Of a DNA stretch of 64,000 nt, positions 1-64,000 are shown piece after piece. The position numbers and the translations under genes were made by a program. Positions within the stretch are counted from its first letter, which is position 1. Every line of letters begins with the position of its first letter. Source of the DNA: Halioglobus sp. (GTDB lineage: Bacteria; Pseudomonadota; Gammaproteobacteria; Pseudomonadales; Halieaceae); the NCBI GenBank assembly GCA_020443425.1, contig JAGRIE010000004.1, positions 62,001-126,000 on the forward strand. The letters run 5' to 3'. The notes under the pieces were generated by a model, which saw only the letters and a program-made list of their open reading frames with translations, was not told where the DNA came from and ran no database searches.

Positions 1-2
1 CC

Positions 3-941
3 GGTGATGTCCAGGGCTACAGCATGATGTACCAGGCCGACGCCACCGCATTCAACGCCCGCGATCACAGCATCAACGACAACAACTGGGATGCCAGCGT
101 GCAGGCGCGCTATATCCCCAGCGAGTACCTGAGCTGGGAATTTGGCGCGGCGCGCAAGACCCGCTCACCCAACCTCTACGAGCGCTACACCTGGTCGACC
201 GTCGGCATGGCAATGCGGATGGTGAACCTGGCCGGCGACGGCAACGGGTATGTCGGCAACCTTGACCTGGACCCGGAAATCGCCAACACCGTGAGCGTAA
301 CGCTGGACTGGCACGACCCTCGGCAGGAGCACTGGCAACTGGCCGTCTCACCCTACTACACCTATGTGGAAAGCTATATTGACGCTGCCACCTGTACCGC
401 CATGATGTGCAATGAGTCCAACTCCGTACCGGGCTTCCGCTATCTCACCTTCGACAACGCCGACGCCTGGCTGTACGGCGTGGATATCTCGGGTTTCCGC
501 CACCTCGGTGGCAGCGAGGCGCTGGGGGACTTCACGCTGCGCGGCACCGTCAGTTATGTCAGGGGAGAAAACGACTCAACCGGGGACAATCTCTACAACA
601 TGATGCCCCTGAACGCCACGGCGACACTCGAGTACAACAGGCTGTCATGGACAGGTGCACTGGAGTGGCAGGTTGTCGATGACAAGGACAAGATCTCAGA
701 GGTGCGCAATGAAGTGCCGACCTCCAGCTACAGCCTGCTCAATATTCGCGGCAGCTACACCTGGCGCGACGTGCGGCTGGACCTGGGCGTGGAGAACGCG
801 CTCGACAAAGGCTACGACATGCCGCTGGGCGGCGCCTATGTCGGCCAGGGGCAAACCATGAGCCCGACCGGTGTACCCTGGGGCGTTGTTGTCCCGGGCA
901 TGGGCAGGTCTTTGTACGTGGGCGTCAATTACAGCTTCTAG
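3..941 (+). CDS. TonB-dependent receptor, C-terminal part (5' end outside window)
   Basis: This is the last 312 residues of an outer-membrane TonB-dependent receptor; the plug and early barrel lie upstream of the window. The frame is open from base 3, so the internal ATG at 24 is not the true start. The sequence shows alternating beta-strand segments, barrel phrases such as RKTRSPNLYERYTW and a terminal strand ending VGVNYSF with the C-terminal Phe typical of outer-membrane barrels. The family imports metal chelates, cobalamin or carbohydrates using TonB/ExbBD energy. The substrate cannot be read from this fragment. The next gene, 141 bp downstream on the same strand, is a multi-domain sugar-kinase fusion, which makes a carbohydrate or polyol ligand worth considering, but that is inference. 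Confidence 0.9.
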   Translation, partial: GDVQGYSMMYQADATAFNARDHSINDNNWDASVQARYIPSEYLSWEFGAARKTRSPNLYERYTWSTVGMAMRMVNLAGDGNGYVGNLDLDPEIANTVSVTLDWHDPRQEHWQLAVSPYYTYVESYIDAATCTAMMCNESNSVPGFRYLTFDNADAWLYGVDISGFRHLGGSEALGDFTLRGTVSYVRGENDSTGDNLYNMMPLNATATLEYNRLSWTGALEWQVVDDKDKISEVRNEVPTSSYSLLNIRGSYTWRDVRLDLGVENALDKGYDMPLGGAYVGQGQTMSPTGVPWGVVVPGMGRSLYVGVNYSF

Positions 942-1082
942 TCCGCACCATCGGGCTGCCATGAGCCAGTATTGACATGGAATCCTGTGCTGTGGTCTCT
1001 GTCGTTTCAACGCGGTGGAGGCTGATGCTAAGATTGCGGCCTTCCGCACCCTTCAGCGCAGCGCAGGATACAGGCCCCACTG

Positions 1083-4000
1083 ATGGACAAACCCTGGTTA
1101 CTTGGCATCGATCTCGGCGGTAGCGGCGCGCGTTGCACGCTGGTCAACCCGCTGTCGACACAGCAGTTCAGCACGTGCGGGGACTGGGAGTTCGAGGCCG
1201 CTCCAGACACCTTCGGCACCGGATATGATATCGACCTGTCGCTGGTGTGGAAGGTGGTGGGACGCACCTGTCGCGAGGTACTGCACGTTGCCGGCATCGA
1301 CCCCGCCGCCGTCGCCGCCACCGCCGTCTGCGCCATGCGTTTCAGCACCGTCATCCTCGACGCCCGTGGTGACGCCCTGCTGGCGGTTGACAACCGCGAT
1401 GCGCGCGCCGTCGGCGAGTACTTTGACATCGCGGAGCAGCTGGGGCCGCGCCTGCTGCAGGAGACGGGCTCATGGCCCCTGCCGCTGCACGCATCAGCGC
1501 GCTTGTCATGGCTGCGCAACCAGCAGCCACAGACTTTTGGCCACGCCGCTACTGTCTTCGGTGTGGGTGAGTGGCTCAACTACCGGCTCACCGGTGTACG
1601 CGCTATCGATCCCACGCAGGCCAGCGCCAGCGGCTTGTTCCACCTGCACCAGATGCAGTGGTGCCGCGATATCATCGACGAATTGCGCCTGCCACTGGGT
1701 ATCTTCCCGCCAGTGTTAGCCGCGGGCAGTGCGCTGGGGACGCTGTCACCTGACAGCGCCGCGCATCTGGGCCTGCATCCAGGCACGATGGTGGCACTGG
1801 GTGGTGCCGACACCCAGTGCAGCCTGCTGGGCAGCGGCGCCACAGCACCCGGAACTGTCGCGGTTGTCGCCGGCACCACGGCCCCGGTGCAGGCAGTGCT
1901 GGCGCAACCGGTGCTCGATGTCGCCGGCGCCGCGCTGGGCAGCCACCACATCACACCCGGTCACTGGGTACTTGAAAGCAATGGCGGCGGCATGGGCTAC
2001 TCGCTCACCCTGATGGCCAGGATGCTGTTTCCACAGGCGCCAGAGCCTGAGCTGCGACTGCTGGCGGAGGCCGCGCAATCCGAACCCGGCGCCGCCGGCC
2101 TGCTCTCCACACTGGGGGGCGAGGTCATGAGTATGCGCGCGCCCGCTGTACCGATGGGCCATATCTCCCTGAGCCATCTGGCGGCCCGGGGCGATGCCGC
2201 GCCGCGCCGCCATCTGGCGCGGGCGCTGGCTGAGGGCTGCGCCTGCGGTGTCCGCGCCAACCTGGAGCAGTTGGAGCGTATCCTGGCCACCGCAGCCACC
2301 CGCTGTGACAGCGCCGCGATCACATTGTGCGGCGGCCTCTCGCGCAGCGACGTTTTCGCCCAGTTGCTGGCGGACATCACCGGTCGCGAGGTGGCGGTTC
2401 CGCACGCGCGCCAGACCGCTGCGCTGGGCGCTGCGATTTGTGCCGCCGTTGCGAGCGGCCTGTCCGGCGACTTTGCCAGCGCCTGCCAGCGCCTGTGCGG
2501 CGCGCACCGCCGCTTCGAACCACAGCGGGCATTTGCCGCGGTTAACGAGCAGTTATACCAGAGCTGGTCACAGTTTCGACAGCAGGCCGAAACTGCCACT
2601 GTGCCGACAGCAGTGGAACACCTGTTGCCGCGCGTACTGAGAGACCCGGAACCCGCACCGACAGCAATAGCCGAAGCGCCGGCCTGCCGCTTGCGGGCAC
2701 TGGTATCAGCATCGTTCGATACCGCGTCCCTGCAGCGCCTGGGGGACTGCATCGACGTAGAGTACGCCAGCTTCCGCGACGTAAAGCGCCTGCTCACCGG
2801 CCCCGACCTGGTGCGGGCACTGCAGGGAAAACAGGTGTTTATCACCGAAGTGGACGTGGTCGACACCGAGGTGCTGCGCCAACTGCCGGAGTTGCGGGTG
2901 GTGGCAGCCTGCCGCGGCGATGCGGTCAATGTCGACGTACCGGCCTGCACCGCCTTCGGCGTACCGGTGCTGTATGCGCCCGGACGCAACGCGATCGCGG
3001 TGGCCGACCTCAGCGTGGCGTTCATGCTGGCCCTGCTCCGCAAGCTGCCGGCGGCAACCGCCTTCCTGCAGCAGCCGCAGTGCACGGCCGGCAATATGGG
3101 CGCAATGGGACAGGCCTTCAGCCAACTGCAGGGTCGCGAGCTGCAGGGCAAAACTATCGGCCTGGTTGGCCTCGGCGCTGTCGGGCGCGCCGTTGCGCAG
3201 CGCCTGCAAGGGTTTGAGGCGAGTGTGCTGGTGGCCGACCCCTTCGCGACACCGGAGCAGGCAGCGCTGGCCGGATGCCGCCTCACCGACCTGGAAACCC
3301 TGCTGCAGGTCAGCGATATTGTCAGCCTGCACGCCGCCGTCACCGATGACACTCGCGGCATGTTCGCTGCAGAACAGTTCGCCAGCATGAAACCGGGCGC
3401 GCTTTTTATCAATACGGCGCGGGCCGCACTGATCGACGAGCAGGCGCTGGTCGACGCGCTGGACAGTGGTCGGTTGGGCGGCGCCGCACTCGATGCGTTT
3501 GCGCTGGAACCGCCCGGTTCCGGGCACCCGCTGGTACAACACCCTGCTGTGATCACCACCCCCCATGTGGCGGGCAATACCGCAGAGGTCGCCGTGCACC
3601 AGGGCAACAGCATCACCGACGCGCTGCTGCAGTTACTGCGGGGCGAAGTCCCGCACAATGTCCTGAACCCGCAGGCACTGGCACGCTTCGACTGGAATCG
3701 CGCCAGGCCTGCACCGGATGCACACACGCTGGCCATGCTCGGCCAGCGCAGCGCCCCGGCCGTGACCGACCTGCAGCGCGATGCGAGCGCCGCGCCATCC
3801 CCGGCTGCTGACGGGCACACCGCTGCAACACCCGGTGCCGCAGACGTCCCGGCAGAGATCGCGGCAAACATGCGGCGGATTCTGCAACGGTTCTGCGCCG
3901 GAATGACGGCGGACCCGGCCCTTACAGCCTTCAGCGCCGATCGTGAAGTGACCCTGCATTTCACCGCCCACGACCTGGATTTACAGTTTTACCTGAGCCT

Positions 4001-4934
4001 GCAGCGCGGTCGTGTGGTGAGTGCACTGGGATCGCCCGATACCGCCGCAGAAGTACAGCTGCAAATGCGCGGCGAGATACTCGACGGCATGTTCAATGGC
4101 AGCGTCGATGCGATGGAGTGCGCGATGAACGGCGAATTATCCTTTATCGGCGATGCCGCCAAGGCGATGACACTGCAACACATGCAGTCGGACATGGAGC
4201 GCGTCTATAGAGCAGCGCGGGCCCAGGCGGGCGATCCGGGTGACTGGAGCAGCGTCATTCCGGCGGGTCAAGCCGCTGCGACCAGCGCCGATCCGGACGC
4301 GCCGGATATACGCCGGGAAATGGTCTGCGTGATGGAGGAGTTGTACCAGTCAGGGGTTATCACCGCAACCGGCGGCAATATCAGCGTCCGTGTGCCCGGC
4401 AGTGCGGAAGAGCTGTGGATCACCCCCAGCCGCCTGTTCAAAGGCGACCTGAGTCCGGCGGTGATGGTGCGCATCAACCTCAGCGGGGAGAGCCTCGACA
4501 GCGGCGCGCGCTCGCCGTCCAGTGAGTGGTGCATGCACACACGCATTCTGCAGGCCAGAACGCAGGCCAATGCCGTCATCCACGCCCACGCGCCCAATGC
4601 CACCATCCTGGCCAATTGCGGTTTGCCGTTTCTGCCCGTATCCACCGAGGCAGCCTTTTTTGATGACATCCCGCGTGTGCCCTTCCTGATGCCGGGCACA
4701 CCCGAACTGGCCGACGCAGTGGTCGCTGCGATGGGGGATGAATGGGCGGTACTGATGGTGAATCACGGCATTGTCGTGGCCGGGCGCTCGCTGCGTCGCG
4801 CGGCTGATATGATAGAAATCATTGAGCGCACCGCGGAGATTCTGCTGGGCTGCCGCGCAGTCGGCGTGGAACCGCCGGTGCTGCCAGCGGACGCCGTCGC
4901 GTATTTTCGCCGCATCGGCGATATCGTGGCCTGA
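1083..4934 (+). CDS. Four-module fusion: FGGY kinase / 2-hydroxyacid dehydrogenase / SCP2 / class II aldolase
   Basis: A 1283-residue cytoplasmic protein with four recognisable modules. Residues about 1-510 are an FGGY carbohydrate kinase: N-terminal phosphate loop IDLGGSG, GGADTQ with candidate catalytic D243, and the later LCGGLSRSD motif. Residues about 535-865 are a D-2-hydroxyacid dehydrogenase of the phosphoglycerate dehydrogenase type: GLGAVG (696-701), INTARAALID carrying the substrate Arg, and TTPHVAGN with H828. Residues about 928-1045 resemble an SCP2 sterol-carrier domain. Residues about 1075-1283 are a class II aldolase/epimerase of the FucA type with E1148 in SSEW and zinc ligands H1167, H1169 and H1228. 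All four look intact. The aldolase, dehydrogenase and kinase reactions would fit phosphorylation, oxidation and cleavage of a sugar or polyol; the substrate is unknown. The start ATG has only a weak ribosome site. I see no internal frameshift that could suggest an assembly artefact. Confidence 0.9.
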   Translation: MDKPWLLGIDLGGSGARCTLVNPLSTQQFSTCGDWEFEAAPDTFGTGYDIDLSLVWKVVGRTCREVLHVAGIDPAAVAATAVCAMRFSTVILDARGDALLAVDNRDARAVGEYFDIAEQLGPRLLQETGSWPLPLHASARLSWLRNQQPQTFGHAATVFGVGEWLNYRLTGVRAIDPTQASASGLFHLHQMQWCRDIIDELRLPLGIFPPVLAAGSALGTLSPDSAAHLGLHPGTMVALGGADTQCSLLGSGATAPGTVAVVAGTTAPVQAVLAQPVLDVAGAALGSHHITPGHWVLESNGGGMGYSLTLMARMLFPQAPEPELRLLAEAAQSEPGAAGLLSTLGGEVMSMRAPAVPMGHISLSHLAARGDAAPRRHLARALAEGCACGVRANLEQLERILATAATRCDSAAITLCGGLSRSDVFAQLLADITGREVAVPHARQTAALGAAICAAVASGLSGDFASACQRLCGAHRRFEPQRAFAAVNEQLYQSWSQFRQQAETATVPTAVEHLLPRVLRDPEPAPTAIAEAPACRLRALVSASFDTASLQRLGDCIDVEYASFRDVKRLLTGPDLVRALQGKQVFITEVDVVDTEVLRQLPELRVVAACRGDAVNVDVPACTAFGVPVLYAPGRNAIAVADLSVAFMLALLRKLPAATAFLQQPQCTAGNMGAMGQAFSQLQGRELQGKTIGLVGLGAVGRAVAQRLQGFEASVLVADPFATPEQAALAGCRLTDLETLLQVSDIVSLHAAVTDDTRGMFAAEQFASMKPGALFINTARAALIDEQALVDALDSGRLGGAALDAFALEPPGSGHPLVQHPAVITTPHVAGNTAEVAVHQGNSITDALLQLLRGEVPHNVLNPQALARFDWNRARPAPDAHTLAMLGQRSAPAVTDLQRDASAAPSPAADGHTAATPGAADVPAEIAANMRRILQRFCAGMTADPALTAFSADREVTLHFTAHDLDLQFYLSLQRGRVVSALGSPDTAAEVQLQMRGEILDGMFNGSVDAMECAMNGELSFIGDAAKAMTLQHMQSDMERVYRAARAQAGDPGDWSSVIPAGQAAATSADPDAPDIRREMVCVMEELYQSGVITATGGNISVRVPGSAEELWITPSRLFKGDLSPAVMVRINLSGESLDSGARSPSSEWCMHTRILQARTQANAVIHAHAPNATILANCGLPFLPVSTEAAFFDDIPRVPFLMPGTPELADAVVAAMGDEWAVLMVNHGIVVAGRSLRRAADMIEIIERTAEILLGCRAVGVEPPVLPADAVAYFRRIGDIVA

Positions 4935-4944
4935 TAGTGCGCGG

Positions 4945-4974
4945 CGGCGGGCACGTCTGTGCGAAAACCCGCCG
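4945..4974 (+). terminator. Hairpin after the fusion gene
   Basis: A stem CGGCGGG/CCCGCCG encloses a second small hairpin GCAC-GTCT-GTGC, eleven bases after the stop codon of the fusion gene. There is no clear downstream T run, so it may act as an mRNA 3' end stabiliser or a weak terminator. Confidence 0.4.
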
Positions 4975-5010
4975 GCAGTCACTCTGCAGCGAGTTGAACT
5001 GCGGCGCGCG

Positions 5011-5169
5011 TCAGCCGGTGAGTTCGCCGCCCGTGGTTTTCTGCCATCTGGCCGGTTTACGCACGTGCAGCACAATTTCGCGCACGACCATCAGGAAAAT
5101 CAGTACGGATGGTAGCAAAAAAAACAACACCAGAAAGAAGACTGCAAATTCAATCATCACCGACATCAT
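5011..5169 (-). CDS. Small single-span membrane protein, unknown
   Basis: A 52-residue frame starting at the first of two adjacent ATG codons, preceded by AAGGGG about six bases upstream as a ribosome site. Residues about 5-32 are strongly hydrophobic (FAVFFLVLFFLLPSVLIFLM) and are followed by a basic segment (REIVLHVRKPARWQ), the layout of a single-span inner-membrane protein with a cytoplasmic tail. The open frame extends further upstream, but that part looks non-coding. I recognise no family. It stands alone on the minus strand between the fusion gene and the sigma factor gene. The hydrophobic pattern and the ribosome site are the only support. Confidence 0.5.
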   Translation of the reverse strand: MMSVMIEFAVFFLVLFFLLPSVLIFLMVVREIVLHVRKPARWQKTTGGELTG

Positions 5170-5555
5170 ACGCCTGCCCCTTGCGCCTGTGAGGGTCCAC
5201 ACCACACAGCAGACACCACGCCGACCTTCTATTGACGCGGTACTGCCGCAACCATCCCTGAAGTAAGGGTTTTCAACTCCGTGCACCCGGGCCGCCCTAC
5301 CCCGTGGTGTGGCCGCTGCCGAAACCGCACTGAAGCGTTCCAACTCCCCAATCAACCTCCCTGTCCCTTTCGATACTAGGGAAAAACCCCGGGGCACACA
5401 CTATCCGTTAAGGTTACAAATTACCGGTATTTCAGCCGTGGCAAGCCTCTCCGTGCAGCGGCCTGTGATAATGAAAACACGGCCTGTGAACCGCCGGCAA
5501 TCAAACCATCCTGACTCTTTTGCCGTATACACCGCATCACAGGAGGTCAGAACCA
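5170..5555. other. 386-bp intergenic region before the sigma factor gene
   Basis: No convincing gene on either strand. It must hold the promoter of the sigma factor gene and that of the small membrane protein. I do not see a clear -35/-10 pair. The only distinct signal is the ribosome site AGGAGG at 5541-5546, nine bases before the ATG at 5556. Confidence 0.5.
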
Positions 5556-6838
5556 ATGAGTGACGAGGCGAAAAACCGCGAAGACGCGGCCCTGGAAACG
5601 GTGTTTGCCGACGCGCGCAAATACCCACTGCTTACGGCCGTGGAAGAACAGCAGATCGATCGCGACAAATGGCTTGCCCTGACACGCTTGCAGGAACTGT
5701 TGGTCACAGACCCACACTGCCGCCACTATCTCGGCCAGTGGGCCGGTAATTCACTGGACAATCCGCCGAGCCTGGAGTCCTTTTCGATCCGTGAGCACTA
5801 CTACCTGCTGCGCCGTGAACTGGCGGAGCTGCTGGAAGGCGGCGCACAGCGGGCGGCGCTGGTGAAGTTCAGGAAACGACTGGCCGCCGGCGCCCGACTG
5901 GACAGCGATATGCAGGGCATTACCGCACTGGGCCTGCCCGCCGGGCTGGCCAGCGCACTGGCAGAGATCATGCTGGCAGACCAGCCGGCGCGAGGCGTGG
6001 CGGCCGCCCTGCAGTACTGGCACCAGTTCTGGACACCGGCACCTGACATCGCGACCTCCTCGGTCGATCCGGCTGTGAGATATGCGCTGCGGGAACAACT
6101 GGCGCGCTACTACGCCCGGCGTGAACAACTCGTCAATCACAACCTGCGACTGGTGTTTTCAATCGCCGGTCGCCAGGTGCGCCGCGGCCTGTCCTATCGC
6201 GACCTGATCCAGAGCGGTGTCATCGGCCTGATGCGGGCGGCGGAAAAATTCGAGCACCACAAGGGCTACCGCTTCAGCACCTATGCCTACAACTGGATCA
6301 ACCAGGCAGTGCGACATACGGCGGAGGATCTGCGGGGCATCGTGCGGTATCCCACAGGGGTCAACGAGGATATCGCCCGTATGCACCGCGAACGATTGAT
6401 ACTCTACAACACCACCGGGGGCGAGCCGGATCTGCCAACGCTGGCGCAACGCCTGAAAATGAAGCCCGATGCGTTGCGGCGCCTGCTACAGGTCGGCAAC
6501 CTGTCGGTCTCGCTGGACGCACCATCCCATGGCGACGAAGAGGGCCCGGCACTGGGCGAAGCACTCGAGGGGGGGGGCCGTTCGGGGCCACGCCGGATGA
6601 CGCCGAGCAGGCATCACTGAATCGCTGCCTGATGCAAAGGCTCAAGATTCTGGAGCCGTCGGAGCAACGCGTCGTGATCAGGCGCTGGGGGCTGGACCAC
6701 TCGCCGCCCCTTACGCGCGCAGAGATCGCGCAACAGATGGCGGTATCCACTGAGTGGGTGCGGCAACTGGAAGTATCGGCGCTGGCCAAACTGGCACACG
6801 ACAGCGACGTCATCGACGCCTACCAGCACCACCGGTAG
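5556..6838 (+). CDS. RNA polymerase sigma-70 family factor, split by a frameshift at a G9 run
   Basis: An alternative primary-like sigma factor in two frames. The first frame (5556-6620, 354 residues) has an acidic N-terminus, then region 2 (LVFSIAGRQ, YRDLIQSGVIGLMRAAEKF, GYRFSTYAYNWINQAVRH) and region 3 ending at VSLDAP. It then reads through GGGRSGPRRM and stops. Region 4, with the helix-turn-helix LTRAEIAQQMAVSTEWVRQLE, continues only in the -1 frame to 6838. A -1 shift (equivalent to ten G) at the run 6569-6577 gives a continuous 427-residue protein with a normal GATPDDAEQASLNRC linker. The start is the ATG with AGGAGG nine bases upstream, not the earlier TTG. Without region 4 the short product could not recognise a -35 element in the normal way. 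A sequencing error, a pseudogene, phase variation or programmed slippage would each explain the break. Confidence 0.85.
6569..6577 (+). repeat. G9 homopolymer at the sigma factor frame break
   Basis: Nine consecutive G between the region 3 and region 4 coding parts. Codons GGG GGG precede the break, so the run could act as a slippery site or a mutable tract. Ten or seven G would restore one reading frame. Confidence 0.9.
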
Positions 6839-6905
6839 CCCGCCCGCCGGTGGTTGCCGCGCCGCACTTTCAGGCGTAACGTAACAGTGAAATCAGGAGT
6901 CCGCT

Positions 6906-7877
6906 ATGGCCGCTAACGAACACACACCGTCACCCAGGCCGCTGCTGGGTATCGGTTCCTGTCTCGCCGGGAACGCAGTGCGCTACAACGGGGAGACAAA
7001 GAAACCCAACGAGTATGTGCGCGCTATCGGCGAGCACTTCGACACCCGCGCATTCTGCCCGGAGATGGGTGTCGGCCTGGGCGTGCCCAGACCTCCCATC
7101 AGGCTGGTGGGCAGCGCAGACGCGGTGCGCATCGTCGATGTCAAAACCCACTCTCACGACTACACCGACGCAATCCAGGCGTACGCGCGCCAGGTGCTGC
7201 AGCAGGCACCCCAACTGTGCGGCTATATCCTCGTAAAAGGCAGCCCCAGCTGCGGTTACGGCCGGGTTAAGCGCTACTCCCAGGACGGCCAGCATCTCGC
7301 CTCGGACCAGAACGGCGTGTTCGCCGACGCACTCGCGCAGGCCGACCCACTGTTACCGCTGGAGGACGACGGGCGCCTCAATGATCCCGGACTCAGGGAG
7401 AGTTTCGTGACACGCGCCTGCGCCTACCACGACTGGAAACGCCTGGTTGCGACCGGCCTCACCGCGCATCGCCTGATCGACTTCTATACACGCTATAAAT
7501 ACCTGGTGATGGCCCATCACGTGCCCAGCTACAAATCACTGGGGCCGCTGGTTGCCAATGCCGCCAAACTCCCGCTGGAGAAACTGGCTACACAGTTCAT
7601 CCACGCACTGATGGCAGCGCTCACCTACCGTGCCACACGGCGCAGTCACAGCAATGTGCTCTTTCATTTGGCCGGCTACCTGAAACGGAGCATCACCACA
7701 CCGCAGCGCCAGCGGCTGGCGGCCCTGATCGAGGATTACCGCACCGGACAAGTGCCACTGATCGTCCCTGTGACGCTGTTGAAGCACCACTTCGCGGACA
7801 ACCCTAACGCCTACATCGACGGTCAGGTTTTTCTCGACCCCTATCCCGATGAACTGCGGGTGCGCAATGTCGTGTGA
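6906..7877 (+). CDS. DUF523 and DUF1722 protein (YbgA-like)
   Basis: A 323-residue cytoplasmic protein with two conserved uncharacterised domains. The N-terminal half is DUF523: GIGSCLAG, AFCPEMGVGLGVPR and KGSPSCGYG carry the conserved Cys residues. The C-terminal half, from about residue 180, is DUF1722 (FYTRYKYLVMAHHVPSYKSLG, then HFADNPNAYIDGQVFLDPYP at the end), the domain of E. coli YbgA. In many marine and soil proteobacteria such genes sit next to photolyase and light- or stress-responsive regulators. Here the neighbours are a sigma factor upstream and an epimerase-like gene downstream, but no photolyase is in view. AATCAGGAG gives a good ribosome site six bases before the ATG. The biochemical function is not known. 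Its 3' end overlaps the convergent epimerase gene by 37 bp. Confidence 0.9.
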   Translation: MAANEHTPSPRPLLGIGSCLAGNAVRYNGETKKPNEYVRAIGEHFDTRAFCPEMGVGLGVPRPPIRLVGSADAVRIVDVKTHSHDYTDAIQAYARQVLQQAPQLCGYILVKGSPSCGYGRVKRYSQDGQHLASDQNGVFADALAQADPLLPLEDDGRLNDPGLRESFVTRACAYHDWKRLVATGLTAHRLIDFYTRYKYLVMAHHVPSYKSLGPLVANAAKLPLEKLATQFIHALMAALTYRATRRSHSNVLFHLAGYLKRSITTPQRQRLAALIEDYRTGQVPLIVPVTLLKHHFADNPNAYIDGQVFLDPYPDELRVRNVV

Positions 7878-8764
7878 TCGCAATAGATCGCCGCCAGCGC
7901 CGAGTCGATATCGGCGTAATTGAACTCGAATCCGGCCGCCTGCAGGCGCTCCGGCACTACGCGCTGCCCGTTCAACAGCAGCTCATCTGCCATCTCCCCC
8001 ACCAGCAGGCGCATCACCGGTGCCGGCACACCGGCGCGGATGAAGGTGCGAAAATGCGCCTGCAGCGCGGTAGCCAGTCCGCGCCCGGTCACCGGCCGGG
8101 GGCTGGTGATATTGAACGGGCCCTGCAACGCCTCCCGTTCGAGGAGAAACTCGCATGCGCGCACCACATCCTGCCGGTGCACCCAGCTCAACCACTGTCG
8201 ACCAGAGCCCAGCCAACTGGCAACGCCAAAATGAAAGGACTTCGCCATCTCCTCCAGCGCGCCGCCACCGCTGTCCAGTACCACACCCAGGCGCAGCAGG
8301 CACACCCGCACGCCGAGCGACTCCGCCTGCCGGGCCAGCGACTCCCAGTCGCTGCACAGGGCTTGCGCGAACCCGGGATCCACAGTCGCGCTCTCGGACA
8401 GACAGTCATCGCCGTGGTGGCCGTAGTACCCCACGGCACTGGCACTCAGCAGCGTGCGCGGGCAGTGTTCCAGACGCCGGAACAATGCAAGCAATTGCCT
8501 GGTGGTATCGAGGCGACTGTCGACGATCTCTCGCTTGTAGTCGGCGCTCCAGCGCCGCGCGGCCAGCGACGCACCGGCGAGATTGATCACCGCTCCCAGG
8601 CGGGTCTGAGTCGACACCTCATCCAGCGACTGGATGTAGCGGCAGCGGGAGCGGTCGGTATGGGCGCGTCGACTGAGCACAATCACCTCGTGCCCGCCGG
8701 CCAGCAATGCCGGGATCAGCGCAGCACCGATAAAGCCGGTGCCGCCAGTCAGTAAAATCTGCAT
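7841..8764 (-). CDS. TIGR01777-type NAD-dependent epimerase/dehydratase (YfcH-like)
   Basis: A 307-residue extended short-chain dehydrogenase. The first residues, MQILLTGGTGFIGAALIPALL, form the beta strand and GxxGxxG nucleotide-binding turn. VINLAGASLA, LLSASAVGYYG and the C-terminal NYADIDSALAAI are typical of the YfcH/SulA-like family TIGR01777, whose substrate is unknown. AGGAGACAG provides a ribosome site just upstream. It converges on the DUF523/DUF1722 gene with a 37-bp tail overlap, so the two messages are complementary at their ends. In other proteobacteria these two families are often found in the same light- or stress-related clusters, which supports a shared role here without proving one. 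Confidence 0.9.
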   Translation of the reverse strand: MQILLTGGTGFIGAALIPALLAGGHEVIVLSRRAHTDRSRCRYIQSLDEVSTQTRLGAVINLAGASLAARRWSADYKREIVDSRLDTTRQLLALFRRLEHCPRTLLSASAVGYYGHHGDDCLSESATVDPGFAQALCSDWESLARQAESLGVRVCLLRLGVVLDSGGGALEEMAKSFHFGVASWLGSGRQWLSWVHRQDVVRACEFLLEREALQGPFNITSPRPVTGRGLATALQAHFRTFIRAGVPAPVMRLLVGEMADELLLNGQRVVPERLQAAGFEFNYADIDSALAAIYCDHTTLRTRSSSG

Positions 8765-8869
8765 GTCTACCTGTCTCCTTGCCTTCAGCCAGAGAGTACG
8801 CAGCCTGCGCTCACTGGATCACTTGTCATACTCGCATCCAATCGTGCCGCGACACCGTATACTACCGCT

Positions 8870-9745
8870 GTGAGCACTCTGCAACAGGACATCGAGGCCC
8901 TGACCGGGTTCCTGCTCGACCACCCCCGACTGGTGGTCCTGACAGGCGCTGGCATCAGCGTGGCATCGGGAATACCCGCCTACCGCGACCAACGCGGCAC
9001 CTGGCGGCACAGTACCCCTGTCCAGGAGCAGGCATTCCTGCGCGATCCGCAGGCCCGGCGCCGCTACTGGGCGCGGTCCCGCTACGGCTGGCCGCTGATG
9101 CGCGACGCCTCCCCGAACGCTGCGCACCAGGCGCTGGCGCAGTTGGAGGCGCTGGGACGCATCGAGCTACTGATTACCCAGAATGTGGACGGCCTGCACC
9201 AGCGCGCCGGTAGCCGCAAGGTGCTCGACCTGCACGGCAGGATAGACCGCGTCCGCTGCCTCACCTGCGGCGCCAGCCACTGCAGGGACAGCGTCCAGGA
9301 CTTGCTCGACAGCGACAATGTGTGGCCGGACATCGCCACCCCGGGTGCCAGGCCAGACGGCGACATTGAGCCCGTCGACAACCTGCCCCACATGCTGGTC
9401 CTGCCCATCTGCCTGCTCTGCGGCGGCGACCTGAAGCCGGATGTGGTGTTTTTCGGCGGCAACGTGCCAGCTGCGAGCGTGGGCACTGCCCTCGACGCGC
9501 TCGACCGCGCCAGTGGCCTGCTCGTTGTCGGCACCTCGTTAACCGTGTTTTCGGGCTTCCGATTCTGCCGTCACGCCAGTCGCCGGGGCCTGCCGATTGC
9601 GATTATCAATCCCGGCGTTACGCGCGCCGACGACCTCGCGCAGACGACATTGACCTCGCGCGCCGCACCCTTGCTCAGCGCTGCACTCGCGCACCTGCAG
9701 CGCGCCGTCAGCCCGGTTCCATCCGCTCCCGGTAATCCCAGCTGA
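8870..9745 (+). CDS. Sir2-family NAD-dependent protein deacylase
   Basis: A 291-residue sirtuin that would remove acyl groups from lysines using NAD, giving nicotinamide and O-acyl-ADP-ribose. The NAD site is LTGAGISVASGIPAYR (24-39) and TQNVDGLH (103-110). The catalytic His is H122 in LDLHGR. The zinc-ribbon cysteines are C130, C133, C181 and C184. The FFGGNVP motif follows. The spacer between the Cys pairs is long, as in plant and bacterial class II sirtuins. The best start is the GTG at 8870, since the conserved core begins about 20 residues later and no ATG is nearer. The 3' end overlaps the convergent FMN-binding gene by 38 bp. Targets cannot be read from context. Confidence 0.92.
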   Translation: MSTLQQDIEALTGFLLDHPRLVVLTGAGISVASGIPAYRDQRGTWRHSTPVQEQAFLRDPQARRRYWARSRYGWPLMRDASPNAAHQALAQLEALGRIELLITQNVDGLHQRAGSRKVLDLHGRIDRVRCLTCGASHCRDSVQDLLDSDNVWPDIATPGARPDGDIEPVDNLPHMLVLPICLLCGGDLKPDVVFFGGNVPAASVGTALDALDRASGLLVVGTSLTVFSGFRFCRHASRRGLPIAIINPGVTRADDLAQTTLTSRAAPLLSAALAHLQRAVSPVPSAPGNPS

Positions 9746-10157
9746 ACAGCCGCAGCGGCTCAATCGTGATCAGCACCTCATCCTCGGCACGCGACAGCAA
9801 CCACTGCCCCAGTTTGGAGTCGGTGCCGCCCAGGTAGCGCTGCAACATTTGCGCGAGCACCTCGCCATCCTCATCCGGGTCGAGGCGGGCGATGCCCTGG
9901 CCGCGCACACCGTGATAGGGCGGCTCATTGGGTGCCAGTTCAAACCCGACCCGGTCACAGCGCTGCAGCAGGCTGACCAGTTGCGAGGATCGGTGCGACA
10001 CACAGCGCAGGTAGCGACCGTCAAAACCGTACCAGACGGAAACCACACGTGGGAACCCGTCCTGCGCCACGCAGGCCAGGCGCAGTGGAAACCGGGTGTC
10101 GGCAAGAAAGGTATCCACCTGTTCCTTGCTCCACGGCCCTTTCAATGTCATCGCCAT
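9708..10157 (-). CDS. Pyridoxamine 5'-phosphate oxidase-like FMN-binding protein
   Basis: A 149-residue protein of the split-barrel flavin-binding fold. It shows the family pattern FLADTRFPLRLACVAQDGFPRVVSVWYGFDG in broken form, followed by SHRSSQLVSLLQRCDRVGFEL and RGQGIARL. Members bind FMN, F420 or heme and reduce small molecules; this one lacks features that would name a substrate. The start is set at 10157, where AAGAGG lies seven bases upstream of the ATG. The longer frame to 10274 adds residues unlike the family. It lies 34 bp downstream of the secreted unknown gene on the same strand, so the two may be co-transcribed. Confidence 0.8.
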   Translation of the reverse strand: MAMTLKGPWSKEQVDTFLADTRFPLRLACVAQDGFPRVVSVWYGFDGRYLRCVSHRSSQLVSLLQRCDRVGFELAPNEPPYHGVRGQGIARLDPDEDGEVLAQMLQRYLGGTDSKLGQWLLSRAEDEVLITIEPLRLFSWDYRERMEPG

Positions 10158-10191
10158 ATCGTCGCCTCTTGCGGGGTATCGGCTGCCGCCG

Positions 10192-10932
10192 TTATCTGGC
10201 GCATTCCAGCGCCGCCAGGTCATGGTATCTGTAATGGATATCGACCGCCATTCCCCCACCTGAACCGTCTCCAATATTGGACACTCCCCGAAACCGTGTC
10301 AGGCGTCGCGATTGCGCGTCGTACCCCAACTCAATGGAATCCGCCACCAGTCGCAACACCCAGTTATCGACCGCCAGGCGGAAGCACTGGTCGGACTGCG
10401 TCGGGTAGGTACAGGGCGCACTGCGTATCTGCAGTTCGACCAGCGCCTCGCGCGCCGCCAGCGGAAACTGGAATCGCTGCTGCTGACCGTCGACCAGGCT
10501 CGACCAATGGTCGGTTACAAAGGCGTCAAAGCCGGCGTCGATCACAAGCGGAGAGGCCGGTGACGGTGTCAGGGTGTGGGAGCGGCCGGTGCCGTCGGCG
10601 CTGTCATCGCGTGTCGTGACAACGACCGCACCGCTGCGCAGAGCCACTGCAATGCTATCGCCCGAATACAGGTTGTGCTGTTCAAACGAGGGCGTGGTTG
10701 AACCGGGCGCGTAGTTGAGGGTCTTGTAAGCGATCAACTCATCGTCGGTGTCGCGGTACAGCACCTCGCGGATTCCGGCATCCGCACTGACACAGTGTGT
10801 CTCCCGATAGAGAAGTTCCTTGCTGTCGAGATCATACGCCTCACCGACAGTCGCGGCCTCCAGCATGCTGCCGTGCACGGTATGCGCCAACAGCATACAG
10901 CCGACTGCTACCGACCGCCTAAACCCTGTCAT
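10192..10932 (-). CDS. Exported protein of unknown function
   Basis: A 246-residue protein with a likely signal peptide (GFRRSVAVGCMLLAHTVHGS). The start ATG at 10932 has AGGAG eight bases upstream; two earlier in-frame ATGs are less well placed. The mature part is rich in beta-strand-like segments, with phrases such as YDLDSKELLYRETH, VITDAG-like repeats and a terminal HYRYHDLAALECAR. It has three Cys late in the chain (CTYPTQSDQC and near the C-terminus), compatible with disulfides in the periplasm. I recognise no family. It leads an apparent two-gene unit with the FMN-binding protein. Confidence 0.75.
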   Translation of the reverse strand: MTGFRRSVAVGCMLLAHTVHGSMLEAATVGEAYDLDSKELLYRETHCVSADAGIREVLYRDTDDELIAYKTLNYAPGSTTPSFEQHNLYSGDSIAVALRSGAVVVTTRDDSADGTGRSHTLTPSPASPLVIDAGFDAFVTDHWSSLVDGQQQRFQFPLAAREALVELQIRSAPCTYPTQSDQCFRLAVDNWVLRLVADSIELGYDAQSRRLTRFRGVSNIGDGSGGGMAVDIHYRYHDLAALECAR

Positions 10933-11077
10933 CCATTGCTCTCCTGCACTCACGCGATTCATAGTGGGGATACGCCGTGGCGCCCGCTTTGGATTGCCCT
11001 GGTCGCCACGGTCGTACACTGATGATCGGATCTCGCCCGGTACACATACATAAAGTGATACCTATGGGAGATATACA

Positions 11078-11251
11078 ATGAAACGTCCACTGTTGATCGC
11101 TACCCTCACCCTACTGCTCAGCGCTTGCTCCAGCGTCAAGGTCACCGACTACCGCGATGCCAGGCCACTGCTCGATATACAACAGTTCTTCAGCGGCGAA
11201 CTGACCGCACACGGTGTCGTCAAGAACAGGAACGGGACAGTCGTTCAATGA
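11078..11251 (+). pseudogene. Truncated DUF3833-type lipoprotein (N-terminal fragment only)
   Basis: Fifty-seven codons begin with a lipoprotein signal peptide, MKRPLLIATLTLLLSACSS, whose lipobox Cys is residue 17. The next part, VTDYRDARPLLDIQQFFSGE then LTAHGVVKNRNGTVVQ, matches my memory of the start of DUF3833 lipoproteins. In intact members a basic RRF segment and more than 100 further residues follow. Here a TGA comes at once, and no continuation is visible in any frame. The DUF2452 gene ends two bases later on the other strand, so this looks like a deletion junction. GGGAG lies nine bases before the ATG, so the fragment may still be translated. Confidence 0.65.
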
Positions 11252-11252
11252 G

Positions 11253-11897
11253 TCAACGATGAGAAAATTCGGCTGGCGCGTCGGCAGCCTGCTGCTGGTG
11301 ATTGCGCGCCAGCCCGACGCCCAGTAGCGCCCCAGCCCCGCCCGCCGCCAGCCACTCGCCGGCATCGGCCAACAGCCGCTCGCCCCCTTGCTCGCACAGC
11401 GCCAGCGTCTGTTGTAGCGACGATGCCAGCGCTGTCGCCAGCAGTCTCTGGTAGTAAGGCAGGTGACTGATATAGTAGGGCAGGCTATCCTCGACTGCGG
11501 CCTGCCCCTGCAGGCTATCAACGAACCCGGCGACGAACGCCTGCGCCCGCTCCAGCGCCAGCGACTCCGTCTCCCCGTTTGTGCTTGTCTCTATCGCCCA
11601 TGTCATATCCATGCGCAGTCGACAGCGACCCAGGAAAGCACCCGGTCGCCGCGTGCCCCATTCATGGGGCCCTATCAGGGACAGCATCCAGTCGCCCTCC
11701 CCGACATACAGGAAATAGTCTTTGCCCGGCACCGGCTTAAACCGAAAACGGGCGGCGAGTACCAGTGATGAGATACAGTAGTCGCGAAGAAAGGTTGCTG
11801 CGTCTTTGCTGCCCACGGCGGCGGGCTGCATCGTTGACCAGTCCCTGAGAACTGGCACCGCCCCTTTCCCCTGCGGGTTGGGGTTTTTCTTATTCAC
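11253..11897 (-). CDS. DUF2452 family protein
   Basis: About 214 residues starting with a GTG just before NKKNPNPQGKGAVPVL, the signature I associate with DUF2452. Conserved-looking phrases follow: FLRDYCISSLVLAARFRFKPVPGKDYFLY and WMLSLIGPHEW. The frame could also start at a GTG at 11951 that touches the stop codon of the glutathione peroxidase gene, but those extra 18 residues look non-conserved. The C-terminal quarter is Ala-rich and helical (GGAGALLGVGL) and may be membrane-active or just flexible. It is the last gene of a leftward unit with DUF2892 and glutathione peroxidase. Its function is unknown. Its C-terminus lies at the junction with the truncated DUF3833 fragment, so it could itself be altered there. 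Confidence 0.75.
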   Translation of the reverse strand: MNKKNPNPQGKGAVPVLRDWSTMQPAAVGSKDAATFLRDYCISSLVLAARFRFKPVPGKDYFLYVGEGDWMLSLIGPHEWGTRRPGAFLGRCRLRMDMTWAIETSTNGETESLALERAQAFVAGFVDSLQGQAAVEDSLPYYISHLPYYQRLLATALASSLQQTLALCEQGGERLLADAGEWLAAGGAGALLGVGLARNHQQQAADAPAEFSHR

Positions 11898-11951
11898 CTC
11901 GCCCACACCTTGCTCAGCCCTTGCGCACACTGATCGCGCCAGAGAGCGCAC

Positions 11952-12485
11952 TCACGGCAGCACCCCCTCGATCGCCATCTGTAACTCGGTGCTGTCCGGC
12001 GACACGCTGCTGCCAAAGTGAGCTACTACCGAGCCCGCGCCGTCGACGACATACTTGTTGAAGTTCCACCCGGGCGCCTCGGACTGGCGCGCCAACTCGG
12101 CGAACACGGGATTGGCCCCGTCGCCGCGCACATGGCTCGGCGCCAGCATGGTGAATGTCACCCCGTAGTTGACGTAGCACACCTCAGCGGCTTCCGCCTC
12201 GTCGTTGGCCTCCTGGCGAAAATCATCGCTGGCGAACCCTACCACCTGCAACCCCTGCTCACGGTATTTCTGGAACACCGCCTCCAACTGCTTGAACTGC
12301 GGCGTGTAGCCGCAGTGACTGGCAGTATTAACGATAAGCAGTGGCTTGCCGGCAGCCACCTCACACAGGTTAACGACTTCGCTGGAGTGCAACTTGCGCA
12401 TCTCGACATCCAGATAGCCGGCGCAGTCTGCGAAGGCGGGGCTGGCGAGCGATAAGGCCGCCATCATAACGCTACTACGAAACAC
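11952..12485 (-). CDS. Exported glutathione peroxidase-like protein
   Basis: A 177-residue thiol peroxidase of the glutathione peroxidase family, which reduces peroxides with glutathione or thioredoxin. The active-site segment VNTASHCGYTPQF places the peroxidatic Cys at residue 58 where animal enzymes have selenocysteine. FASDDFRQE and a late WNFNKYVVD supply the usual Gln/Trp/Asn catalytic partners, although the first is varied. A signal peptide ending SPAFA predicts export, less common in bacterial members. The start is the GTG at 12485, seven bases after AGAGGAG; the longer frame begins with a TTG lacking a ribosome site. It lies between DUF2892 and DUF2452 genes on the same strand. Confidence 0.88.
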   Translation of the reverse strand: MFRSSVMMAALSLASPAFADCAGYLDVEMRKLHSSEVVNLCEVAAGKPLLIVNTASHCGYTPQFKQLEAVFQKYREQGLQVVGFASDDFRQEANDEAEAAEVCYVNYGVTFTMLAPSHVRGDGANPVFAELARQSEAPGWNFNKYVVDGAGSVVAHFGSSVSPDSTELQMAIEGVLP

Positions 12486-12521
12486 GCTCTTACTCCTCTG
12501 CAGTCCGGAATACGGCAAATG

Positions 12522-12755
12522 CTAACAGATTGTGGTGGGTGCCGCGCCATCGCGCCTGCTACTGGTATCAAGGTCAAGCAGATACCAGACGTAACAGCGC
12601 GAGAAAATGCCGTTGAGAATCAGCGCCAGGGACACGAAAGTGATGAACCATTCAATGACATTCATCGACGGTTGCGACAGTGCCCAGGCCGCGAAGATCA
12701 CACCCAGAACAAACCGTGTGACCCGCTCTATGTTACCCAAATTACGCTCTATCAT
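12522..12755 (-). CDS. DUF2892 (YgaP-like) inner-membrane protein
   Basis: A 77-residue protein beginning MIERNLGNIERVTRFVLGV, the start typical of DUF2892. Two hydrophobic spans follow (VLGVIFAAWAL and WFITFVSLALILNGI), then CYVWYLLDLDT. The family corresponds to the membrane part of YgaP-type rhodanese proteins; stand-alone members have no assigned role. GGGAG precedes the ATG by seven bases. It is the first gene of the leftward unit leading into glutathione peroxidase, with only a short gap to the next start. Confidence 0.88.
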   Translation of the reverse strand: MIERNLGNIERVTRFVLGVIFAAWALSQPSMNVIEWFITFVSLALILNGIFSRCYVWYLLDLDTSSRRDGAAPTTIC

Positions 12756-12864
12756 GGTCTTTCTCCCAAGTGGTGTTGCCTTAATTAACGGTATATACGC
12801 AAACTCGAGAGAGATGGATCACCGGCGCCCGGTCGCTGCTCCCTTAACAGGGGGCTGCCTGCCG

Positions 12865-13299
12865 TCAGCGCCTGTCAGGCACCAGTACCGCGATCACCCA
12901 GCCCTGTGGTGCCAGAGCCCTGACCAGTTTGACCACGCGTCGCAGTGAGGGAGGCAGCGCGGCGGGCTGGGTGTCGGACAGGCCACCGTCGATGATCACA
13001 GCCTGGGCCGCCCTGCGCCGGCCGCCGAGGTAGTAACTGACCGCGGCTTGTTTCTGCAGGTTCTTGACCCAGAATGAACGCTGGCCACGCGCCGTCGTGA
13101 TGATACGGTAAGCCCCCAGCCGGTAACTCCACAGGGGAGTCCGCCGCAACAAGCCACTCTTGAAACCGACAGTTTCCAACACAATCAGGCTGGCCGGCGT
13201 CAGCGATGGCGAGCCGAGCCCGAAGCGCACCGCCGGCTCCACCACTGCGTTCAGGCGGCGAAAAACAGATTGCTCAACTCTGGTGAAGGTAGTGCTCAT
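12865..13299 (-). CDS. Deazaflavin-type nitroreductase family protein (DUF385)
   Basis: A 144-residue split-barrel protein of the deazaflavin-dependent nitroreductase family. The core LIVLETVGFKSGLLRRTPLWSY corresponds to the family's TTGRKSGxxRxxPL phrase, and RSFWVKNLQKQAAVSYYLGGR to its WxxNLxAxPxV segment. Actinobacterial members use F420, while others bind FMN or heme. It starts eight bases after the stop of an HsaA-like monooxygenase gene on the same strand, so it is almost certainly co-transcribed. Such oxygenases need a flavin reductase partner, and this protein is a possible but unproven candidate. A second family member lies at 18267-18734. Confidence 0.8.
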   Translation of the reverse strand: MSTTFTRVEQSVFRRLNAVVEPAVRFGLGSPSLTPASLIVLETVGFKSGLLRRTPLWSYRLGAYRIITTARGQRSFWVKNLQKQAAVSYYLGGRRRAAQAVIIDGGLSDTQPAALPPSLRRVVKLVRALAPQGWVIAVLVPDRR

Positions 13300-13307
13300 A
13301 AGCGTCC

Positions 13308-14495
13308 TTAAATAAAGTAATCGGTGTTAGCGGCACCCAGTGCCACCGCACCCAGGTTGCGTGCGAACGCGGTTGGATTATTCGCTACGTGCGCCCTCGC
13401 GGTGTGGATGTCCAGGAACCGCTGCTGTATCGCGCTGCCCTGGAACACCGACGAACCGCCGGCTGACGAGAACAGTGCATCGACCACCTCGATTGACTTT
13501 TCAATAACCAGCGACGCCTGGTAGCGATAGAGGATACGGTCCTCCAGTGAAATGGGATGACCGGCACGCAGTGCAGCCATCATGGCATCAAAATTGGCAA
13601 GCATCACTGTCGTCATTTCCTCGATGGCATTTCGCGCCGCAGCGATACGCATCTGTGTGCCGGTGTCTTCGGCCAGTTTGGTGACATCGCCGCTGGCCTT
13701 GCCGCGCACCAGCGCCGTGTACAGCGATAGCGCATCCCTGGCGGCTCCGATCGCGGGCGTGGACACCACACGGATAAACAACTGGGCCCAGGGCAGGCGG
13801 TACAGCAGGGCACTGTCCTTATCGACTCCTGGATTGGTCCCTGCGAATCCGTCCGACTGTCTATGGGTGCGGTAATCCGGCACGAAGACGTCTTCCACCA
13901 CGATGTCATTGGATCCGGTGCCCTGCAGCCCCATGGAGTGCCAGGTATCCTCTATACGGTAATCTGTGCGCGGGACCAAAAACGTGCGGTACGTGCCGTC
14001 AGGCAGGATACCGCCCAGCAGCGCCCAACTGCAGTGGTCGCAGCCGCTGCTCCATCCCCAGCGCCCGGAGAACCGGAACCCGCCGTCCACCGGTGTCACC
14101 TTGCCCATCGGCGCGTAGGAGGACGATACCCGGGTGTGGATGTCATCACCCCAGACATCGCGCTGCGCGCGCTCGTCCATCAGGGCAATCTGGAATGCGT
14201 GTACCGCGACAATGCCGCTGGCCCAGGCGGTTGACATGCAGCACTCGGCGATAGCCATCTGCATGCGGAAAAAATCCTGTGGATCCAGTTCATAGCCACC
14301 CCAGCGCGCCGGTTGCAGCGCCAGGAAAAAACCCGCCTCCTGCAGCGCCGCGATACTCTCGACCGGAACCCGTCGCTCGCTGCGGGCCCGGGCGGCGTTC
14401 GCGCGCAACAGGGGCTGCAATCCCTGAATACGGGACACCATGGCCTGGCCCTCCTGCTGTCGCAGCGGTGCCTCCATCGTCAGCTGTTTATTCAT
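13308..14495 (-). CDS. HsaA-like flavin-dependent monooxygenase (acyl-CoA dehydrogenase fold)
   Basis: A 395-residue two-component monooxygenase oxygenase subunit. It follows the layout of HsaA, which hydroxylates a phenolic secosteroid in sterol degradation: FFLALQPARWGGYELDP, TRVSSSYAPMGKV, FSGRWGWSSGCDHCSWALLGG and MGLQGTGSNDIVVEDVFVP. Related enzymes act on phenols, indole or dibenzothiophene, so the substrate is not fixed. They use reduced flavin delivered by a separate reductase. The start is the ATG at 14495 with GGAG seven bases upstream; the extra N-terminal 42 residues of the open frame are read from a terminator hairpin. The deazaflavin-type gene follows after eight bases. Confidence 0.85.
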   Translation of the reverse strand: MNKQLTMEAPLRQQEGQAMVSRIQGLQPLLRANAARARSERRVPVESIAALQEAGFFLALQPARWGGYELDPQDFFRMQMAIAECCMSTAWASGIVAVHAFQIALMDERAQRDVWGDDIHTRVSSSYAPMGKVTPVDGGFRFSGRWGWSSGCDHCSWALLGGILPDGTYRTFLVPRTDYRIEDTWHSMGLQGTGSNDIVVEDVFVPDYRTHRQSDGFAGTNPGVDKDSALLYRLPWAQLFIRVVSTPAIGAARDALSLYTALVRGKASGDVTKLAEDTGTQMRIAAARNAIEEMTTVMLANFDAMMAALRAGHPISLEDRILYRYQASLVIEKSIEVVDALFSSAGGSSVFQGSAIQQRFLDIHTARAHVANNPTAFARNLGAVALGAANTDYFI

Positions 14496-14531
14496 GCTCT
14501 TTCTCCGTCTTATGTCGCACTTCCCACGCGT

Positions 14532-14557
14532 AAAAACCCCGCGGCCGGAGCCGCGGG
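14532..14557 (-). terminator. Rho-independent terminator between the SDR and monooxygenase genes
   Basis: Read on the minus strand, an 8-bp GC stem (CCCGCGGC/GCCGCGGG, loop TCCG) is followed by a run of T. It is placed to end the short-chain dehydrogenase message, but it also lies only about 37 bases before the monooxygenase ATG, which leaves little room for a promoter. Confidence 0.8.
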
Positions 14558-14675
14558 CAAGGGGGTTGGGATGGGGAATGACGGACGGGGGCAGGTGTTT
14601 GCCTGCCGCCGCAGTCGTCATGCCAAAGATACGGGGGGCGAGATCAACCGGATCACCGACTGCAAAAAAAATGTA

Positions 14676-15488
14676 CTAAGCGGAACGGGATTTCCCGATC
14701 GCACGCTGCATGCCGTAGCCGGAGAGAGCGATCGACCATTTCCGGGGCAGCAGGCGGAGCAGGCCGATAAACAGCCGATTGCTGAGACCGGGAGTAAAAT
14801 GCGGCGCCACGCCGAGATGCGCCAACGCCTGTTCGGCCACCACAGCGGGACTCATGATGCCGACCAGCTGATCCCGGCTGATGCCCTGCTTGAGGGGGGC
14901 CTCGGTGTCAGTCGCACCCGGTGCCAGCAGCAGCACATCCACACCGCTGTCCCTGACCTCGTACCAAAGACCCTGGACCAGGCTGTGCAAAAAGGCTTTC
15001 GACGCAGCGTAGGCGGTCGACCAGGGAAATACCGCATCACCTTCTATGGAACCGGTAAAAATAAAACCACCGCGCCGCTGCGCGACCATGACTGGCAGCA
15101 GCGCCCGCGCGATACGGGCCGGCGCCAGGCTGTTGGCCCGGTACATAGCCTCCAGCGCATCCGGCGGTATGTCCAGGTAGGCGCCCTTCGCCACACCGTA
15201 GCCTGCATTGCTGATCACCAGGCCGATGTCCAGCCGCAGGACCTCCTGCGTGAGATGCCCGACCTGGTCCGGGTCGCATAAATCACACACGATACAGGTG
15301 ACCGAAATGCCGAATTCACGTTCCAGTTCTTCCTTGATGGCCAGCAACAGGGGCTCGCGACGCGCGGTCAGCACGAGGTCAAACCCCCGCTGCGCCAGCA
15401 GCCGGGCAAACTGCTCACCGATACCCGAGGAGGCGCCCGTTACCAATGCGGTGGGACCGTAGCGCTGTGTCCATTGACTATTTTCCAT
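14676..15488 (-). CDS. Classical short-chain dehydrogenase/reductase
   Basis: A 270-residue NAD(P)-dependent oxidoreductase. TGASSGIG binds the cofactor, ISNAGYG is the structural NNAG-type motif, and the catalytic set is Ser in FTGSIEG, Tyr and Lys in YAASK. The C-terminal tail (RLFIGLLRLLPRKWSIALSG) resembles members that act on lipids or steroids. The start at 15488 has AGGTGAG six bases upstream; a longer open frame to 15545 lacks a ribosome site. It is followed by a strong terminator, so it is probably transcribed alone. A link with the neighbouring HsaA-like gene in steroid or aromatic metabolism is possible. Confidence 0.88.
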   Translation of the reverse strand: MENSQWTQRYGPTALVTGASSGIGEQFARLLAQRGFDLVLTARREPLLLAIKEELEREFGISVTCIVCDLCDPDQVGHLTQEVLRLDIGLVISNAGYGVAKGAYLDIPPDALEAMYRANSLAPARIARALLPVMVAQRRGGFIFTGSIEGDAVFPWSTAYAASKAFLHSLVQGLWYEVRDSGVDVLLLAPGATDTEAPLKQGISRDQLVGIMSPAVVAEQALAHLGVAPHFTPGLSNRLFIGLLRLLPRKWSIALSGYGMQRAIGKSRSA

Positions 15489-15689
15489 TTCACTCACCTG
15501 TTCTGTAGGCTGCCCCGGCCGAGTCACTGCCTCTACCCGCACCACACAAGGCGTTACCTGTCGCCGGTCAATCGCCGTAGTCTATCCCAGAATCACTGGC
15601 CTGCCAGGCAAGCGCCGGAATAAACCATTGATCATACAGGCAAATCTCTCGATACTGTCGCGGATAATCGGGGGGAGTTGGAGAGGTCG

Positions 15690-17993
15690 ATGCGGCTACA
15701 GTCAGCGACGCTGGCGATCGCACTCGTAGCCATGGCGCAGCAGGCGATGTCGCAGGGCCGGGACAGTGCGCTTGAAGAGATTCTGGTCACCGCGCAACAC
15801 CGGACCGAATCGGCTATGTCGACACCGATTTCGCTGGTGACAATGAACACAGGCGAGCTGGAAAAGCAGCGCATCGAGAGCATCTCTGATCTCAACGGCC
15901 TGGTGCCCAACCTGAATATCGACAACTTCCCCTCAAACAACCAGACGCTGAGGCTGTTCATTCGCGGCGTCGGACTCACCGACACCCAGATTACGCAGGA
16001 CCCGGCGGTCGGGGTGTATCTGAACGGGGCCTACATCGCCCGCTCTGCCGGCCTCACCTTTGACGTGGCCGACCTGGAGCGCATTGAGGTATTGCGCGGG
16101 CCACAGGGGACGCTCTACGGGCGCAATACCACTGGCGGCGCGATAAAGTTAGTCACCCGCAAACCCGACACCGCCGCGCTGAGCGCCGGGCAGACGCTGA
16201 GTGTCGGCAACAACGCACTGTTCAGCAGCAAGACATCGATCAACCTGCCGCTCGGTGCCGGGTATGCAGCGAAACTTGCGTATTTTTACGAGGACGTCGA
16301 CGGCTTTACCAATAACGCAGGCCCCGGCGGGGGGTTTGGTGACCGCGAGTCCAGGGGCTTCAGGCTGGATTTTCGCGCCGACTTCAGCGATACCCTGCGA
16401 CTGGATTACGGCTACGACCACTCCAGAATCGAGTCCCACAACTACACAGCGCAGGCGGTGACACCGAGGACACCGGGCGATGGGCTGCTCGGCATTATCG
16501 GTGATATCGTGGTCGCCAACGATTATGTCAATTACGGCAGTGAGCGCTTCGACGAGCTCGCCACCTCAGTGCCGCTGCTGCCGACGGACACCCGGATAGA
16601 CGGCCATACGGCAAATATCGAATGGGCGGTAGACGATGCCACGAGCCTGCACGCGATCACCGCCTGGCGTGATTTGCGCGACAAAACGTATACGGATTTC
16701 GCCAGCGGTGCCAGCGGGCAGTTCCGCATTGATTTCAACAGCGCCGTCATCGGTGCCAATGCCGGTGAGCAGCGCATGGACCTGCCCGCGGTGCGCCCCG
16801 ACCTGAAGCATGAACAGTTCTCCCAGGAGTTCCAGCTGCTGGGCCGCGCCGGCGACGCTGTCGACTACCTCGCCGGTGTCTATTACTTCTGGGAGCAGGG
16901 CCGCGAGAATGCGCAGCCGCTGCACCATATGTTCGACGTCTTCCCGTTCGGGGCCAACGGCACTCTCTACAACCTCAGCGCGGAAACCAACCGCATCGAA
17001 AACGAGACCGTGGCGGTGTTTGCCCAGTTGACCTGGACACCGGATATCCTGGACCGGCATCTACACCTCACGCTGGGCGGACGCTATTCCCGAGACTCCC
17101 GCAAGGCCTCGCGGGATGTGACAGACTCCACTGTGCTCGACCTCGATACATCAGTCGTCAACTTCATCGGGCCGTCTGTGTTCAGCGCCAGCCCCGATCA
17201 CGATTTCAACGACACCTCCTTCACGCTCATCTCCCAGTACGACATACAGGAGCACTTCAATGTCTACCTGAAATACGCCGGGGCCTACAAAAGCGGTGGT
17301 TTCAATATCCGCGACCCGGAAGAATCCGGTTTCAACGCCGGTTTCGATGAAGAGACACTGAATGCCTTCGAACTGGGATTCAAGGGAGAGACGCCCGATC
17401 GCCGGCTGCGACTGAACAGCGCGGTCTTCTACCAGAAGTTTGACGACTACCAGTACAACTTCCAGGTGCCCGATACGATATCGGGAACCCGGGTGTTCAA
17501 TATCGATAACGGCGAGATGTCGGGCGTGGAACTGGAGCTGACTGCGCTGCCTGCCGAAGGCCTGCTGTTGCAGGCGAGCTACGCCTACCTGGACAGCAAG
17601 CTCGACGACGTCGAAAACCCCTTCACCGGTGAAATCGGGAAAGCCTACTTTGACAACGCCCCAAGACACACCTACCGGTTGATGGTGGGATATACGTTCG
17701 CACCCACCCCGCTGGGGGTGTTCAATGCCAATGCCAGTTACAACTCCGTGGGAAAACGCAATGAACACAACCCGACCCTATACCGCGACGCCTATGCGCT
17801 GCTGAACGCCCGCATTGCGCTGAGCGACATTCCCGGCCCCGGAGGTCGGTGGGAAGTCGCGCTGTGGGGGAAGAACCTGGCCGATTCGGACTACGAGGCC
17901 TTCGCACTGGACAACCTGCCGCAGGCGGATCGCGCTGTCATCTGGGGAGACGGTCGCAGTTACGGGCTGGACGTCAGCTACCGCTATCATTGA
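15690..17993 (+). CDS. TonB-dependent outer-membrane receptor
   Basis: A 767-residue receptor. A short signal peptide (LAIALVAMAQQAMSQ) precedes the TonB box EEILVTAQ. The plug domain shows LNGLVPNLNIDNFPSNN, IRGVGLTD and the IEVLRGPQGTLYGRNTTGGAIKLVT motif typical of the family. The barrel ends SYGLDVSYRYH, lacking the usual terminal Phe. The N-terminal half resembles receptors of the pesticin/FyuA-like, broad-substrate type common in marine gammaproteobacteria. The start is the ATG at 15690, with GGAGAGG just before it, rather than the TTG at 15678. No siderophore or transporter genes flank it, so the ligand is open. A hairpin follows the stop. Confidence 0.93.
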   Translation: MRLQSATLAIALVAMAQQAMSQGRDSALEEILVTAQHRTESAMSTPISLVTMNTGELEKQRIESISDLNGLVPNLNIDNFPSNNQTLRLFIRGVGLTDTQITQDPAVGVYLNGAYIARSAGLTFDVADLERIEVLRGPQGTLYGRNTTGGAIKLVTRKPDTAALSAGQTLSVGNNALFSSKTSINLPLGAGYAAKLAYFYEDVDGFTNNAGPGGGFGDRESRGFRLDFRADFSDTLRLDYGYDHSRIESHNYTAQAVTPRTPGDGLLGIIGDIVVANDYVNYGSERFDELATSVPLLPTDTRIDGHTANIEWAVDDATSLHAITAWRDLRDKTYTDFASGASGQFRIDFNSAVIGANAGEQRMDLPAVRPDLKHEQFSQEFQLLGRAGDAVDYLAGVYYFWEQGRENAQPLHHMFDVFPFGANGTLYNLSAETNRIENETVAVFAQLTWTPDILDRHLHLTLGGRYSRDSRKASRDVTDSTVLDLDTSVVNFIGPSVFSASPDHDFNDTSFTLISQYDIQEHFNVYLKYAGAYKSGGFNIRDPEESGFNAGFDEETLNAFELGFKGETPDRRLRLNSAVFYQKFDDYQYNFQVPDTISGTRVFNIDNGEMSGVELELTALPAEGLLLQASYAYLDSKLDDVENPFTGEIGKAYFDNAPRHTYRLMVGYTFAPTPLGVFNANASYNSVGKRNEHNPTLYRDAYALLNARIALSDIPGPGGRWEVALWGKNLADSDYEAFALDNLPQADRAVIWGDGRSYGLDVSYRYH

Positions 17994-17998
17994 GACCT

Positions 17999-18017
17999 CC
18001 CGCCGGCATCCGGCGGG
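17999..18017 (+). terminator. Hairpin after the TonB receptor gene
   Basis: Perfect 8-bp stem CCCGCCGG/CCGGCGGG with a three-base loop, four bases after the receptor stop codon. No T run follows, so termination is likely but not certain. Confidence 0.5.
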
Positions 18018-18054
18018 GTACTGTCACCCGTGACGGAACGCCGCCGCGAGACGC

Positions 18055-18264
18055 CTAGTCAATACAGGTGAAGCGCGGCAGTATCTGGCCATCGCGCTCC
18101 ACTGTTTCCAGAAACATGGCCAGCGGCCGCACCCACAGACCGCCCTCGCCATACAATGGGGTGTAGACGACCAGTTGCTCCTGCGTCTCGGAGTGGGTGG
18201 CGACACCGTGAACTGTGTACTCGCCTCCCTTGAAGTGCCGGTAACGGCCCGGTTTCAGCGCCAT
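18055..18264 (-). CDS. DUF1653 domain protein
   Basis: A 69-residue protein starting MALKPGRYRHFKGGEYTVHG, the defining start of DUF1653. The remainder, including QLVVYTPLYG and LWVRPLAMFLETV, follows the family to its end. The family is small, cytoplasmic and uncharacterised, and its length here is normal. The ATG lies two bases after the stop of the deazaflavin-type gene, so the two are probably translationally coupled. Confidence 0.9.
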   Translation of the reverse strand: MALKPGRYRHFKGGEYTVHGVATHSETQEQLVVYTPLYGEGGLWVRPLAMFLETVERDGQILPRFTCID

Positions 18265-18266
18265 GA

Positions 18267-18734
18267 TCAGACCGGTGTAAAAATCAACACAGGAATCTTG
18301 CGTACACCCTCTGCGCGCTTGCGGTACTCCTTGTAATTGGGGTACATCGCTTCCAGCTTGGGCCACAGCTGGGCCTCTTCTTCCGCATTGGCCTCGCGCA
18401 TGCGATAGGTTTTCTTCTGGCTGCCGATCTGGATATCCACCGTCGCTGCGGCCACCACATTGTGGTACCACACAGGGAGTTTCGACATGCCACCCTTGGA
18501 CGCCGTCATCACCACCTCGTCACCGTGCTGCAGGAACAGCAGTGGCACTTTGCGGACAAGTCCTGATTTGCGCCCGACTGCCGTCAGGATAGCAACCGGT
18601 CCGCCCAGGAAGGTGTTCCACAGGCGGCCGCCGGTCAACTCGTACACTGTCGTCTGCCAGCGCCCGACCTTGCCGATAATCCAGCTGCCGAATTTTTCCT
18701 GCTTTTCTGTGTAGGGTTGGAAGTCGTCCGTCAT
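18267..18734 (-). CDS. Deazaflavin-dependent nitroreductase family protein (DUF385)
   Basis: A 155-residue protein with the complete family core: AILTAVGRKSGLVRKVPLLF, MTASKGGMSKLPVWYHNV and the C-terminal YRKRAEGVRKIPVLIFTPV. In mycobacteria this family (Ddn-like) uses F420 to reduce quinones and nitroaromatics; in proteobacteria the cofactor is often untested. The start ATG at 18734 begins MTDDFQPYTEKQEKFG, and an upstream extension of the open frame is not conserved in character. It is coupled to the DUF1653 gene that follows. It is much closer to the family consensus than the member at 12865-13299, so the two are unlikely to be recent copies. Confidence 0.9.
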   Translation of the reverse strand: MTDDFQPYTEKQEKFGSWIIGKVGRWQTTVYELTGGRLWNTFLGGPVAILTAVGRKSGLVRKVPLLFLQHGDEVVMTASKGGMSKLPVWYHNVVAAATVDIQIGSQKKTYRMREANAEEEAQLWPKLEAMYPNYKEYRKRAEGVRKIPVLIFTPV

Positions 18735-18942
18735 GTCTGTAGCCCCTGGGCGTTTTGAGTATCTATCGGCCGAGGTGTATACCAGATATGCGCGCCCATG
18801 GCACGTCACCGCCGTGTTTTTCCCCGGATGTACCAGATAGGCGAACCTGCGCCGCTGCGACGTTCGCTTGCACAACCCGCTGCTGCGTATATCATAAGCC
18901 ACCTCTCGCTCCTCAAGCCCACCGTTGGAAACTGGTTGATAC

Positions 18943-21900
18943 ATGAAAAAAATCATTGTCGCGCTCCTGTCAATTCCCCTTATCCTGGTCATTCTGTTGG
19001 CAATCGCAGCGGGCGTCGCGATACAGCAGGGGCTCGCCACCAAATCCGATATCGTCTTCCTTGTTGACCTGGGCAAGCGCGACGGGCTGGCTGCCGTCGT
19101 ATCCACCATCAAAACCGAGCTGTACGGCATTGACGACTCCGCCGTCGCCGACCCCTCCTATGGGCGCGAACAGGTCGCAGGCCGCGGCCATGCCCCGTGG
19201 GTGATGCGCGGCAACCTCGACGGCAGGCCACGGGTACTGGAATTTGCGCTCGCGCCGGGTGTCTGGGCCGCCTACGACACACAACAGCAATCGCTGTACC
19301 AGGTGTGGGAGGGCGAAGTGCTGTTCGAGGGCTCGGTCTACGATTACAGACACGGCCCGCAGCCGATCAGCCAGGGTGCCTGGTACCTGCGCGATGCCGA
19401 GGGCGCGCAGTGGTTCCTGGAAGTCAATGGCGAGGAACTCCCCGCCACGGTGCAGTACCTCGGGCATGAATACAGCGACAACAAACACAGTGCCGCAATG
19501 CGCTTCGCCCTCACCGCGGGTCCGCACCGCGTGGAGATGACGGAGCGACCCGAGCTGGTGCAAACGGCAACCTCCAGGACCCTGGAGCGACACTTCGCCC
19601 GCGCGGCGGAGCCGACGACAGCGGATGACAAGAGCACCCAGCTGTTTGGCGGACTGTCCACAGAACTCGTCCCCCTGCTGGAGAACACCGAGAACATCAA
19701 AGCGGGTTTTCGCACCGGCGATGGGGAGCGCCATATCGCCGAGGGCACCGTTTCCATCCCGCTTACTGCAACCACCCCGATTCCGGCGCATACCAGGGAT
19801 GTGGCCGCAAATACCTCGGCTGGCGACAGCGAACACAGTGAGGGCAAATCCGTCATTGCCAACAGCGACTGCCTCGGCTGCCATGCCGAGAACCACAAGG
19901 TCGCAGGACCGGCCTGGTCGCAGATTGCCGGCAAGTTTCGCGGCAAGACACAGCCCGAAGTAGTCGCAGCCCTGACCACCAGCGTACTGGATGGCAGCGT
20001 GGGCACCTGGGGCCCGGTGCCGATGCCCGCGCACCCCGACCTGACGGAAGCGCAGGTAACCGCCGCCGTCACCTATATTCTCAGCGTCGATGGGCAGGAG
20101 GCCAATCTCAATGTCCCCAGGGACAGTGATGGCAAGCCGTACACGGCGACCCGCGACTACGACGTGCTGCCGCGCCTGCATTCGCTGCACCCCTCCTTCG
20201 AACTGGAGAATCTCGCGCCCGACGGCTTCGAGCCCAAGGTGGGCGGCATGGCCTTCCGCGACGATGGCAAGCTGGTTGTGGCCAGCTGGGATCGCGACGG
20301 CGCGGTATTCCTGCTCGATCTCGAAGCGCCGCCGGCACAGCGTGTCACTCGTATCGCCGAGGGGCTGCACGAACCGCTGGGCGTCGCGATGGTGGGCGAT
20401 CGCCTGTATGTGCTGCAAAAACAGGAGCTGACTGAACTGGTTGATACCGACGGCGATGAGATCATCGACCAGTATCGCGCCGTCACCTACGACTGGCCCA
20501 GCAGCAGCAATTTCCACTCTTTCGCGTTCGGCCTGCTGCCCCGTGACGACGAATTCTACTTCCTGCTATCGATCTGCGTACTGCCCGGTGGCGCCAGCTG
20601 TCCGGAGCAACTGCCGACCCAGGGCAAGCTGTTGCGCGCTGATGCCGACGGCAATGTGGAAGTCTACGCCTCCGGCTTCCGCACCCCCAACGGCATCACG
20701 ACCGGCCCGGACGGCGCGATCTATGTCGCCGACAACGAGGGCGACTGGCTGCCGGCCAGCAAGCTGATCCGCATCGAGGAAGGCGCTTTCTACGGCTCCC
20801 GCGCTGTTCCCGGCGAGGGCGTGATGACACGGAAGGAGAGCCCGCCCGTGGCCTGGCTGCCACAGGATGAGATCGGCAATTCCCCCACCCAGCCGCTGCT
20901 GTTGACCGAGGGCCCGTACGCCGGGCAGATGATTCACGGCGATGTCTATAACGGCGGCATCAAGCGCGTCTACCTCGATGAGGTGGAAGGGCAGCAACAG
21001 GGAGCAGCCTTCCACTTCAGCGGCGGCTTCCAGGGCGCCGTGAACCGCATGGTGCGCGGCCCCGATGGTGCCATCTACCTCGGCGAGCTGGGCAATCCGC
21101 CCAACTGGGGCGAGTACGGCAAGCCCTGGTATGGACTGGAGCGCATGACCTGGGTGGGCAATGAGGCCTTCGAGATGCTCAGCGTGCAGGCGCAGAGCGA
21201 CGGCTTTGTGATCGAACTGACCCAGCCACTGGCGCAGGGACTGGCACTGACGCCCGCCGACGTACTGGTCAAGCAGTGGTTTTACTACCCGAACGAGCAG
21301 TACGGTGGGCCGAAGTACGACGAGACCGTGCTCACCGCGTCCGAGGTGGAGGTCGCACCGGATCGCCGCAGCATCCGGCTGCGAGTGCCGGGCCTGAAAG
21401 CGGGGCATGTGGTGTACTTGCGCCTGGCAGACCGCCTGCGCTCGGAGAGCGGCGAGGAGCTGTGGACAGCGGAGGCCTGGTACACACTGAACCAAATCCC
21501 ACAGGGGGCACCTGCGGCCGCGCCCGCCACAGAGACCGAAGCGGCCTCCGATGACGGCTGGCGCGACCTGTTTGACGGGGAGACCCTGAGCGGTTGGCGC
21601 AACGTCGGTGGCGATGAGAATGACGTGAAGAAGTGGACGGTGCAGGACGGCACCCTGGCCCTGGTCCAGGACGGTATCTTCCCGGCCTGGGAGATGATCA
21701 AGAGCGCCATCGTCGGCGGCGCCAGCGGCGACCTGATCTACTACCGCGAGAAATTCCGCGACTTTGAACTCAGCCTGCAGTGGAAGATCTCCCCCGGTGG
21801 CAACAGCGGTATTTTCTATTTCATCCAGGACGAGACAGAGAGCTCCTCCTGGCGCACCGGCCTTGAGATGCAGGTACTGGACAACGACCTGCACAAGGAC

Positions 21901-22206
21901 GCGAAAATCCACACCCATCGCGCCGGCGACCTCTACGACCTGATCGCAGCCGACCCGGAAACGGTACGCCCGCCGGGCGAGTGGAATGACGTATTGATCC
22001 GTGTGAAGGACAACCATATCGAGCACTGGTTGAACGGCGTCAAGGTGGTCAGCATCGAGCGCGGCACCGAGGAGTGGGATGCGCTGGTCGCAAACAGCAA
22101 GTTTGCCGACATGCCCGGTTACGGCAAGGCTGAAGCCGGTTATATCGCCCTGCAGGACCACGGCGATCCCGTCTGGTTCCGCAATATTCGTGTGCGCGAC
22201 CTGTAG
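18943..22206 (+). CDS. Exported heme c / sugar-dehydrogenase-like propeller / DUF1080 multidomain protein
   Basis: A 1087-residue protein with an N-terminal hydrophobic anchor (IIVALLSIPLILVILLAIAA). A beta-rich domain (about 80-200) is followed by a cytochrome c domain with C310-LG-C313-H314 and a distal Met in GPVPMPAHPDL. Residues about 395-760 form a propeller like PQQ sugar dehydrogenases or sorbosone dehydrogenases (PNGITTGPDGAIYVADN, NRMVRGPDGAIYLGELG). Residues 870-1087 form a DUF1080 domain (DLFDGETLSGWRN, then GNSGIFYFIQDE and GLEMQVLDND), a family now known to include 3-keto-glycoside hydrolases. This suggests, without proof, an enzyme that oxidises a glycoside, passes electrons to its heme and then cleaves the keto product. 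It would act in the periplasm. It stands alone, and a hairpin follows the stop. Confidence 0.88.
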   Translation: MKKIIVALLSIPLILVILLAIAAGVAIQQGLATKSDIVFLVDLGKRDGLAAVVSTIKTELYGIDDSAVADPSYGREQVAGRGHAPWVMRGNLDGRPRVLEFALAPGVWAAYDTQQQSLYQVWEGEVLFEGSVYDYRHGPQPISQGAWYLRDAEGAQWFLEVNGEELPATVQYLGHEYSDNKHSAAMRFALTAGPHRVEMTERPELVQTATSRTLERHFARAAEPTTADDKSTQLFGGLSTELVPLLENTENIKAGFRTGDGERHIAEGTVSIPLTATTPIPAHTRDVAANTSAGDSEHSEGKSVIANSDCLGCHAENHKVAGPAWSQIAGKFRGKTQPEVVAALTTSVLDGSVGTWGPVPMPAHPDLTEAQVTAAVTYILSVDGQEANLNVPRDSDGKPYTATRDYDVLPRLHSLHPSFELENLAPDGFEPKVGGMAFRDDGKLVVASWDRDGAVFLLDLEAPPAQRVTRIAEGLHEPLGVAMVGDRLYVLQKQELTELVDTDGDEIIDQYRAVTYDWPSSSNFHSFAFGLLPRDDEFYFLLSICVLPGGASCPEQLPTQGKLLRADADGNVEVYASGFRTPNGITTGPDGAIYVADNEGDWLPASKLIRIEEGAFYGSRAVPGEGVMTRKESPPVAWLPQDEIGNSPTQPLLLTEGPYAGQMIHGDVYNGGIKRVYLDEVEGQQQGAAFHFSGGFQGAVNRMVRGPDGAIYLGELGNPPNWGEYGKPWYGLERMTWVGNEAFEMLSVQAQSDGFVIELTQPLAQGLALTPADVLVKQWFYYPNEQYGGPKYDETVLTASEVEVAPDRRSIRLRVPGLKAGHVVYLRLADRLRSESGEELWTAEAWYTLNQIPQGAPAAAPATETEAASDDGWRDLFDGETLSGWRNVGGDENDVKKWTVQDGTLALVQDGIFPAWEMIKSAIVGGASGDLIYYREKFRDFELSLQWKISPGGNSGIFYFIQDETESSSWRTGLEMQVLDNDLHKDAKIHTHRAGDLYDLIAADPETVRPPGEWNDVLIRVKDNHIEHWLNGVKVVSIERGTEEWDALVANSKFADMPGYGKAEAGYIALQDHGDPVWFRNIRVRDL

Positions 22207-22211
22207 TTACG

Positions 22212-22235
22212 CTCCCGCCGCAGCGCCGGCGGGAG
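22212..22235 (+). terminator. Hairpin after the heme/propeller/DUF1080 gene
   Basis: Perfect 9-bp stem CTCCCGCCG/CGGCGGGAG with a six-base loop, five bases after the stop codon. No T run follows. Confidence 0.5.
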
Positions 22236-22495
22236 TCCTCACCGGGCGCTGCTTGTCAACTTTGCACGCCGCGAAAAGTCGAGAAAACCACCTTATCGTG
22301 GCGATATTTTCGGCGAAATGCGACCCGGATCACACACAATTCCCTGCTACTATGCCTCCTTGGGGGCCTATACTATACTGCGAAACAGGTATGCACCCGA
22401 AGACCGCGCACGACAGAGGCGCGGCACTTTCGTATTGTTGGAAGGACGGGCGCGCAATAAACACAAGTGTGCAATCGTGGGCCGGGGCGGAATGA

Positions 22496-23086
22496 ATGGC
22501 AGTGCGCAAAAGGCAGGCAACAGGCTATACCCTGATTGAGCTGATGGCGGTACTCGCTATTGCCAGTACGCTGTTGGTCGTCGCCATCCCGATGTTCCGC
22601 ACCCAGGTACAAAACAGCCAGATGTCGGCGGCGGCTACCGACCTGCTGAGCACCTTCATGTCGGCCAAGTCACAGGCCATTGGCCGCAATTATCCGGTGA
22701 AGGTGTGCATCAGCAACAATGCGGTGGACGATGAAGACCTCGAATGTGTCGAGAACGGCCAGTGGGAAGACGGCTGGTTCACCTTCGTCGATCTGGACGC
22801 CGACGGCGCGCTCGACCTCGACGACAATGAGGAGGTGTTACAAATCCACCCGCCACGGACTGAGAATATCACCGTGCGCAGCTCCCGCACGGGTGAGGGA
22901 ACACTGGAAAACAGCGTCACCTTCCAGCCCAACGGCCGCACTGACCTGAACGCCACGCGGGAGCTGTTCATCTGCAACCTGTCGCGACATGGCGTAACCG
23001 CCCGTGTGGTTATCGTATCCATTCTCGGCAAGGCGAGCATTCTGAAGGATGAGGATGTCGAGGACGACGGATGTTCAGGCGAGTGA
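22496..23086 (+). CDS. fimT: Minor type IV pilin FimT/GspH family
   Basis: A 196-residue prepilin and the first gene of the minor pilin operon. The short basic leader ends in Gly before YTLIELMAVLAIASTLLVVAIP, with the required Glu at mature position 5, so prepilin peptidase should cut there. The middle part (WFTFVDLDADGALDLDDNEEVLQ) is the GspH/FimT signature in which a D-rich loop precedes EEVL. Minor pilins prime assembly of type IV pili at the inner membrane and sit at the fibre tip. It could equally be labelled fimU, as the two are hard to separate. About 290 bp upstream are free of genes and must carry the operon promoter. It overlaps pilV by 16 bp. Confidence 0.88.
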   Translation: MAVRKRQATGYTLIELMAVLAIASTLLVVAIPMFRTQVQNSQMSAAATDLLSTFMSAKSQAIGRNYPVKVCISNNAVDDEDLECVENGQWEDGWFTFVDLDADGALDLDDNEEVLQIHPPRTENITVRSSRTGEGTLENSVTFQPNGRTDLNATRELFICNLSRHGVTARVVIVSILGKASILKDEDVEDDGCSGE

Positions 23087-23643
23087 CACACTGCCGTGGC
23101 TTCACCCTGCTGGAGGTGATGATTTCGCTGGTGATTCTCGCTATCGGCGTGATGGGCATCATCGGCCTGCAGACCTCCACCTACAAGCAACTGCAAACGT
23201 CCCAGAACTACTCCAAGGCGGCGATGCTCGCCAGCAGCATGGCAGACCGCATGCTGGCCAACCAGGACCAGGTGCTCGCCGGGGCGTACACGCATGACAG
23301 CGGGGACGCCTCCAGCACGGCACCCTCGCCCAACTGTGCCAGTGAAGCCTGCGATGCCGCGCAGCTGGCGGCCTACGACGTGTGGCACTGGCAGCGCGAG
23401 CTCCTCGGCGTCGACCCCGACAATGAGAACAGGAAAATTCCCGGCTCGCTGCCAGCGGCCAGCGGCGAGGTCTTCCGCGATGGCGCCACCGGCGAATATC
23501 TCATTCTGGTGCGCTGGGACGATGACCTCGACGGCGATGTCGGCGAAGAGTGTGCCGCGCTGGACCCGGCGGCGGTACAGGGCGAAGACGACCTGGATTG
23601 CTACGCGCTCAACCTCGGCTGCCTCGGCGGGGCCTGCCCATGA
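23071..23643 (+). CDS. pilV: Minor type IV pilin PilV
   Basis: A 190-residue prepilin. The leader ends CRG before FTLLEVMISLVILAIGVMGIIGLQ, with Glu at position 5; the phrase GVMGIIGLQ is characteristic of PilV. The C-terminal part is Cys-containing and acidic (DLDGDVGEECAALDP), typical of the disulfide loop region. It starts inside fimT and its stop overlaps the pilW start in an ATGA, so translation of the three is probably coupled. PilV is thought to bridge the tip complex of the pilus. Confidence 0.92.
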   Translation: MFRRVTHCRGFTLLEVMISLVILAIGVMGIIGLQTSTYKQLQTSQNYSKAAMLASSMADRMLANQDQVLAGAYTHDSGDASSTAPSPNCASEACDAAQLAAYDVWHWQRELLGVDPDNENRKIPGSLPAASGEVFRDGATGEYLILVRWDDDLDGDVGEECAALDPAAVQGEDDLDCYALNLGCLGGACP

Positions 23644-24605
23644 TATCGCGCATGCATAGCATAACAGGGCACCGCGAGCGCGGCCTGACGATGATGGAAC
23701 TGCTGGTCACCGTGGTGATTCTCAGCCTGTTGATGGCCGGCCTGTCGCAACTGGTGGTGACCAACTCGCAGAACGCCAGTGCCACCGGGGCGCTGGCCAG
23801 GATTGCCGATACTGGCCGCACCGCCGTGCAACTGCTCGCTGCCGACATCCGCCGGGCGGGCTATCTCGGTGGCAATATCGACACACTGGGCAATACCGAT
23901 ACGATCGGCGGCAGCCAGGGCCTGCCCGCCTATGTGATCAACTGCGTGGCGGACACCACGGACTGGGCGCGCATGATCAACCAGCCCATTGTCGGTATCG
24001 ACGCACCCGACGATGCCAGCCCCATCCCCTACGACTGCATAGCGGCGCAGTGGTTGCGGGGCGACGTCCTGACTTTGCGCTACGCCCCCACCCCGGCCGT
24101 CGAGGTCGGTGGGATGATTGCCACGCGGCCCTACCTGCGCGCGACCATGATCGACGGCAGGGTGTTCCTCGGGTCTGAAGCCAATGCCGCCGAGAATACC
24201 ATCGATGATCCCAGTGCGCGCGATTACAGCCTGACCGCGCACACCTACTTCGTCGCCCCCACTGGCCGCACCTGCCAGGGCCGCGAAATCCCGGCGCTGT
24301 TTCGCATGGCGATCAGCGACACCGGCCTGCCGGAGTCACAGGAGTTGCTCGCGGGTGTAGAGAACCTGGCCTTGCGCTACCTGGTGGGCAACCGCTACTA
24401 CGACGCCGATGACGTGCCGCTGGCATCCAATGGCCGCTGGCCACGCGTCGAGGCGGTGGAGATCACCGTTCTGGTGAGAGCGGAGTGCCCGGAGACCGGT
24501 TTTGATAGCAATCGAACCTTTCAGCTGGCCGATGTCGAATATACACCGGTCGACAGCGATTTCAGGCGCCAGGTTTTCACCACCACTACACAATTGAGAA
24601 ACTGA
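23640..24605 (+). CDS. pilW: Minor type IV pilin PilW
   Basis: A 321-residue prepilin. The leader ends ERG before LTMMELLVTVVILSLLMAGLSQL. The segment AVQLLAADIRRAGYLGG is a hallmark of PilW, which is larger than other minor pilins and carries a tip adapter role. The start is the ATG at 23640, overlapping the pilV stop; the open frame upstream of it is antisense-like noise in the pilV coding region. The pilX start overlaps its stop. Confidence 0.92.
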   Translation: MISRMHSITGHRERGLTMMELLVTVVILSLLMAGLSQLVVTNSQNASATGALARIADTGRTAVQLLAADIRRAGYLGGNIDTLGNTDTIGGSQGLPAYVINCVADTTDWARMINQPIVGIDAPDDASPIPYDCIAAQWLRGDVLTLRYAPTPAVEVGGMIATRPYLRATMIDGRVFLGSEANAAENTIDDPSARDYSLTAHTYFVAPTGRTCQGREIPALFRMAISDTGLPESQELLAGVENLALRYLVGNRYYDADDVPLASNGRWPRVEAVEITVLVRAECPETGFDSNRTFQLADVEYTPVDSDFRRQVFTTTTQLRN

Positions 24606-25153
24606 TGACTATGGCCAGCACACGACAGCAGATACACAGGACAGCAGTCGATGAGCGCGGCGCCGCGCTTATTGTCAGCCTGATCCTGCTGTTGATCATG
24701 ACCATCATCGGCATTTCGGCAATGAACAGCGCGCGACTGGAGGTCAGTATGGCCGGTATGATGCAGCGGGAGGAAGTGGCGTTGCGCAAGGCCGAGCGGG
24801 CGCTGGTCGTGGCGGAGGAGTATGTCGAGGTCACGCCCGGGCCGTTTGATGAGATGAGCCCGGGCCACTATCTGCCGGAAGACGAGGTGGACGTGTCCGT
24901 CACGGACTGGTCCGATATTGTCCGAAAAGTAAAATCTGAAGAAATCCCGGACCTCAGCGCTGAGGATGCCTTCATTGTAGAGTACCAGGGCGAGGTCACA
25001 CTGCCCGGCAGCGCCCTCAACGATGGCGGCGATACGATACCTGGCGACAAGGTCAATGTGTATCGCATCACAACCCGCAGCGAGACCGAGGGGAAAGCGG
25101 TGCGCATTGTCGAATCGAACTATACCAAGCTGTACAACCCAATGGAGCCGTGA
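24605..25153 (+). CDS. pilX: Minor type IV pilin PilX
   Basis: A 182-residue protein with the PilX start: DERG followed by AALIVSLILLLIMTIIGISAM. It has Val instead of Glu at mature position 5, as is usual for PilX/GspK-like tip subunits. NSARLEVSMAGMMQREEVALRKAERAL matches the next conserved helix. It lies between pilW (one-base overlap of stop and start) and pilY1 (22 bp gap), the normal order. Confidence 0.9.
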   Translation: MTMASTRQQIHRTAVDERGAALIVSLILLLIMTIIGISAMNSARLEVSMAGMMQREEVALRKAERALVVAEEYVEVTPGPFDEMSPGHYLPEDEVDVSVTDWSDIVRKVKSEEIPDLSAEDAFIVEYQGEVTLPGSALNDGGDTIPGDKVNVYRITTRSETEGKAVRIVESNYTKLYNPMEP

Positions 25154-25175
25154 TCGGCCCCAGGAGAACGTAGCG

Positions 25176-28100
25176 ATGACTTTCTCAAAAACAGTGACAT
25201 ACGGATGCATGGCCGCGCTGGCAATGGCCGTTGCTTTGCCGGGGCTCGGCGCGACACGGCTGTACTCACCACTGACGCCGCCACTGGGATCGCTGGCGCC
25301 GATTGTATTGTCCAATGCGGACCTGCGCAGCAATACCACCAAAGGCTACCGGCCATGGTTTGAAAACGGCAGCTGGCAGGGTGACCTGGTGGAATACACG
25401 GTCACCTCCAGCGGCCTGTTGAGCACCAGCGTCGACTTCACCCAGCCGTCACCGACCAACAGCGGAGCCAACTGGTCTGCGCTGGTGCGATTTGCCGACC
25501 GGGAAGCGGCAAACTCCAACTACTGGGATGCCGACCGCAAGATTATCACCTGGAACGGCAGCTCCCAAGTGCCGTTCCGCTTTACCGATGCCGGCATCGG
25601 CGCCGACAACATGGCGCTGCTCGACCCCAACGCCGAGGACGATGCCTCCAGTATCCTGGATTATGTGCGCGGCGATCGCAGCGGGGAGTACCCCAGCGGC
25701 CAACTGCGCAAACGCACCTCGATACTAGGCGACATCATCCACTCCAAACCGGTGTACGTCGCCGCTCCCAACGCCAACTATACGGGCGATAACTATGCCG
25801 AGTGGGCAGCGGGCAAAAAGGATCGTGAACCGCGGGTATATGTCGGCGCCAACGATGGCATGCTGCATGTTTTTGATGCTGAAACCGGCGATGAGGTGTA
25901 TGCCTACATCCCCTCGATGCTGATGGGTTCCCTGAGTGCGCTCACCGCCCGCCCCTACCAGCACCGGTACTATGTCGATGGCGAGATGAGTGTCCGCGAT
26001 GCGTATTTTGACGGCGACTGGCACACCCTGCTGGCCGGCTCTCTGGGTGCGGGCGGCAAGGGTTTTTTCGCACTGGACATCACCGACCCGGACCTCGCCA
26101 GTGAAAGTGCGAATACCGGTACCAACGAAAAAATCCTGTTTGAATTTGACGCCAGTGGAGACAATGACCTGGGGTTCTCGTTCAGCCGTCCGGTAATCGC
26201 CAGGCTGAACGATGGCGACTGGTACGTTATCACCGGCAACGGCTTCAGCAGCGTGAACGGCGTCGCCATCCTGTATCTGGTGAACCTCGAAGATCTCACA
26301 GTTACCAAGCTCTCCACCAGCTCCGGATCGGCGGCGTCGCCCAACGGCCTGTCTTCACCCGGGCTGCTGGACACCAACAGGGACGGCGCTGTCGATTACG
26401 CCTATGCCGGGGATATCGACGGCAACCTGTGGAAATTTGACCTGTCGTCAGAGAGCGCCAACAGCTGGGCAGTAGCCTATAGCGGCACCCCCTTGCACCC
26501 CACAGCCGGTGACCAGTCCATCATCCAGCCACCGCAGATAGCGCGCCATCCGCAAAACGGCTACATGCTCTACTTCGCCACCGGCCGCCTGCTGTCGAAC
26601 GCAGACCTGACGAACACATCGGTACAGTCGCTGTACGGCATCTGGGATTCCGGCAACACCCCGCCCGACGCCGGCAACCAGGCGCTGCTGACGCAGACCT
26701 GGGACGGCCCCAAAACCTATGACTACCCGATCGGCGAGAGCACGACTGCGACGCAGACCATCGCGATTTACAACGAGGACGCCGGCGACCCCGACTGGGA
26801 GACGCATCACGGTTGGAAGGTCGACTTTCCGGCAGAGGGCTACCGCGTTTTACAGCCGATCCAAGTGCGGGCAGGCCGGGTCAAGGCCACGGTCTACAAG
26901 CCCGGCGGTGATCAACAGGGTGAAAACTGGCTGATAGAGGCACTGCTTACCGATGGCGGACCGAACCCGCCGGCGGCGCCCATCTTCGATCTCAATATCG
27001 ACCGCATCCTGAACGCCGCCGACCTGTATGACGACAACCCGGAGGGCGAGATTGAGGAGTGGCATGTGCCGATGATCTGGCGCCAGGCCGACGGCATCAT
27101 GTCGCAGGTCACCATTGCATATCTCGATATCGGGGTTGATACCCTGTTCATCAACTACCTGCAGCAGCCGGTCACTGCAGACGTGCCCTGCGCCGGCACT
27201 GAACTGTGCCCGAACGGCTTCCTCGGCGGCCACATCGATGTACAGACCTACCGCGGCAATGTGCCGCTGGACGGTGATCGCACTGCGCAGGCGCACGCCT
27301 ACGACAGTTTGACCCAGCGTGTGTATGTCGACTTTTTTGACCTCTACTACCCCAATGGCAGCGACTCCAGCAAGAGTGTCCTCGACCAGGTAGAGATCGA
27401 TTTCGATGACTCCAACCGCAGCGGCAATCGCGGCAACCCACCGACCACTGCCAGTGATATCAATGAGAACGAAGAGTTCATTGTACTGCTCGCCAACGCG
27501 GACTTGTCCCCGGCCAGCACCCTGCGTATCGGCAACAAGACCTGGAATGCGGTGGAGTACCAGCGGCAGCTGCACCACGCCCTGAAGACCTGGAACCCGG
27601 CCGGGTGGGTGCAGAGCGACCCCACCACGCACCCGCTTGATGCCGATGGCGATTCGCTGATCTTCACCTGGCGCGCGATCAAGAACGCCGGCGGCAATAT
27701 CAGCCACAACTTCGACGACCGCGCCATCCTCGACGGCGGCCTGCACCCGACACAGGCCGAATGTGTGATGTGGGACGCCGCCCAGAGCGGCCGCAACACC
27801 GGCGGCCGGGCCACCACCGGACGCTGGCGCAATGGCGCACTGACCACGCAGTTGGTGAAACGCAGCTACTTCACCAGCAACCCCGTCAACCCCGCAATCG
27901 CCATGGTGACGGTACAGCAACCCGCCGACCTGCCGCCCTTTGTGATCACCAGCGAAGGAGACCGGGTCGACACCACGATCGACTACGACGACGACCAGTA
28001 CGAAGTCGTCGGCGGTCTGGTCGCCACAAACGATGCAGAGCATATCTGGGAGTCCACCCTGTTCTGGCACTTCGGCGACCTCGCCGAGATCAGTGGCCTG

Positions 28101-28505
28101 GGCCGGCCCTGTTACGGCGATGCCGGCTGGCAGGCTGCCGTTGATTTTGAACTCAGCAATGACCCTATCTCCGCGACACTGGATGCGCTGGACTACGACA
28201 TCAACTCCGACACCCTCGCCGCGGCCATCGAGGCGCTGCGCAACCAGGGCTGCAATATCGCCGGGTCAGACTGTTACGGCAAATGGACATTGCTGAAAAC
28301 CATCTACGACATCAGCCTGGACTATATTCGCAAGCGAGCCGGAGGGGCGATCAGTGCACCGCCACCGACTCCCGAGCAGGTACCGATTGTGATCCCCGGC
28401 GGCAGCACCGGCGCCGGACTGGAGGGGGATGGCGGTGACGGCTCCATCACCGACGGGAATGCCTACCGACCGGGTCGCATGAGTTGGACAGACGTTGTCA
28501 AATAA
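25176..28505 (+). CDS. pilY1: Pilus tip adhesin/assembly factor PilY1
   Basis: A 1109-residue exported protein that helps extend type IV pili and acts in surface contact. A signal peptide (MAALAMAVALPGLG) follows the ATG at 25176, which has AGGAG nine bases upstream. The propeller begins with GDIIHSKPVYVAAPN and RVYVGANDGMLHVFDAETG. The calcium loop DTNRDGAVD is at 399-407, followed by YAGDIDGNLWKFDL. In P. aeruginosa PilY1 this loop lies past residue 800, after a long N-terminal region with a von Willebrand A-like domain. Here only about 170 residues precede the propeller, and a long extension of unclear family follows it. The final part is Gly-rich. The product may therefore lack the N-terminal mechanosensing part. 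Confidence 0.9.
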   Translation: MTFSKTVTYGCMAALAMAVALPGLGATRLYSPLTPPLGSLAPIVLSNADLRSNTTKGYRPWFENGSWQGDLVEYTVTSSGLLSTSVDFTQPSPTNSGANWSALVRFADREAANSNYWDADRKIITWNGSSQVPFRFTDAGIGADNMALLDPNAEDDASSILDYVRGDRSGEYPSGQLRKRTSILGDIIHSKPVYVAAPNANYTGDNYAEWAAGKKDREPRVYVGANDGMLHVFDAETGDEVYAYIPSMLMGSLSALTARPYQHRYYVDGEMSVRDAYFDGDWHTLLAGSLGAGGKGFFALDITDPDLASESANTGTNEKILFEFDASGDNDLGFSFSRPVIARLNDGDWYVITGNGFSSVNGVAILYLVNLEDLTVTKLSTSSGSAASPNGLSSPGLLDTNRDGAVDYAYAGDIDGNLWKFDLSSESANSWAVAYSGTPLHPTAGDQSIIQPPQIARHPQNGYMLYFATGRLLSNADLTNTSVQSLYGIWDSGNTPPDAGNQALLTQTWDGPKTYDYPIGESTTATQTIAIYNEDAGDPDWETHHGWKVDFPAEGYRVLQPIQVRAGRVKATVYKPGGDQQGENWLIEALLTDGGPNPPAAPIFDLNIDRILNAADLYDDNPEGEIEEWHVPMIWRQADGIMSQVTIAYLDIGVDTLFINYLQQPVTADVPCAGTELCPNGFLGGHIDVQTYRGNVPLDGDRTAQAHAYDSLTQRVYVDFFDLYYPNGSDSSKSVLDQVEIDFDDSNRSGNRGNPPTTASDINENEEFIVLLANADLSPASTLRIGNKTWNAVEYQRQLHHALKTWNPAGWVQSDPTTHPLDADGDSLIFTWRAIKNAGGNISHNFDDRAILDGGLHPTQAECVMWDAAQSGRNTGGRATTGRWRNGALTTQLVKRSYFTSNPVNPAIAMVTVQQPADLPPFVITSEGDRVDTTIDYDDDQYEVVGGLVATNDAEHIWESTLFWHFGDLAEISGLGRPCYGDAGWQAAVDFELSNDPISATLDALDYDINSDTLAAAIEALRNQGCNIAGSDCYGKWTLLKTIYDISLDYIRKRAGGAISAPPPTPEQVPIVIPGGSTGAGLEGDGGDGSITDGNAYRPGRMSWTDVVK

Positions 28506-28515
28506 TCGGGAAACA

Positions 28516-28980
28516 ATGGGCAATTGCGTGCGAATAAGCCGGCGGCGGGCCGGCATGGGTGGCTTCTCGCTGATCGAGGTGATGATCGTGCTGGTTATCA
28601 TCGGCATCCTGCTGCTGGTGGCCGTGCCGGGCTACCAGGAGAGCATGCGCAAATCGCATCGCGCCGATGGCATGCGGGACTTGATGGAGCTGGTGTCACG
28701 GCAGGAGCGCTTCTACGCACAGAACAGCCGCTACACCGGCGACATTGAATCTGCCGACGGCCTCAACTTCGGCAGCAGCATCAGCGGCGAGGGACATTAC
28801 AATCTCAGCGCCGATGAATGCGCAGATTTCGCCGAGGACGACTTCAGCACCTGCTACGTACTGCTGGCCACACCCCGGGGCGAGCAGACCGAGGACGCCT
28901 GCGGCACACTGAGCGTCAACAGCAAAGGGCAGCGTGACCACAGCGGCTCTCCCGACAACGACGGCCTCAGGTGCTGGTAG
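28516..28980 (+). CDS. pilE: Minor type IV pilin PilE
   Basis: A 154-residue prepilin. The leader ends MGG before FSLIEVMIVLVIIGILLLVAVPGYQESMRKSHRADG, the PilE pattern, shown here in a single conserved helix. Cys residues in the C-terminal half (ADECADFAEDDFSTC, EDACGTL) can form the usual loop. KGQRDHSG near the end is also typical. The ATG at 28516 is preferred over the TTG at 28495, which overlaps the pilY1 stop. It is the last gene of the operon and is followed by a hairpin. Confidence 0.9.
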   Translation: MGNCVRISRRRAGMGGFSLIEVMIVLVIIGILLLVAVPGYQESMRKSHRADGMRDLMELVSRQERFYAQNSRYTGDIESADGLNFGSSISGEGHYNLSADECADFAEDDFSTCYVLLATPRGEQTEDACGTLSVNSKGQRDHSGSPDNDGLRCW

Positions 28981-28993
28981 CAGCGGGCCGGCC

Positions 28994-29021
28994 AGCGCCC
29001 GCCCGGCGGTAATCGGGCGCT
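28994..29021. terminator. Hairpin between converging pilE and DUF3604 genes
   Basis: Stem AGCGCCCG/CGGGCGCT with a 12-base loop lies between the pilE stop and the DUF3604 stop on the other strand. It could serve both directions. No T run is seen. Confidence 0.5.
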
Positions 29022-29022
29022 C

Positions 29023-30954
29023 TCAGGGCGTATACCAGATGGGTGATGTCCAGGCCCGCTCCTGTATGGTCGCCGGCACATCCTCCAGCAGCGGCAAATC
29101 ATTCCTTACCGCGTCATAGGTGGTCCAGCGCGGCGTCGGGATCTCCAGTATACGAGCGTAGTACACGGCGGGCAGCCTGGGGTCAAAATCGTAATCGATC
29201 CAGCTTCCCATCAACTCCGCACTGCCGATCGAATTGACGTAGCTGGCATCGCTGAGGTCGACCGTGTTGCCCACCGCAGGCAGCACACCGAACACATCCG
29301 GCTCGCGATCGCCGGACCACACGACATCGACAATTTTCTCCTGCGGGTTACCGGCGACATCGATCCATCCCTTGATGACCTGTATGCGATCCAGGTTGGC
29401 GCCGTCCGGGTCTTTCAGCGCGTGAACGGTGAAGGTGGGGGATCTCTTCAGTGCGGACAACACGCCCCCCATCGCAACGCCGTCAGCATACCCCTGCCTT
29501 ACCAGCGCCACCGGGTTTTTGGCCTCCAGGTCGAGGCCGCCGAAAAAGCGTGGTTTTATCCGTGTGCCGGACGTGGCGAAGGTCTCGCGCGCACGCAGGG
29601 CATCCCATATTTCACCGCGGGTATTCTTGCCGGCCCAGACCCCGGTGAGGGCCCCGGGGTTGGCATCCTTCGCCAGAATCCATCCGGCGATATCGGTTTC
29701 GCGCCGCCGCTGCAGCGAGCTGTCGGCACCGCCGTGACTGCCGATGTAATTGTCTTCCGCCACATCCGCAGGCGTGCCATTGTGGCTGTCGCTACCCCCG
29801 ACAAAGCCGAGCCTGAAGGGATTCTGGCCAATCACCCTGTCGAAGCTGACACCCTGGACCAGGGCATCGCGGATAAAATCGCGCCGCTGGAAGGTGCGCT
29901 CACTGTAATCCTGGATGCTGTCGGCATTCTCGAAACCGGCAAACTCATCCTCCGGCCAGAACTGGCGGTGGACCTCCGAATTGCCCTTGACCTGCATGAC
30001 CTCGACCAGGCGTTCAAAATGGCTGCGGCGCTCGGCGTACACTGCGTCAATCGGCTTGCCGCTGTTGTTCAGCGGCTCGAACATCGCGCCCTTGCTGGCA
30101 TTTGAATTGTGTGCGATGGCCGTGAGCCAGCGCCCTCGGGCCTCCTGCGCCTCCATCCAGTCCCACAGCCGCTCCTCGTCGCTGCTGTCGATAGAGGAGA
30201 AGGGCTGCGCCGGGACGTCCGTATCGCGAAACAGGATATTGCGGTGCATGTTGGCACCGTCGGGCGCGGCACTCCACTCAAACCCGACCAGGGTCGAGAA
30301 TACACCCGGCTCATAGTTGTCAACCGCGGCCTGCACGGTCAGCTGCCAGGCGCTTCTGGTCGTGCCCTCACCGGCATAGAACGGCGGATGCCCGCCCTCC
30401 CCGGCGCGCGCGGGGCCCACCACATATTCGAGGAACCACGCTTCCTGGTCTTCAATACCGGCGAGGCTTCTCAATTCCTGCAACTGGGGATTGTCGTGGC
30501 CGCTGGCACCTTCGACCAGTGTGGAATACATCTCGCCGATGTACTCGGCATGGTCGGTCACCGCGGCAAAGTCCAGCGGCGTTGCAATACCGTGCGGCCG
30601 TCCATTGATCGTCATGGTCTCGCCCCTGGCGAAGCGGTAGGCCATATCCGGCGTCAGGCGGGCACCGCCGATATAGGCGTCCAGGGAATAGGCAGTGTGA
30701 ACGTGTAGCTCACCAAAATAGGCCTCCTTGAGGGGATTTGACGGCACCGCATCCTCGATATCCTCCAGCGACTGCGGCCGCGCGGGCGCCGCTTCCACCT
30801 CGGCTATCGGCACCATCTCCTCGACGCCCGCAGCCTGCGTCTCCGCGCCGGCCTGCCCCTGCGAACCTGACTCACAGGCGGCCAGTGCTGCCGCCACCGC
30901 GACAATAAGCAGGCCGCCCGCCCCGCTACCCCTGCGCCGGGTGAATCCATTCAT
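29023..30954 (-). CDS. DUF3604 lipoprotein
   Basis: A 643-residue lipoprotein. The signal peptide ends in LAAC with C27 as the lipidated residue. After a linker, the DUF3604 domain starts with AYFGELHVHTAYSLDAYI, followed by DFAAVTDHAEYIGEM and later GGSDSHNGTP. The His/Asp clusters are those of a PHP-like metal-dependent hydrolase fold, so a phosphoesterase-type activity in the periplasm or outer membrane is likely, but no substrate is established for the family. The start at 30954 follows GAGGGCAGC. It is common in marine gammaproteobacteria and often found in several copies. It stands alone. Confidence 0.9.
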   Translation of the reverse strand: MNGFTRRRGSGAGGLLIVAVAAALAACESGSQGQAGAETQAAGVEEMVPIAEVEAAPARPQSLEDIEDAVPSNPLKEAYFGELHVHTAYSLDAYIGGARLTPDMAYRFARGETMTINGRPHGIATPLDFAAVTDHAEYIGEMYSTLVEGASGHDNPQLQELRSLAGIEDQEAWFLEYVVGPARAGEGGHPPFYAGEGTTRSAWQLTVQAAVDNYEPGVFSTLVGFEWSAAPDGANMHRNILFRDTDVPAQPFSSIDSSDEERLWDWMEAQEARGRWLTAIAHNSNASKGAMFEPLNNSGKPIDAVYAERRSHFERLVEVMQVKGNSEVHRQFWPEDEFAGFENADSIQDYSERTFQRRDFIRDALVQGVSFDRVIGQNPFRLGFVGGSDSHNGTPADVAEDNYIGSHGGADSSLQRRRETDIAGWILAKDANPGALTGVWAGKNTRGEIWDALRARETFATSGTRIKPRFFGGLDLEAKNPVALVRQGYADGVAMGGVLSALKRSPTFTVHALKDPDGANLDRIQVIKGWIDVAGNPQEKIVDVVWSGDREPDVFGVLPAVGNTVDLSDASYVNSIGSAELMGSWIDYDFDPRLPAVYYARILEIPTPRWTTYDAVRNDLPLLEDVPATIQERAWTSPIWYTP

Positions 30955-31221
30955 AGTGTCGCTGCCCTCGCTTCTCGCTTCCAACCTGTGCGCTTTTTGA
31001 GCGCCCGCCGGTTATTATGGTTCATCCAGCGCCTGCCTGCACAGCGACACCCGTAGCCCTGCCACCGCAGCGACACCGGCGACACTCATTACACTGAATC
31101 AAGGATTCAGCAGTATCTGGTTGAATTAACTCAGATTTATATACTTTTTTCTTTGCATCACCGACGGCTTTTGCTACAGTGACCAACAAAATAACCTCCG
31201 CCATTCCATTAGGTTCTTTTC

Positions 31222-31905
31222 ATGCGACTACTGCCCCTGCTGGTCCTCGCCCTGTTTGCAAGCACCCAAGTGACAGCCGATGAGACAGCACTGATACGCG
31301 AACTGGCACCCGCCATCAACCCCGCAGCGGTGTCCGAGGCGGTCTCCGCGATGAAATGCGCGCAGAAAAACGGCGTGGGAGAGCAGGCCAGCCGGCTGGC
31401 CATCATCGATTACACCATCCCCTCGCGCCAACAGCGCCTGTGGGTACTGGACCTGAAGAACCGCAAACTGCTGTTTGAAGAGCATGTCGCGCACGGACAG
31501 GGCTCTGGCGAGGACATACCCAATGCGTTCTCCAACCGCAACGGCAGTCACCAGACCAGCCTGGGCTTGTTCCTGACCGATGAAACCTACGAGGGCGGCA
31601 ACGGTTACTCGCTGCGCCTCCAGGGCCTGAGCCGGGGCTTCAATGAATCCGCCATGGAGCGCCTGATCGTGATGCACGGCGCACCCTACGTCAATCCCGC
31701 CGCCGCGGCGAAGATGGGACGCCTGGGGCGCTCCTGGGGCTGTCCGGCGGTGCGCACCGCAGTCGCACAACCCATGATCGACACCCTGAAAATGGGCCAG
31801 TTCATCTACGCCTACGGCCCCGGCACTGCCAAGCTGTCCTCGTGCAAAACCGAAAACCTGTCACTGGCCAGCGTGTCCTCCACACACAGGTCGAACAAGG
31901 GCTGA
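31222..31905 (+). CDS. L,D-transpeptidase catalytic-domain-like protein (YkuD_2)
   Basis: A 227-residue exported protein with signal peptide LLPLLVLALFASTQVTA. The catalytic region IVMHGAPYV (H152) and GRLGRSWGCPAV (C174) matches the YkuD_2 family, a divergent branch of the peptidoglycan L,D-transpeptidases. FEEHVAHGQGSG and FSNRNGSHQTSLG are also conserved in it. The enzyme probably modifies peptidoglycan cross-links or anchors proteins in the periplasm. The upstream 236 bp contain no gene and an AT-rich stretch likely to hold the promoter. Confidence 0.88.
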   Translation: MRLLPLLVLALFASTQVTADETALIRELAPAINPAAVSEAVSAMKCAQKNGVGEQASRLAIIDYTIPSRQQRLWVLDLKNRKLLFEEHVAHGQGSGEDIPNAFSNRNGSHQTSLGLFLTDETYEGGNGYSLRLQGLSRGFNESAMERLIVMHGAPYVNPAAAAKMGRLGRSWGCPAVRTAVAQPMIDTLKMGQFIYAYGPGTAKLSSCKTENLSLASVSSTHRSNKG

Positions 31906-32126
31906 CGCCCGTCGCGTACCACTTCTGTGCGGCCACTCCCACCAGCGAGCGGTCGCGGCCCGGTAAAACCAACCCAGGGAGAGCCGATGCGGACGCGGCA
32001 CCCCGGCTGGCCACTGCGCGCTGTGCCATCTTCCAATTGCGCCCGACATTGACTACCTTGGACAGCACGACAGCGCCGCCACCGATGAAGGCCTGCCACA
32101 GAAAAAAAACTAGGGTATGACTCACA

Positions 32127-33104
32127 ATGAAAGATCGCCTGGATACTCTGCTCGATGGGGCAACACAGGAAGAACTGGTCACCTGCATCCAGCTGTTGGC
32201 CATCAGCGTTGCGCAGCACCGTGACAAAGGTGGCTTTGTAACGCTCGGCGACGCCAGCCAACCGCTGCGCCCGGGCGCCGACAGCTCCACCGACGAACTG
32301 AAAAGCGTGCTGGAGCGAGGCGACAAGGTGCTGGAGGAGGCACTGGAGCGGGTGAGAGTGCTGGCGGCTGAGCGTCTCGCGGCGCCGCGGGCGCACACCG
32401 GCAAGGCCGCCGAACCGGCTGAAAAGCGAAAGCAGCTGCGGATTCATGTCAGCGCGGCCATCAAGGTGCTGTGGCCAGGTCACACGGCGCCGGTTGCCGC
32501 CAAGCTCGAAAACATCTCCTGGGGCGGTGCCGCTATCCGCGTCGGGCAGTTGCAGAACGAGCACGGCGATACCCTGCAGATCACGGTGCCCTCCGGCCAG
32601 GGCAGCGCCATCACCATCGAGGCGAAAATACTCCGGACCTGGCCTCTGCCCGACGGCAACGGGTTTGGCGTGGCCACCAGGTTCAGCAGTCTCAGCACGC
32701 ACGATGAAATGGAACTGGAAAAACTGCTGAAGCTGCTGTCGGAATCGGCTGACGGCTCCGGAAAACGCAACCATGCACGCCTGACGCAGCGCCTGGACAT
32801 AGAATTCGACGGGCTACAGGAACTGCAGGCCACACTGGATGATATCTCCGCCGGCGGCATGGGTATCACCGTGCCGGAGCCACTGCAGATCGGCCAGTCA
32901 CTGCAGACCGTGATCAGCGCCCTGGACGGCACCACCAGCCTGAAGCTGCGGGCGCGAGTGGTGCGCCAGGATCCGGTGCAACTGGGCCGCGTGGAAGTCT
33001 ATCGCGCGGGCCTCAAGTTCGAACACCACCCCGAGGATCTGCAGGAGCGTATCAACGAGTTGCTGCGCAAGATGGCCATCGCCCGAAGCGCAAACTTCGG
33101 CTAG
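32127..33104 (+). CDS. Protein with two PilZ domains (c-di-GMP effector)
   Basis: A 325-residue cytoplasmic protein. A helical N-terminal part (1-90) is followed by two PilZ domains. The first has RKQLR (101-105) and NISWGG (129-134); the second has RNHAR (214-218) and DISAGG (239-244). Both thus keep the RxxxR and D/NxSxxG elements that bind cyclic di-GMP. The tandem layout suggests a YcgR- or Alg44-like receptor, but no flagellar or alginate domain is present. The minor pilin operon 3 kb upstream makes a link to pili or surface behaviour attractive, but unproven. Confidence 0.85.
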   Translation: MKDRLDTLLDGATQEELVTCIQLLAISVAQHRDKGGFVTLGDASQPLRPGADSSTDELKSVLERGDKVLEEALERVRVLAAERLAAPRAHTGKAAEPAEKRKQLRIHVSAAIKVLWPGHTAPVAAKLENISWGGAAIRVGQLQNEHGDTLQITVPSGQGSAITIEAKILRTWPLPDGNGFGVATRFSSLSTHDEMELEKLLKLLSESADGSGKRNHARLTQRLDIEFDGLQELQATLDDISAGGMGITVPEPLQIGQSLQTVISALDGTTSLKLRARVVRQDPVQLGRVEVYRAGLKFEHHPEDLQERINELLRKMAIARSANFG

Positions 33105-33129
33105 AGGACCGTCCCGGGGCTATGCACCC

Positions 33130-34515
33130 TCACTGGTACCGCAACACCAGCCGCGCGCAGAAGCCATCGCCATCACGCCACGGCCCGGTGCTGAACTCGG
33201 CACCGTGACGCGCCGCAATGCGCTCGACAATCGACAAGCCCAGCCCCGCACCAGCGGGCGCAGTACCTGGAATCCGGTAGAAGCGCTGGCTCAGTTGCTG
33301 AAACTCGGCAGCTGACATCGCCGGGCAGGCATTGCAGATTTCAAGCTGCACCCGGTCGGCCGACGTCAGGCTAATGTGCACCTCTGTGCCGGGCTGCGCG
33401 TAGCGGAACGCATTGACCAGCAGGTTTCGCAGCAGTATCGACAGCGCCTCCGCATTGCCGTTCACGGTCAGCTCTGGCCCGGTGGCAAACTCCACTGTCA
33501 GATCATTCATCCTCGCCAGGTGACCGGTATCAGCGAGCGCCTCGACCAGCAGTCTTCGCAGCGGCACATAGTTGCTCTCCAGCGGTGTCTCCGGATCCAT
33601 TCGCGCCAGTGTCAGCAATTGCTCCACGGTGTGACTGGCGCGATCCACCCGCTCGGCGATGCCGGCCAGCAGGCTCGCCGCGGTCGAGTCGCGCAACTGG
33701 CGCTCGCACAACTGCACCTCGGCCTTGATCGCCGCCAGCGGGGTGGTCAACTCGTGCGCGGCATTGGCAGTGAAGCGCTGCTCTGCTTCCAGCGCGAACG
33801 CCAGCCGCTCCAGCAGCGTATTGATAGATGTGACAACGTCGGCGACTTCGGCCGGAACACCGGCGGCGGGGATGGGTTCCAACTGCCCCGGCTTGCGCCG
33901 CGCGATCTGCCGCACCAGTGTATGCAACGGGACGAGGCCACGCGACACGCCGAAATACACCACCAGCAAAGTCAGTGGCAGCACAATCAGCAGCGGCGCC
34001 AACCCGCGCAGCATTGTCGCCAACATGGCCTCCCGCGCGGGCGCGAACTCAACCCCCACCGTGATCCACAACTCGCTGACCGGATCAAACAGGGACAGCG
34101 TGCGCCAGAGTCCGCGACCCTGGGGGGCATTCTGGTAGGAGAACCCCTCGCGCCGGGGCAGTTCAAACTGCGGCGACCCGGCCATGGTCGCAATCAACCT
34201 GCCCCCCAGCCAGATACTGACACCCAGTGACTCGCCGTCTACCTCGGACTGGCCGACCACCAGCGGCCGCTCACGCAGCGCCTCCAGCGGATTGTCCTTC
34301 CAGGTCTCGTACAGCGGCAGCCCCTCGTCCACCTGTCGGGCAAACACACGGGAGATATAGATGACCATATGCGAGTGCTGTTGCAACTGGCTGTCTATCT
34401 GTTCCTCCAGTACCTGGTCGGAGGAGAAATACAGGAACACGGCTGAGACCAGCCATGTGAAGATGATCAGGGCCAGAAGTATCCAGACCAGGCGCCATTT
34501 CAGCGACGGCGTCAC
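33130..34515 (-). CDS. Sensor histidine kinase (QseC/PmrB type)
   Basis: A 461-residue membrane kinase. The first span is about residues 9-31 and the second about 172-192, with a periplasmic sensor domain of about 140 residues between them. The dimerisation/phosphoacceptor helix is RFTANAAHELTTPLAAIKAE with H254. The N box NAFRYAQPG and G box GAGLGLSIVERIAARHG complete an active kinase. The gene start overlaps the stop of the response regulator gene by four bases (ATGA), so both are co-translated. The sensor domain resembles the QseC/PmrB class, which responds to cations or small signals, but no ligand is evident. Confidence 0.92.
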   Translation of the reverse strand: MTPSLKWRLVWILLALIIFTWLVSAVFLYFSSDQVLEEQIDSQLQQHSHMVIYISRVFARQVDEGLPLYETWKDNPLEALRERPLVVGQSEVDGESLGVSIWLGGRLIATMAGSPQFELPRREGFSYQNAPQGRGLWRTLSLFDPVSELWITVGVEFAPAREAMLATMLRGLAPLLIVLPLTLLVVYFGVSRGLVPLHTLVRQIARRKPGQLEPIPAAGVPAEVADVVTSINTLLERLAFALEAEQRFTANAAHELTTPLAAIKAEVQLCERQLRDSTAASLLAGIAERVDRASHTVEQLLTLARMDPETPLESNYVPLRRLLVEALADTGHLARMNDLTVEFATGPELTVNGNAEALSILLRNLLVNAFRYAQPGTEVHISLTSADRVQLEICNACPAMSAAEFQQLSQRFYRIPGTAPAGAGLGLSIVERIAARHGAEFSTGPWRDGDGFCARLVLRYQ

Positions 34516-35168
34516 GTGGGAATGCGGTAACCGACGCCGCGCATGGTTTCTATCAGGTCACTGCCAAAGCGCTTGCGCAGGCGGGAAATATAGACTTCCA
34601 CAGCATTGGAGCCGATCTCCTCACCCCAGGCGTAGATACCCTCCTCGAGCCGCGGTCGCGAGACAAAGCGGCCCGCATTGCGCAGCAGTATTTCCAGTAC
34701 CGCAAACTCCCGCGCGGTCAGGTCCACGCCGACCCCCTGGAATTCGACCACACGCTCCACTGGATCCAGCACAATGTCGGCAACCGACAACCGGTTGACT
34801 TTGTGGCCGCTGCCACGGCGCAGCAGCGAGCGCACGCGGGCGAAAATCTCGTCCATGTCAAACGGCTTGGTCAGGTAGTCGTCGGCCCCGGTATCGAGGC
34901 CATCCACTTTATCGGCCAGGGTATTGCGCGCGGTGAGCAACAGCACCGGCAGCGTGTGCTTGTCCGCGCGCAACTGTCGCAGCACCTCCATACCGGGCAC
35001 ACCGGGGAGGCCGAGATCCAGGATCAGGATATCGTAGGGTGTAGCGCGCAGTGTGGCGCGCACCGGTTCACCGCTGCGCAGCCAGTCCACTGCGTACTGC
35101 TCCAGGCGCAGCGCCGTCTCCAGCGTCTGCCCCAGTTGCATGTCGTCCTCGACCAGCAGTACCCGCAC
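34512..35168 (-). CDS. OmpR-family response regulator (QseB/PmrA type)
   Basis: A 218-residue regulator. The receiver domain has acidic residues at 8-9 (VEDD), phosphoacceptor D51 in LILDLGLPG, Thr in LLLTARN and Lys in LTKPFD. The winged-helix DNA-binding domain ends with VEVYISRLRKRFGSDLIETMRGVGYRI. It is the partner of the kinase gene that overlaps its stop codon. Targets cannot be inferred from the window, although the exported beta-helix/cytochrome gene lies just upstream on the same strand. Confidence 0.94.
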   Translation of the reverse strand: MRVLLVEDDMQLGQTLETALRLEQYAVDWLRSGEPVRATLRATPYDILILDLGLPGVPGMEVLRQLRADKHTLPVLLLTARNTLADKVDGLDTGADDYLTKPFDMDEIFARVRSLLRRGSGHKVNRLSVADIVLDPVERVVEFQGVGVDLTAREFAVLEILLRNAGRFVSRPRLEEGIYAWGEEIGSNAVEVYISRLRKRFGSDLIETMRGVGYRIPT

Positions 35169-35242
35169 CTGTCACCTTTGCCTGCAGCCTGTTACTGCGC
35201 CAAGGGTATACGCTGCGCCCATGTTAGGGAACCGCCAGCGGC

Positions 35243-37639
35243 CTACTTGCACCCCCCGCTCTGGCTGTTGATCCACTCCCTGATCAGGGCCACACCCTCC
35301 TCGTGGATCACGCTGCGGCCGATTTCCGGCATCCGCACATCGGGGTCATTGGAATCCATACGGTAGTCGAGTATCGACTCGTCGGCCGCACCGGGCACGA
35401 TGTCGTACTGCAGGCCACCGGAGCCGGCGCCCGCCGCCACCGGCGATTTGCACAGCCCGTAGGCGGTATTCACCGGGCGCCAGTACTCCAGGAACAGCCC
35501 CGAGTTGCTGGCGAAACCGCCGGGATTGTGGCAGTGGGCACAGTTGGCGTCGAGGTAGGCTTTGGCGCGACTTTCCAGCGGTGCCGCCGTATCCTCCCAG
35601 TCAGCGACTGTCTCTATCGCCGCCAGGTCGGCCGGCACTCCCGCCAACACACCCATCTGCTGCATATGCGAAAGCTGGTTGACGCGCTTGCCCTGGTAGC
35701 TGTTGTCTGTGTTGAGGAAACGCGCTTTCGGGCCAATGGGCACAATGACAGTCTCCTGGTTTACACCACTGCCCGTTTCCGCCCGGGTCATGCTGTGGCA
35801 GTTCTTGCAGCTGTTGGCATCGGGGATTACATACTCGGTGCTGCGATTGCTGCCGTCACTGTGAATCCAGCTCACGCTGCGGGTACCGCCCGCGAGCGTG
35901 AGATCCGCGTCGCTGCCATCGGCACGCCAGGTGTAGGGCAGCGCCCGCCAGCCGTCTTTGCGGTGGATCAGCAATCGCGTCTCGATGATGACCTCGCCCG
36001 CTGTGGTGTTCAGGAAGTCGCGCGGCATGGTGAACGTCTTGGCGATGATGGTGCCCACCGGAAAGTCCAGTGCATCCTTGCTGCTATAGGCCGCGTGCTT
36101 GCCCGGCGGCACATAGATGAAGCGATACTTGTGCGCGTAGTCGGTAAACAGTGGCGTAATCAGGTTGTAGTGAATACCACTGTTGGCGCCCTTGCGCGGT
36201 TCCGCCTTATTGGCAAACAGGTTGTAAGCGGACAGGGTTTTACAGTTCACTTCCACCGCATCAAAATTCGGCGCGCTGCCCTCGGGTGTACACAGTTCGG
36301 CGATCTCGGCATCCGTCAACGGTTTCTCTCCCGCGGCGATCACTTCCGGCGTATCGAGCACGACTGCCGGCAGCGAGGCATGGGCGCAGTCGAAATACGA
36401 CTGGTCAACACTCGCGCTCCCGCCGGGACCAAACACGATGCCCCGGGTGATGGCCGCATCCTCCTGGATACAGATGCGGTCGTCTTCCTCGAAGCGGCCT
36501 CCTGCTTCGCCAAGCCCGTCGTAGATGATCATCGGTACACCACCGACAGGCGCAAACAGGCCTGCAATTTCCGCCGTCAGGTCGCGCGGGGCATAGGCGT
36601 TGTTGCTGTAGTGGTTATCGTGAACGTAGACGCGTCGCGGGGTGCCGTCGTAGTCGACATCGTCGGTGCTGAGCCCACTGATCGCATAGTCGACGATGAC
36701 GATTGCCGCGGACTGGTTGTCCTCAATGGTGTTGTTAAAAATCTCCACATCGGTAAAGGCCATCACCAGCATGCCTGTACCGGCGGGCACCACCCCGACG
36801 ATATTGCCCTTGGGCGCGAAGTTCGTGGTGTTATTGCCGCGCACCAGGTTGTCGTAAACCCGCACACGAGTGCCTTCGCGGGGCAGGTTCGGCAGGTCAA
36901 AGACCAGGATGCCGCCGGTGTTATCGATCGCGGTGTTCTCATACACCTCGGAATTGGTGGAGTTCTCGATTTCAATACCGGCGACATTCAATGACACATG
37001 GTTGCGGCGCACGAGTATTTTATCGGACTGGCCGACGTAGACACCCGCATCGCTGGCGCCGATCACCACACAGTCCTCAATCAGTACGTTTTCCGTCTGC
37101 ACCGGGTACAGCCCGTAAGCGCCGTTCTCCTCGCAGGCACCGCAGGTCCATTCCACCCGCATACGGCGCATGGTGACGCCGTTGCTGAACTTGAACTTCA
37201 CACCGTCCGAGGGTGGATCGACTATAGCAAAGTCCTCCAGCACCACATTGTTACTGGTCACCAGCACACTCTCTCCGCCCGCCGTCTGGGCGGCGAAATT
37301 CAGTACTGTCTCGCCCATTCCCTTGCCGCGCACCGTGACGTTGTCGACATCCAGGCTGATGCCGGTGCTGAGCGCGTATTCCCCTGCGGGCAACTCGATG
37401 ATGTTACCGGGCTGGGCATTGATCAGCGCCTCCAGCAGCCGGGTCTGGAAGCCGTCACCGGCTGGAACCTCGACCACATTGGGATCGACAGGCTCAACGG
37501 CTACCGTATCGTCATCCTGCGGCGTCGTCGCCGGGCCGGAGGCGTTATTGCTGCCGTTGGAGCAGGCAATCAGCATCGAGAACCCCGCAACCAGGGCGAT
37601 GGATCGCAAAGACAGTGCTACTACTTCAGAGGTGTTCAT
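35243..37639 (-). CDS. Fused parallel beta-helix and diheme cytochrome c lipoprotein (SO_2930-like)
   Basis: A 798-residue exported protein. The signal peptide ends in MLIAC, a lipobox. Residues about 45-400 form a parallel beta-helix: repeated short strands with phrases such as NVLIEDCVVIGASDAGVYVG and GIEIENSTNSEVYENTA. The C-terminal half resembles the SO_2930 family of diheme cytochromes, with hemes at C611-KN-C614-H615 and C700-AH-C703-H704. In other bacteria I recall these two as neighbouring separate genes; here they are one chain. The function is unknown, but electron transfer coupled to a polysaccharide-type scaffold at the outer membrane is a reasonable guess. The ATG at 37639 is chosen because the signal peptide starts there; its ribosome site is weak. 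Confidence 0.87.
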   Translation of the reverse strand: MNTSEVVALSLRSIALVAGFSMLIACSNGSNNASGPATTPQDDDTVAVEPVDPNVVEVPAGDGFQTRLLEALINAQPGNIIELPAGEYALSTGISLDVDNVTVRGKGMGETVLNFAAQTAGGESVLVTSNNVVLEDFAIVDPPSDGVKFKFSNGVTMRRMRVEWTCGACEENGAYGLYPVQTENVLIEDCVVIGASDAGVYVGQSDKILVRRNHVSLNVAGIEIENSTNSEVYENTAIDNTGGILVFDLPNLPREGTRVRVYDNLVRGNNTTNFAPKGNIVGVVPAGTGMLVMAFTDVEIFNNTIEDNQSAAIVIVDYAISGLSTDDVDYDGTPRRVYVHDNHYSNNAYAPRDLTAEIAGLFAPVGGVPMIIYDGLGEAGGRFEEDDRICIQEDAAITRGIVFGPGGSASVDQSYFDCAHASLPAVVLDTPEVIAAGEKPLTDAEIAELCTPEGSAPNFDAVEVNCKTLSAYNLFANKAEPRKGANSGIHYNLITPLFTDYAHKYRFIYVPPGKHAAYSSKDALDFPVGTIIAKTFTMPRDFLNTTAGEVIIETRLLIHRKDGWRALPYTWRADGSDADLTLAGGTRSVSWIHSDGSNRSTEYVIPDANSCKNCHSMTRAETGSGVNQETVIVPIGPKARFLNTDNSYQGKRVNQLSHMQQMGVLAGVPADLAAIETVADWEDTAAPLESRAKAYLDANCAHCHNPGGFASNSGLFLEYWRPVNTAYGLCKSPVAAGAGSGGLQYDIVPGAADESILDYRMDSNDPDVRMPEIGRSVIHEEGVALIREWINSQSGGCK

Positions 37640-37760
37640 AATCGTTTGCCGTAGGTCAGTGACTGGATGATCGGCCAGGGTGTTGGCACACGGCATTATT
37701 GCGGGACAATCTGAAACGAAGCTGAAAGAGGGAGGAAATCTTTGGCAGGCAGGGGCGGCA

Positions 37761-37786
37761 ACCATGCCGGGAACACCCGGCATGGT
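37761..37786 (-). terminator. Hairpin after glutamine synthetase III gene
   Basis: Perfect 11-bp stem ACCATGCCGGG/CCCGGCATGGT with a four-base loop, 14 bases past the stop of the glutamine synthetase gene. The T tract is short, but position and strength favour a terminator. Confidence 0.65.
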
Positions 37787-37800
37787 TCCGTGGTGGTCAC

Positions 37801-39975
37801 TTACTTGATAAACAGCATTTCCTGGTACTTGGGCAGCGACCACAACTCGTCAGCCACTTCCGTCTCCAGCACATCCGCGTGGCTGCGCACTTCATCCATC
37901 AGGCTGCGCAACGTGTTGGCGCAGAACTGCATGTGCTCTTCCGTGGTCTCGAAATCATGCTGTGCCAGTGCCGCGCTCAACTTGGCCACAGCCGCCATCA
38001 TCGCATTGGCGTGCTCAGCCACTGTCGTGGCGGTCGTGTTATCGAGTTTCACGCCCATCGCCGACAGGTCAGCACTGGTTTTCGACAGCGTCGACAGGTA
38101 TTCGATGGCAGCCGGGTAGATCAGGGTCTTGGCCATGTCGATAACCAGCTTTGCCTCGACCTCTATCGACAGTACATATTGCTCGGCGTAGACGTTAAAG
38201 CGACTCTCAAGCTCAACCGGGCTCAAGACACCGGTGCTTTCGAACAGCTTGATCACCGATTCCTCCCGCAGCGCCGGCAGTGCATCGGCGGTGGTAGGGA
38301 TATTCTTCAGGCCGCGCTCCTTGACTGCAGCCTCATGCCATTCGGCGGAGTAGCCATCGCCGCCGAAAACCACGTTGCCATGCTCATTCATCAGCTCCTG
38401 CAACACCGTGACGACAGCCTCGGCCTTGCTGGCACCGTTGCCGAACTCGACTTCCAGCTTGCCGGCAATCCAGCTCAGGGAGTCTGCCAGCATCGTGTTC
38501 ATTGCCACCAGCGGGCCCGATACCGACTGCGAGGAGCCGACCGCGCGGAACTCAAAGCGGTTGCCGGTGAAAGCAAACGGCGATGTGCGGTTGCGGTCGC
38601 CGGGGTCGCGCTCAAAATTGAGGATCTGTGAGAGTCCCAGATCCATCTCCCCGCCTTTGGCGGTTTCGGTGATCTTGCCATCCTTGATGTCCGTAAAGAC
38701 TTTTTCCAACTGGTCACCGAGGTAGACCGACAGGATTGCCGGCGGCGCCTCATTGGCCCCGAGTCGGTGGTCGTTGGAGGCCGAGGCAATCACCGCTCGC
38801 AGCAGGGGGCCGTACAGGTGTACGCCGCGGATCACCGCGCCACAGAACAGCAGGAACAGCAGGTTTTCATGCGGTGTGCTACCAGGGTCCAGCAGATTGC
38901 CCTGGGTGGCGTTGCCGACCGACCAGTTGACGTGCTTGCCCGAACCATTGACTCCGGCAAACGGCTTTTCATGCAGCAGGCACATGAAGCCGTGCTTTTT
39001 CGCGGTCGACTTCATCAGCGTCATCATCAACTGCTGGTGGTCGGCAGCGACGTTGGCGGATTCAAAGTACGGCGCGATTTCGAACTGCCCCGGCGCCACC
39101 TCGTTGTGGTGGGTTTTGGCGGGAATACCGAGCTTGTACAGCTGGTCTTCAAAGTCCTGCATGAACACCTGTACACGCGCCGGGATCGCACCGAAGTAGT
39201 GGTCGTCGAACTCCTGCCCCTTGGCGGGTGCGGCACCGAACAGTGTGCGCCCGGCCAGCAGCAGGTCGGGGCGGCTGTTGGCGAAATGGGTATCGACAAG
39301 GAAGTACTCCTGCTCCGCACCGCAGCTGGAGTTGAGGGTGGCGATCTCGGTCTCCCCCATCAGGCTCAGGACTTCCTGTGCCGATTTGTTCATCGCCCTG
39401 TTGGAGCGCAGCAGGGGGATCTTCTTGTCCAGCGCTTCACCGGTCCAGGACATGAACACGCTGGGAATCATCAGTGTGGCGCCGTTATCGGTCTGCATGA
39501 TATAGGCCGGGCTGGTCGGGTCCCAGGCGGTGTAGCCGCGCGCGGCGTTGGTCATGCGCAGGCTGCCGTTGGGGAAGGACGAACCGTCCGGCTCGCCCTT
39601 GATCAACAGGCTGCCGGTGAACTCGGTAATGGCGGCACCATCAGAGTTGGTGATGATAAACCCGTCGTGTTTCTCGGCCGTGATATTGGTCATCGGGTAG
39701 AAAATATGGGAGAAGAACTTGGCGCCCTTGGCGACCGCCCACTCCTTCATCGCCGCGGCGACCACATCCGCTGTGGCGGCATCCAGCGGCTCACCGGTGT
39801 GCACGGTGTTCTTGATCGCCTTGAACGCCGTTTTGGACAGTGCCCACTCCATCCTGGCGAGGTTGAATACGTCCTCAGCCCAGATTTCACCGAGGAAATC
39901 CGTCTTCTCTATGGCTACCGGTTTGCGGTTGGAAATCTGTTGTATCGCTTGCATGCGTGAAGCGTTGGCACTCAT
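37801..39975 (-). CDS. glnN: Glutamine synthetase type III
   Basis: A 724-residue glutamine synthetase, which makes glutamine from glutamate, ammonia and ATP. Its length and motifs are those of the large type III enzymes rather than the 470-residue GlnA: FSHIFYPMTNITAEKHDGF, SCGAEQEYFLVD with metal-binding Glu, KTHHNEVAPGQFEIAP, and the ATP/ammonia region GVNGSGKHVNWSVG. Type III enzymes are not adenylylated at the GlnA Tyr, so control is expected at transcription. Upstream I see a good sigma-54 promoter and two NtrC-like sites, consistent with induction under nitrogen limitation. It is the only gene of its message, with a hairpin after it. Confidence 0.95.
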   Translation of the reverse strand: MSANASRMQAIQQISNRKPVAIEKTDFLGEIWAEDVFNLARMEWALSKTAFKAIKNTVHTGEPLDAATADVVAAAMKEWAVAKGAKFFSHIFYPMTNITAEKHDGFIITNSDGAAITEFTGSLLIKGEPDGSSFPNGSLRMTNAARGYTAWDPTSPAYIMQTDNGATLMIPSVFMSWTGEALDKKIPLLRSNRAMNKSAQEVLSLMGETEIATLNSSCGAEQEYFLVDTHFANSRPDLLLAGRTLFGAAPAKGQEFDDHYFGAIPARVQVFMQDFEDQLYKLGIPAKTHHNEVAPGQFEIAPYFESANVAADHQQLMMTLMKSTAKKHGFMCLLHEKPFAGVNGSGKHVNWSVGNATQGNLLDPGSTPHENLLFLLFCGAVIRGVHLYGPLLRAVIASASNDHRLGANEAPPAILSVYLGDQLEKVFTDIKDGKITETAKGGEMDLGLSQILNFERDPGDRNRTSPFAFTGNRFEFRAVGSSQSVSGPLVAMNTMLADSLSWIAGKLEVEFGNGASKAEAVVTVLQELMNEHGNVVFGGDGYSAEWHEAAVKERGLKNIPTTADALPALREESVIKLFESTGVLSPVELESRFNVYAEQYVLSIEVEAKLVIDMAKTLIYPAAIEYLSTLSKTSADLSAMGVKLDNTTATTVAEHANAMMAAVAKLSAALAQHDFETTEEHMQFCANTLRSLMDEVRSHADVLETEVADELWSLPKYQEMLFIK

Positions 39976-40069
39976 GAGTCTTCCTCTGTCAAATAGTCAG
40001 GAACATCGCCGGATGACACTGTCACCCGTGTGCGACCTTTTTAAAGATCAGTTAACGGTCGGCCGATCC

Positions 40070-40086
40070 TTGCAAGAGTCAGGCCA
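40070..40086 (-). promoter_or_regulatory. Sigma-54 (RpoN) promoter of the glutamine synthetase III gene
   Basis: On the minus strand the sequence is TGGCCTGACTCTTGCAA. It has TGGC and TTGCA separated by seven bases, the exact spacing of the -24/-12 elements (consensus TGGCACG-N4-TTGCA). Transcription would start near 40058, giving a leader of about 80 bases to the ATG at 39975. Confidence 0.75.
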
Positions 40087-40171
40087 AAGACCACCGCCAG
40101 CCAATGCTCACCGGATTCAGCCGCTATACCGCGGCACTGCGGCCCGACCCGCGGCACCACCCCTGTATAGT

Positions 40172-40208
40172 GATCCTTTTTGGTGCGTTTTTCGATCTAA
40201 TTTGGTGC
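40172..40208 (-). promoter_or_regulatory. Two NtrC-like enhancer sites upstream of the sigma-54 promoter
   Basis: Two 15-base sites, GATCCTTTTTGGTGC (40172-40186) and GATCTAATTTGGTGC (40194-40208), share a perfect TGGTGC half and a degenerate left half. The second matches 11 of 15 positions of the glnA-type NtrC site GCACTAAAATGGTGC. They are 22 bp apart, two helical turns, and about 100 bp upstream of the promoter, the normal enhancer position. Confidence 0.6.
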
Positions 40209-40248
40209 AGATGGCGGGCTGCAGCGACCCACCTGCGCCGGGCGCTGG

Positions 40249-41835
40249 CTAGGCCGCCCGGGCCGCCTTGCGCTCGATGGCGGCGGCTGTCCGCTTACTG
40301 CGTTTGGGCGTCGCCGGGGCGGCCCGCCGTGCGCCGCGCTCAACCCTCGCATCCAGCGCCGCGTCCGTCTGCGGCGCCGTGCGCAGCCAGTGCACCTGGT
40401 CGACCTCGAAGGCGTGGAGTATTTCATCGAGGGTGCGACCAATCCGTGTCGTGGTGTCAATGATGGGAATCTTCGGCCAGGTGGCCCGCTCACCGGCCAT
40501 GATCAGCGCCTCCATCTCCTCCTCGCTCAAAATCCTGAGGAGTTTACCGAGGCTGGACAGGCCGTAACCGGGCAGGATATTGATGTCGGCGGTGAACTGC
40601 TGCTCCAGGATTGCATTGGCCGCATTCAGCGCGGTGCCCATCTGCGGCCCCACCCTGCCGTAGCGCTGCAGGAAATCCAGACAACCCCGCACAAACTGCT
40701 TGGTCGCGGCCACGCTTGCGTCGGACGCAATTTTGCGCAGGCCGGGCCGGTCCTGGGTCTCCCGCCCCAGCACCGGCATCACCTGGGAGACGATAAAATG
40801 GTTGACGCCATACATGCGCGCCAGCCGCCGCTCCGGCAAGTCCTGGGAAAAAGAGCCATCGATCCAGCGCCGCGATGGCAGATAGGGCTTTACTGCGCCA
40901 TCGGCATCGCGTGCCTGCAACTGCACCGGTTTGAAGATGCCGGGCAGAGCGGTGGAGGCCAGCACGGCGGAACGCAGGGTGACATTCGGCGAGGCGATGT
41001 GATTCAACAGGCGCGATTTCTGGCGCGGCTGCGCGGGCGAAATCGAGATATTGATACTGCGCCCCGTCTTTTCGTAGGCTTCGCGGAAGGTCATATCGGG
41101 TATCAGTTTCACCACCTTGCGCTGCAGCCAGCGGATATCGATGCGACTGCTGCCGCCCTTGCCGGGGTTCATCTTGCCGCTGGTGTCGGTGAGGACCCGC
41201 GCCAGGTAGTTGTTCTCAAACAGCGCCAGGAACTCCTCATCGCTGCGCGACCCCAGTGCGGCGGCGACGAACGAACCGGCGCTGGCGCCCGAGATCACCA
41301 CCGGGCAGAGCTTTTGCTCAATCAGCGCCTTCAAGACACCGAGATGAAAAAACCCCAGCGTGCCCCCGCCGCTGAGCATCAGCGCGGAGCGCCCGTAGCA
41401 GTGGCTCGCCACCTGGAAAAACTCGATGCGATCCGCCCAGGAAATCCCCTTGAAACGCCGCGGCGACAGGTAGCGCAGCGCGTCGCAAATCTCGTCGATA
41501 TACTCGTTGATCAGGAACTTGGTGCCCGAGCGGGCGCGGCGGTACAACTTGGGATTACCCATACCCGCCATATTGCCGTGTATGCCCTCACTGAGCGCAA
41601 ACAGCAGCCCCTGGTCGTCGCCCTTCCGGCGCAGCCGACGCAGCCGCAGCAGGCGATTTTTAATGCTGCTGGCGTCATACAGCGGCGAGTCCTCGCGCTC
41701 GCGCCACGCCAGTCCGCCGGTCTGGCGGTCGTAATGCCCGGCGAGCGCCTGCCACTGCTGGTAACTCTGCAGCGTTGAAAAAGACGCATCCAGTTCGCGT
41801 GCCATCCGAGCACGTTGGCGGCTGCTCTTACTCAT
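40249..41835 (-). CDS. Patatin-like phospholipase with DUF3336 N-terminus
   Basis: A 528-residue lipolytic acyl hydrolase. The N-terminal 140 residues match DUF3336 (SYQQWQALAGHYDRQTGG, DASSIKNRLLRLRRLR). The patatin domain follows: oxyanion loop SGGGTLGFFHLGVLKAL (155-171), nucleophile S185 in GASAG and catalytic D326 in WIDGSF. Relatives include yeast triacylglycerol lipases Tgl3-5 and bacterial proteins. The start overlaps the stop of the isocitrate dehydrogenase gene by four bases, so the two are probably co-translated, an odd pairing of lipid and central metabolism. The C-terminal 50 residues are basic and Ala-rich, perhaps for membrane or nucleic acid contact. Confidence 0.92.
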   Translation of the reverse strand: MSKSSRQRARMARELDASFSTLQSYQQWQALAGHYDRQTGGLAWREREDSPLYDASSIKNRLLRLRRLRRKGDDQGLLFALSEGIHGNMAGMGNPKLYRRARSGTKFLINEYIDEICDALRYLSPRRFKGISWADRIEFFQVASHCYGRSALMLSGGGTLGFFHLGVLKALIEQKLCPVVISGASAGSFVAAALGSRSDEEFLALFENNYLARVLTDTSGKMNPGKGGSSRIDIRWLQRKVVKLIPDMTFREAYEKTGRSINISISPAQPRQKSRLLNHIASPNVTLRSAVLASTALPGIFKPVQLQARDADGAVKPYLPSRRWIDGSFSQDLPERRLARMYGVNHFIVSQVMPVLGRETQDRPGLRKIASDASVAATKQFVRGCLDFLQRYGRVGPQMGTALNAANAILEQQFTADINILPGYGLSSLGKLLRILSEEEMEALIMAGERATWPKIPIIDTTTRIGRTLDEILHAFEVDQVHWLRTAPQTDAALDARVERGARRAAPATPKRSKRTAAAIERKAARAA

Positions 41836-43580
41836 ACCGCCACCAGCTTGATATTGTCCTCTATCGCGTCCAGGAAACCGTACATATCCAGAATGGTCTC
41901 AGAGGTGGGATCCGTTGTTTTTCCCTTGAGGTCGCCGGTGATCTTGCCCTGTGCGACAGTCTCGATCAGCGCCTCCTTCAAGCTGCTCGAGTAGGCAATC
42001 AGGGCATCGTTGTTTTCCCGCAACGCCAGCGTCTCCAGTGCGTTGGCCAGCGCATAGATCAGCGCCGAGGAGTTGAAAATGGCCACCTCGCCCTTGCTCT
42101 CGAGGTATTTCAGGTAGAGATCGTGGGCGGTGCCGTGCGGCGCTTCGTACAACATGGTGCCATCCTTGCTCTCAATGATCGAACTGGCCGTGGCAAGGCT
42201 GCCGCCGAGCGCCGCGGAGATGTCGGAAAATATGTCGCCGTCCAGGTTCTGCGCCGGGTACAGCGCGTTGCGGGGCGGGTCGGTAATCATTTTTTTCAGC
42301 TGGCTGGATGGCCGCATAATCATGAATGATGGCGGCCGCGTGCCGGACTTGGCCAGTGTGTGGCGCACATTGGTAATCGCCGTGCTGAACACCTCATCGT
42401 ATTCCATGTACTCGCGCTTGAGGCCGAAATACACCTCCTTGTCTTTTTTGGAGGCATCGCGAAACACCTGGCTGACCCAGTCGGTAATCGCCTGGTTGTC
42501 GTTGGACATCAACAGGATGGGGTCGTTTTTACTGACTTCGCGCGCGTATTTCTCCTCCCCATCGAGCACGACCTTGAGGATACCGTCCTCCTCCGCCGGC
42601 ATATTGAAGCTGCCGTACTGGTCCCCACCACCGGCACTCATACGCGACAGCGACACGTGGTGCTTGCGCTTGGGAATGCCGTAGATCTTCAGTTTGCCGA
42701 CCAGCTTGAACAGCTTGCGCCCGGTGGTATTGTCCGGCACACCCCACAGCGCCCGCTCGGGCGGGTTGGAGACAATGCGCGCGGCCTGGGCATCGATCAA
42801 CTCGTAGTGGTAGTTGAGGCCGGCCTCGGCCAGGCGCGCCCTGTAGCTCTGCTCATACACCTCCTCGATAGCGGCCCGCATCACGCCGTCATACCCGGGA
42901 ATCACGGTGTCCTTGAGACCCAGGTAGGCATCCCTCTTCTCATCCAGTGCGCGCTGGAAGAAGGCGTGCGCCCACTCCCTCACCTCTTCGATACTGTTGG
43001 TCGCCAGCAGCCAGGGGTCGCCTTTGTTCAGGCGGCGGCGGTGCAACTCCACCGGATCCCCACTGCTGCCGACGAACAGCAGCTTGATGACACCGGTGAC
43101 CTTGGACAGTTCGCTGTGGCTGTGCTTGATGCCGCCACCTTCCATGGTCATCACATCGATATCCCGCCCTATCCACTCCGGCTGGGTCACTTCCAGGTTG
43201 CGGAACTCGATATCCTCGCGCGTTATATTGCCGCCGATCCCCTTGCGGATGGACCCGTTGGGCGATTTGGTTGCCAGCTTGTCCAGTGTTCTCTCGTCGA
43301 TATCGGGGTGCTTGGCCAGCAGTTCGTCCAACTGCTGCCGGTTCACCGTCATACCCGCATTTTTGATCCCCACGCCGTACTTCTTCAGCGCCTCTATGGC
43401 ATCGAGTACCACCTGGCCGTTGCTGACGAGGCGGTTCTCAGCGGACAGGTCGATCTCCACCAGGTCGATATCGAGCCACTTGCGGACAAACTGGTCGAGA
43501 ATGCGCTCAAAGGCCACCTGCGCCATCTCGTCACCGTGCAGAATCACCAGGGGCTCCGTCACCTGAATTTTCGCGCTCAT
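41832..43580 (-). CDS. icd: Isocitrate dehydrogenase-like enzyme with an internal duplication
   Basis: A 582-residue member of the eukaryotic-like isocitrate dehydrogenase family, which is usually about 410 residues. It starts KIQVTEPLVILHGDEM and has the substrate site SPNGSIRKGIGGNITRED (S106, N108, R112, R121). The catalytic Lys is in YLGLKDTVIPGYDG, and the metal-binding Asp are D263 (ELIDAQ), D449 and D453 (NLDGDIFSD). APHGTAHD corresponds to the adenosine-site HGT. The extra length is a duplicated segment: about 148-283 recurs at about 317-447, for example DPWLLATNSIEE against DPILLMSNDNQA and YLGLKDTVIPGYD against YFGLKREYMEYDE. The second copy lacks the LID Asp. The ATG at 43580 follows GGGAG by seven bases; cofactor choice is not tested here. 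It could instead be one of the recently described large (type III) isocitrate dehydrogenases. Confidence 0.82.
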   Translation of the reverse strand: MSAKIQVTEPLVILHGDEMAQVAFERILDQFVRKWLDIDLVEIDLSAENRLVSNGQVVLDAIEALKKYGVGIKNAGMTVNRQQLDELLAKHPDIDERTLDKLATKSPNGSIRKGIGGNITREDIEFRNLEVTQPEWIGRDIDVMTMEGGGIKHSHSELSKVTGVIKLLFVGSSGDPVELHRRRLNKGDPWLLATNSIEEVREWAHAFFQRALDEKRDAYLGLKDTVIPGYDGVMRAAIEEVYEQSYRARLAEAGLNYHYELIDAQAARIVSNPPERALWGVPDNTTGRKLFKLVGKLKIYGIPKRKHHVSLSRMSAGGGDQYGSFNMPAEEDGILKVVLDGEEKYAREVSKNDPILLMSNDNQAITDWVSQVFRDASKKDKEVYFGLKREYMEYDEVFSTAITNVRHTLAKSGTRPPSFMIMRPSSQLKKMITDPPRNALYPAQNLDGDIFSDISAALGGSLATASSIIESKDGTMLYEAPHGTAHDLYLKYLESKGEVAIFNSSALIYALANALETLALRENNDALIAYSSSLKEALIETVAQGKITGDLKGKTTDPTSETILDMYGFLDAIEDNIKLVAV

Positions 43581-43790
43581 TAGGTCTCCCGTTATTGAAG
43601 TCATTGACAGCGTGCCCCACCATAGTGCATCAGCGCCGGCCGCGATGTAAGTGCGTAAACGCTGCAAAAAGTATGCCGCCAGCGCCGGCAATCGAAACTC
43701 TCCAGCCCGGGCCCGGAGCACTGGTAATTGGGCCGGTCTTCGACAATGATACATCCGGAATGAAAAATCACTGACAACGGAACCCTGCCA

Positions 43791-44510
43791 ATGACAGCCC
43801 CCGCCACGCCAATCGAATACAACGCCGGACAGACACTGTGCAAGGGCGAGTACTACACGCCGCCAGCCACTGCCGGTGGCCGGCTGCCCGTGGTGCTGGT
43901 CTGCCACGCCTGGGACGGATTGAACGACGAGGTGCGGGACAAGGCGAGCAAACTGGCGCAGGCGGGGTATATCGCTTTTGCCATCGATATACACGGCGAT
44001 GGCAAAGTCATCACTGATTTTGCGCAACTGATGCCCACACTCACCCCCTACCTGCAAGATCGGGCGCTGCTGCTGGAGCGGGTAAACGGCGCATTCGAGG
44101 CCGCACGGGCGATACCCGGCGCTGACCCGTCGCGCATCGGCGCCATGGGCTATTGCTTCGGCGGCATGGCGGTGCTGGACCTGGCGCGCAGCGGCGCCGG
44201 TGTCAAGGGCGTGGTGTCCTTCCACGGCTCACTGGATGGCAACACCCTGGACAACCCCGCCACGCTGGACAGCAAAATCCTGGCACTGCACGGTGAGGAC
44301 GACCCCCTGGTACCGCCGGAGACGGTGGCAGCGTTCAAAGCCGAAATGAACGCCAGGCAGGCCGACTGGCAACTGCACGCCTACGGCCACACCGTGCACG
44401 CCTTCACCCGACCGGGCGCCAACAACCCGTCGTTTGGCACGGTGTATAACGCCAGCGCGGATCGCCGCTCCTGGCGATCCATGCTGAATTTCTTTGAAGA
44501 GGTACTGTAA
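43791..44510 (+). CDS. Dienelactone hydrolase family protein
   Basis: A 239-residue alpha/beta hydrolase. The nucleophile is C122 in MGYCFGG, with Asp in LHGEDDPLV and His in GHTVHAFTRPG, the Cys-Asp-His triad of dienelactone hydrolases. The oxyanion side includes VCHAWDGLND. Classical members open lactones in chlorocatechol breakdown, but many genomic members have unknown substrates. It stands alone, divergent from the isocitrate dehydrogenase gene and convergent with the MBL-fold gene ten bases downstream. Confidence 0.9.
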   Translation: MTAPATPIEYNAGQTLCKGEYYTPPATAGGRLPVVLVCHAWDGLNDEVRDKASKLAQAGYIAFAIDIHGDGKVITDFAQLMPTLTPYLQDRALLLERVNGAFEAARAIPGADPSRIGAMGYCFGGMAVLDLARSGAGVKGVVSFHGSLDGNTLDNPATLDSKILALHGEDDPLVPPETVAAFKAEMNARQADWQLHAYGHTVHAFTRPGANNPSFGTVYNASADRRSWRSMLNFFEEVL

Positions 44511-44520
44511 CCGAGCGCTG

Positions 44521-45513
44521 CTATGGTGCCGCCACCCGTCCGTCGCCGATGGCGATCGGCACACCGAACACAGGCTGGGTGAGGCTGGCCGGCAGCACCA
44601 GCTGCTGCAACTCCAGCGCGCTGGTTTTATCAAACGAGGGCAGCACCCGGCTCTGCTCTCCACTCCCGAACGCGCCCAGCAGGTCGTCGTGGTGAATGAT
44701 GACCACATCTTCGGCACCGACAGCGACCACCGTCTCGTCGATATACGCGGACAAATAATCCGTATCCAGCGTCATCACCCCGCCCGTGCCGAGAAACACC
44801 ACGTCCGCCTCGACACCGTCCAGCGCCCCCGGCACAAACCCGGCACTGCCCACCACCAGCATTGTGCCCTGCGGGTGCTCAATCTGGATCGCGTAACTGG
44901 CCCCTTCCTTCCACGCGGTGTAGGGCGCCGGCAGGGTGAACGGCGCATCGACCTCCCCCTCAATCACGGTGTTGGTGGCCAGCGGCGCGTGGCGGGATTC
45001 GTGGAATGTGATGCGAAACAAGCCGTAAGTGTAGGTCTTCCCCGGCTCTATAGTCACGATGCGTGACTCCTCGAACGAGGAACTGCGGGCGATATTCGCC
45101 GTGGTCGCAGAGCCGAGGATATCGCCGCCGGCGAGTCGCGCAAAATCGGCAGTGTCCATGGCGTGATCATAATGGGAGTGTACCGGCATGATCGCGGCCA
45201 GACGGTCGATACCATAGGCCTGGATCACCTCGGCCACCGCGTCCACATCGGTGGCAATCGGCCGCCGGAGCAACAGGTCCAGCAGCGAGGGACGCGACAC
45301 AAAGCCATCGGTCATGATCTGTGTCGTGCCGTCGTCAACCAGCAGGGTCGACACGCCCAGCCAGGTCACCGTCAGCGCGGCATCATCGGGCGCTGGCCGG
45401 GCATAGGAAATCCCCACCTCACTCATGCCGGGGCGGGTCAGGACCCAGAGCGCGGCAACACAGCCCAGGGCCAGCAGAATCTGCACGGTACGCTTGAACA
45501 CTGTCGATATCAT
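44521..45513 (-). CDS. MBL-fold metallo-hydrolase with N-terminal membrane anchor
   Basis: A 330-residue protein. A hydrophobic segment (VQILLALGCVAALWVL) at residues about 10-25 anchors or exports it. The metal site is VHSHYDHAMD (HxHxDH) with later His in ESRHAPLAT and IIHHDDLLG. VTWLGVSTLLVDDGTTQIMTDGF is the usual first beta-strand pair. This resembles the UlaG/NAPE-PLD-like branch of the superfamily. The substrate is unknown. The ATG at 45513 is chosen at the hydrophobic leader; the ribosome site is poor. It is divergent from the HAD gene. Confidence 0.85.
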   Translation of the reverse strand: MISTVFKRTVQILLALGCVAALWVLTRPGMSEVGISYARPAPDDAALTVTWLGVSTLLVDDGTTQIMTDGFVSRPSLLDLLLRRPIATDVDAVAEVIQAYGIDRLAAIMPVHSHYDHAMDTADFARLAGGDILGSATTANIARSSSFEESRIVTIEPGKTYTYGLFRITFHESRHAPLATNTVIEGEVDAPFTLPAPYTAWKEGASYAIQIEHPQGTMLVVGSAGFVPGALDGVEADVVFLGTGGVMTLDTDYLSAYIDETVVAVGAEDVVIIHHDDLLGAFGSGEQSRVLPSFDKTSALELQQLVLPASLTQPVFGVPIAIGDGRVAAP

Positions 45514-45675
45514 GGCTTTTTTGCACTCTGTAGGTCGCCGATGGACGATACCAGCTACGACCGCGACAGTGAAATCAAACCAGTCGCAGGATTTTGCCCG
45601 CTGCGGGTTCACGGTGGCAGGCTGAGGCGATACAGTGTCCGGCAATCCACATTCACCCGTCCTGCGAGAGACCCG

Positions 45676-46320
45676 ATGACAGCAAACCTGAAAGCCGTGC
45701 TATTCGATTTTGGCGGCGTTTTCACTGACTCCCCCTTCCACGCCTTCAGCGCCTACGCCGAGAAGATCGGTGCCACCGACGCGCAGGTGACCGAGATTGT
45801 TTTCGGCGGCTACGGTAGCGATGGCGACCACCCCTGGCACCGGGTCGAACGCGGTGAGATCTCACTGGAGAGCGCGCGCGACAGCATCCTCGCGCTGGGC
45901 CAGGCGCAGGGCCTGAACGTGGATATATGGGAGGTCTTCATGGCCATGTCGGCAAACGGCGGCGGACTGCGCCAGGAGCTGGTTGACTATGTCCGCAGGA
46001 TTCGCTCATCGGGGCTGGCAACCGGCATCATCACCAACAATGTGGTGGAGTTCAGGGATCACTGGCGCGCCATGCTGCCCGTGGACGAGCTGTTTGATTT
46101 TGTCGTCGACAGCAGCGAGGTCGGCATGCGCAAGCCCAATCCCGCCATTTTTGCAAAGGCGCTGGAAATCGGTGGGCTGGCGCCGGAGCAGGTCCTGTTC
46201 CTCGATGACTTTGAAGGCAATGTCCTGGCGGCGAGCGCGCTCAATATCCACTCGATACTGGTGGACGGCGACGGCGCGAAAACCGTGGCCGACCTGGACG
46301 CGATACTGGGCCTGGGATAG
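45676..46320 (+). CDS. HAD-superfamily hydrolase
   Basis: A 214-residue phosphatase-type protein. Motif I is LFDFGGVFTDSP, with the nucleophile Asp replaced normally by D in FDFGG; motif II is GIITNN; motif III has the Lys in MRKPNPAIF; motif IV is LFLDDFEGNV. The layout is that of the epoxide-hydrolase N-terminal-like or YihX-like HAD subgroup, with an alpha-helical cap between motifs I and II. The start is the ATG at 45676; a longer frame upstream is antisense to the MBL gene. The natural substrate is unknown. Confidence 0.9.
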   Translation: MTANLKAVLFDFGGVFTDSPFHAFSAYAEKIGATDAQVTEIVFGGYGSDGDHPWHRVERGEISLESARDSILALGQAQGLNVDIWEVFMAMSANGGGLRQELVDYVRRIRSSGLATGIITNNVVEFRDHWRAMLPVDELFDFVVDSSEVGMRKPNPAIFAKALEIGGLAPEQVLFLDDFEGNVLAASALNIHSILVDGDGAKTVADLDAILGLG

Positions 46321-46400
46321 CCCCGCGCGCGACAGCCGGTGCATCACCGCGGGACTGCCATCTATTCATCGCTGTGCAGCTGCGACACGGGAACGCAATG

Positions 46401-46430
46401 CGCAAGCCGGTCGGGTTCACCCGGCTTGCG
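46401..46430. terminator. Hairpin between converging HAD and ahpF genes
   Basis: Perfect 10-bp stem CGCAAGCCGG/CCGGCTTGCG with a ten-base loop, located 10 bp after the ahpF stop and 80 bp after the HAD stop. It can end transcription in both directions. Confidence 0.6.
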
Positions 46431-46440
46431 TGACTGGCGG

Positions 46441-48054
46441 TCAGGCGGCCTGTGAGGCAGCCGAGCCGAACTGGCTGTCATAGATCGCCTGCAGGTTGTC
46501 GCTCTCAGCCAGCAGGTACTCGAAGGCTGCCAGCGAGGCCTTGGCACCCTCACCCATAGAGATCACGATCTGCTTGTAGGGCACGGTGGTGACATCCCCG
46601 CAGGCATAGATCCCTTCAGCGGACGTCTGGCACTTCTCGTTGATCGCGATTTCGCCGAAACGGGTGCGATCGACGATGCCCTCGACCACTGCGCTGTTCG
46701 GCACCAGGCCAATCTGCACAAAGACCCCGTCCAGTGGCAGCTCACGGGTCTCGTCAGTATCGCGCTCGACATACTCGATTGCAGTCACCTTGCCGCTCTC
46801 CGCCTTGATCGACCGGGTGGCAACGTTCTTGTAGATACTGATGTTATCGCGCGACTGAGCGCGGTCCACCAGTACCTTGTCCGCCTTCAATTCAGGCAGG
46901 AACTCGAACACGGACACTGATTTCACGATCCCGGCGAGATCCAGCGCCGCCTCGATGCCGGAGTTGCCGCCACCGATGACCGCGACATCCTTGCCCTTGA
47001 AGAACGGGCCGTCGCAGTGGGGGCAGTAGGCGACACCGTTACCGATGTTCTCCTTCTCCCCGGGCACACCGAGTTCACGCCATTTTGCTCCCGTGGCCAC
47101 AATAATGGTTTTACTGTGGATCACCTCCTTGGATGACAGGGTGACCACTTTCACCGGGCCCTGCTCAATGCGGGCGACCGTCAGGTGCTCCTTGACCGTC
47201 ACCGGGTACTCGGCCAGGTGTGCCTGCAGCGCACCGGACAGCGCCGGCCCGGTGGTCTTCGGCACCGAGATCAGGTTCTCGATATCCATGGTGTCCTTCA
47301 CCTGCCCCCCAATGCGGTCGGCGACCAGGGTGACCTGCAGGCCCTTGCGCGCACTGTAAATCGCCGCGCTCACACCAGCGGGGCCACCGCCGATGACCAC
47401 CACATCCTGCAGCGGCAGCGCAGGACCCGCCGCAGCCTCCGTGATATCGGGGTTGCGTGCCGCCAGCTTGTCAATCAGTTCGGCGGCGGTCACCTTGCCA
47501 TTCGCGAACAGCTCGCCGTTGAGGTAGACGCTCGGAACGCCCTGGATATCGCGCTCCGTGACCATGTCCTGGAACAGGCCGCCATCTATCATCTCCGTGC
47601 GTATGCGCGGATTCAGCAGTGCGAACTGGTTCAGCGCCTGCACGACATCGGGGCAGTTGTGGCAGCTCAGGCTGATGAAGACCTCGAAGTGCAGATCCTC
47701 CCGCACATTCGCCACCATCGCCTTGAGGCTGTCATCGAGTTTGATCGGCGTACCTGATGCCTGCAGTATCGCCAGCACCAGGGAGTTGAATTCGTGGCCG
47801 GAGGGAATGCCGGAGAAACGAATCCCGGTATCCTCACCATCGACCTCCAGCAGGAAACTGACCGGACTGCGCAGCGCAGCACCGCAGTCGCGCTCCTGCA
47901 ATTGGAGTTTTTCGCTGACACCGGCAATCTCCGCCAGAAACTGCTGCAGCTGCGCTCGCTTGCTGTGCTCGCCGGTCTGCAGTACAAAGGTCACCGCCTT
48001 CTGCATGTTCCCGGTGTAGCCTTTTAACGCATTCAGAATGTCTTTCGTTAACAT
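46441..48054 (-). CDS. ahpF: Alkyl hydroperoxide reductase subunit F
   Basis: A 537-residue flavoprotein that passes electrons from NADH to AhpC. The N-terminal tandem thioredoxin-like region carries C131-HN-C134 (LSCHNCPDV). The FAD site is [21 protein letters not shown], shown in part at 218-238, and the redox pair is C344-PH-C347 in AYCPHCDGP, as in E. coli (345/348). The NADH site [19 protein letters not shown] follows. The length is near the usual 521-530. It lies 131 bp after ahpC on the same strand, separated by a hairpin. Confidence 0.97.
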
Positions 48055-48124
48055 GATGGGGCTCCTGTTGTTAACTGGTTGTGTTAGGTAAACGGTTTGG
48101 CAACGTCAGCGGCGGGAGCGGGCC

Positions 48125-48159
48125 AGGCAGCGCCCGCCAATGCGTGGCGAGCGCTGCCT
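48125..48159 (-). terminator. Hairpin between ahpC and ahpF
   Basis: Perfect 9-bp stem AGGCAGCGC/GCGCTGCCT enclosing a further GCC/GGC pairing, 26 bp after the ahpC stop. No T run follows. It may be a partial terminator or a stabilising 3' end that makes ahpC message more abundant than ahpF. Confidence 0.5.
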
Positions 48160-48185
48160 GTGCGGTTGTCACGCGTTTCCCGGCG

Positions 48186-48749
48186 CTAGATTTTGCCCAC
48201 CAGGTCCAGCGACGGTGCCAGCGTTTCCTCACCTTCTTTCCACGCCGCAGGACACACTTCACCGGGGTGTGCCGCCACGTACTGGGCTGCCTTCACCTTG
48301 CGCAGCAGGTCCTCTGCATCGCGACCGATACCTTCGGCGGTGATCTCCATCGCCTGGATCACACCATCGGGATCGACCACGAAGGTGCCGCGATCGGCCA
48401 GTCCCTGCTCCTCGCGCATCACCTCGAAATTGCGGGTGATGGCACCGGTCGGGTCACCAATCATGGTGTACTGGATCTTGCCGATGGTATCGGAGGAATC
48501 GTGCCAGGCCTTGTGGGTGAAATGGGTATCCGTGGACACCGAGTAGATCTCCACGCCGCGTTTCTGGAACTCGGCGTAATGATCCGCCAGGTCACCCAGT
48601 TCCGTGGGACAGACAAACGTGAAGTCAGCGGGGTAGAAGAAAAACACCGCCCACTTGCCTTCGATGTCCTTGTCGGAGACGTCTATGAATTCGCCGCCCT
48701 TGTAGGCGCTGGCGTTGAAAGGTTTGATTTTCGTGTTGATAAGTGCCAT
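48186..48749 (-). CDS. ahpC: Alkyl hydroperoxide reductase subunit C (peroxiredoxin)
   Basis: A 187-residue typical 2-Cys peroxiredoxin that reduces H2O2, organic peroxides and peroxynitrite. The peroxidatic Cys is C47 in [13 protein letters not shown]; the resolving Cys is in [10 protein letters not shown] near residue 166. Length and motifs match enterobacterial AhpC closely. AGGAGGCC lies six bases before the ATG, a strong ribosome site. It is divergent from oxyR across a 200-bp AT-rich region, as expected for OxyR control. Confidence 0.97.
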
Positions 48750-48951
48750 CTGAGGCCTCCTCGTCTACAGTGATGAACCCGGCTGCGGGTTCGTGGTTTC
48801 ATCAGGGTCCGGTGACTCAACTGGTGTTCGCAACTGAATCACCCCAACTGAGGCAACAGTGTAAAAGCCTCCACATATTCAGTAAATTTGATTATATTTA
48901 TATCTATATTCTATTTTATTGAACATAGATACTGACTCGAGCGAGGCGCCC
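48750..48951. promoter_or_regulatory. Divergent ahpC/oxyR regulatory region
   Basis: About 200 bp lie between the divergent starts. The segment 48880-48930 is AT-rich with repeated TAT/CTAT/ATAG tetranucleotides (for example CTAT at 48904 and 48911, ATAG at 48925), reminiscent of OxyR contacts. Their spacing does not fit the ATAG-N7-CTAT rule exactly. A TATAAT hexamer on the minus strand (48891-48896) could be the ahpC -10 element. Confidence 0.45.
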
Positions 48952-49863
48952 ATGATCTCCACCAAGCAGTTGTTGTACGCACTGGCTGTTGAGAAACACC
49001 TCCATTTCAGGAAGGCGGCGCAGCAGTGCAATATCAGCCAGTCCGCCCTCAGCACCGCGCTGCACGAGCTCGAAAGCCAGCTGGGCCTGCAGATTTTCGA
49101 GCGCGACAACCGCAAAGTGCTGGTCACTCCCCTGGGCCGGGAGGTGCTGGCACGGGCGCGCAGCATTATCGTGCAGGTCGAGGAACTGGAGCGCCTCGCG
49201 GACAGCCAGAAGCAGCCACTGAGCTTCCCCATGTCGGTGGGTGTCATCCCCACCATCGCGCCCTACCTGTTGCCGCGCATCCTGCCGGCGATCAATCGCG
49301 AGTACCCGCAATCACAGCTGAACATCGTGGAGGAGCAGTCGCATGTGCTGGTCGACATGGTGAGAACCGGCGCCATCGATACCGCGATTCTCGCGCTGCC
49401 ATTTGACTGTGAGGGGCTGTTGAGCATGGAGTTCTGGCAGGAGGATTTCTACTGGGTCGCACTCAAGGGCGAGGAACACACCCGGCAACAGGAGATCACC
49501 AGCCAGGAGCTGGCGCACAGCAACCTGATGCTGCTGAAAGAGGGACACTGCCTGAAAGACCAGATACTCGATACCTGCAAGCTGTCAGAACAGACCGCCA
49601 ATCACGGTTTCGGCGCCACCAGCCTGAATACCCTGATCCAGATGGTGCTGGGCAGGATGGGCACGACCCTGATCCCGGAGATGGCCATCGAGCAACTTGT
49701 CTCGCAGCATACGCTGCTCAGCGCCGTGCACCTGAACGAACCCAGCCCACACCGCCGCATCGCCTTCATCATCCGCCCCAACTACACGCGCCTGTCCAGC
49801 ATCGAGGCCCTGATCAGCCTGTGCAAACAGGCGCTGCAGGCGCGAGTCAGCCCAGCGGGTTGA
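48952..49863 (+). CDS. oxyR: LysR-family peroxide regulator OxyR
   Basis: A 303-residue regulator. The N-terminal winged helix-turn-helix reads FRKAAQQCNISQSALSTALHELE. The redox cysteines are C200 and C209 in EGHCLKDQILDTC, at nearly the E. coli positions 199/208, so H2O2-driven disulfide switching is expected. The start is the ATG at 48952 with a GAGG-containing ribosome site; the TTG at 48919 would add 11 unlikely residues. Its place divergent from ahpC supports direct control of ahpC. Confidence 0.95.
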   Translation: MISTKQLLYALAVEKHLHFRKAAQQCNISQSALSTALHELESQLGLQIFERDNRKVLVTPLGREVLARARSIIVQVEELERLADSQKQPLSFPMSVGVIPTIAPYLLPRILPAINREYPQSQLNIVEEQSHVLVDMVRTGAIDTAILALPFDCEGLLSMEFWQEDFYWVALKGEEHTRQQEITSQELAHSNLMLLKEGHCLKDQILDTCKLSEQTANHGFGATSLNTLIQMVLGRMGTTLIPEMAIEQLVSQHTLLSAVHLNEPSPHRRIAFIIRPNYTRLSSIEALISLCKQALQARVSPAG

Positions 49864-49949
49864 CCCGCACCGGGGCGGCCGGTTAACCACGCCCGGGCAC
49901 TTGCAATGCCGCCATACTGGGCTACCCTGAGTTGGCAAGGAGAGCGACT

Positions 49950-50630
49950 ATGAGTTTTGAACGGCCAGAACGCCCGGTAGACAGGGTCTTCCTGCACTGC
50001 AGCGCCAGCGACAACCCCGCACATGATGACATCGCAGTCATACGCAGATGGCATGTGCAGAGCAATGGCTGGAGCGATGTGGGCTACCACTTTTTCATCA
50101 GGAAAAGCGGGCGGGTGGAAGCCGGCCGCAACCTCGAACACACCCCGGCAGCACAGGGCGGGCACAACCGCGGCACGATCGCGATCTGCCTGCACGGCCT
50201 CAAGGCGGACCAGTTCAGTACCAGGCAGTTTAGAGCGCTGTCGACCCTGTGCCGCGAGATCAACGCGGCCTATGAACACCAGCTGACCTTTCACGGGCAT
50301 TGCGAGGTGTCCAACAAGACCTGTCCGGTCTTCGATTACCGCACCGTGCTGGGCCTGGACAGCGATGGATTGATGGTGCGCGCCCCTGACACCTCCAGGC
50401 CACCGGCAACGGCACCGGAAGCGACGTATCCGATTCTGCGGACCACCTCCAGCGGGCCGGCCGTCGCGCATCTGCAGCAGTCGCTGAAGAACCACGGCCT
50501 GAAGCTGTCTGTCGACGGCCTGTTCGGGCGCGAAACCGTCGAGGCGGTAAAAAAATTCCAGCACAAGAATGGCCTGGTGGTGGACGGCATTGTCGGGGCG
50601 ATGACCTGGGCTGCCCTCAACAGGCCCTGA
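49950..50630 (+). CDS. N-acetylmuramoyl-L-alanine amidase with peptidoglycan-binding domain
   Basis: A 226-residue enzyme that cuts the amide bond between muramic acid and the peptide. The first 140 residues resemble T7 lysozyme/amidase_2: zinc ligands in VFLHCSAS and FHGHCEVSNKTCPVFDY, and the SDVGYHFFI and GRNLEHTPAAQGGHNRGTIAIC motifs. Residues about 160-226 are a PG-binding_1 domain (SGPAVAHLQQSLKNHG, VDGLFGRETVEAVKKFQ). No signal peptide is visible, so it is either cytoplasmic recycling-related or phage-like. No other phage gene is near. AAGGAG lies seven to eight bases before the ATG. Confidence 0.9.
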   Translation: MSFERPERPVDRVFLHCSASDNPAHDDIAVIRRWHVQSNGWSDVGYHFFIRKSGRVEAGRNLEHTPAAQGGHNRGTIAICLHGLKADQFSTRQFRALSTLCREINAAYEHQLTFHGHCEVSNKTCPVFDYRTVLGLDSDGLMVRAPDTSRPPATAPEATYPILRTTSSGPAVAHLQQSLKNHGLKLSVDGLFGRETVEAVKKFQHKNGLVVDGIVGAMTWAALNRP

Positions 50631-50669
50631 ATCCAGCGCCGGGTCGCGTCCCCCGGAATGCCGGCACGC

Positions 50670-52916
50670 TCAAAACGTGTAGTTCACCGTGACGCCGTAT
50701 TCCCGCCCCGGCCAGAAGGTTCCCTCCCAGGTATCCACTGCCGGGACACCGTTATCCTTCGCCACCGGGTCGATATTGAAGTCCTCGTTGGTGATGTTTT
50801 TGCACCAGAGCCGTATATCCAGGCCCAGCGCTGTCTCGCGAAACCCGAGGTTGAACCCGATAAGGTTCTTGTCAGTGCTGAACTCATCGGTGCTGACGGT
50901 GTAATTTGCCTCCGAGTGCCATGTCCAGTTCAGCCTCGAGTAAAGTTCCCAGGCGCCGGCCAGCGGCCTCTGGTATCCCAGCTGAGTATTCAGGTTCCAC
51001 TGCGGCAGTGAGTTCAGCGGGTCGCCGCCACTTTTCGGACAGTACAACTGGTCGTCACTCTGCTCCTCACCTCCCTCGCAAAAACGATTTCCCCAGTCCT
51101 CTATGGAGGCATCGAAATAGGCCCCACTGAAGTCGACATCCCAGTGCTCGCCCAGCAGGTAGGCCAGCTCGAACTCAATGCCCTGTGTGCGCACCTTGTT
51201 GGCATTCACAATCGCACCCTCAAACAGGCCCTCCAGCGGCATCAGGGCTTTGACCCTGTTCGGCTGGGTCAACTGGTGATCGTGGAACTCCTGGTAGAAT
51301 ACATCCACGGCAAAACGCAGCGTGTCATCCAGCACCGTACCCTTGAGCCCGATTTCATAGGCCGTGGAGACCTCTTCCTCAAACGCGAGTACATCCCTGC
51401 CCACAGCTGCCGGCACCGGGAAAATCTCATCGAATGGCAGTACGGCTGATGTCAGCGTGTTGAACCCGCCCTGCTTGTAGGCATTGTCTACCGCCAGGTA
51501 GGCGTTGAGGTTATCCCTGATGTAGTACTGCAGTTTGATACTCCACGACACATGGTCGAAATCCAGCGAGTCATCGATCGCACCGGCGTACTCGAGGAAG
51601 CTTACGTTGGAATCCAGTGTGGACTTGTTGTAGTCATAGCGTGCACCCAGCGACAGGTCCCACTGCGGCGCGAGGTGCAGCGTGCCATTGAGGTAGGCGG
51701 CATACCCCTCGGTAGTGCCCTTGGCATCCTGCACCACATCGATACCCCTGAGCGTGACACTGGTGTCACTGACAGCCTTGGAGTACAGATAGTAGAGGCC
51801 GGTCAGGTAGCTGAAGCTGTCGCTTTCGTCAGAGTATCGCAGCTCGAAGGTGGTGAGATCGGTGTCGAGGCCAATCTGGAACACCCCCAGCCCCCCCGGG
51901 TAGGGCTCGCGGTTGTCATTGGACTGGCTGTCGTAGCTCTGGTAGAACGCAAAGGCATCGATCTGGGACGTCCCCTCCCCCCAGCGCAGATGGACATTGC
52001 TGTCCTTGATGTCGCCCGTGACCTCGCTGCGAAAATCGCCGAAGTTGCGGCGCGCTTTGAAGGTGTTGTAGACGGCGGGGCTGCCACTGCTGCCGCCGGT
52101 CCCGGGCACGAGGCCGTCATAATTGAACGGCTCCTGGTACTGGTGGATATCCTGGTAGTTCACGGTCCAGTTGATATCCATACTCTCGTCTACCTGCCAC
52201 AGCAGGCGCGAGCGCCAGGCCTGCACATCCTGGCCGCCGGTGGCGCTGTCCGATGCCGCCGGGTTTTCCATTTCAATATAGCCGTCGGAGTCCGCATAGA
52301 CACCCGCCAGTCGCAGCGCCAGTGTGTCATCGAGCAGGGGAATATTGACTGCACCCCGGGTGTCTATCCTGCCCTCACCGGTATTGTCCCACTGCGAGTA
52401 GCTGCCCTCGAGATAACCGTTGTAGCCGTCAAAGTTCGGCGCACGGGTCGTGATATTGTAGGCGCCACCGGGCGCATTCTGTCCGTACAGCGTGCCCTGG
52501 GGACCGCGCAGCAGTTCCAGTCGCTCTATATCCACCAGCGTCGTGAACACCGCGCCGATCTGGGATTGCGCCACCTGGTCCACGAATACGGTCACACTCT
52601 GCGGCTGCCCCAGCGCAAAATAACCCGGGCCGACACCGCGCAGCCGGATCGCTGCGGCCTGCAGCCCGCTGTTAAGTGAAATACCCGGTGTCAGTTGCGC
52701 GGTCTCGATAAAGTCAAAGATATTCAGCGCACTGATTTCCTCGGCGCTGACGACCGCAATCGATATCGGCACGTCCTGCACATTCTCGCTGCGCTTCTCC
52801 GCCGTTACGATGACTTCCTCCAGCATGCGACCATCTTCAGCGCGCGCGGATGCGGCAAACGACAGCACTGCCAGCGCACCCCAGAACGTGATCGCTGGCG
52901 TCAATGAAATGGACAC
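50670..52916 (-). CDS. TonB-dependent outer-membrane receptor
   Basis: A 748-residue receptor. A signal peptide ending AASARA is followed by the TonB box LEEVIVTAEKR. The plug shows IRLRGVGPGYFALGQPQSVTVFVD in part and ELLRGPQGTLYGQNAPGGAYNITT. The barrel ends GREYGVTVNYTF with the terminal Phe. The loop with CEGGEEQSDDQLYC holds a Cys pair likely to form an external disulfide. The sequence resembles the broad receptor group expanded in marine gammaproteobacteria. No uptake genes flank it; the next gene upstream is the amidotransferase-like protein, 158 bp away on the same strand. Confidence 0.94.
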   Translation of the reverse strand: MSISLTPAITFWGALAVLSFAASARAEDGRMLEEVIVTAEKRSENVQDVPISIAVVSAEEISALNIFDFIETAQLTPGISLNSGLQAAAIRLRGVGPGYFALGQPQSVTVFVDQVAQSQIGAVFTTLVDIERLELLRGPQGTLYGQNAPGGAYNITTRAPNFDGYNGYLEGSYSQWDNTGEGRIDTRGAVNIPLLDDTLALRLAGVYADSDGYIEMENPAASDSATGGQDVQAWRSRLLWQVDESMDINWTVNYQDIHQYQEPFNYDGLVPGTGGSSGSPAVYNTFKARRNFGDFRSEVTGDIKDSNVHLRWGEGTSQIDAFAFYQSYDSQSNDNREPYPGGLGVFQIGLDTDLTTFELRYSDESDSFSYLTGLYYLYSKAVSDTSVTLRGIDVVQDAKGTTEGYAAYLNGTLHLAPQWDLSLGARYDYNKSTLDSNVSFLEYAGAIDDSLDFDHVSWSIKLQYYIRDNLNAYLAVDNAYKQGGFNTLTSAVLPFDEIFPVPAAVGRDVLAFEEEVSTAYEIGLKGTVLDDTLRFAVDVFYQEFHDHQLTQPNRVKALMPLEGLFEGAIVNANKVRTQGIEFELAYLLGEHWDVDFSGAYFDASIEDWGNRFCEGGEEQSDDQLYCPKSGGDPLNSLPQWNLNTQLGYQRPLAGAWELYSRLNWTWHSEANYTVSTDEFSTDKNLIGFNLGFRETALGLDIRLWCKNITNEDFNIDPVAKDNGVPAVDTWEGTFWPGREYGVTVNYTF

Positions 52917-53074
52917 AGGCCTATCCCCTTGCAGTACTTTATTGTTATCGGCAGGGGCGGCCAGTCGGCGAAAGCATCACTGCTTCCGCGTCACACAGCC
53001 GACACTACCCGCTACCGGAGATAATAGCTGAAACTATGGGAAAATGCCTGCCGGGCATCGAGCGCCAAAGCAGG

Positions 53075-54472
53075 CTACTCCTGCATTCCGTGATAGAGCA
53101 GCCGCACCAGCAGGCGCACGCCATCGTTATCTTTCAACTCGGCATAGCTGGGACCATCGCGTTTGCCGATGTCGCGAATATCCGCCATCAGTTCCGGATG
53201 AAACTGGCAGGTAAAGGAGCGCCGGATGGTGTGGGTCTCCCAATCCTTATAGTAAATTGCCGTGGTCGAGACCTCCGTCCAGGCCGTGTCATCGACGGCT
53301 GTCTGCGACAGGATTTCGACAGCGTAAGGCAGGTTCAGCAGCCACGACAACGGGCTCACCGCAACCTGGTATCGAATGGGGACAATAGTATCGTGAAGCA
53401 GTTTGAAGGCCCAGTTGGCAAACAGGATCGCCTCTTCATTGACTTCGTCAGAGTGGAACATTTCAATGCGCAGGTCGCGCTCCATCTTCAGCATGGTGTC
53501 GATGACACCTTCGAGCTCATCGGCGACAAGGGCGTGTGCACCGTGCAACTCATCCGGGATATGCTCGCTGCCGCTGCGGCGGCGATACGTCAGCAGGCGC
53601 CGGGTCCCCACCTCCACCTGCTCATTCGGCGCCACGGCAAACAGGGTGTCGTGCCAGCCTTCCGCGAGGGTTTTCCCCGCTTTGATCACCGGCAGCGAGG
53701 CGCCGATATCCGCAATCCTCTGGCACACCCGCCGCAGCGAAGTCATTGCCGTACCCTGCACATCCAGCGGCAGGTGGGTGGCGCTGGACACTTCACGCAC
53801 CGCGCGCTTGATCAGTCGGATATGCGAGGCCGCTGCGAGCTGGTGCCCGAGACAGATAAATATACTGGGGCCACTGCTGGAAAAGCGATGCAGCAGCAGT
53901 TCATCGACCAAGCCCAGTATGTCGTCGAGACTGGCATTGGAGCCATTGAAGCTGGCGGCATCGTGCACCGACGGATTGCCACCTTGCACCACGGTCGCGA
54001 TCCCCGCGGCCAGTACGCTCGCGAGCCTCCTGTGATTGCCAGCGCCGCTTTGCCAAACGGGATAAAGGATGGAGTCGGCATCGGCAATCTGCTGCAGAAT
54101 GTAGGCGATATTCTTTGAGGCACGCACCTCCTCGCCCTGCAGGTTGATACCCACATTTTTCCAGGGCTCGATGACCGCGACGCTGTTGCGGTAGATTTCC
54201 GGGAGGCCCAGCAACACATCCAGCTCGATGTTGGAACTGATCACTTTCTCCAGCGGCGGCGCCACACCCCACTCAAACAGACTCCCATCCAACAGTCCGT
54301 CGCGACCCGGAAAGGGTGTGGGAGAATCCCGGTCATTGAGGAAGTAGCCAAGCAGCGCGTGAATCGACTGCGGGTTTGCGGCATGGTGTCCCAGAATGCC
54401 CGGCACTGCGCGCCAGCCAAGCTGTTGTAGCAGGCTGGCCTTGTGGGCGGCGGCCTCGACGAGTAATTTCAA
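53075..54472 (-). CDS. Large protein with class I glutamine amidotransferase signatures
   Basis: A 465-residue cytoplasmic protein. It contains SIFICLGHQLAAA with C207, the nucleophile elbow of class I glutamine amidotransferases, and QFHPE with H425 and E427, the other two residues of the triad. In normal domains these lie about 85 residues apart within 190 residues; here 218 residues separate them and about 200 more precede the Cys. The inserted part has no motif I know. The N-terminal part includes YFLNDRDSPTPFPGRDGLLDG. No synthetase partner gene is near, so ammonia acceptance, if any, must be within the chain or elsewhere. It could also be a glutamyl-peptidase-like hydrolase. The gene start at 54472 lacks a strong ribosome site. 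Confidence 0.65.
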   Translation of the reverse strand: MKLLVEAAAHKASLLQQLGWRAVPGILGHHAANPQSIHALLGYFLNDRDSPTPFPGRDGLLDGSLFEWGVAPPLEKVISSNIELDVLLGLPEIYRNSVAVIEPWKNVGINLQGEEVRASKNIAYILQQIADADSILYPVWQSGAGNHRRLASVLAAGIATVVQGGNPSVHDAASFNGSNASLDDILGLVDELLLHRFSSSGPSIFICLGHQLAAASHIRLIKRAVREVSSATHLPLDVQGTAMTSLRRVCQRIADIGASLPVIKAGKTLAEGWHDTLFAVAPNEQVEVGTRRLLTYRRRSGSEHIPDELHGAHALVADELEGVIDTMLKMERDLRIEMFHSDEVNEEAILFANWAFKLLHDTIVPIRYQVAVSPLSWLLNLPYAVEILSQTAVDDTAWTEVSTTAIYYKDWETHTIRRSFTCQFHPELMADIRDIGKRDGPSYAELKDNDGVRLLVRLLYHGMQE

Positions 54473-54789
54473 TTTGGCTATCCGTTATGAATTTTTGTTC
54501 CTCTTCGCACAGCAATAACCGGGCCATCGCCTGTTGCGCTATATCTGCAGGAAAATCGCCCGCAATACGGCCCGGAACCACCCCGTGTGGCGTCCTGGCC
54601 ACCGGCGGCGCACCTGCCGGGTGCGTGGCTGCACTACGGCAAGGCAGCCGCCGCGCACATCGCCAGCACCACCGCGGTAGAAAATGGACGCAAGGCCGTT
54701 ACCCCTGCCGCAAAACCGGCACACCTCTTGCAATAGACGCGGCATCTCTTGTAGGGTTCGTACCTTATAAATCGAATGGGGCAACTGCC
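54473..54789. other. 317-bp divergent intergenic region before the respiratory operon
   Basis: No convincing gene on either strand. It separates the divergent amidotransferase-like gene from the cytochrome operon and must hold both promoters. A TTATAAAT stretch at about 54766-54773 could be a -10 element for the operon, but I find no good matching -35. Confidence 0.45.
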
Positions 54790-56337
54790 TTGAAACGGGA
54801 ATGCCTTCCAGCGCTGATACTGTTCATTTTCTGCACACTGCTGTCGGTCCCGGGCGCTCACGCTTTCCACCCGATTTCATCGAAACTGGAATTCATCACC
54901 ACTTACCCGGACTACCCCAAGGTCAACTACGGTACCGGTGCGCAAGCGCAGGCGGTGCGCCGCGGTGAATATCTCGCGCAACTCGGTGACTGCCTCGCCT
55001 GCCACACCACCACAGACGGCGGCCAGCCGTTTGCCGGGGGCCTGCCGATCCCAACCCCGTTCGGGACGTTCTACACACCCAATATCACACCCGACAAAGA
55101 GACGGGACTGGGCAAATGGAGCGAAGAGGATTTCATCAACGTAATGAAGGAGGGCATCCGGCCCGACGGATCGAATTCCTTTCCCGCCTTCCCCTATGTG
55201 TACTTCAACCGGGTGACCAAATCAGACCTGAAGGACCTGTGGGCCTACCTGCGGGCGATTCCGCCCGTCAACCGGGAGAACAAGGGCAATACCCTGCCGT
55301 TCCCGGCCAATGTGCGTCTGGCACAGTACGGGTGGAAAATCCTGTTCTTCTACCCCGATCGCGGCGACTTCGTACCCGACCCCGACAAGTCTGCAGCCTG
55401 GAATCGCGGTGCATATATCGTCGAGGGGCTGGGGCACTGCAGCATGTGCCATACCCCGATGAACCTGCTGGGCGCAAGCAAGGACGAGTACTACCTGACG
55501 GGGCAACTGATCGAGGGTTACTGGGCACCCGATATCACGAGCCGCGGGCTGGAGACGGCCAGACGCTACCAGGTTGCCGACGTATTCGCCGATAGCAAAC
55601 TGATCAACAAGGCCGGCGATGTGCGCGGCCCGATGGCCGATGTCAACCACAACAGCCTGAGCCATATGACGGATGCCGATGCGATGGCAGTGGCCGAGTA
55701 TCTCAAATCGGTGAAGAGCAAACAGCCCTATGACGCCGCCGACATCAAGGCCAGCCAGCCGCGACTCAAACGCGGCGAGCAGGTGTTCTGGAATGCCTGC
55801 AATGCCTGCCATGTGGACGGCGAGGCGGGCGCGCCCAGGCTCAAGGACAGCGACAACTGGTGGCGACGCCTGCAGCAGCGACCGGTATCCGCGCTCTACC
55901 GCCACGCGGTGCAGGGCTTCAACAATATGCCGGCGCGCGGCGCCTGTGTCACCTGCACAACCGAAGACGTCGAAGCCGCAGTTGACTACATTATCAAGAA
56001 GGCACTGACGGACTCACAGTGGCGCATCTACACCGATAAGGTAAAGGTTCCCCGCACCGAGGCCACGAACACCACAACAGGGAAACAGGTCTATCAGGAC
56101 TCCTGTGCCACCTGCCACGACCAGGGCAAGCTGGGTGCACCTGTGCTGGGGAACAAACAGCAGTGGGCGCCCCTGCTCAGCAAGAACTTCGACGTATTGC
56201 TGCACAACACACTGCAGGGCCTCAACAACATGCCGGCGAAGGGAGGATGCACTTCATGCACCGGTGAGGACGTGATCGCAGCGGTGAAATACATGGCCGA
56301 GCAGGCCGAGCCCAACAAGGATTATTCACTATGGTAG
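54790..56337 (+). CDS. Tetraheme cytochrome c (alcohol-dehydrogenase-type plus cytochrome c5-type modules)
   Basis: A 515-residue exported cytochrome. A signal peptide (PALILFIFCTLLSVPGAHA) follows the likely TTG start at 54790; no ATG is available before the mature part. Four hemes are at C68-LA-C71-H72, C217-SM-C220-H221, C337-NA-C340-H341 and C439-AT-C442-H443. The first two modules (FGTFYTPNITPD, WSEEDFINVMKEGI) resemble membrane alcohol/aldehyde dehydrogenase cytochrome subunits. The last two resemble cytochrome c5, with paired extra Cys (GACVTC, GGCTSC) after GFNNMPA/GLNNMPA. Its stop overlaps the coxB start by seven bases, so it is part of the oxidase operon and likely feeds electrons to the terminal oxidase. 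Confidence 0.88.
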   Translation: MKRECLPALILFIFCTLLSVPGAHAFHPISSKLEFITTYPDYPKVNYGTGAQAQAVRRGEYLAQLGDCLACHTTTDGGQPFAGGLPIPTPFGTFYTPNITPDKETGLGKWSEEDFINVMKEGIRPDGSNSFPAFPYVYFNRVTKSDLKDLWAYLRAIPPVNRENKGNTLPFPANVRLAQYGWKILFFYPDRGDFVPDPDKSAAWNRGAYIVEGLGHCSMCHTPMNLLGASKDEYYLTGQLIEGYWAPDITSRGLETARRYQVADVFADSKLINKAGDVRGPMADVNHNSLSHMTDADAMAVAEYLKSVKSKQPYDAADIKASQPRLKRGEQVFWNACNACHVDGEAGAPRLKDSDNWWRRLQQRPVSALYRHAVQGFNNMPARGACVTCTTEDVEAAVDYIIKKALTDSQWRIYTDKVKVPRTEATNTTTGKQVYQDSCATCHDQGKLGAPVLGNKQQWAPLLSKNFDVLLHNTLQGLNNMPAKGGCTSCTGEDVIAAVKYMAEQAEPNKDYSLW

Positions 56338-57434
56338 GCCTGTTTCGCGCACTGGGGGCCTGCTTGCTGCTGAGCCCGGCCCTGGCGGCTGCCCAGATCA
56401 ATATGCCCCGCGGTGTGACTCCGGTCAGCCAGGAGATCTACGGCCTGCATATGTATGTGATCTGGATCGTGGCCGGTATCATGGCTGTGGTCTACGGTGT
56501 CATCATTTTCTCGCTGATCAGGCACCGCAAATCCAAAGGCGCGGTGGCCGCCAAATTCTCCAAGAACAACCTGCTGGAAATCGTCTGGACGGTCGTGCCG
56601 CTGATCATCATCACCGCGATTGCCGTGCCCTCGATCCGCGTGCTGATCAATATGGACGACTACGACGCCGCCGACCTGACCGTGAAAATCACCGGGCACC
56701 AGTGGAAGTGGCAGTACCAGTACCTCGATCACGGTATCGGCTTCTTCAGTTCGCTGGCCACGCCGATGGCGGAAGTCCTCGGGGTCGAGGACAAGGACGA
56801 GTGGTACCTGCTGGAGGTCGATGAGCCGCTGGTGCTGCCCACCGATCGCAAGGTGCGGTTCGTGGTCACCTCGAATGACGTCATTCACTCGTGGTGGGTG
56901 CCGGAACTGGGCATCAAGCGCGACGCGGTGCCAGGGTATATGTACGAAGCCTGGGCACGTATCCAGCAACCCGGCATCTATCGCGGCCAGTGTGCCGAGC
57001 TGTGCGGCGTCAACCACGGGTATATGCCGATCGTGGTGAAGGCGGTATCGCCGCAGGCGTTTGAGCAATGGGTCGCTGAGCGCGCCAAGGCGCCGCCGTT
57101 GGCCGAGACCCCGAAAGACTGGACCCTGACCACGGTAATGAAGCGCGGCGCGGCGCTGTACGACCAGAATTGCGCGGCCTGTCACGGCTATGATGGCAAC
57201 GGTATGCCGCCCACATTCCCCGCCTTGAGGGACAGCTCCATCGCCACCAGTACCGATGTAAACCGGCATATCGACCTGGTCATGCACGGTGTTCCGAACA
57301 CCGCCATGCAGGCCTACGCGCCGCAATTGGATGACGAGGAACTGGCGGCCATCATCACCTATGAGCGCAATGCGTGGGAGCACGACACCGGCGATCTGGT
57401 GCTGCCGGCACAGATCCAGGCGCGCAGGAAATGA
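56331..57434 (+). CDS. coxB: Cytochrome c oxidase subunit II with C-terminal heme c (caa3 type)
   Basis: A 367-residue subunit II. A signal peptide (GACLLLSPALAAAQ) and two membrane spans (about 42-63 and 82-104) precede the cupredoxin domain. The CuA ligands are in VIHSWWVPE and GQCAELCGVNHGYM. A cytochrome c domain at the C-terminus (NCAACHGYDGNGMPPTFPAL) makes it a caa3-type subunit, accepting electrons from soluble or bound cytochrome c. It lies directly after the tetraheme gene and before ctaD. Confidence 0.96.
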   Translation: MVGLFRALGACLLLSPALAAAQINMPRGVTPVSQEIYGLHMYVIWIVAGIMAVVYGVIIFSLIRHRKSKGAVAAKFSKNNLLEIVWTVVPLIIITAIAVPSIRVLINMDDYDAADLTVKITGHQWKWQYQYLDHGIGFFSSLATPMAEVLGVEDKDEWYLLEVDEPLVLPTDRKVRFVVTSNDVIHSWWVPELGIKRDAVPGYMYEAWARIQQPGIYRGQCAELCGVNHGYMPIVVKAVSPQAFEQWVAERAKAPPLAETPKDWTLTTVMKRGAALYDQNCAACHGYDGNGMPPTFPALRDSSIATSTDVNRHIDLVMHGVPNTAMQAYAPQLDDEELAAIITYERNAWEHDTGDLVLPAQIQARRK

Positions 57435-57470
57435 GCGCTGTAACCCAGGACGTATCGAGGAACCGGATCC

Positions 57471-59060
57471 ATGGCTAACGGAGCGACTGCAGCAGCGGTC
57501 CCACAGAGCGTCCCCAAACGCATGATTGCCTTTATCGTGCGCTGGACCACTGCGACCAATCACAAAGACATCGGCACGCTGTATTTATGTACCGCGCTGC
57601 TGAACCTGTTCCTGGGCGGCACCCTGGCCCTGTGCATTCGCGCGGAGCTGTTTATTCCAGGCCTGCAGTTTGTCGAGCCCAATTTCTTCAACACACTGAC
57701 GACCATGCACGGCCTCATCATGCTGTTCGGTTTCATCATGCCGGTCGCCGTCGGTTTTGCGAACTGGCTGATCCCGATGATGATAGGCGCACCCGACATG
57801 GCGCTGCCGCGCCTGAACAATATGAGTTTCTGGCTGCTGCCGACGGCGACCATCATGCTGGTGAGTACGCTGTTCATGGATGGCGGTGCCCCCAACTTCG
57901 GCTGGACGATGTACGCACCACTGTCCACCACCTACGGCCCGCCCAGCACCGACTACATGATTTTCGCGGTACACATGCTCGGCATCTCCTCGATCATGGG
58001 TTCAATCAACATCATCACTACCATCGCCACCATGCGCGCACCGGGTATGACCTGGATGAAACTGCCGGTGTTTGTGTGGACCTGGCTGGTCACCGCCTTC
58101 CTGCTGATCGGCATCATGCCGGTACTGGCAGGCGCGGTCACCATGATGCTGTTTGACCGCAACTTCGGCACCGCCTTTTTCGATGCCGCTGGCGGCGGCG
58201 ACCCACTGCTGTTCCAGCATATCTTCTGGTTTTTCGGCCATCCCGAAGTCTATGTCCTCGCCCTGCCCGCGTTCGGCATCATTTCGCAGATTATCCCGAC
58301 CTTCAGCCGCAAGCCGCTGTTTGGTTATCGCACCATGGTGATGGCGACCATACTCATCGGCTTCCTGTCCTATATCGTCTGGGCGCACCATATGTTCACC
58401 AGCGGCATGCCCTACGGTGCGCAGCTGTACTTCATGCTGGCCACCATGTTGATTGCCGTCCCCACAGGTATGAAGGTGTTTAACTGGATCACCACAATGT
58501 TCCGCGGGTCCATCAGCTTCGAGACGCCGATGCTGTTCGCCATCGCCTTTGTATTCATGTTCACCTTCGCCGGCTGCACCGGCGTGATGCTCGCCGTGGC
58601 ACCCGCTGACTTCCAGTATCACGACTCCTACTTTGTGGTAGCGCATTTCCACTACGTACTGGTGAACGGCCTGACCTTTGCTTTCCTGGCCGGCGCCTAC
58701 TACTGGTACCCCAAGTTCTGGGGCCGCATGTACAACGAACGCCTGGGGAAAATACATTTCTGGCTGTCCACAATCTCGGTCAACGTGTTGTTTTTCCCGC
58801 AGCACTTCCTGGGCCTGGCGGGCATGCCGCGACGTATTCCCGACTACGCCCTGCAGTTTGTCGACTTCAACTTCATCTCCTCGATCGGGGCATTCGTGTT
58901 CGGCTTCAGCCAGCTGATATTTGTCTACAATATGATCAGTTCCCGCCATCGCGGCGCACCTGCCAGCGACCAGGTCTGGGAAGGCGCCGAGGGGCTGGAG
59001 TGGACGCTCAGCTCACCCCCGCCCCACCACAGTTTCCAGACCCCACCGAGGGTCGACTAG
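57471..59060 (+). CDS. ctaD: Cytochrome c oxidase subunit I
   Basis: A 529-residue, twelve-span subunit that holds heme a, heme a3 and CuB and reduces O2 to water while pumping protons. Visible are TTMHGLIMLFGFIMP (heme a His), WFFGHPEVYVLALPAFG with the His-Tyr cross-link pair and the Glu of an A1-type D channel, AHHMFTSGM with the two CuB His, and VAHFHYVLVNG (heme a3 and heme a His). The gene follows coxB by 36 bp with GAGGAACC before the ATG, and ctaG follows after three bases. Confidence 0.97.
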   Translation: MANGATAAAVPQSVPKRMIAFIVRWTTATNHKDIGTLYLCTALLNLFLGGTLALCIRAELFIPGLQFVEPNFFNTLTTMHGLIMLFGFIMPVAVGFANWLIPMMIGAPDMALPRLNNMSFWLLPTATIMLVSTLFMDGGAPNFGWTMYAPLSTTYGPPSTDYMIFAVHMLGISSIMGSINIITTIATMRAPGMTWMKLPVFVWTWLVTAFLLIGIMPVLAGAVTMMLFDRNFGTAFFDAAGGGDPLLFQHIFWFFGHPEVYVLALPAFGIISQIIPTFSRKPLFGYRTMVMATILIGFLSYIVWAHHMFTSGMPYGAQLYFMLATMLIAVPTGMKVFNWITTMFRGSISFETPMLFAIAFVFMFTFAGCTGVMLAVAPADFQYHDSYFVVAHFHYVLVNGLTFAFLAGAYYWYPKFWGRMYNERLGKIHFWLSTISVNVLFFPQHFLGLAGMPRRIPDYALQFVDFNFISSIGAFVFGFSQLIFVYNMISSRHRGAPASDQVWEGAEGLEWTLSSPPPHHSFQTPPRVD

Positions 59061-59063
59061 ACG

Positions 59064-59651
59064 ATGACAGCGGTCACTGACAGCCACGCGCGTCGCTCAC
59101 TGCTGGTCAAACTGGTGGCAGCAGCGGTGCTGATGTTCGGGTTCTCATTCGCGCTGGTCCCGCTGTACGACCTGATGTGCGACGCACTGGGCATCGGCAA
59201 GATCCGCGCCACCACCGCGCCAGCTACCGCCGTGACGCTGGCGCCCCACACGCTGGCGATTGAATTTGTCACCACCAATACCGAACAGCTGGACTGGAGT
59301 TTCTACCCGCTGGTCAAGTCGATGGAGATCACCACCGCCGAGACCTACATGGTGAATTTCTACGCCAAAAACAACACCGGGCACACGATGACGGTGCAGG
59401 CGATACCCAGTATCACCCCGGTGCAGGGAACCGAGTACCTGATCAAAACCCAGTGTTTCTGCTTCGAACAGCAGACGCTGGAGCCCGGCGAATCGATCAA
59501 GATGCCAGTCGTATTCATGATCGATTCTGCGCTTCCGGAAAAATACTCCACACTGACCCTGTCCTACTCGCTGTTCGAGCTGAAACAGGAGACGGCTTCC
59601 GCCCACACACCGGGTGAGCTGACCGCGACCAATCGAGGAGGCCGCACGTGA
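59064..59651 (+). CDS. ctaG: Cytochrome c oxidase assembly protein CtaG/Cox11
   Basis: A 195-residue copper chaperone that delivers CuB to subunit I. One membrane span near the N-terminus (LVAAAVLMFGFSFALVPLYDLMC) is followed by a periplasmic immunoglobulin-like domain with the copper motif KTQCFCFEQQTLEPGE (CxCF) and MPVVFMID. It lies three bases after ctaD and overlaps ctaE by four bases (GTGA), so it is tightly coupled to the oxidase. Confidence 0.96.
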   Translation: MTAVTDSHARRSLLVKLVAAAVLMFGFSFALVPLYDLMCDALGIGKIRATTAPATAVTLAPHTLAIEFVTTNTEQLDWSFYPLVKSMEITTAETYMVNFYAKNNTGHTMTVQAIPSITPVQGTEYLIKTQCFCFEQQTLEPGESIKMPVVFMIDSALPEKYSTLTLSYSLFELKQETASAHTPGELTATNRGGRT

Positions 59652-60529
59652 GCGAGCCCACATCATCCGAAAAATACTATGTACCCGCTTCGTCGCACTG
59701 GCCGATCCTCTGCTGCGTGGCGCTGTTCACTTTTTTTGCCGGCATCGGCCGCTGGCTGCACGAACTGCCGAGCGGACCGTGGGTCTGGCTGGGCGGCGTG
59801 GCGCTGCTGGTGGTAGTGCTTTTCGGCTGGTTCGGCACGGTAATCAGTGAGAACCTGTCAGGCGTCTACAACGAACAGGTCGGGCGCTCATTCCGCTCCG
59901 GCATGAAGCTGCTGATCCTGTCCGAGGTGGTGTTTTTCGCCGGCTTTTTCGGCGGCTATTTTTTCATCCGCCTGTGGGGCGTGCCCATGCTGGGCGGCGA
60001 AGTGCACCCCATCACCAGTGTGATGCTGTGGCCCGATTTCACCGCCGACTGGCCGCTGCTCACCAACCCCGACAACGGCCGGTTCCTCGGCGCTACAGAT
60101 CTCGGCAGCCCCTGGGGCGTGCCGCTGGCCAACACCCTGCTGCTGCTGACCAGCAGTGTGACGCTGACCTACGCGCACCGCGCGGTGGGGAGCGGGCACG
60201 ACGGCATACTGAAAATCGGTCTGCTCCTCACGATACTGCTGGGCGTGACATTTCTCGGCCTGCAGGCCCACGAGTATATGAATGATTACGAGCGCAATAA
60301 CCTGACACTGAACGCCGGTATCTATGGCAGCGTGTTCTACCTGCTCACGGGCTTTCACGGTTTTCACGTGCTGGTCGGCGTCATCATGATCAGCACCATG
60401 CTGGGCCGCGCAATGAAAGGGCACTTCAGCCGCCCCGGCGATCACTTTGCACTGGAAGGGGTAGCCTGGTACTGGCATTTCGTCGATGTCGTCTGGCTGC
60501 TGCTGTTCCTGTTCGTCTACTGGCTTTAA
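59648..60529 (+). CDS. ctaE: Cytochrome c oxidase subunit III
   Basis: A 293-residue, seven-span subunit III. It begins at a GTG overlapping ctaG. Typical segments are [62 protein letters not shown] with the conserved Glu, [15 protein letters not shown] and [15 protein letters not shown]. Subunit III stabilises proton uptake. It closes the structural oxidase genes; poxB follows after 19 bp. No heme A synthase or heme O synthase is in the window. Confidence 0.97.
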
Positions 60530-60548
60530 ACACCTGCGGAGTAACACC

Positions 60549-62273
60549 ATGTCCAAACCCAACTGCGCCGACTACCTGGTCGAGACGCTTGTGCATGTCG
60601 GTGTCGAACGCATCTGGGGCGTCACCGGCGACAGCCTGAACGGCATCAATGACAGCCTGCATCGCTCGGGGAAAATCCAGTGGATGCATGTGCGTCACGA
60701 GGAGACGGGCGCCTTTGCGGCGGGCAGCGAAGCCGCAGTCACTGGCAAATTGGCGGTGTGCGCAGGCAGCTGCGGGCCCGGCAACCTGCATTTGATCAAC
60801 GGTCTGTTCGACTGCCAGCGCAACCAGGTGCCAGTGCTGGCGATAGCATCTCACATCCCCTCCTCCGAGATCGGCCTCCACTACTTCCAGGAAACCCATC
60901 CACAGGAACTGTTCCGCGAGTGCAGTCACTACGTGGAGCTTGTCACCAACCCGGCGCAGTTCCCACGCGTGCTGGAAACAGCCATACGCACCGCGATCAG
61001 CAAGCGCGGTGTGGCGGTGATTGTGCTGCCGGGCGATGTATCGCTACAGCCGGTGCCCGAGACACCCACGCCATTCGGACTGTCGGCGCCCGCCGCCAGC
61101 GCCTTTGCCGCTGCCGATATCGAGCGCCTTGCCGCTCTGCTGAACGACTCGGAAGCTGTGACGCTGCTCTGTGGCAGCGGCACCGCCGGCGCCCACGATG
61201 AAGTGGTGGCGCTGGCTGACACCCTGGCCGCGCCTGTGGTGCACGCGCTGCGCGGCAAGGAACATATCGAGTGGGACAACCCCTTCGATGTCGGCATGAC
61301 CGGCTTGATCGGCTTCTCGTCGGGCTATCACGCTATGGAAAACTGCGACACACTGGTGATGCTGGGCACCGATTTCCCCTACCGCGCGTTCTACCCGGAG
61401 CACGCCAAGGTCGTTCAGATCGATATCAATCCCGCGGCCATCGGACGTCGCCACCGCGTCGATCTGGGACTCGTTGGCGATCTCCGCTCCGCCCTGAACG
61501 CCGTCACCCCGCTGCTGCAACGCAAGGAGAAACGGACCTTCCTGCAACAGGCCAGGAAGCACTATGCCGATGCGCGTGCAGGCCTGGACAGCCTCGCCCA
61601 TCCCGCATCCGGTGACCGCCACATCCATCCCCAACACCTCGCCCGACTGCTGAGCGAGCACGCGGCTGACGACGCCATTTTCTGCGCCGACGTCGGCACC
61701 CCGACAGTGTGGGCAGCGCGCTACCTGAAAATGAACGGCAAACGCCGACTGCTGGGCTCGTTCAACCACGGTTCCATGGCCAATGCGATGCCGCAGGCGC
61801 TGGGCGCCCAGGCGGCGTTTCCGGGCCGCCAGGTCATCTCCATGTCGGGTGATGGCGGCTTCACCATGCTGATGGGTGATGTGCTGTCACTGAAACAGCT
61901 CAACCTGCCGGTCAAGCTGGTGGTATTCAATAACGGCGTGCTCGGTTTTGTCGCGATGGAGATGAAGGCGGCCGGCTATCTCGACGAAAACACCAACCTC
62001 GACAATCCCGATTTCGCGGCGATGGCCGAGGCCATCGGTATCCGCGGCATCCGGGTGGAGGACCCCAGCGCTCTGGAGGGTGCCGTACAGGAGATGCTCG
62101 CTCACGACGGGCCCGTCATCCTCGACGTCACAACGGCCACACAGGAGTTGTCGATGCCGCCCAGGATCAAGCTGGAGCAGGCCAAGGGGTTCAGCCTGTT
62201 CATGCTCAAGGCAATCCTGAGCGGGCGCGGCGACGAAGTGCTGGAGCTGGCCAAAACCAACCTGCGCACCTGA
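60549..62273 (+). CDS. poxB: Pyruvate oxidase / pyruvate:quinone dehydrogenase
   Basis: A 574-residue thiamine diphosphate and FAD enzyme that converts pyruvate to acetate and CO2 with quinone reduction. The ThDP Glu is in [13 protein letters not shown]. The Mg/ThDP motif is [29 protein letters not shown], of which only the start GDGG is quoted as key. The C-terminal [19 protein letters not shown] resembles the E. coli PoxB membrane-binding end. GGAG precedes the ATG at 60549. It follows ctaE after only 19 bp and appears to be in the oxidase operon, an unusual link that would let pyruvate feed the quinone pool directly. Confidence 0.93.
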
Positions 62274-62332
62274 TGAGTGCCGGGATGGCTGAGCCGGCGC
62301 CAGCCAGGCGAGTGATCCCTGTTACACCCGGG

Positions 62333-63235
62333 TCATGATGGCTTCACGCTGGCAATGGCGCGGAATACCCCCTCCAGCTGATCGCTCTGCTGCGCGAAGT
62401 ACAGGGGCAGGAATTCGAGACAGGTGGCGCCTGCGTCAATATAAGCCGGGGCGCTCGCCAGGGTGGCGTCCAGGTCCGGTATGCCGCCTGCGGTAAAGAT
62501 CACGCTGGGCATCGCGCGCACAGCGAGTTCCTCCGGTTTGCGCCCGGCGTCGGCAAACGCCCGGTGCAGAATGTCAACGCCGCGGGCAATTTCCGCCGGG
62601 TCCTGCACAATGGGAATCCAGCCATCGCCCAACTCGGCCATGCGACGCGCATTTTTCGGCAGCGGCTTGAGCCCGAACCAGACGGGAAGCCGCGCCTGCT
62701 GCGGATGCGGATGGCAGTAGATGTTCTCCAGCGTCACCGTCTCCAGGCTGAGACTGACAGACTCCTCGGTCCACAGCGCACGGCAGGCGCGAATCTGGTC
62801 CTCCAGGATCTGGTAGCGATTGTCATAGTCCACACCGGAGGCCTCAAACTCCTCGCGCTGCCAGCCACAGCCCACCCCGATCTGCACACGTCCGCCGGAG
62901 ATGACATCCAGGGTGGCCATCTGCTTGGCAAATAACACCGCTGACCGCAGCGGACTGATCATCACGCCCGCTGACAAGCGGATGTGTTGCGTTATACCGG
63001 CGATGGCCGACAGGACTGTATGGGGCTCATACCACGGTGTTGCAGGCGGTGAGGGAAATTCTCCGTAGGGATACTTATCGGTATTCGGCCCCATGACCAC
63101 GTGGTCGGTGATACTGACCTGGTCGATACCGCAGTCCTCGGCGAGCCTGACCGCCTGTATGGCGGCCCCTATATCACCGCCACAGATACCCTCCATGCCG
63201 TACATGCCGATGCACACGTCTACGCTTGTTGTCAT
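62333..63235 (-). CDS. Luciferase-like F420-type oxidoreductase (TIGR03619 family)
   Basis: A 300-residue TIM-barrel protein of the bacterial luciferase superfamily. Family segments include SITDHVVMG, LSAIAGITQHIRLSAGVMI, GGRVQIGVGCGWQREEFEASG and ARMAELGDGWIPI in varied form. Members use reduced FMN or F420 as cofactor; actinobacterial ones prefer F420. GAGGTAGAATA precedes the ATG at 63235; a longer frame to 63262 lacks one. It stands alone on the minus strand and is the third family in this window with F420 links. Confidence 0.87.
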   Translation of the reverse strand: MTTSVDVCIGMYGMEGICGGDIGAAIQAVRLAEDCGIDQVSITDHVVMGPNTDKYPYGEFPSPPATPWYEPHTVLSAIAGITQHIRLSAGVMISPLRSAVLFAKQMATLDVISGGRVQIGVGCGWQREEFEASGVDYDNRYQILEDQIRACRALWTEESVSLSLETVTLENIYCHPHPQQARLPVWFGLKPLPKNARRMAELGDGWIPIVQDPAEIARGVDILHRAFADAGRKPEELAVRAMPSVIFTAGGIPDLDATLASAPAYIDAGATCLEFLPLYFAQQSDQLEGVFRAIASVKPS

Positions 63236-63366
63236 TATTCTACCTCTTTCACTGATATCCACCGGGCGATCTACACGGCGACGATCGCCACTGGAAGCCG
63301 GACGGCAGGCAAAGCCTGCCAGCGACTGGAGCGCATCACGCAGCCTTCGCCCGGGCGCCTGACATG

Positions 63367-64000
63367 CTATGACGCGGTATCGCCCTCTGCAAGACCGAGG
63401 ATGGATGCCGGCCGCCGCAGCACCAGATCAGTAGCCGCAGACGCACCGACCAGCCTCGCTGCGGCCGCCCGGCCCCGCTGCAGCTCTGGCGGCCGGTATT
63501 TCAGGTTGTGGGCATCCGAGGCCAGGACGGTCACCCAGCCGCGTTCCACCATCTCGGATGCGCGCTGCTGCGCCCGGGGGCCGAAATCACCCACCATTGA
63601 ACCGGCCGTCACCTGCAGCAGGCAGCCGGCCTCAACGAATGGTAACAACTTGTCCAGCGAGCGCATAATGTCCTTGTTACGCTCCGGATGGGCGATCATC
63701 GGCCGGATTTTGCGATCCAGCAGGTGGCGCACAAGCTTGTCGGAGCCGGGCAGTACATGACTGTGCGGGAACTCCAGCAGCATGATGCGGAACCCGTCCT
63801 CCTCCCCGAGCATGGGGACCTCGTCCTGGTCGATCAGGGCGATGGCTTCCACGCCGAGTCGCACTTCGCCGCCCAGTGTCAGTTCCAGGGCGATCCCCTG
63901 CCCTGCCAGTGCCTCGCGAAAGACTGCCAGCTGCGGTTGCAGTGTGCTCAGCTGGTTGCGGTAGCGACCCGCATGGATATGGGGCGTCAGCACTGCATGG
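63367..64000 (-). CDS. CpsB/YwqE-type PHP-domain tyrosine phosphatase, C-terminal part (5' end outside window)
   Basis: The last 210 residues of a manganese-dependent phosphatase that dephosphorylates capsule or exopolysaccharide tyrosine kinases. The frame is open to the window edge, reading HAVLTPHIHAGRY, so the first metal motif lies just upstream. Metal-binding pieces seen are TPHIH, IAHPERN and LASDAHN. Family phrases GGEVRLG, LLEFPHSH and LQVTAGSMVGDFGPRAQ are present. A polysaccharide export locus is therefore expected beyond the right edge. Confidence 0.9.
   Translation of the reverse strand, partial: HAVLTPHIHAGRYRNQLSTLQPQLAVFREALAGQGIALELTLGGEVRLGVEAIALIDQDEVPMLGEEDGFRIMLLEFPHSHVLPGSDKLVRHLLDRKIRPMIAHPERNKDIMRSLDKLLPFVEAGCLLQVTAGSMVGDFGPRAQQRASEMVERGWVTVLASDAHNLKYRPPELQRGRAAAARLVGASAATDLVLRRPASILGLAEGDTAS

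Follow-up and report, generated by a model that had tools for sequence, protein, structure and literature searches.

What might be the substrate of a protein in which a sugar-type kinase, a dehydrogenase, a lipid-carrier domain and an aldolase form one chain? The question is raised by one gene in a 64,000-nucleotide stretch of Halioglobus sp. DNA, referred to below as the window. The recurrence of the four parts in bacteria and archaea, either fused or as neighbours, suggests that a sugar-like head is cut off a fatty or terpenoid molecule, and we propose that the fused chain may be a single-chain 'head-clipping' enzyme for an amphiphile with a lipophilic tail and a polyol head. We put the probability of this reading at slightly below one half.

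Organization of the fused gene

The original prediction had read four modules in one uninterrupted frame with their key residues in place, and both points were confirmed. Translation of positions 1083-4934 (+) gives a chain of 1283 aa that runs without interruption to a stop codon, and a Pfam search (FGGY_N/C, 2-Hacid_dh, SCP2, Aldolase_II) matched each of the four module types, FGGY kinase, D-2-hydroxyacid dehydrogenase, SCP2 and class II aldolase, with every domain above its gathering score. ORFs were called by a base-composition script without a gene finder. The features are:

24..941, +, TonB-dependent-receptor-like gene, C-terminal part, directly upstream of the fused gene (ORF call)
1083..4934, +, fused kinase - dehydrogenase - SCP2 - aldolase gene, 1283 aa (translation, Pfam, kept in other genomes)
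1098..1832, +, FGGY kinase N-terminal domain, residues 6-250 (Pfam PF00370 FGGY_N, E 1.1e-31, 110.8 bits)
1809-1811, +, codon of catalytic Asp243 of the FGGY kinase domain (PF00370 domain)
1860..2453, +, FGGY kinase C-terminal domain, residues 260-457 (Pfam PF02782 FGGY_C, E 5.2e-17, 62.7 bits)
2715..3668, +, D-2-hydroxyacid dehydrogenase, residues 545-862 (PF00389/PF02826, E 7.2e-11 / 1.5e-56)
3771..3839, +, linker from dehydrogenase to SCP2, residues 897-919, predicted to be flexible (AlphaFold2 pLDDT < 50)
3852..4229, +, SCP2 domain, residues 924-1049 (Pfam PF02036, AlphaFold2 pLDDT 93.3, Foldseek)
4266..4298, +, linker from SCP2 to aldolase, residues 1062-1072, predicted to be flexible (AlphaFold2 pLDDT < 50)
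4317..4847, +, class II aldolase domain, residues 1079-1255 (Pfam PF00596 Aldolase_II, E 1.8e-46, 158.8 bits)

The dehydrogenase domain scores 191.1 bits to PF02826 (2-Hacid_dh_C), and the SCP2 match itself spans residues 956-1034 (E 1.7e-7, 31.9 bits against a cut-off of 21.3). Residues 901-920, in the linker before SCP2, have a mean identity of 30% among genus members. The ORF directly upstream, 737 aa in full (L038:6729-8942, L038 being the locus of the window), would on its sequence encode a TonB-dependent receptor and is a possible uptake partner of the fused gene.

Catalytic residues and nearest characterized families

All residues named originally (D243, GLGAVG 696-701, H828, E1148, H1167, H1169 and H1228) are present, and R780 and E809, which had been overlooked, complete with H828 the R-E-H triad of the dehydrogenase. 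The domain alignments also contain rows from duplicate contigs and from some relatives that do not belong to the four-part set. In them D243 is kept in 85/86 kinase rows; R780, E809 and H828 in 102, 100 and 101 of the 105 dehydrogenase rows; E1148 and H1228 in 63/64 aldolase rows each, and H1167 and H1169 in all 64. Non-matching rows are gaps, apart from a single P at position 809 and a single G at 1148. The first module is a carbohydrate kinase of the FGGY type (both FGGY domains score above the gathering threshold and the catalytic Asp is kept), the second by sequence a D-2-hydroxyacid dehydrogenase (Rossmann motif GLGAVG and the triad), the third an SCP2 domain by profile match and by the fold of its predicted model, and the fourth a class II aldolase (Aldolase_II match, three His and the catalytic Glu).

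The chain reached none of the cut-offs of the following single-function models. The kinase domain aligns to AI-2 kinase 5ya0, with GGADTQ opposite GGGDVQ, and LsrK (autoinducer-2 kinase) is its best NCBIfam and PDB match; however, it attains only 223.6 bits of the 528 set for the LsrK equivalog and is fused to other enzymes, and membership of an AI-2 degradation pathway was rejected on that score. The aldolase domain aligns to fuculose-phosphate aldolases 6btd and 4c25 and shares its family and the metal and catalytic residues E1148, H1167, H1169 and H1228 with the L-fuculose-phosphate and ribulose-1-phosphate aldolases, but scores 104.8 and 94.6 bits against NCBIfam cut-offs of 264 and 300 respectively. 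The dehydrogenase reaches 222.4 of 454 bits for the phosphoglycerate dehydrogenase SerA equivalog. Pfam found neither a DUF1537 kinase nor an isomerase domain within the chain.

Tetronate pathways (OtnK, OtnC; DUF1537 kinase) also bring together a dehydrogenase, a kinase and an aldolase-family enzyme, although their kinase and dehydrogenase families differ from those of the module. In a comparable acid-sugar route, the first step would be oxidation of a 2-hydroxy acid by the dehydrogenase; the kinase would then phosphorylate the resulting keto acid, which the aldolase-family domain would cleave or decarboxylate, and the acid might bear a lipophilic group. This route would suit the intact triad for 2-hydroxy acids and the archaeal gene order SCP2-DH-KIN-ALD. 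It would also suit a GH2 gene beside the L211 module, which exceeds the beta-glucuronidase cut-off and has a cluster mate in L215, and the rank of the 3-oxo-tetronate-4-phosphate decarboxylase (OtnC) model, second-best for the aldolase domain. Its 98.5 bits nevertheless lie far under the cut-off of 250, the kinase is of the FGGY and not the DUF1537 type, and a pure decarboxylase would need no aldehyde oxidizers in its neighbourhood. We consider such a route quite improbable.

Another system with which the module invites comparison is 5-deoxyribose salvage (DrdK, DrdI, DrdA), or the DHAP shunt, in which a gene cluster encodes a kinase, a ketose 1-phosphate step and a class II aldolase yielding DHAP and an aldehyde (PMC6079011). 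The fuculose-phosphate type of class II aldolase is common to both, but salvage employs a methylthioribose-kinase-type kinase and an isomerase, whereas the module has an FGGY kinase, a dehydrogenase and SCP2. Within the chain only the aldolase type agrees with drdKIA.

Distribution of fused and separate modules

All four domains stood in one frame at 49 loci, or 40 distinct contigs after removal of nine duplicates, although among the 49 the L071 kinase is split between two frames and contig ends truncate L056, L060 and L063. A scan of relatives kept 80 of 109. The carriers are Halioglobus relatives, Mycobacterium, Myxococcota, "Deltaproteobacteria" and Chloroflexota. A frameshift, misassembly or chance ORF that joined unrelated genes is of negligible probability and was rejected. 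Split frames in L071, L087 and L215 do show that errors or mutations occur at such loci, and the combination is odd, but the same domain order recurs on the 40 contigs, isolates included (Mycobacterium, Bellilinea), with catalytic residues kept. Ten further genomes of the genus also carry the fusion at full length, with 51-72% identity, so neither chance nor assembly error explains it.

In Thermoplasmatota and Anaerolineae, kinase, dehydrogenase, aldolase and SCP2 are adjoining separate genes, in three arrangements. SCP2 is a gene of its own, of about 108-153 aa, beside 15 of 17 unfused complete trios, which makes it a conserved partner; the two exceptions are L209 and L219, and a Bacillota trio that lacks it adjoins ABC and CbiQ transporter genes instead. 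In a tree of 54 loci, restricted to those with all three enzymes and with 15 second copies, fragments and near-duplicates skipped, the 37 fused tips group together (support 0.991), and all 37 carry SCP2, the domain being duplicated in L065 and L081. The original view that SCP2 had no obvious place is not borne out by this retention in fused and unfused form.

Foldseek places the predicted SCP2 model nearest to alkylsulfatase C-domains, UbiJ is one of the matches that follow, and SCP2 proteins are also hit; the C-terminal domains of the Sec-alkylsulfatases Pisa1 and SdsA1 and UbiJ are among the closest solved folds. In Pisa1/SdsA1 and in UbiJ it is the SCP2-type part that deals with the hydrophobic moiety of the molecule acted upon by the enzymes, although we know of neither in company with a kinase, dehydrogenase or aldolase. 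The low-pLDDT linkers and the pTM of 0.45 of the AlphaFold2 model, which leaves the relative placement of the domains unfixed, would fit SCP2 as a mobile carrier; SCP2 domains may also serve in protein contacts.

Neighbouring genes

An aldehyde oxidizer (ALDH or tungsten AOR) lies within 4 kb of the module in 18 of 59 loci (12 others, being duplicates, truncated or without the full set, were dropped), including 5/7 archaeal, 10/22 Chloroflexota and 3/3 Mycobacterium loci. An acyl-CoA ligase lies within 4 kb in 14 others, nine of them with a KshA-type Rieske gene; the ligase and oxidizer loci do not overlap. The remaining 27, which include the locus of the window, lack both; many flanks stop early at contig ends. 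Comparison of sequence within 4 kb of the module with sequence further away (403 kb near, 378 kb far) gave 11 ALDH near and one far and eight AFOR near and none far, a comparison that is partly circular as the profiles were seeded from the module's own neighbours, and the loci include close relatives, so that p values are not independent; a second such comparison counts two archaeal genomes twice (L091=L156, L095=L162). On the same footing P450 genes were weakly enriched (five near, one far), and neither acyl-CoA dehydrogenase (five near, 12 far) nor enoyl-CoA hydratase (none near, four far) was enriched across the 59 loci. Clusters of the latter two occur at L064, L070, L076 and L087, but given the lack of overall enrichment beta-oxidation genes were set aside as general partners. 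A Pfam census of 99 nearby proteins from 48 loci, hand-chosen and non-random from the 140 nearest of 249 neighbours within 3.5 kb and without a far control, contained nine Aldedh and seven AFOR matches.

Among loci of the window's genus, the 11 with flanks showed no ALDH or AOR nearby; seven have the ligase and six the Rieske gene, and L038 (the window), L039, L040 and L048 have neither. The L042 ligase has steroid-24-oyl-CoA synthetase as its best model (615 bits against a cut-off of 750), the L042 Rieske protein is closest to KshA, and an amidohydrolase adjoining L046 is closest to PtmU3 and DitZ, which are linked to diterpenoids. Judged from such sequence matches, several Halioglobus-relative neighbourhoods point to polycyclic-terpenoid or steroid-like catabolism. 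Elsewhere in the window genome and two near relatives the best homologues are 40-43% (Rieske) and 35-37% (ligase) identical; at 40% and 35% in the window's own genome, we do not claim orthologues there. A B12 radical SAM gene, a DAO-oxidase gene and the gene at 6906-7877 of the window were seen near some Halioglobus-type loci; they were not found across clades and were set aside as partners.

Other neighbours have a more conventional character. The Bellilinea module adjoins a SorC-type sugar-binding regulator and an MFS transporter, and GntR-UTRA regulators stand beside the module in other loci. One explanation for this would be ordinary catabolism of a pentose, deoxy-sugar or polyol in one chain, giving DHAP and a small aldehyde (glycolaldehyde, lactaldehyde or acetaldehyde), with SCP2 serving only oligomerization or contacts. 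ALDH or AOR would be needed for a small aldehyde just as well, the closest characterized families (AI-2 kinase, fuculose-phosphate and ribulose-1-phosphate aldolases) act on sugars of this kind, and L209 and L219 manage without SCP2. We hold this explanation to be rather doubtful, as SCP2 is kept in the fused tips and nearly all unfused trios, a free-standing SCP2 gene is hard to square with a mere contact domain, and genes for a KshA-type oxygenase and a steroid-CoA-ligase-like enzyme adjoin part of the loci. The original idea of a catabolic pathway collapsed into one chain stands as to its form, given the unfused four-gene operons of the same families and the nearby aldehyde oxidizers; a plain sugar, polyol or AI-2 pathway is not upheld by the kinase score or by the terpenoid- or steroid-like neighbourhoods.

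Proposed removal of a polyol head

For the head-clipping enzyme that we propose, the order of steps, substrate class, role of SCP2 and products that we infer are as follows. SCP2, tethered between dehydrogenase and aldolase by its two flexible linkers, would hold the lipophilic, probably terpenoid, tail while the FGGY kinase phosphorylates the polyol head at its terminal hydroxyl. The dehydrogenase would then turn the adjacent secondary hydroxyl into a ketone, and the resulting ketose phosphate would undergo retro-aldol cleavage by the fuculose-phosphate-type aldolase to a DHAP-like triose phosphate and a lipophilic aldehyde. At many archaeal, Chloroflexota and mycobacterial loci this aldehyde would be oxidized by the neighbouring ALDH or AOR; at those of Halioglobus relatives, Myxococcota and 'Delta', the acid may be made elsewhere and pass to CoA activation and ring oxidation. 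We count in favour of this proposal that aldehyde oxidizers of two unrelated families adjoin the module, that the fusion and its SCP2 partner are retained, that ligase and KshA-type Rieske loci exist, that the predicted SCP2 fold is near those of alkylsulfatases and UbiJ, that a trio without SCP2 in one Bacillota genome adjoins transporter genes instead, and that the linkers and pTM would suit a mobile carrier. Counted against it are the 27 loci with neither oxidizer nor ligase, the lack of aldehyde oxidizers near the genus loci, the low identity of the Rieske and ligase homologues in the window genome, the sugar-type regulators and MFS transporter, the two trios without SCP2, the lack of beta-oxidation enrichment with only weak enrichment of P450, the unfixed domain placement and the service of SCP2 in protein contacts. 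In addition, members of the 2-hydroxyacid dehydrogenase family normally require a carboxylate, and we know of no phospho-polyol dehydrogenase within it.

A more specific possibility, which we consider quite unlikely, is that the module is a dedicated route by which bacteriohopanepolyols lose their polyol side chain. Bacteriohopanetetrol has a ribose-derived alditol head (C32-C35), and an alditol rather than an aldose head would call for a dehydrogenase in place of the isomerase of 5-deoxyribose salvage. With SCP2 holding the triterpenoid, the kinase would act at the C35 hydroxyl, the dehydrogenase at C34 and the retro-aldol step between C33 and C32, releasing DHAP and the C32 aldehyde bishomohopanal, which ALDH or AOR could convert to bishomohopanoic acid, the C32 hopanoic acid of sediments. 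Perhaps anaerobes would use the C3 unit alone and leave the hopanoic acid behind, and bacteria equipped with the CoA ligase and KshA-type oxygenase would attack the hopanoid rings as well. A role in hopanoid biosynthesis was rejected, as a strong squalene-hopene cyclase match occurs in only one of 38 module genomes; PF13243 exceeded its cut-off in seven (one at 457.7 bits, six partial at 27-33 bits), in a search that also matched the control genomes of Bacillus subtilis and Methanosarcina acetivorans. The matching passages of the hopanoid-degradation papers found concern diagenesis, chemical (Rohmer) degradation and C31/C32 degradation products, and name no enzyme.

In the open-licence literature we found no paper on a lipid-carrier domain as a standing partner of a sugar-type kinase-dehydrogenase-aldolase set. 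Were the substrate a hopanoid, the module would offer an enzymatic path to hopanoic acids, compounds that serve as molecular fossils. More generally, if a polyol head is indeed clipped from an amphiphile, sugar chemistry would be used to dismantle polyol lipids in archaea, Chloroflexota and other bacteria, and the fused protein would be a single-chain machine for this task with a built-in carrier.

The four-domain protein

The gene at 1083-4934 (+) is open over all 1283 codons on translation, which bears out the single uninterrupted frame of the original prediction. Each of the modules proposed there was recovered by domain search, with all scores above the Pfam gathering thresholds, and all of its listed key residues are present in the chain, together with R780 and E809, the remainder of the dehydrogenase triad.

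Pfam domains of the fused protein
Residues 6-457: FGGY_N and FGGY_C (kinase, KIN)
Residues 545-862: 2-hydroxyacid dehydrogenase (DH), in two parts
Residues 956-1034: SCP2 (31.9 bits, cut-off 21.3)
Residues 1079-1255: Aldolase_II (class II aldolase, ALD)

As SCP2 gave the weakest of these matches, a structural model of this domain (pLDDT 93.3) was predicted as a check. It had 45 structure matches at E <= 0.001, including the C-domains of the alkylsulfatases Pisa1 (E 3.4e-7) and SdsA1 (E 1.9e-6), UbiJ (E 2.2e-6) and SCP2 proteins from Thermus, human and insects; a sequence-only search of the PDB with the domain returned nothing better than E 0.58. Residues 897-919 and 1062-1072 are linkers predicted to be disordered, and the whole-chain model (pTM 0.45) does not fix domain placement. 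In these predictions, such linkers and loose placement are as would be expected of a tethered carrier and are not proof of one.

Distribution and origin of the fusion

The same architecture was sought in other genomes and found, with 49 loci encoding the four domains in one frame (L-numbers here and below denote loci, fused or unfused). These reduce to 40 distinct contigs after removal of nine fetched twice; the kinase is broken in L071, and L056, L060 and L063 end at contig edges. In a search of 140 genomes of the family, the protein was present in 14 of the 17 other members of the genus, at full length in 10 (51-72% identity) and cut by contig ends in four; reported matches (E <= 1e-40) in the remaining 122 genomes, all from other genera, span the dehydrogenase region at most. 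Three of 293 genomes of the order pass E <= 1e-100, and besides the window's own they are a congener and a member of another family. Scanning 84,980 species genomes gave 109 relatives, and the 80 kept include three Mycobacterium species, Myxococcota, 'Deltaproteobacteria' and Chloroflexota, among the last an isolate, Bellilinea caldifistulae. The fusion protein occurs in 5/198 sampled Mycobacterium genomes, and 24/298 genomes from the class of Bellilinea have a match, in fused or unfused form, at E <= 1e-100. Two fused proteins have tandem SCP2 domains (L065:12740-13585 and L081:2893-3777). The fused gene is split over two overlapping frames in L071, L082/L216, L087 and L215, through either sequencing error or decay.

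The archaeal loci and those of some Anaerolineae encode each part in a gene of its own. Among Thermoplasmatota, 14 of the 292 genomes searched match at E <= 1e-60. Nine of ten archaeal regions examined have a free-standing SCP2 gene beside DH, adjoined by KIN and ALD where the contig extends far enough, and the tenth (L165) has a dehydrogenase match only. Of the other four Thermoplasmatota, genome G425 (L099) has the order SCP2-DH-KIN, and G450, G461 and G462 match at the dehydrogenase only. Pfam recognises the SCP2 family in one of the archaeal SCP2 proteins (E 7.6e-13).

Arrangement of separate genes
L203, L204, L206, L207, L208 (Anaerolineae-class): SCP2-DH-KIN-ALD
L201, L202, L205 (Anaerolineae-class): DH-SCP2-KIN-ALD
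L161, L163, L164: SCP2 gene on the opposite strand beside the set

Within the tree set, an SCP2 gene accompanies 15/17 unfused complete KIN+DH+ALD trios, the exceptions being L209 (Bellilinea class) and L219 (Bacillota). The KIN+DH+ALD tree places the 37 fused tips together (support 0.991), the seven archaeal operons in a clade (1.0) and eight unfused Bellilinea-class operons in another (0.998). From this grouping and the unfused SCP2-bearing operons we infer a single fusion event that then spread, SCP2 having entered the set before or apart from the fusion. KIN-DH pairs with no aldolase or SCP2 match in the stretch examined were seen in actinobacterial and Caldilineales MAGs (L092-L094, L098, L100, L102, L103), with an adjoining SDR in L094 and HAD hydrolase in L093.

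Proposed chemistry and gene neighbourhood

Aldolases of the fuculose-phosphate type cleave a ketose 1-phosphate to DHAP and an aldehyde. We propose that the kinase and dehydrogenase would act upstream, converting a terminal polyol, R-CHOH-CHOH-CHOH-CH2OH, to a ketose phosphate which the aldolase would split into DHAP and an aldehyde, with SCP2 holding the R group of the substrate. The closest experimental precedent is 5-deoxyribose salvage, in which a kinase, an isomerase and a class II aldolase yield DHAP and acetaldehyde (PMC6079011). The module has a dehydrogenase in place of that isomerase, and its substrate would therefore be an alditol. In the Bacillota trio lacking SCP2, a double ABC ATPase, a CbiQ-type transporter and one protein without a Pfam match are encoded between the aldolase and kinase genes; these genes hint at a small soluble substrate where SCP2 is missing.

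The most frequent Pfam families among 99 nearby proteins from 48 loci were AMP-binding (10), Aldedh (9) and AFOR (tungsten aldehyde oxidoreductase; 7), followed by KshA_C with Rieske (7), P450 (4), GntR with UTRA (4) and glyoxalase (3). In a count over 59 loci that took in genes up to 4 kb from the module, an aldehyde dehydrogenase (ALDH) or AFOR was found in 18 (archaea 5/7, Chloroflexota 10/22, Mycobacterium 3/3) and an AMP-binding ligase in 14 (7/11 in the window's genus and 7/15 in other, mainly proteobacterial and myxococcal, loci), with zero overlap. Neither was present in 27/59, including the window's locus (L038) and L219. As ALDH and AFOR are unrelated and were recruited separately, this gene context argues that the module would make an aldehyde.

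Ligase-bearing loci also carry KshA (9/14) and P450 (5/14). The L042 ligase is closest to the steroid-24-oyl-CoA synthetase model (615 bits, under the cut-off of 750), the L042 Rieske protein to KshA (4qdc, E 2.9e-46) and the L046 amidohydrolase to PtmU3 and DitZ. Counting against a steroid/terpenoid-type context, the ligase and Rieske neighbours are missing at the window's locus, L039, L040 and L048. Across three genomes, the closest homologues at other sites have 40-43% identity to the Rieske protein and 35-37% to the ligase.

Other genes around the window's module
13308-14621 (-): HsaA-like 3-HSA hydroxylase oxygenase, not adjoining the module; best solved relative 2rfq (E 8.9e-87)
15678-17993 (+) and 50670-52916 (-): putative TonB-dependent-receptor-like genes
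L038:4771-6552, just upstream of the window: weak PGAP1/DUF676/palmitoyl-thioesterase matches only, in a protein of 594 aa

By sequence, the oxygenase resembles the steroid-ring catabolism type. A third putative receptor-like gene lies upstream of the module, and a relative of the 594-aa protein lies near the module in L041. Elsewhere, an RPE65-family, lignostilbene-dioxygenase-like gene was seen at L042:3334-4776, and the modules of L045 and L049 also have a member of its gene cluster nearby. Two 875-aa radical SAM proteins lie in tandem close to the module at L039:2429-7920, and the one scanned is KedN5-type B12 methyltransferase-like (265 bits, cut-off 700). The Bellilinea locus has a SorC-type sugar-binding regulator and an MFS transporter, a setting that would suit conventional sugar catabolism and so also counts against the steroid/terpenoid-type context.

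Hopanoids as a candidate substrate

Bacteriohopanetetrol is a triterpenoid with a ribose-derived tail bearing four hydroxyls, and cleavage at C32-C33 would give a C32 aldehyde and then a C32 acid. The data are consistent with this substrate and do not demonstrate it; other polyol lipids fit equally. Published work reports that, in carbonates attributed to a community of anaerobes, the C32 17beta,21beta acid was the leading hopanoic acid at 35-100% (PMC11884234), and that bishomohopanol in peat stems from tetrafunctionalised hopanoids (PMC7383571). Counting against a mainly anaerobic role, a further paper ties bacteriohopanepolyol side-chain degradation to oxic diagenesis, with C31 dominant (PMC5935690). 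A strong cyclase match was found in 1/38 module genomes, which by this measure are mostly not hopanoid makers. Amino- or glycosyl-hopanoids are possible substrates of two enzymes encoded beside the module, a class III aminotransferase in L204 (same cluster in L208 and L210) and a GH2 enzyme over the beta-glucuronidase cut-off in L211 (another cluster member in L215).

No description of the four-part module was found in the literature searched. The module itself is real and widespread. Its component families were already known; the way they are combined, the presence of SCP2 as a partner in two domains of life, and the chemistry inferred here are new to us.
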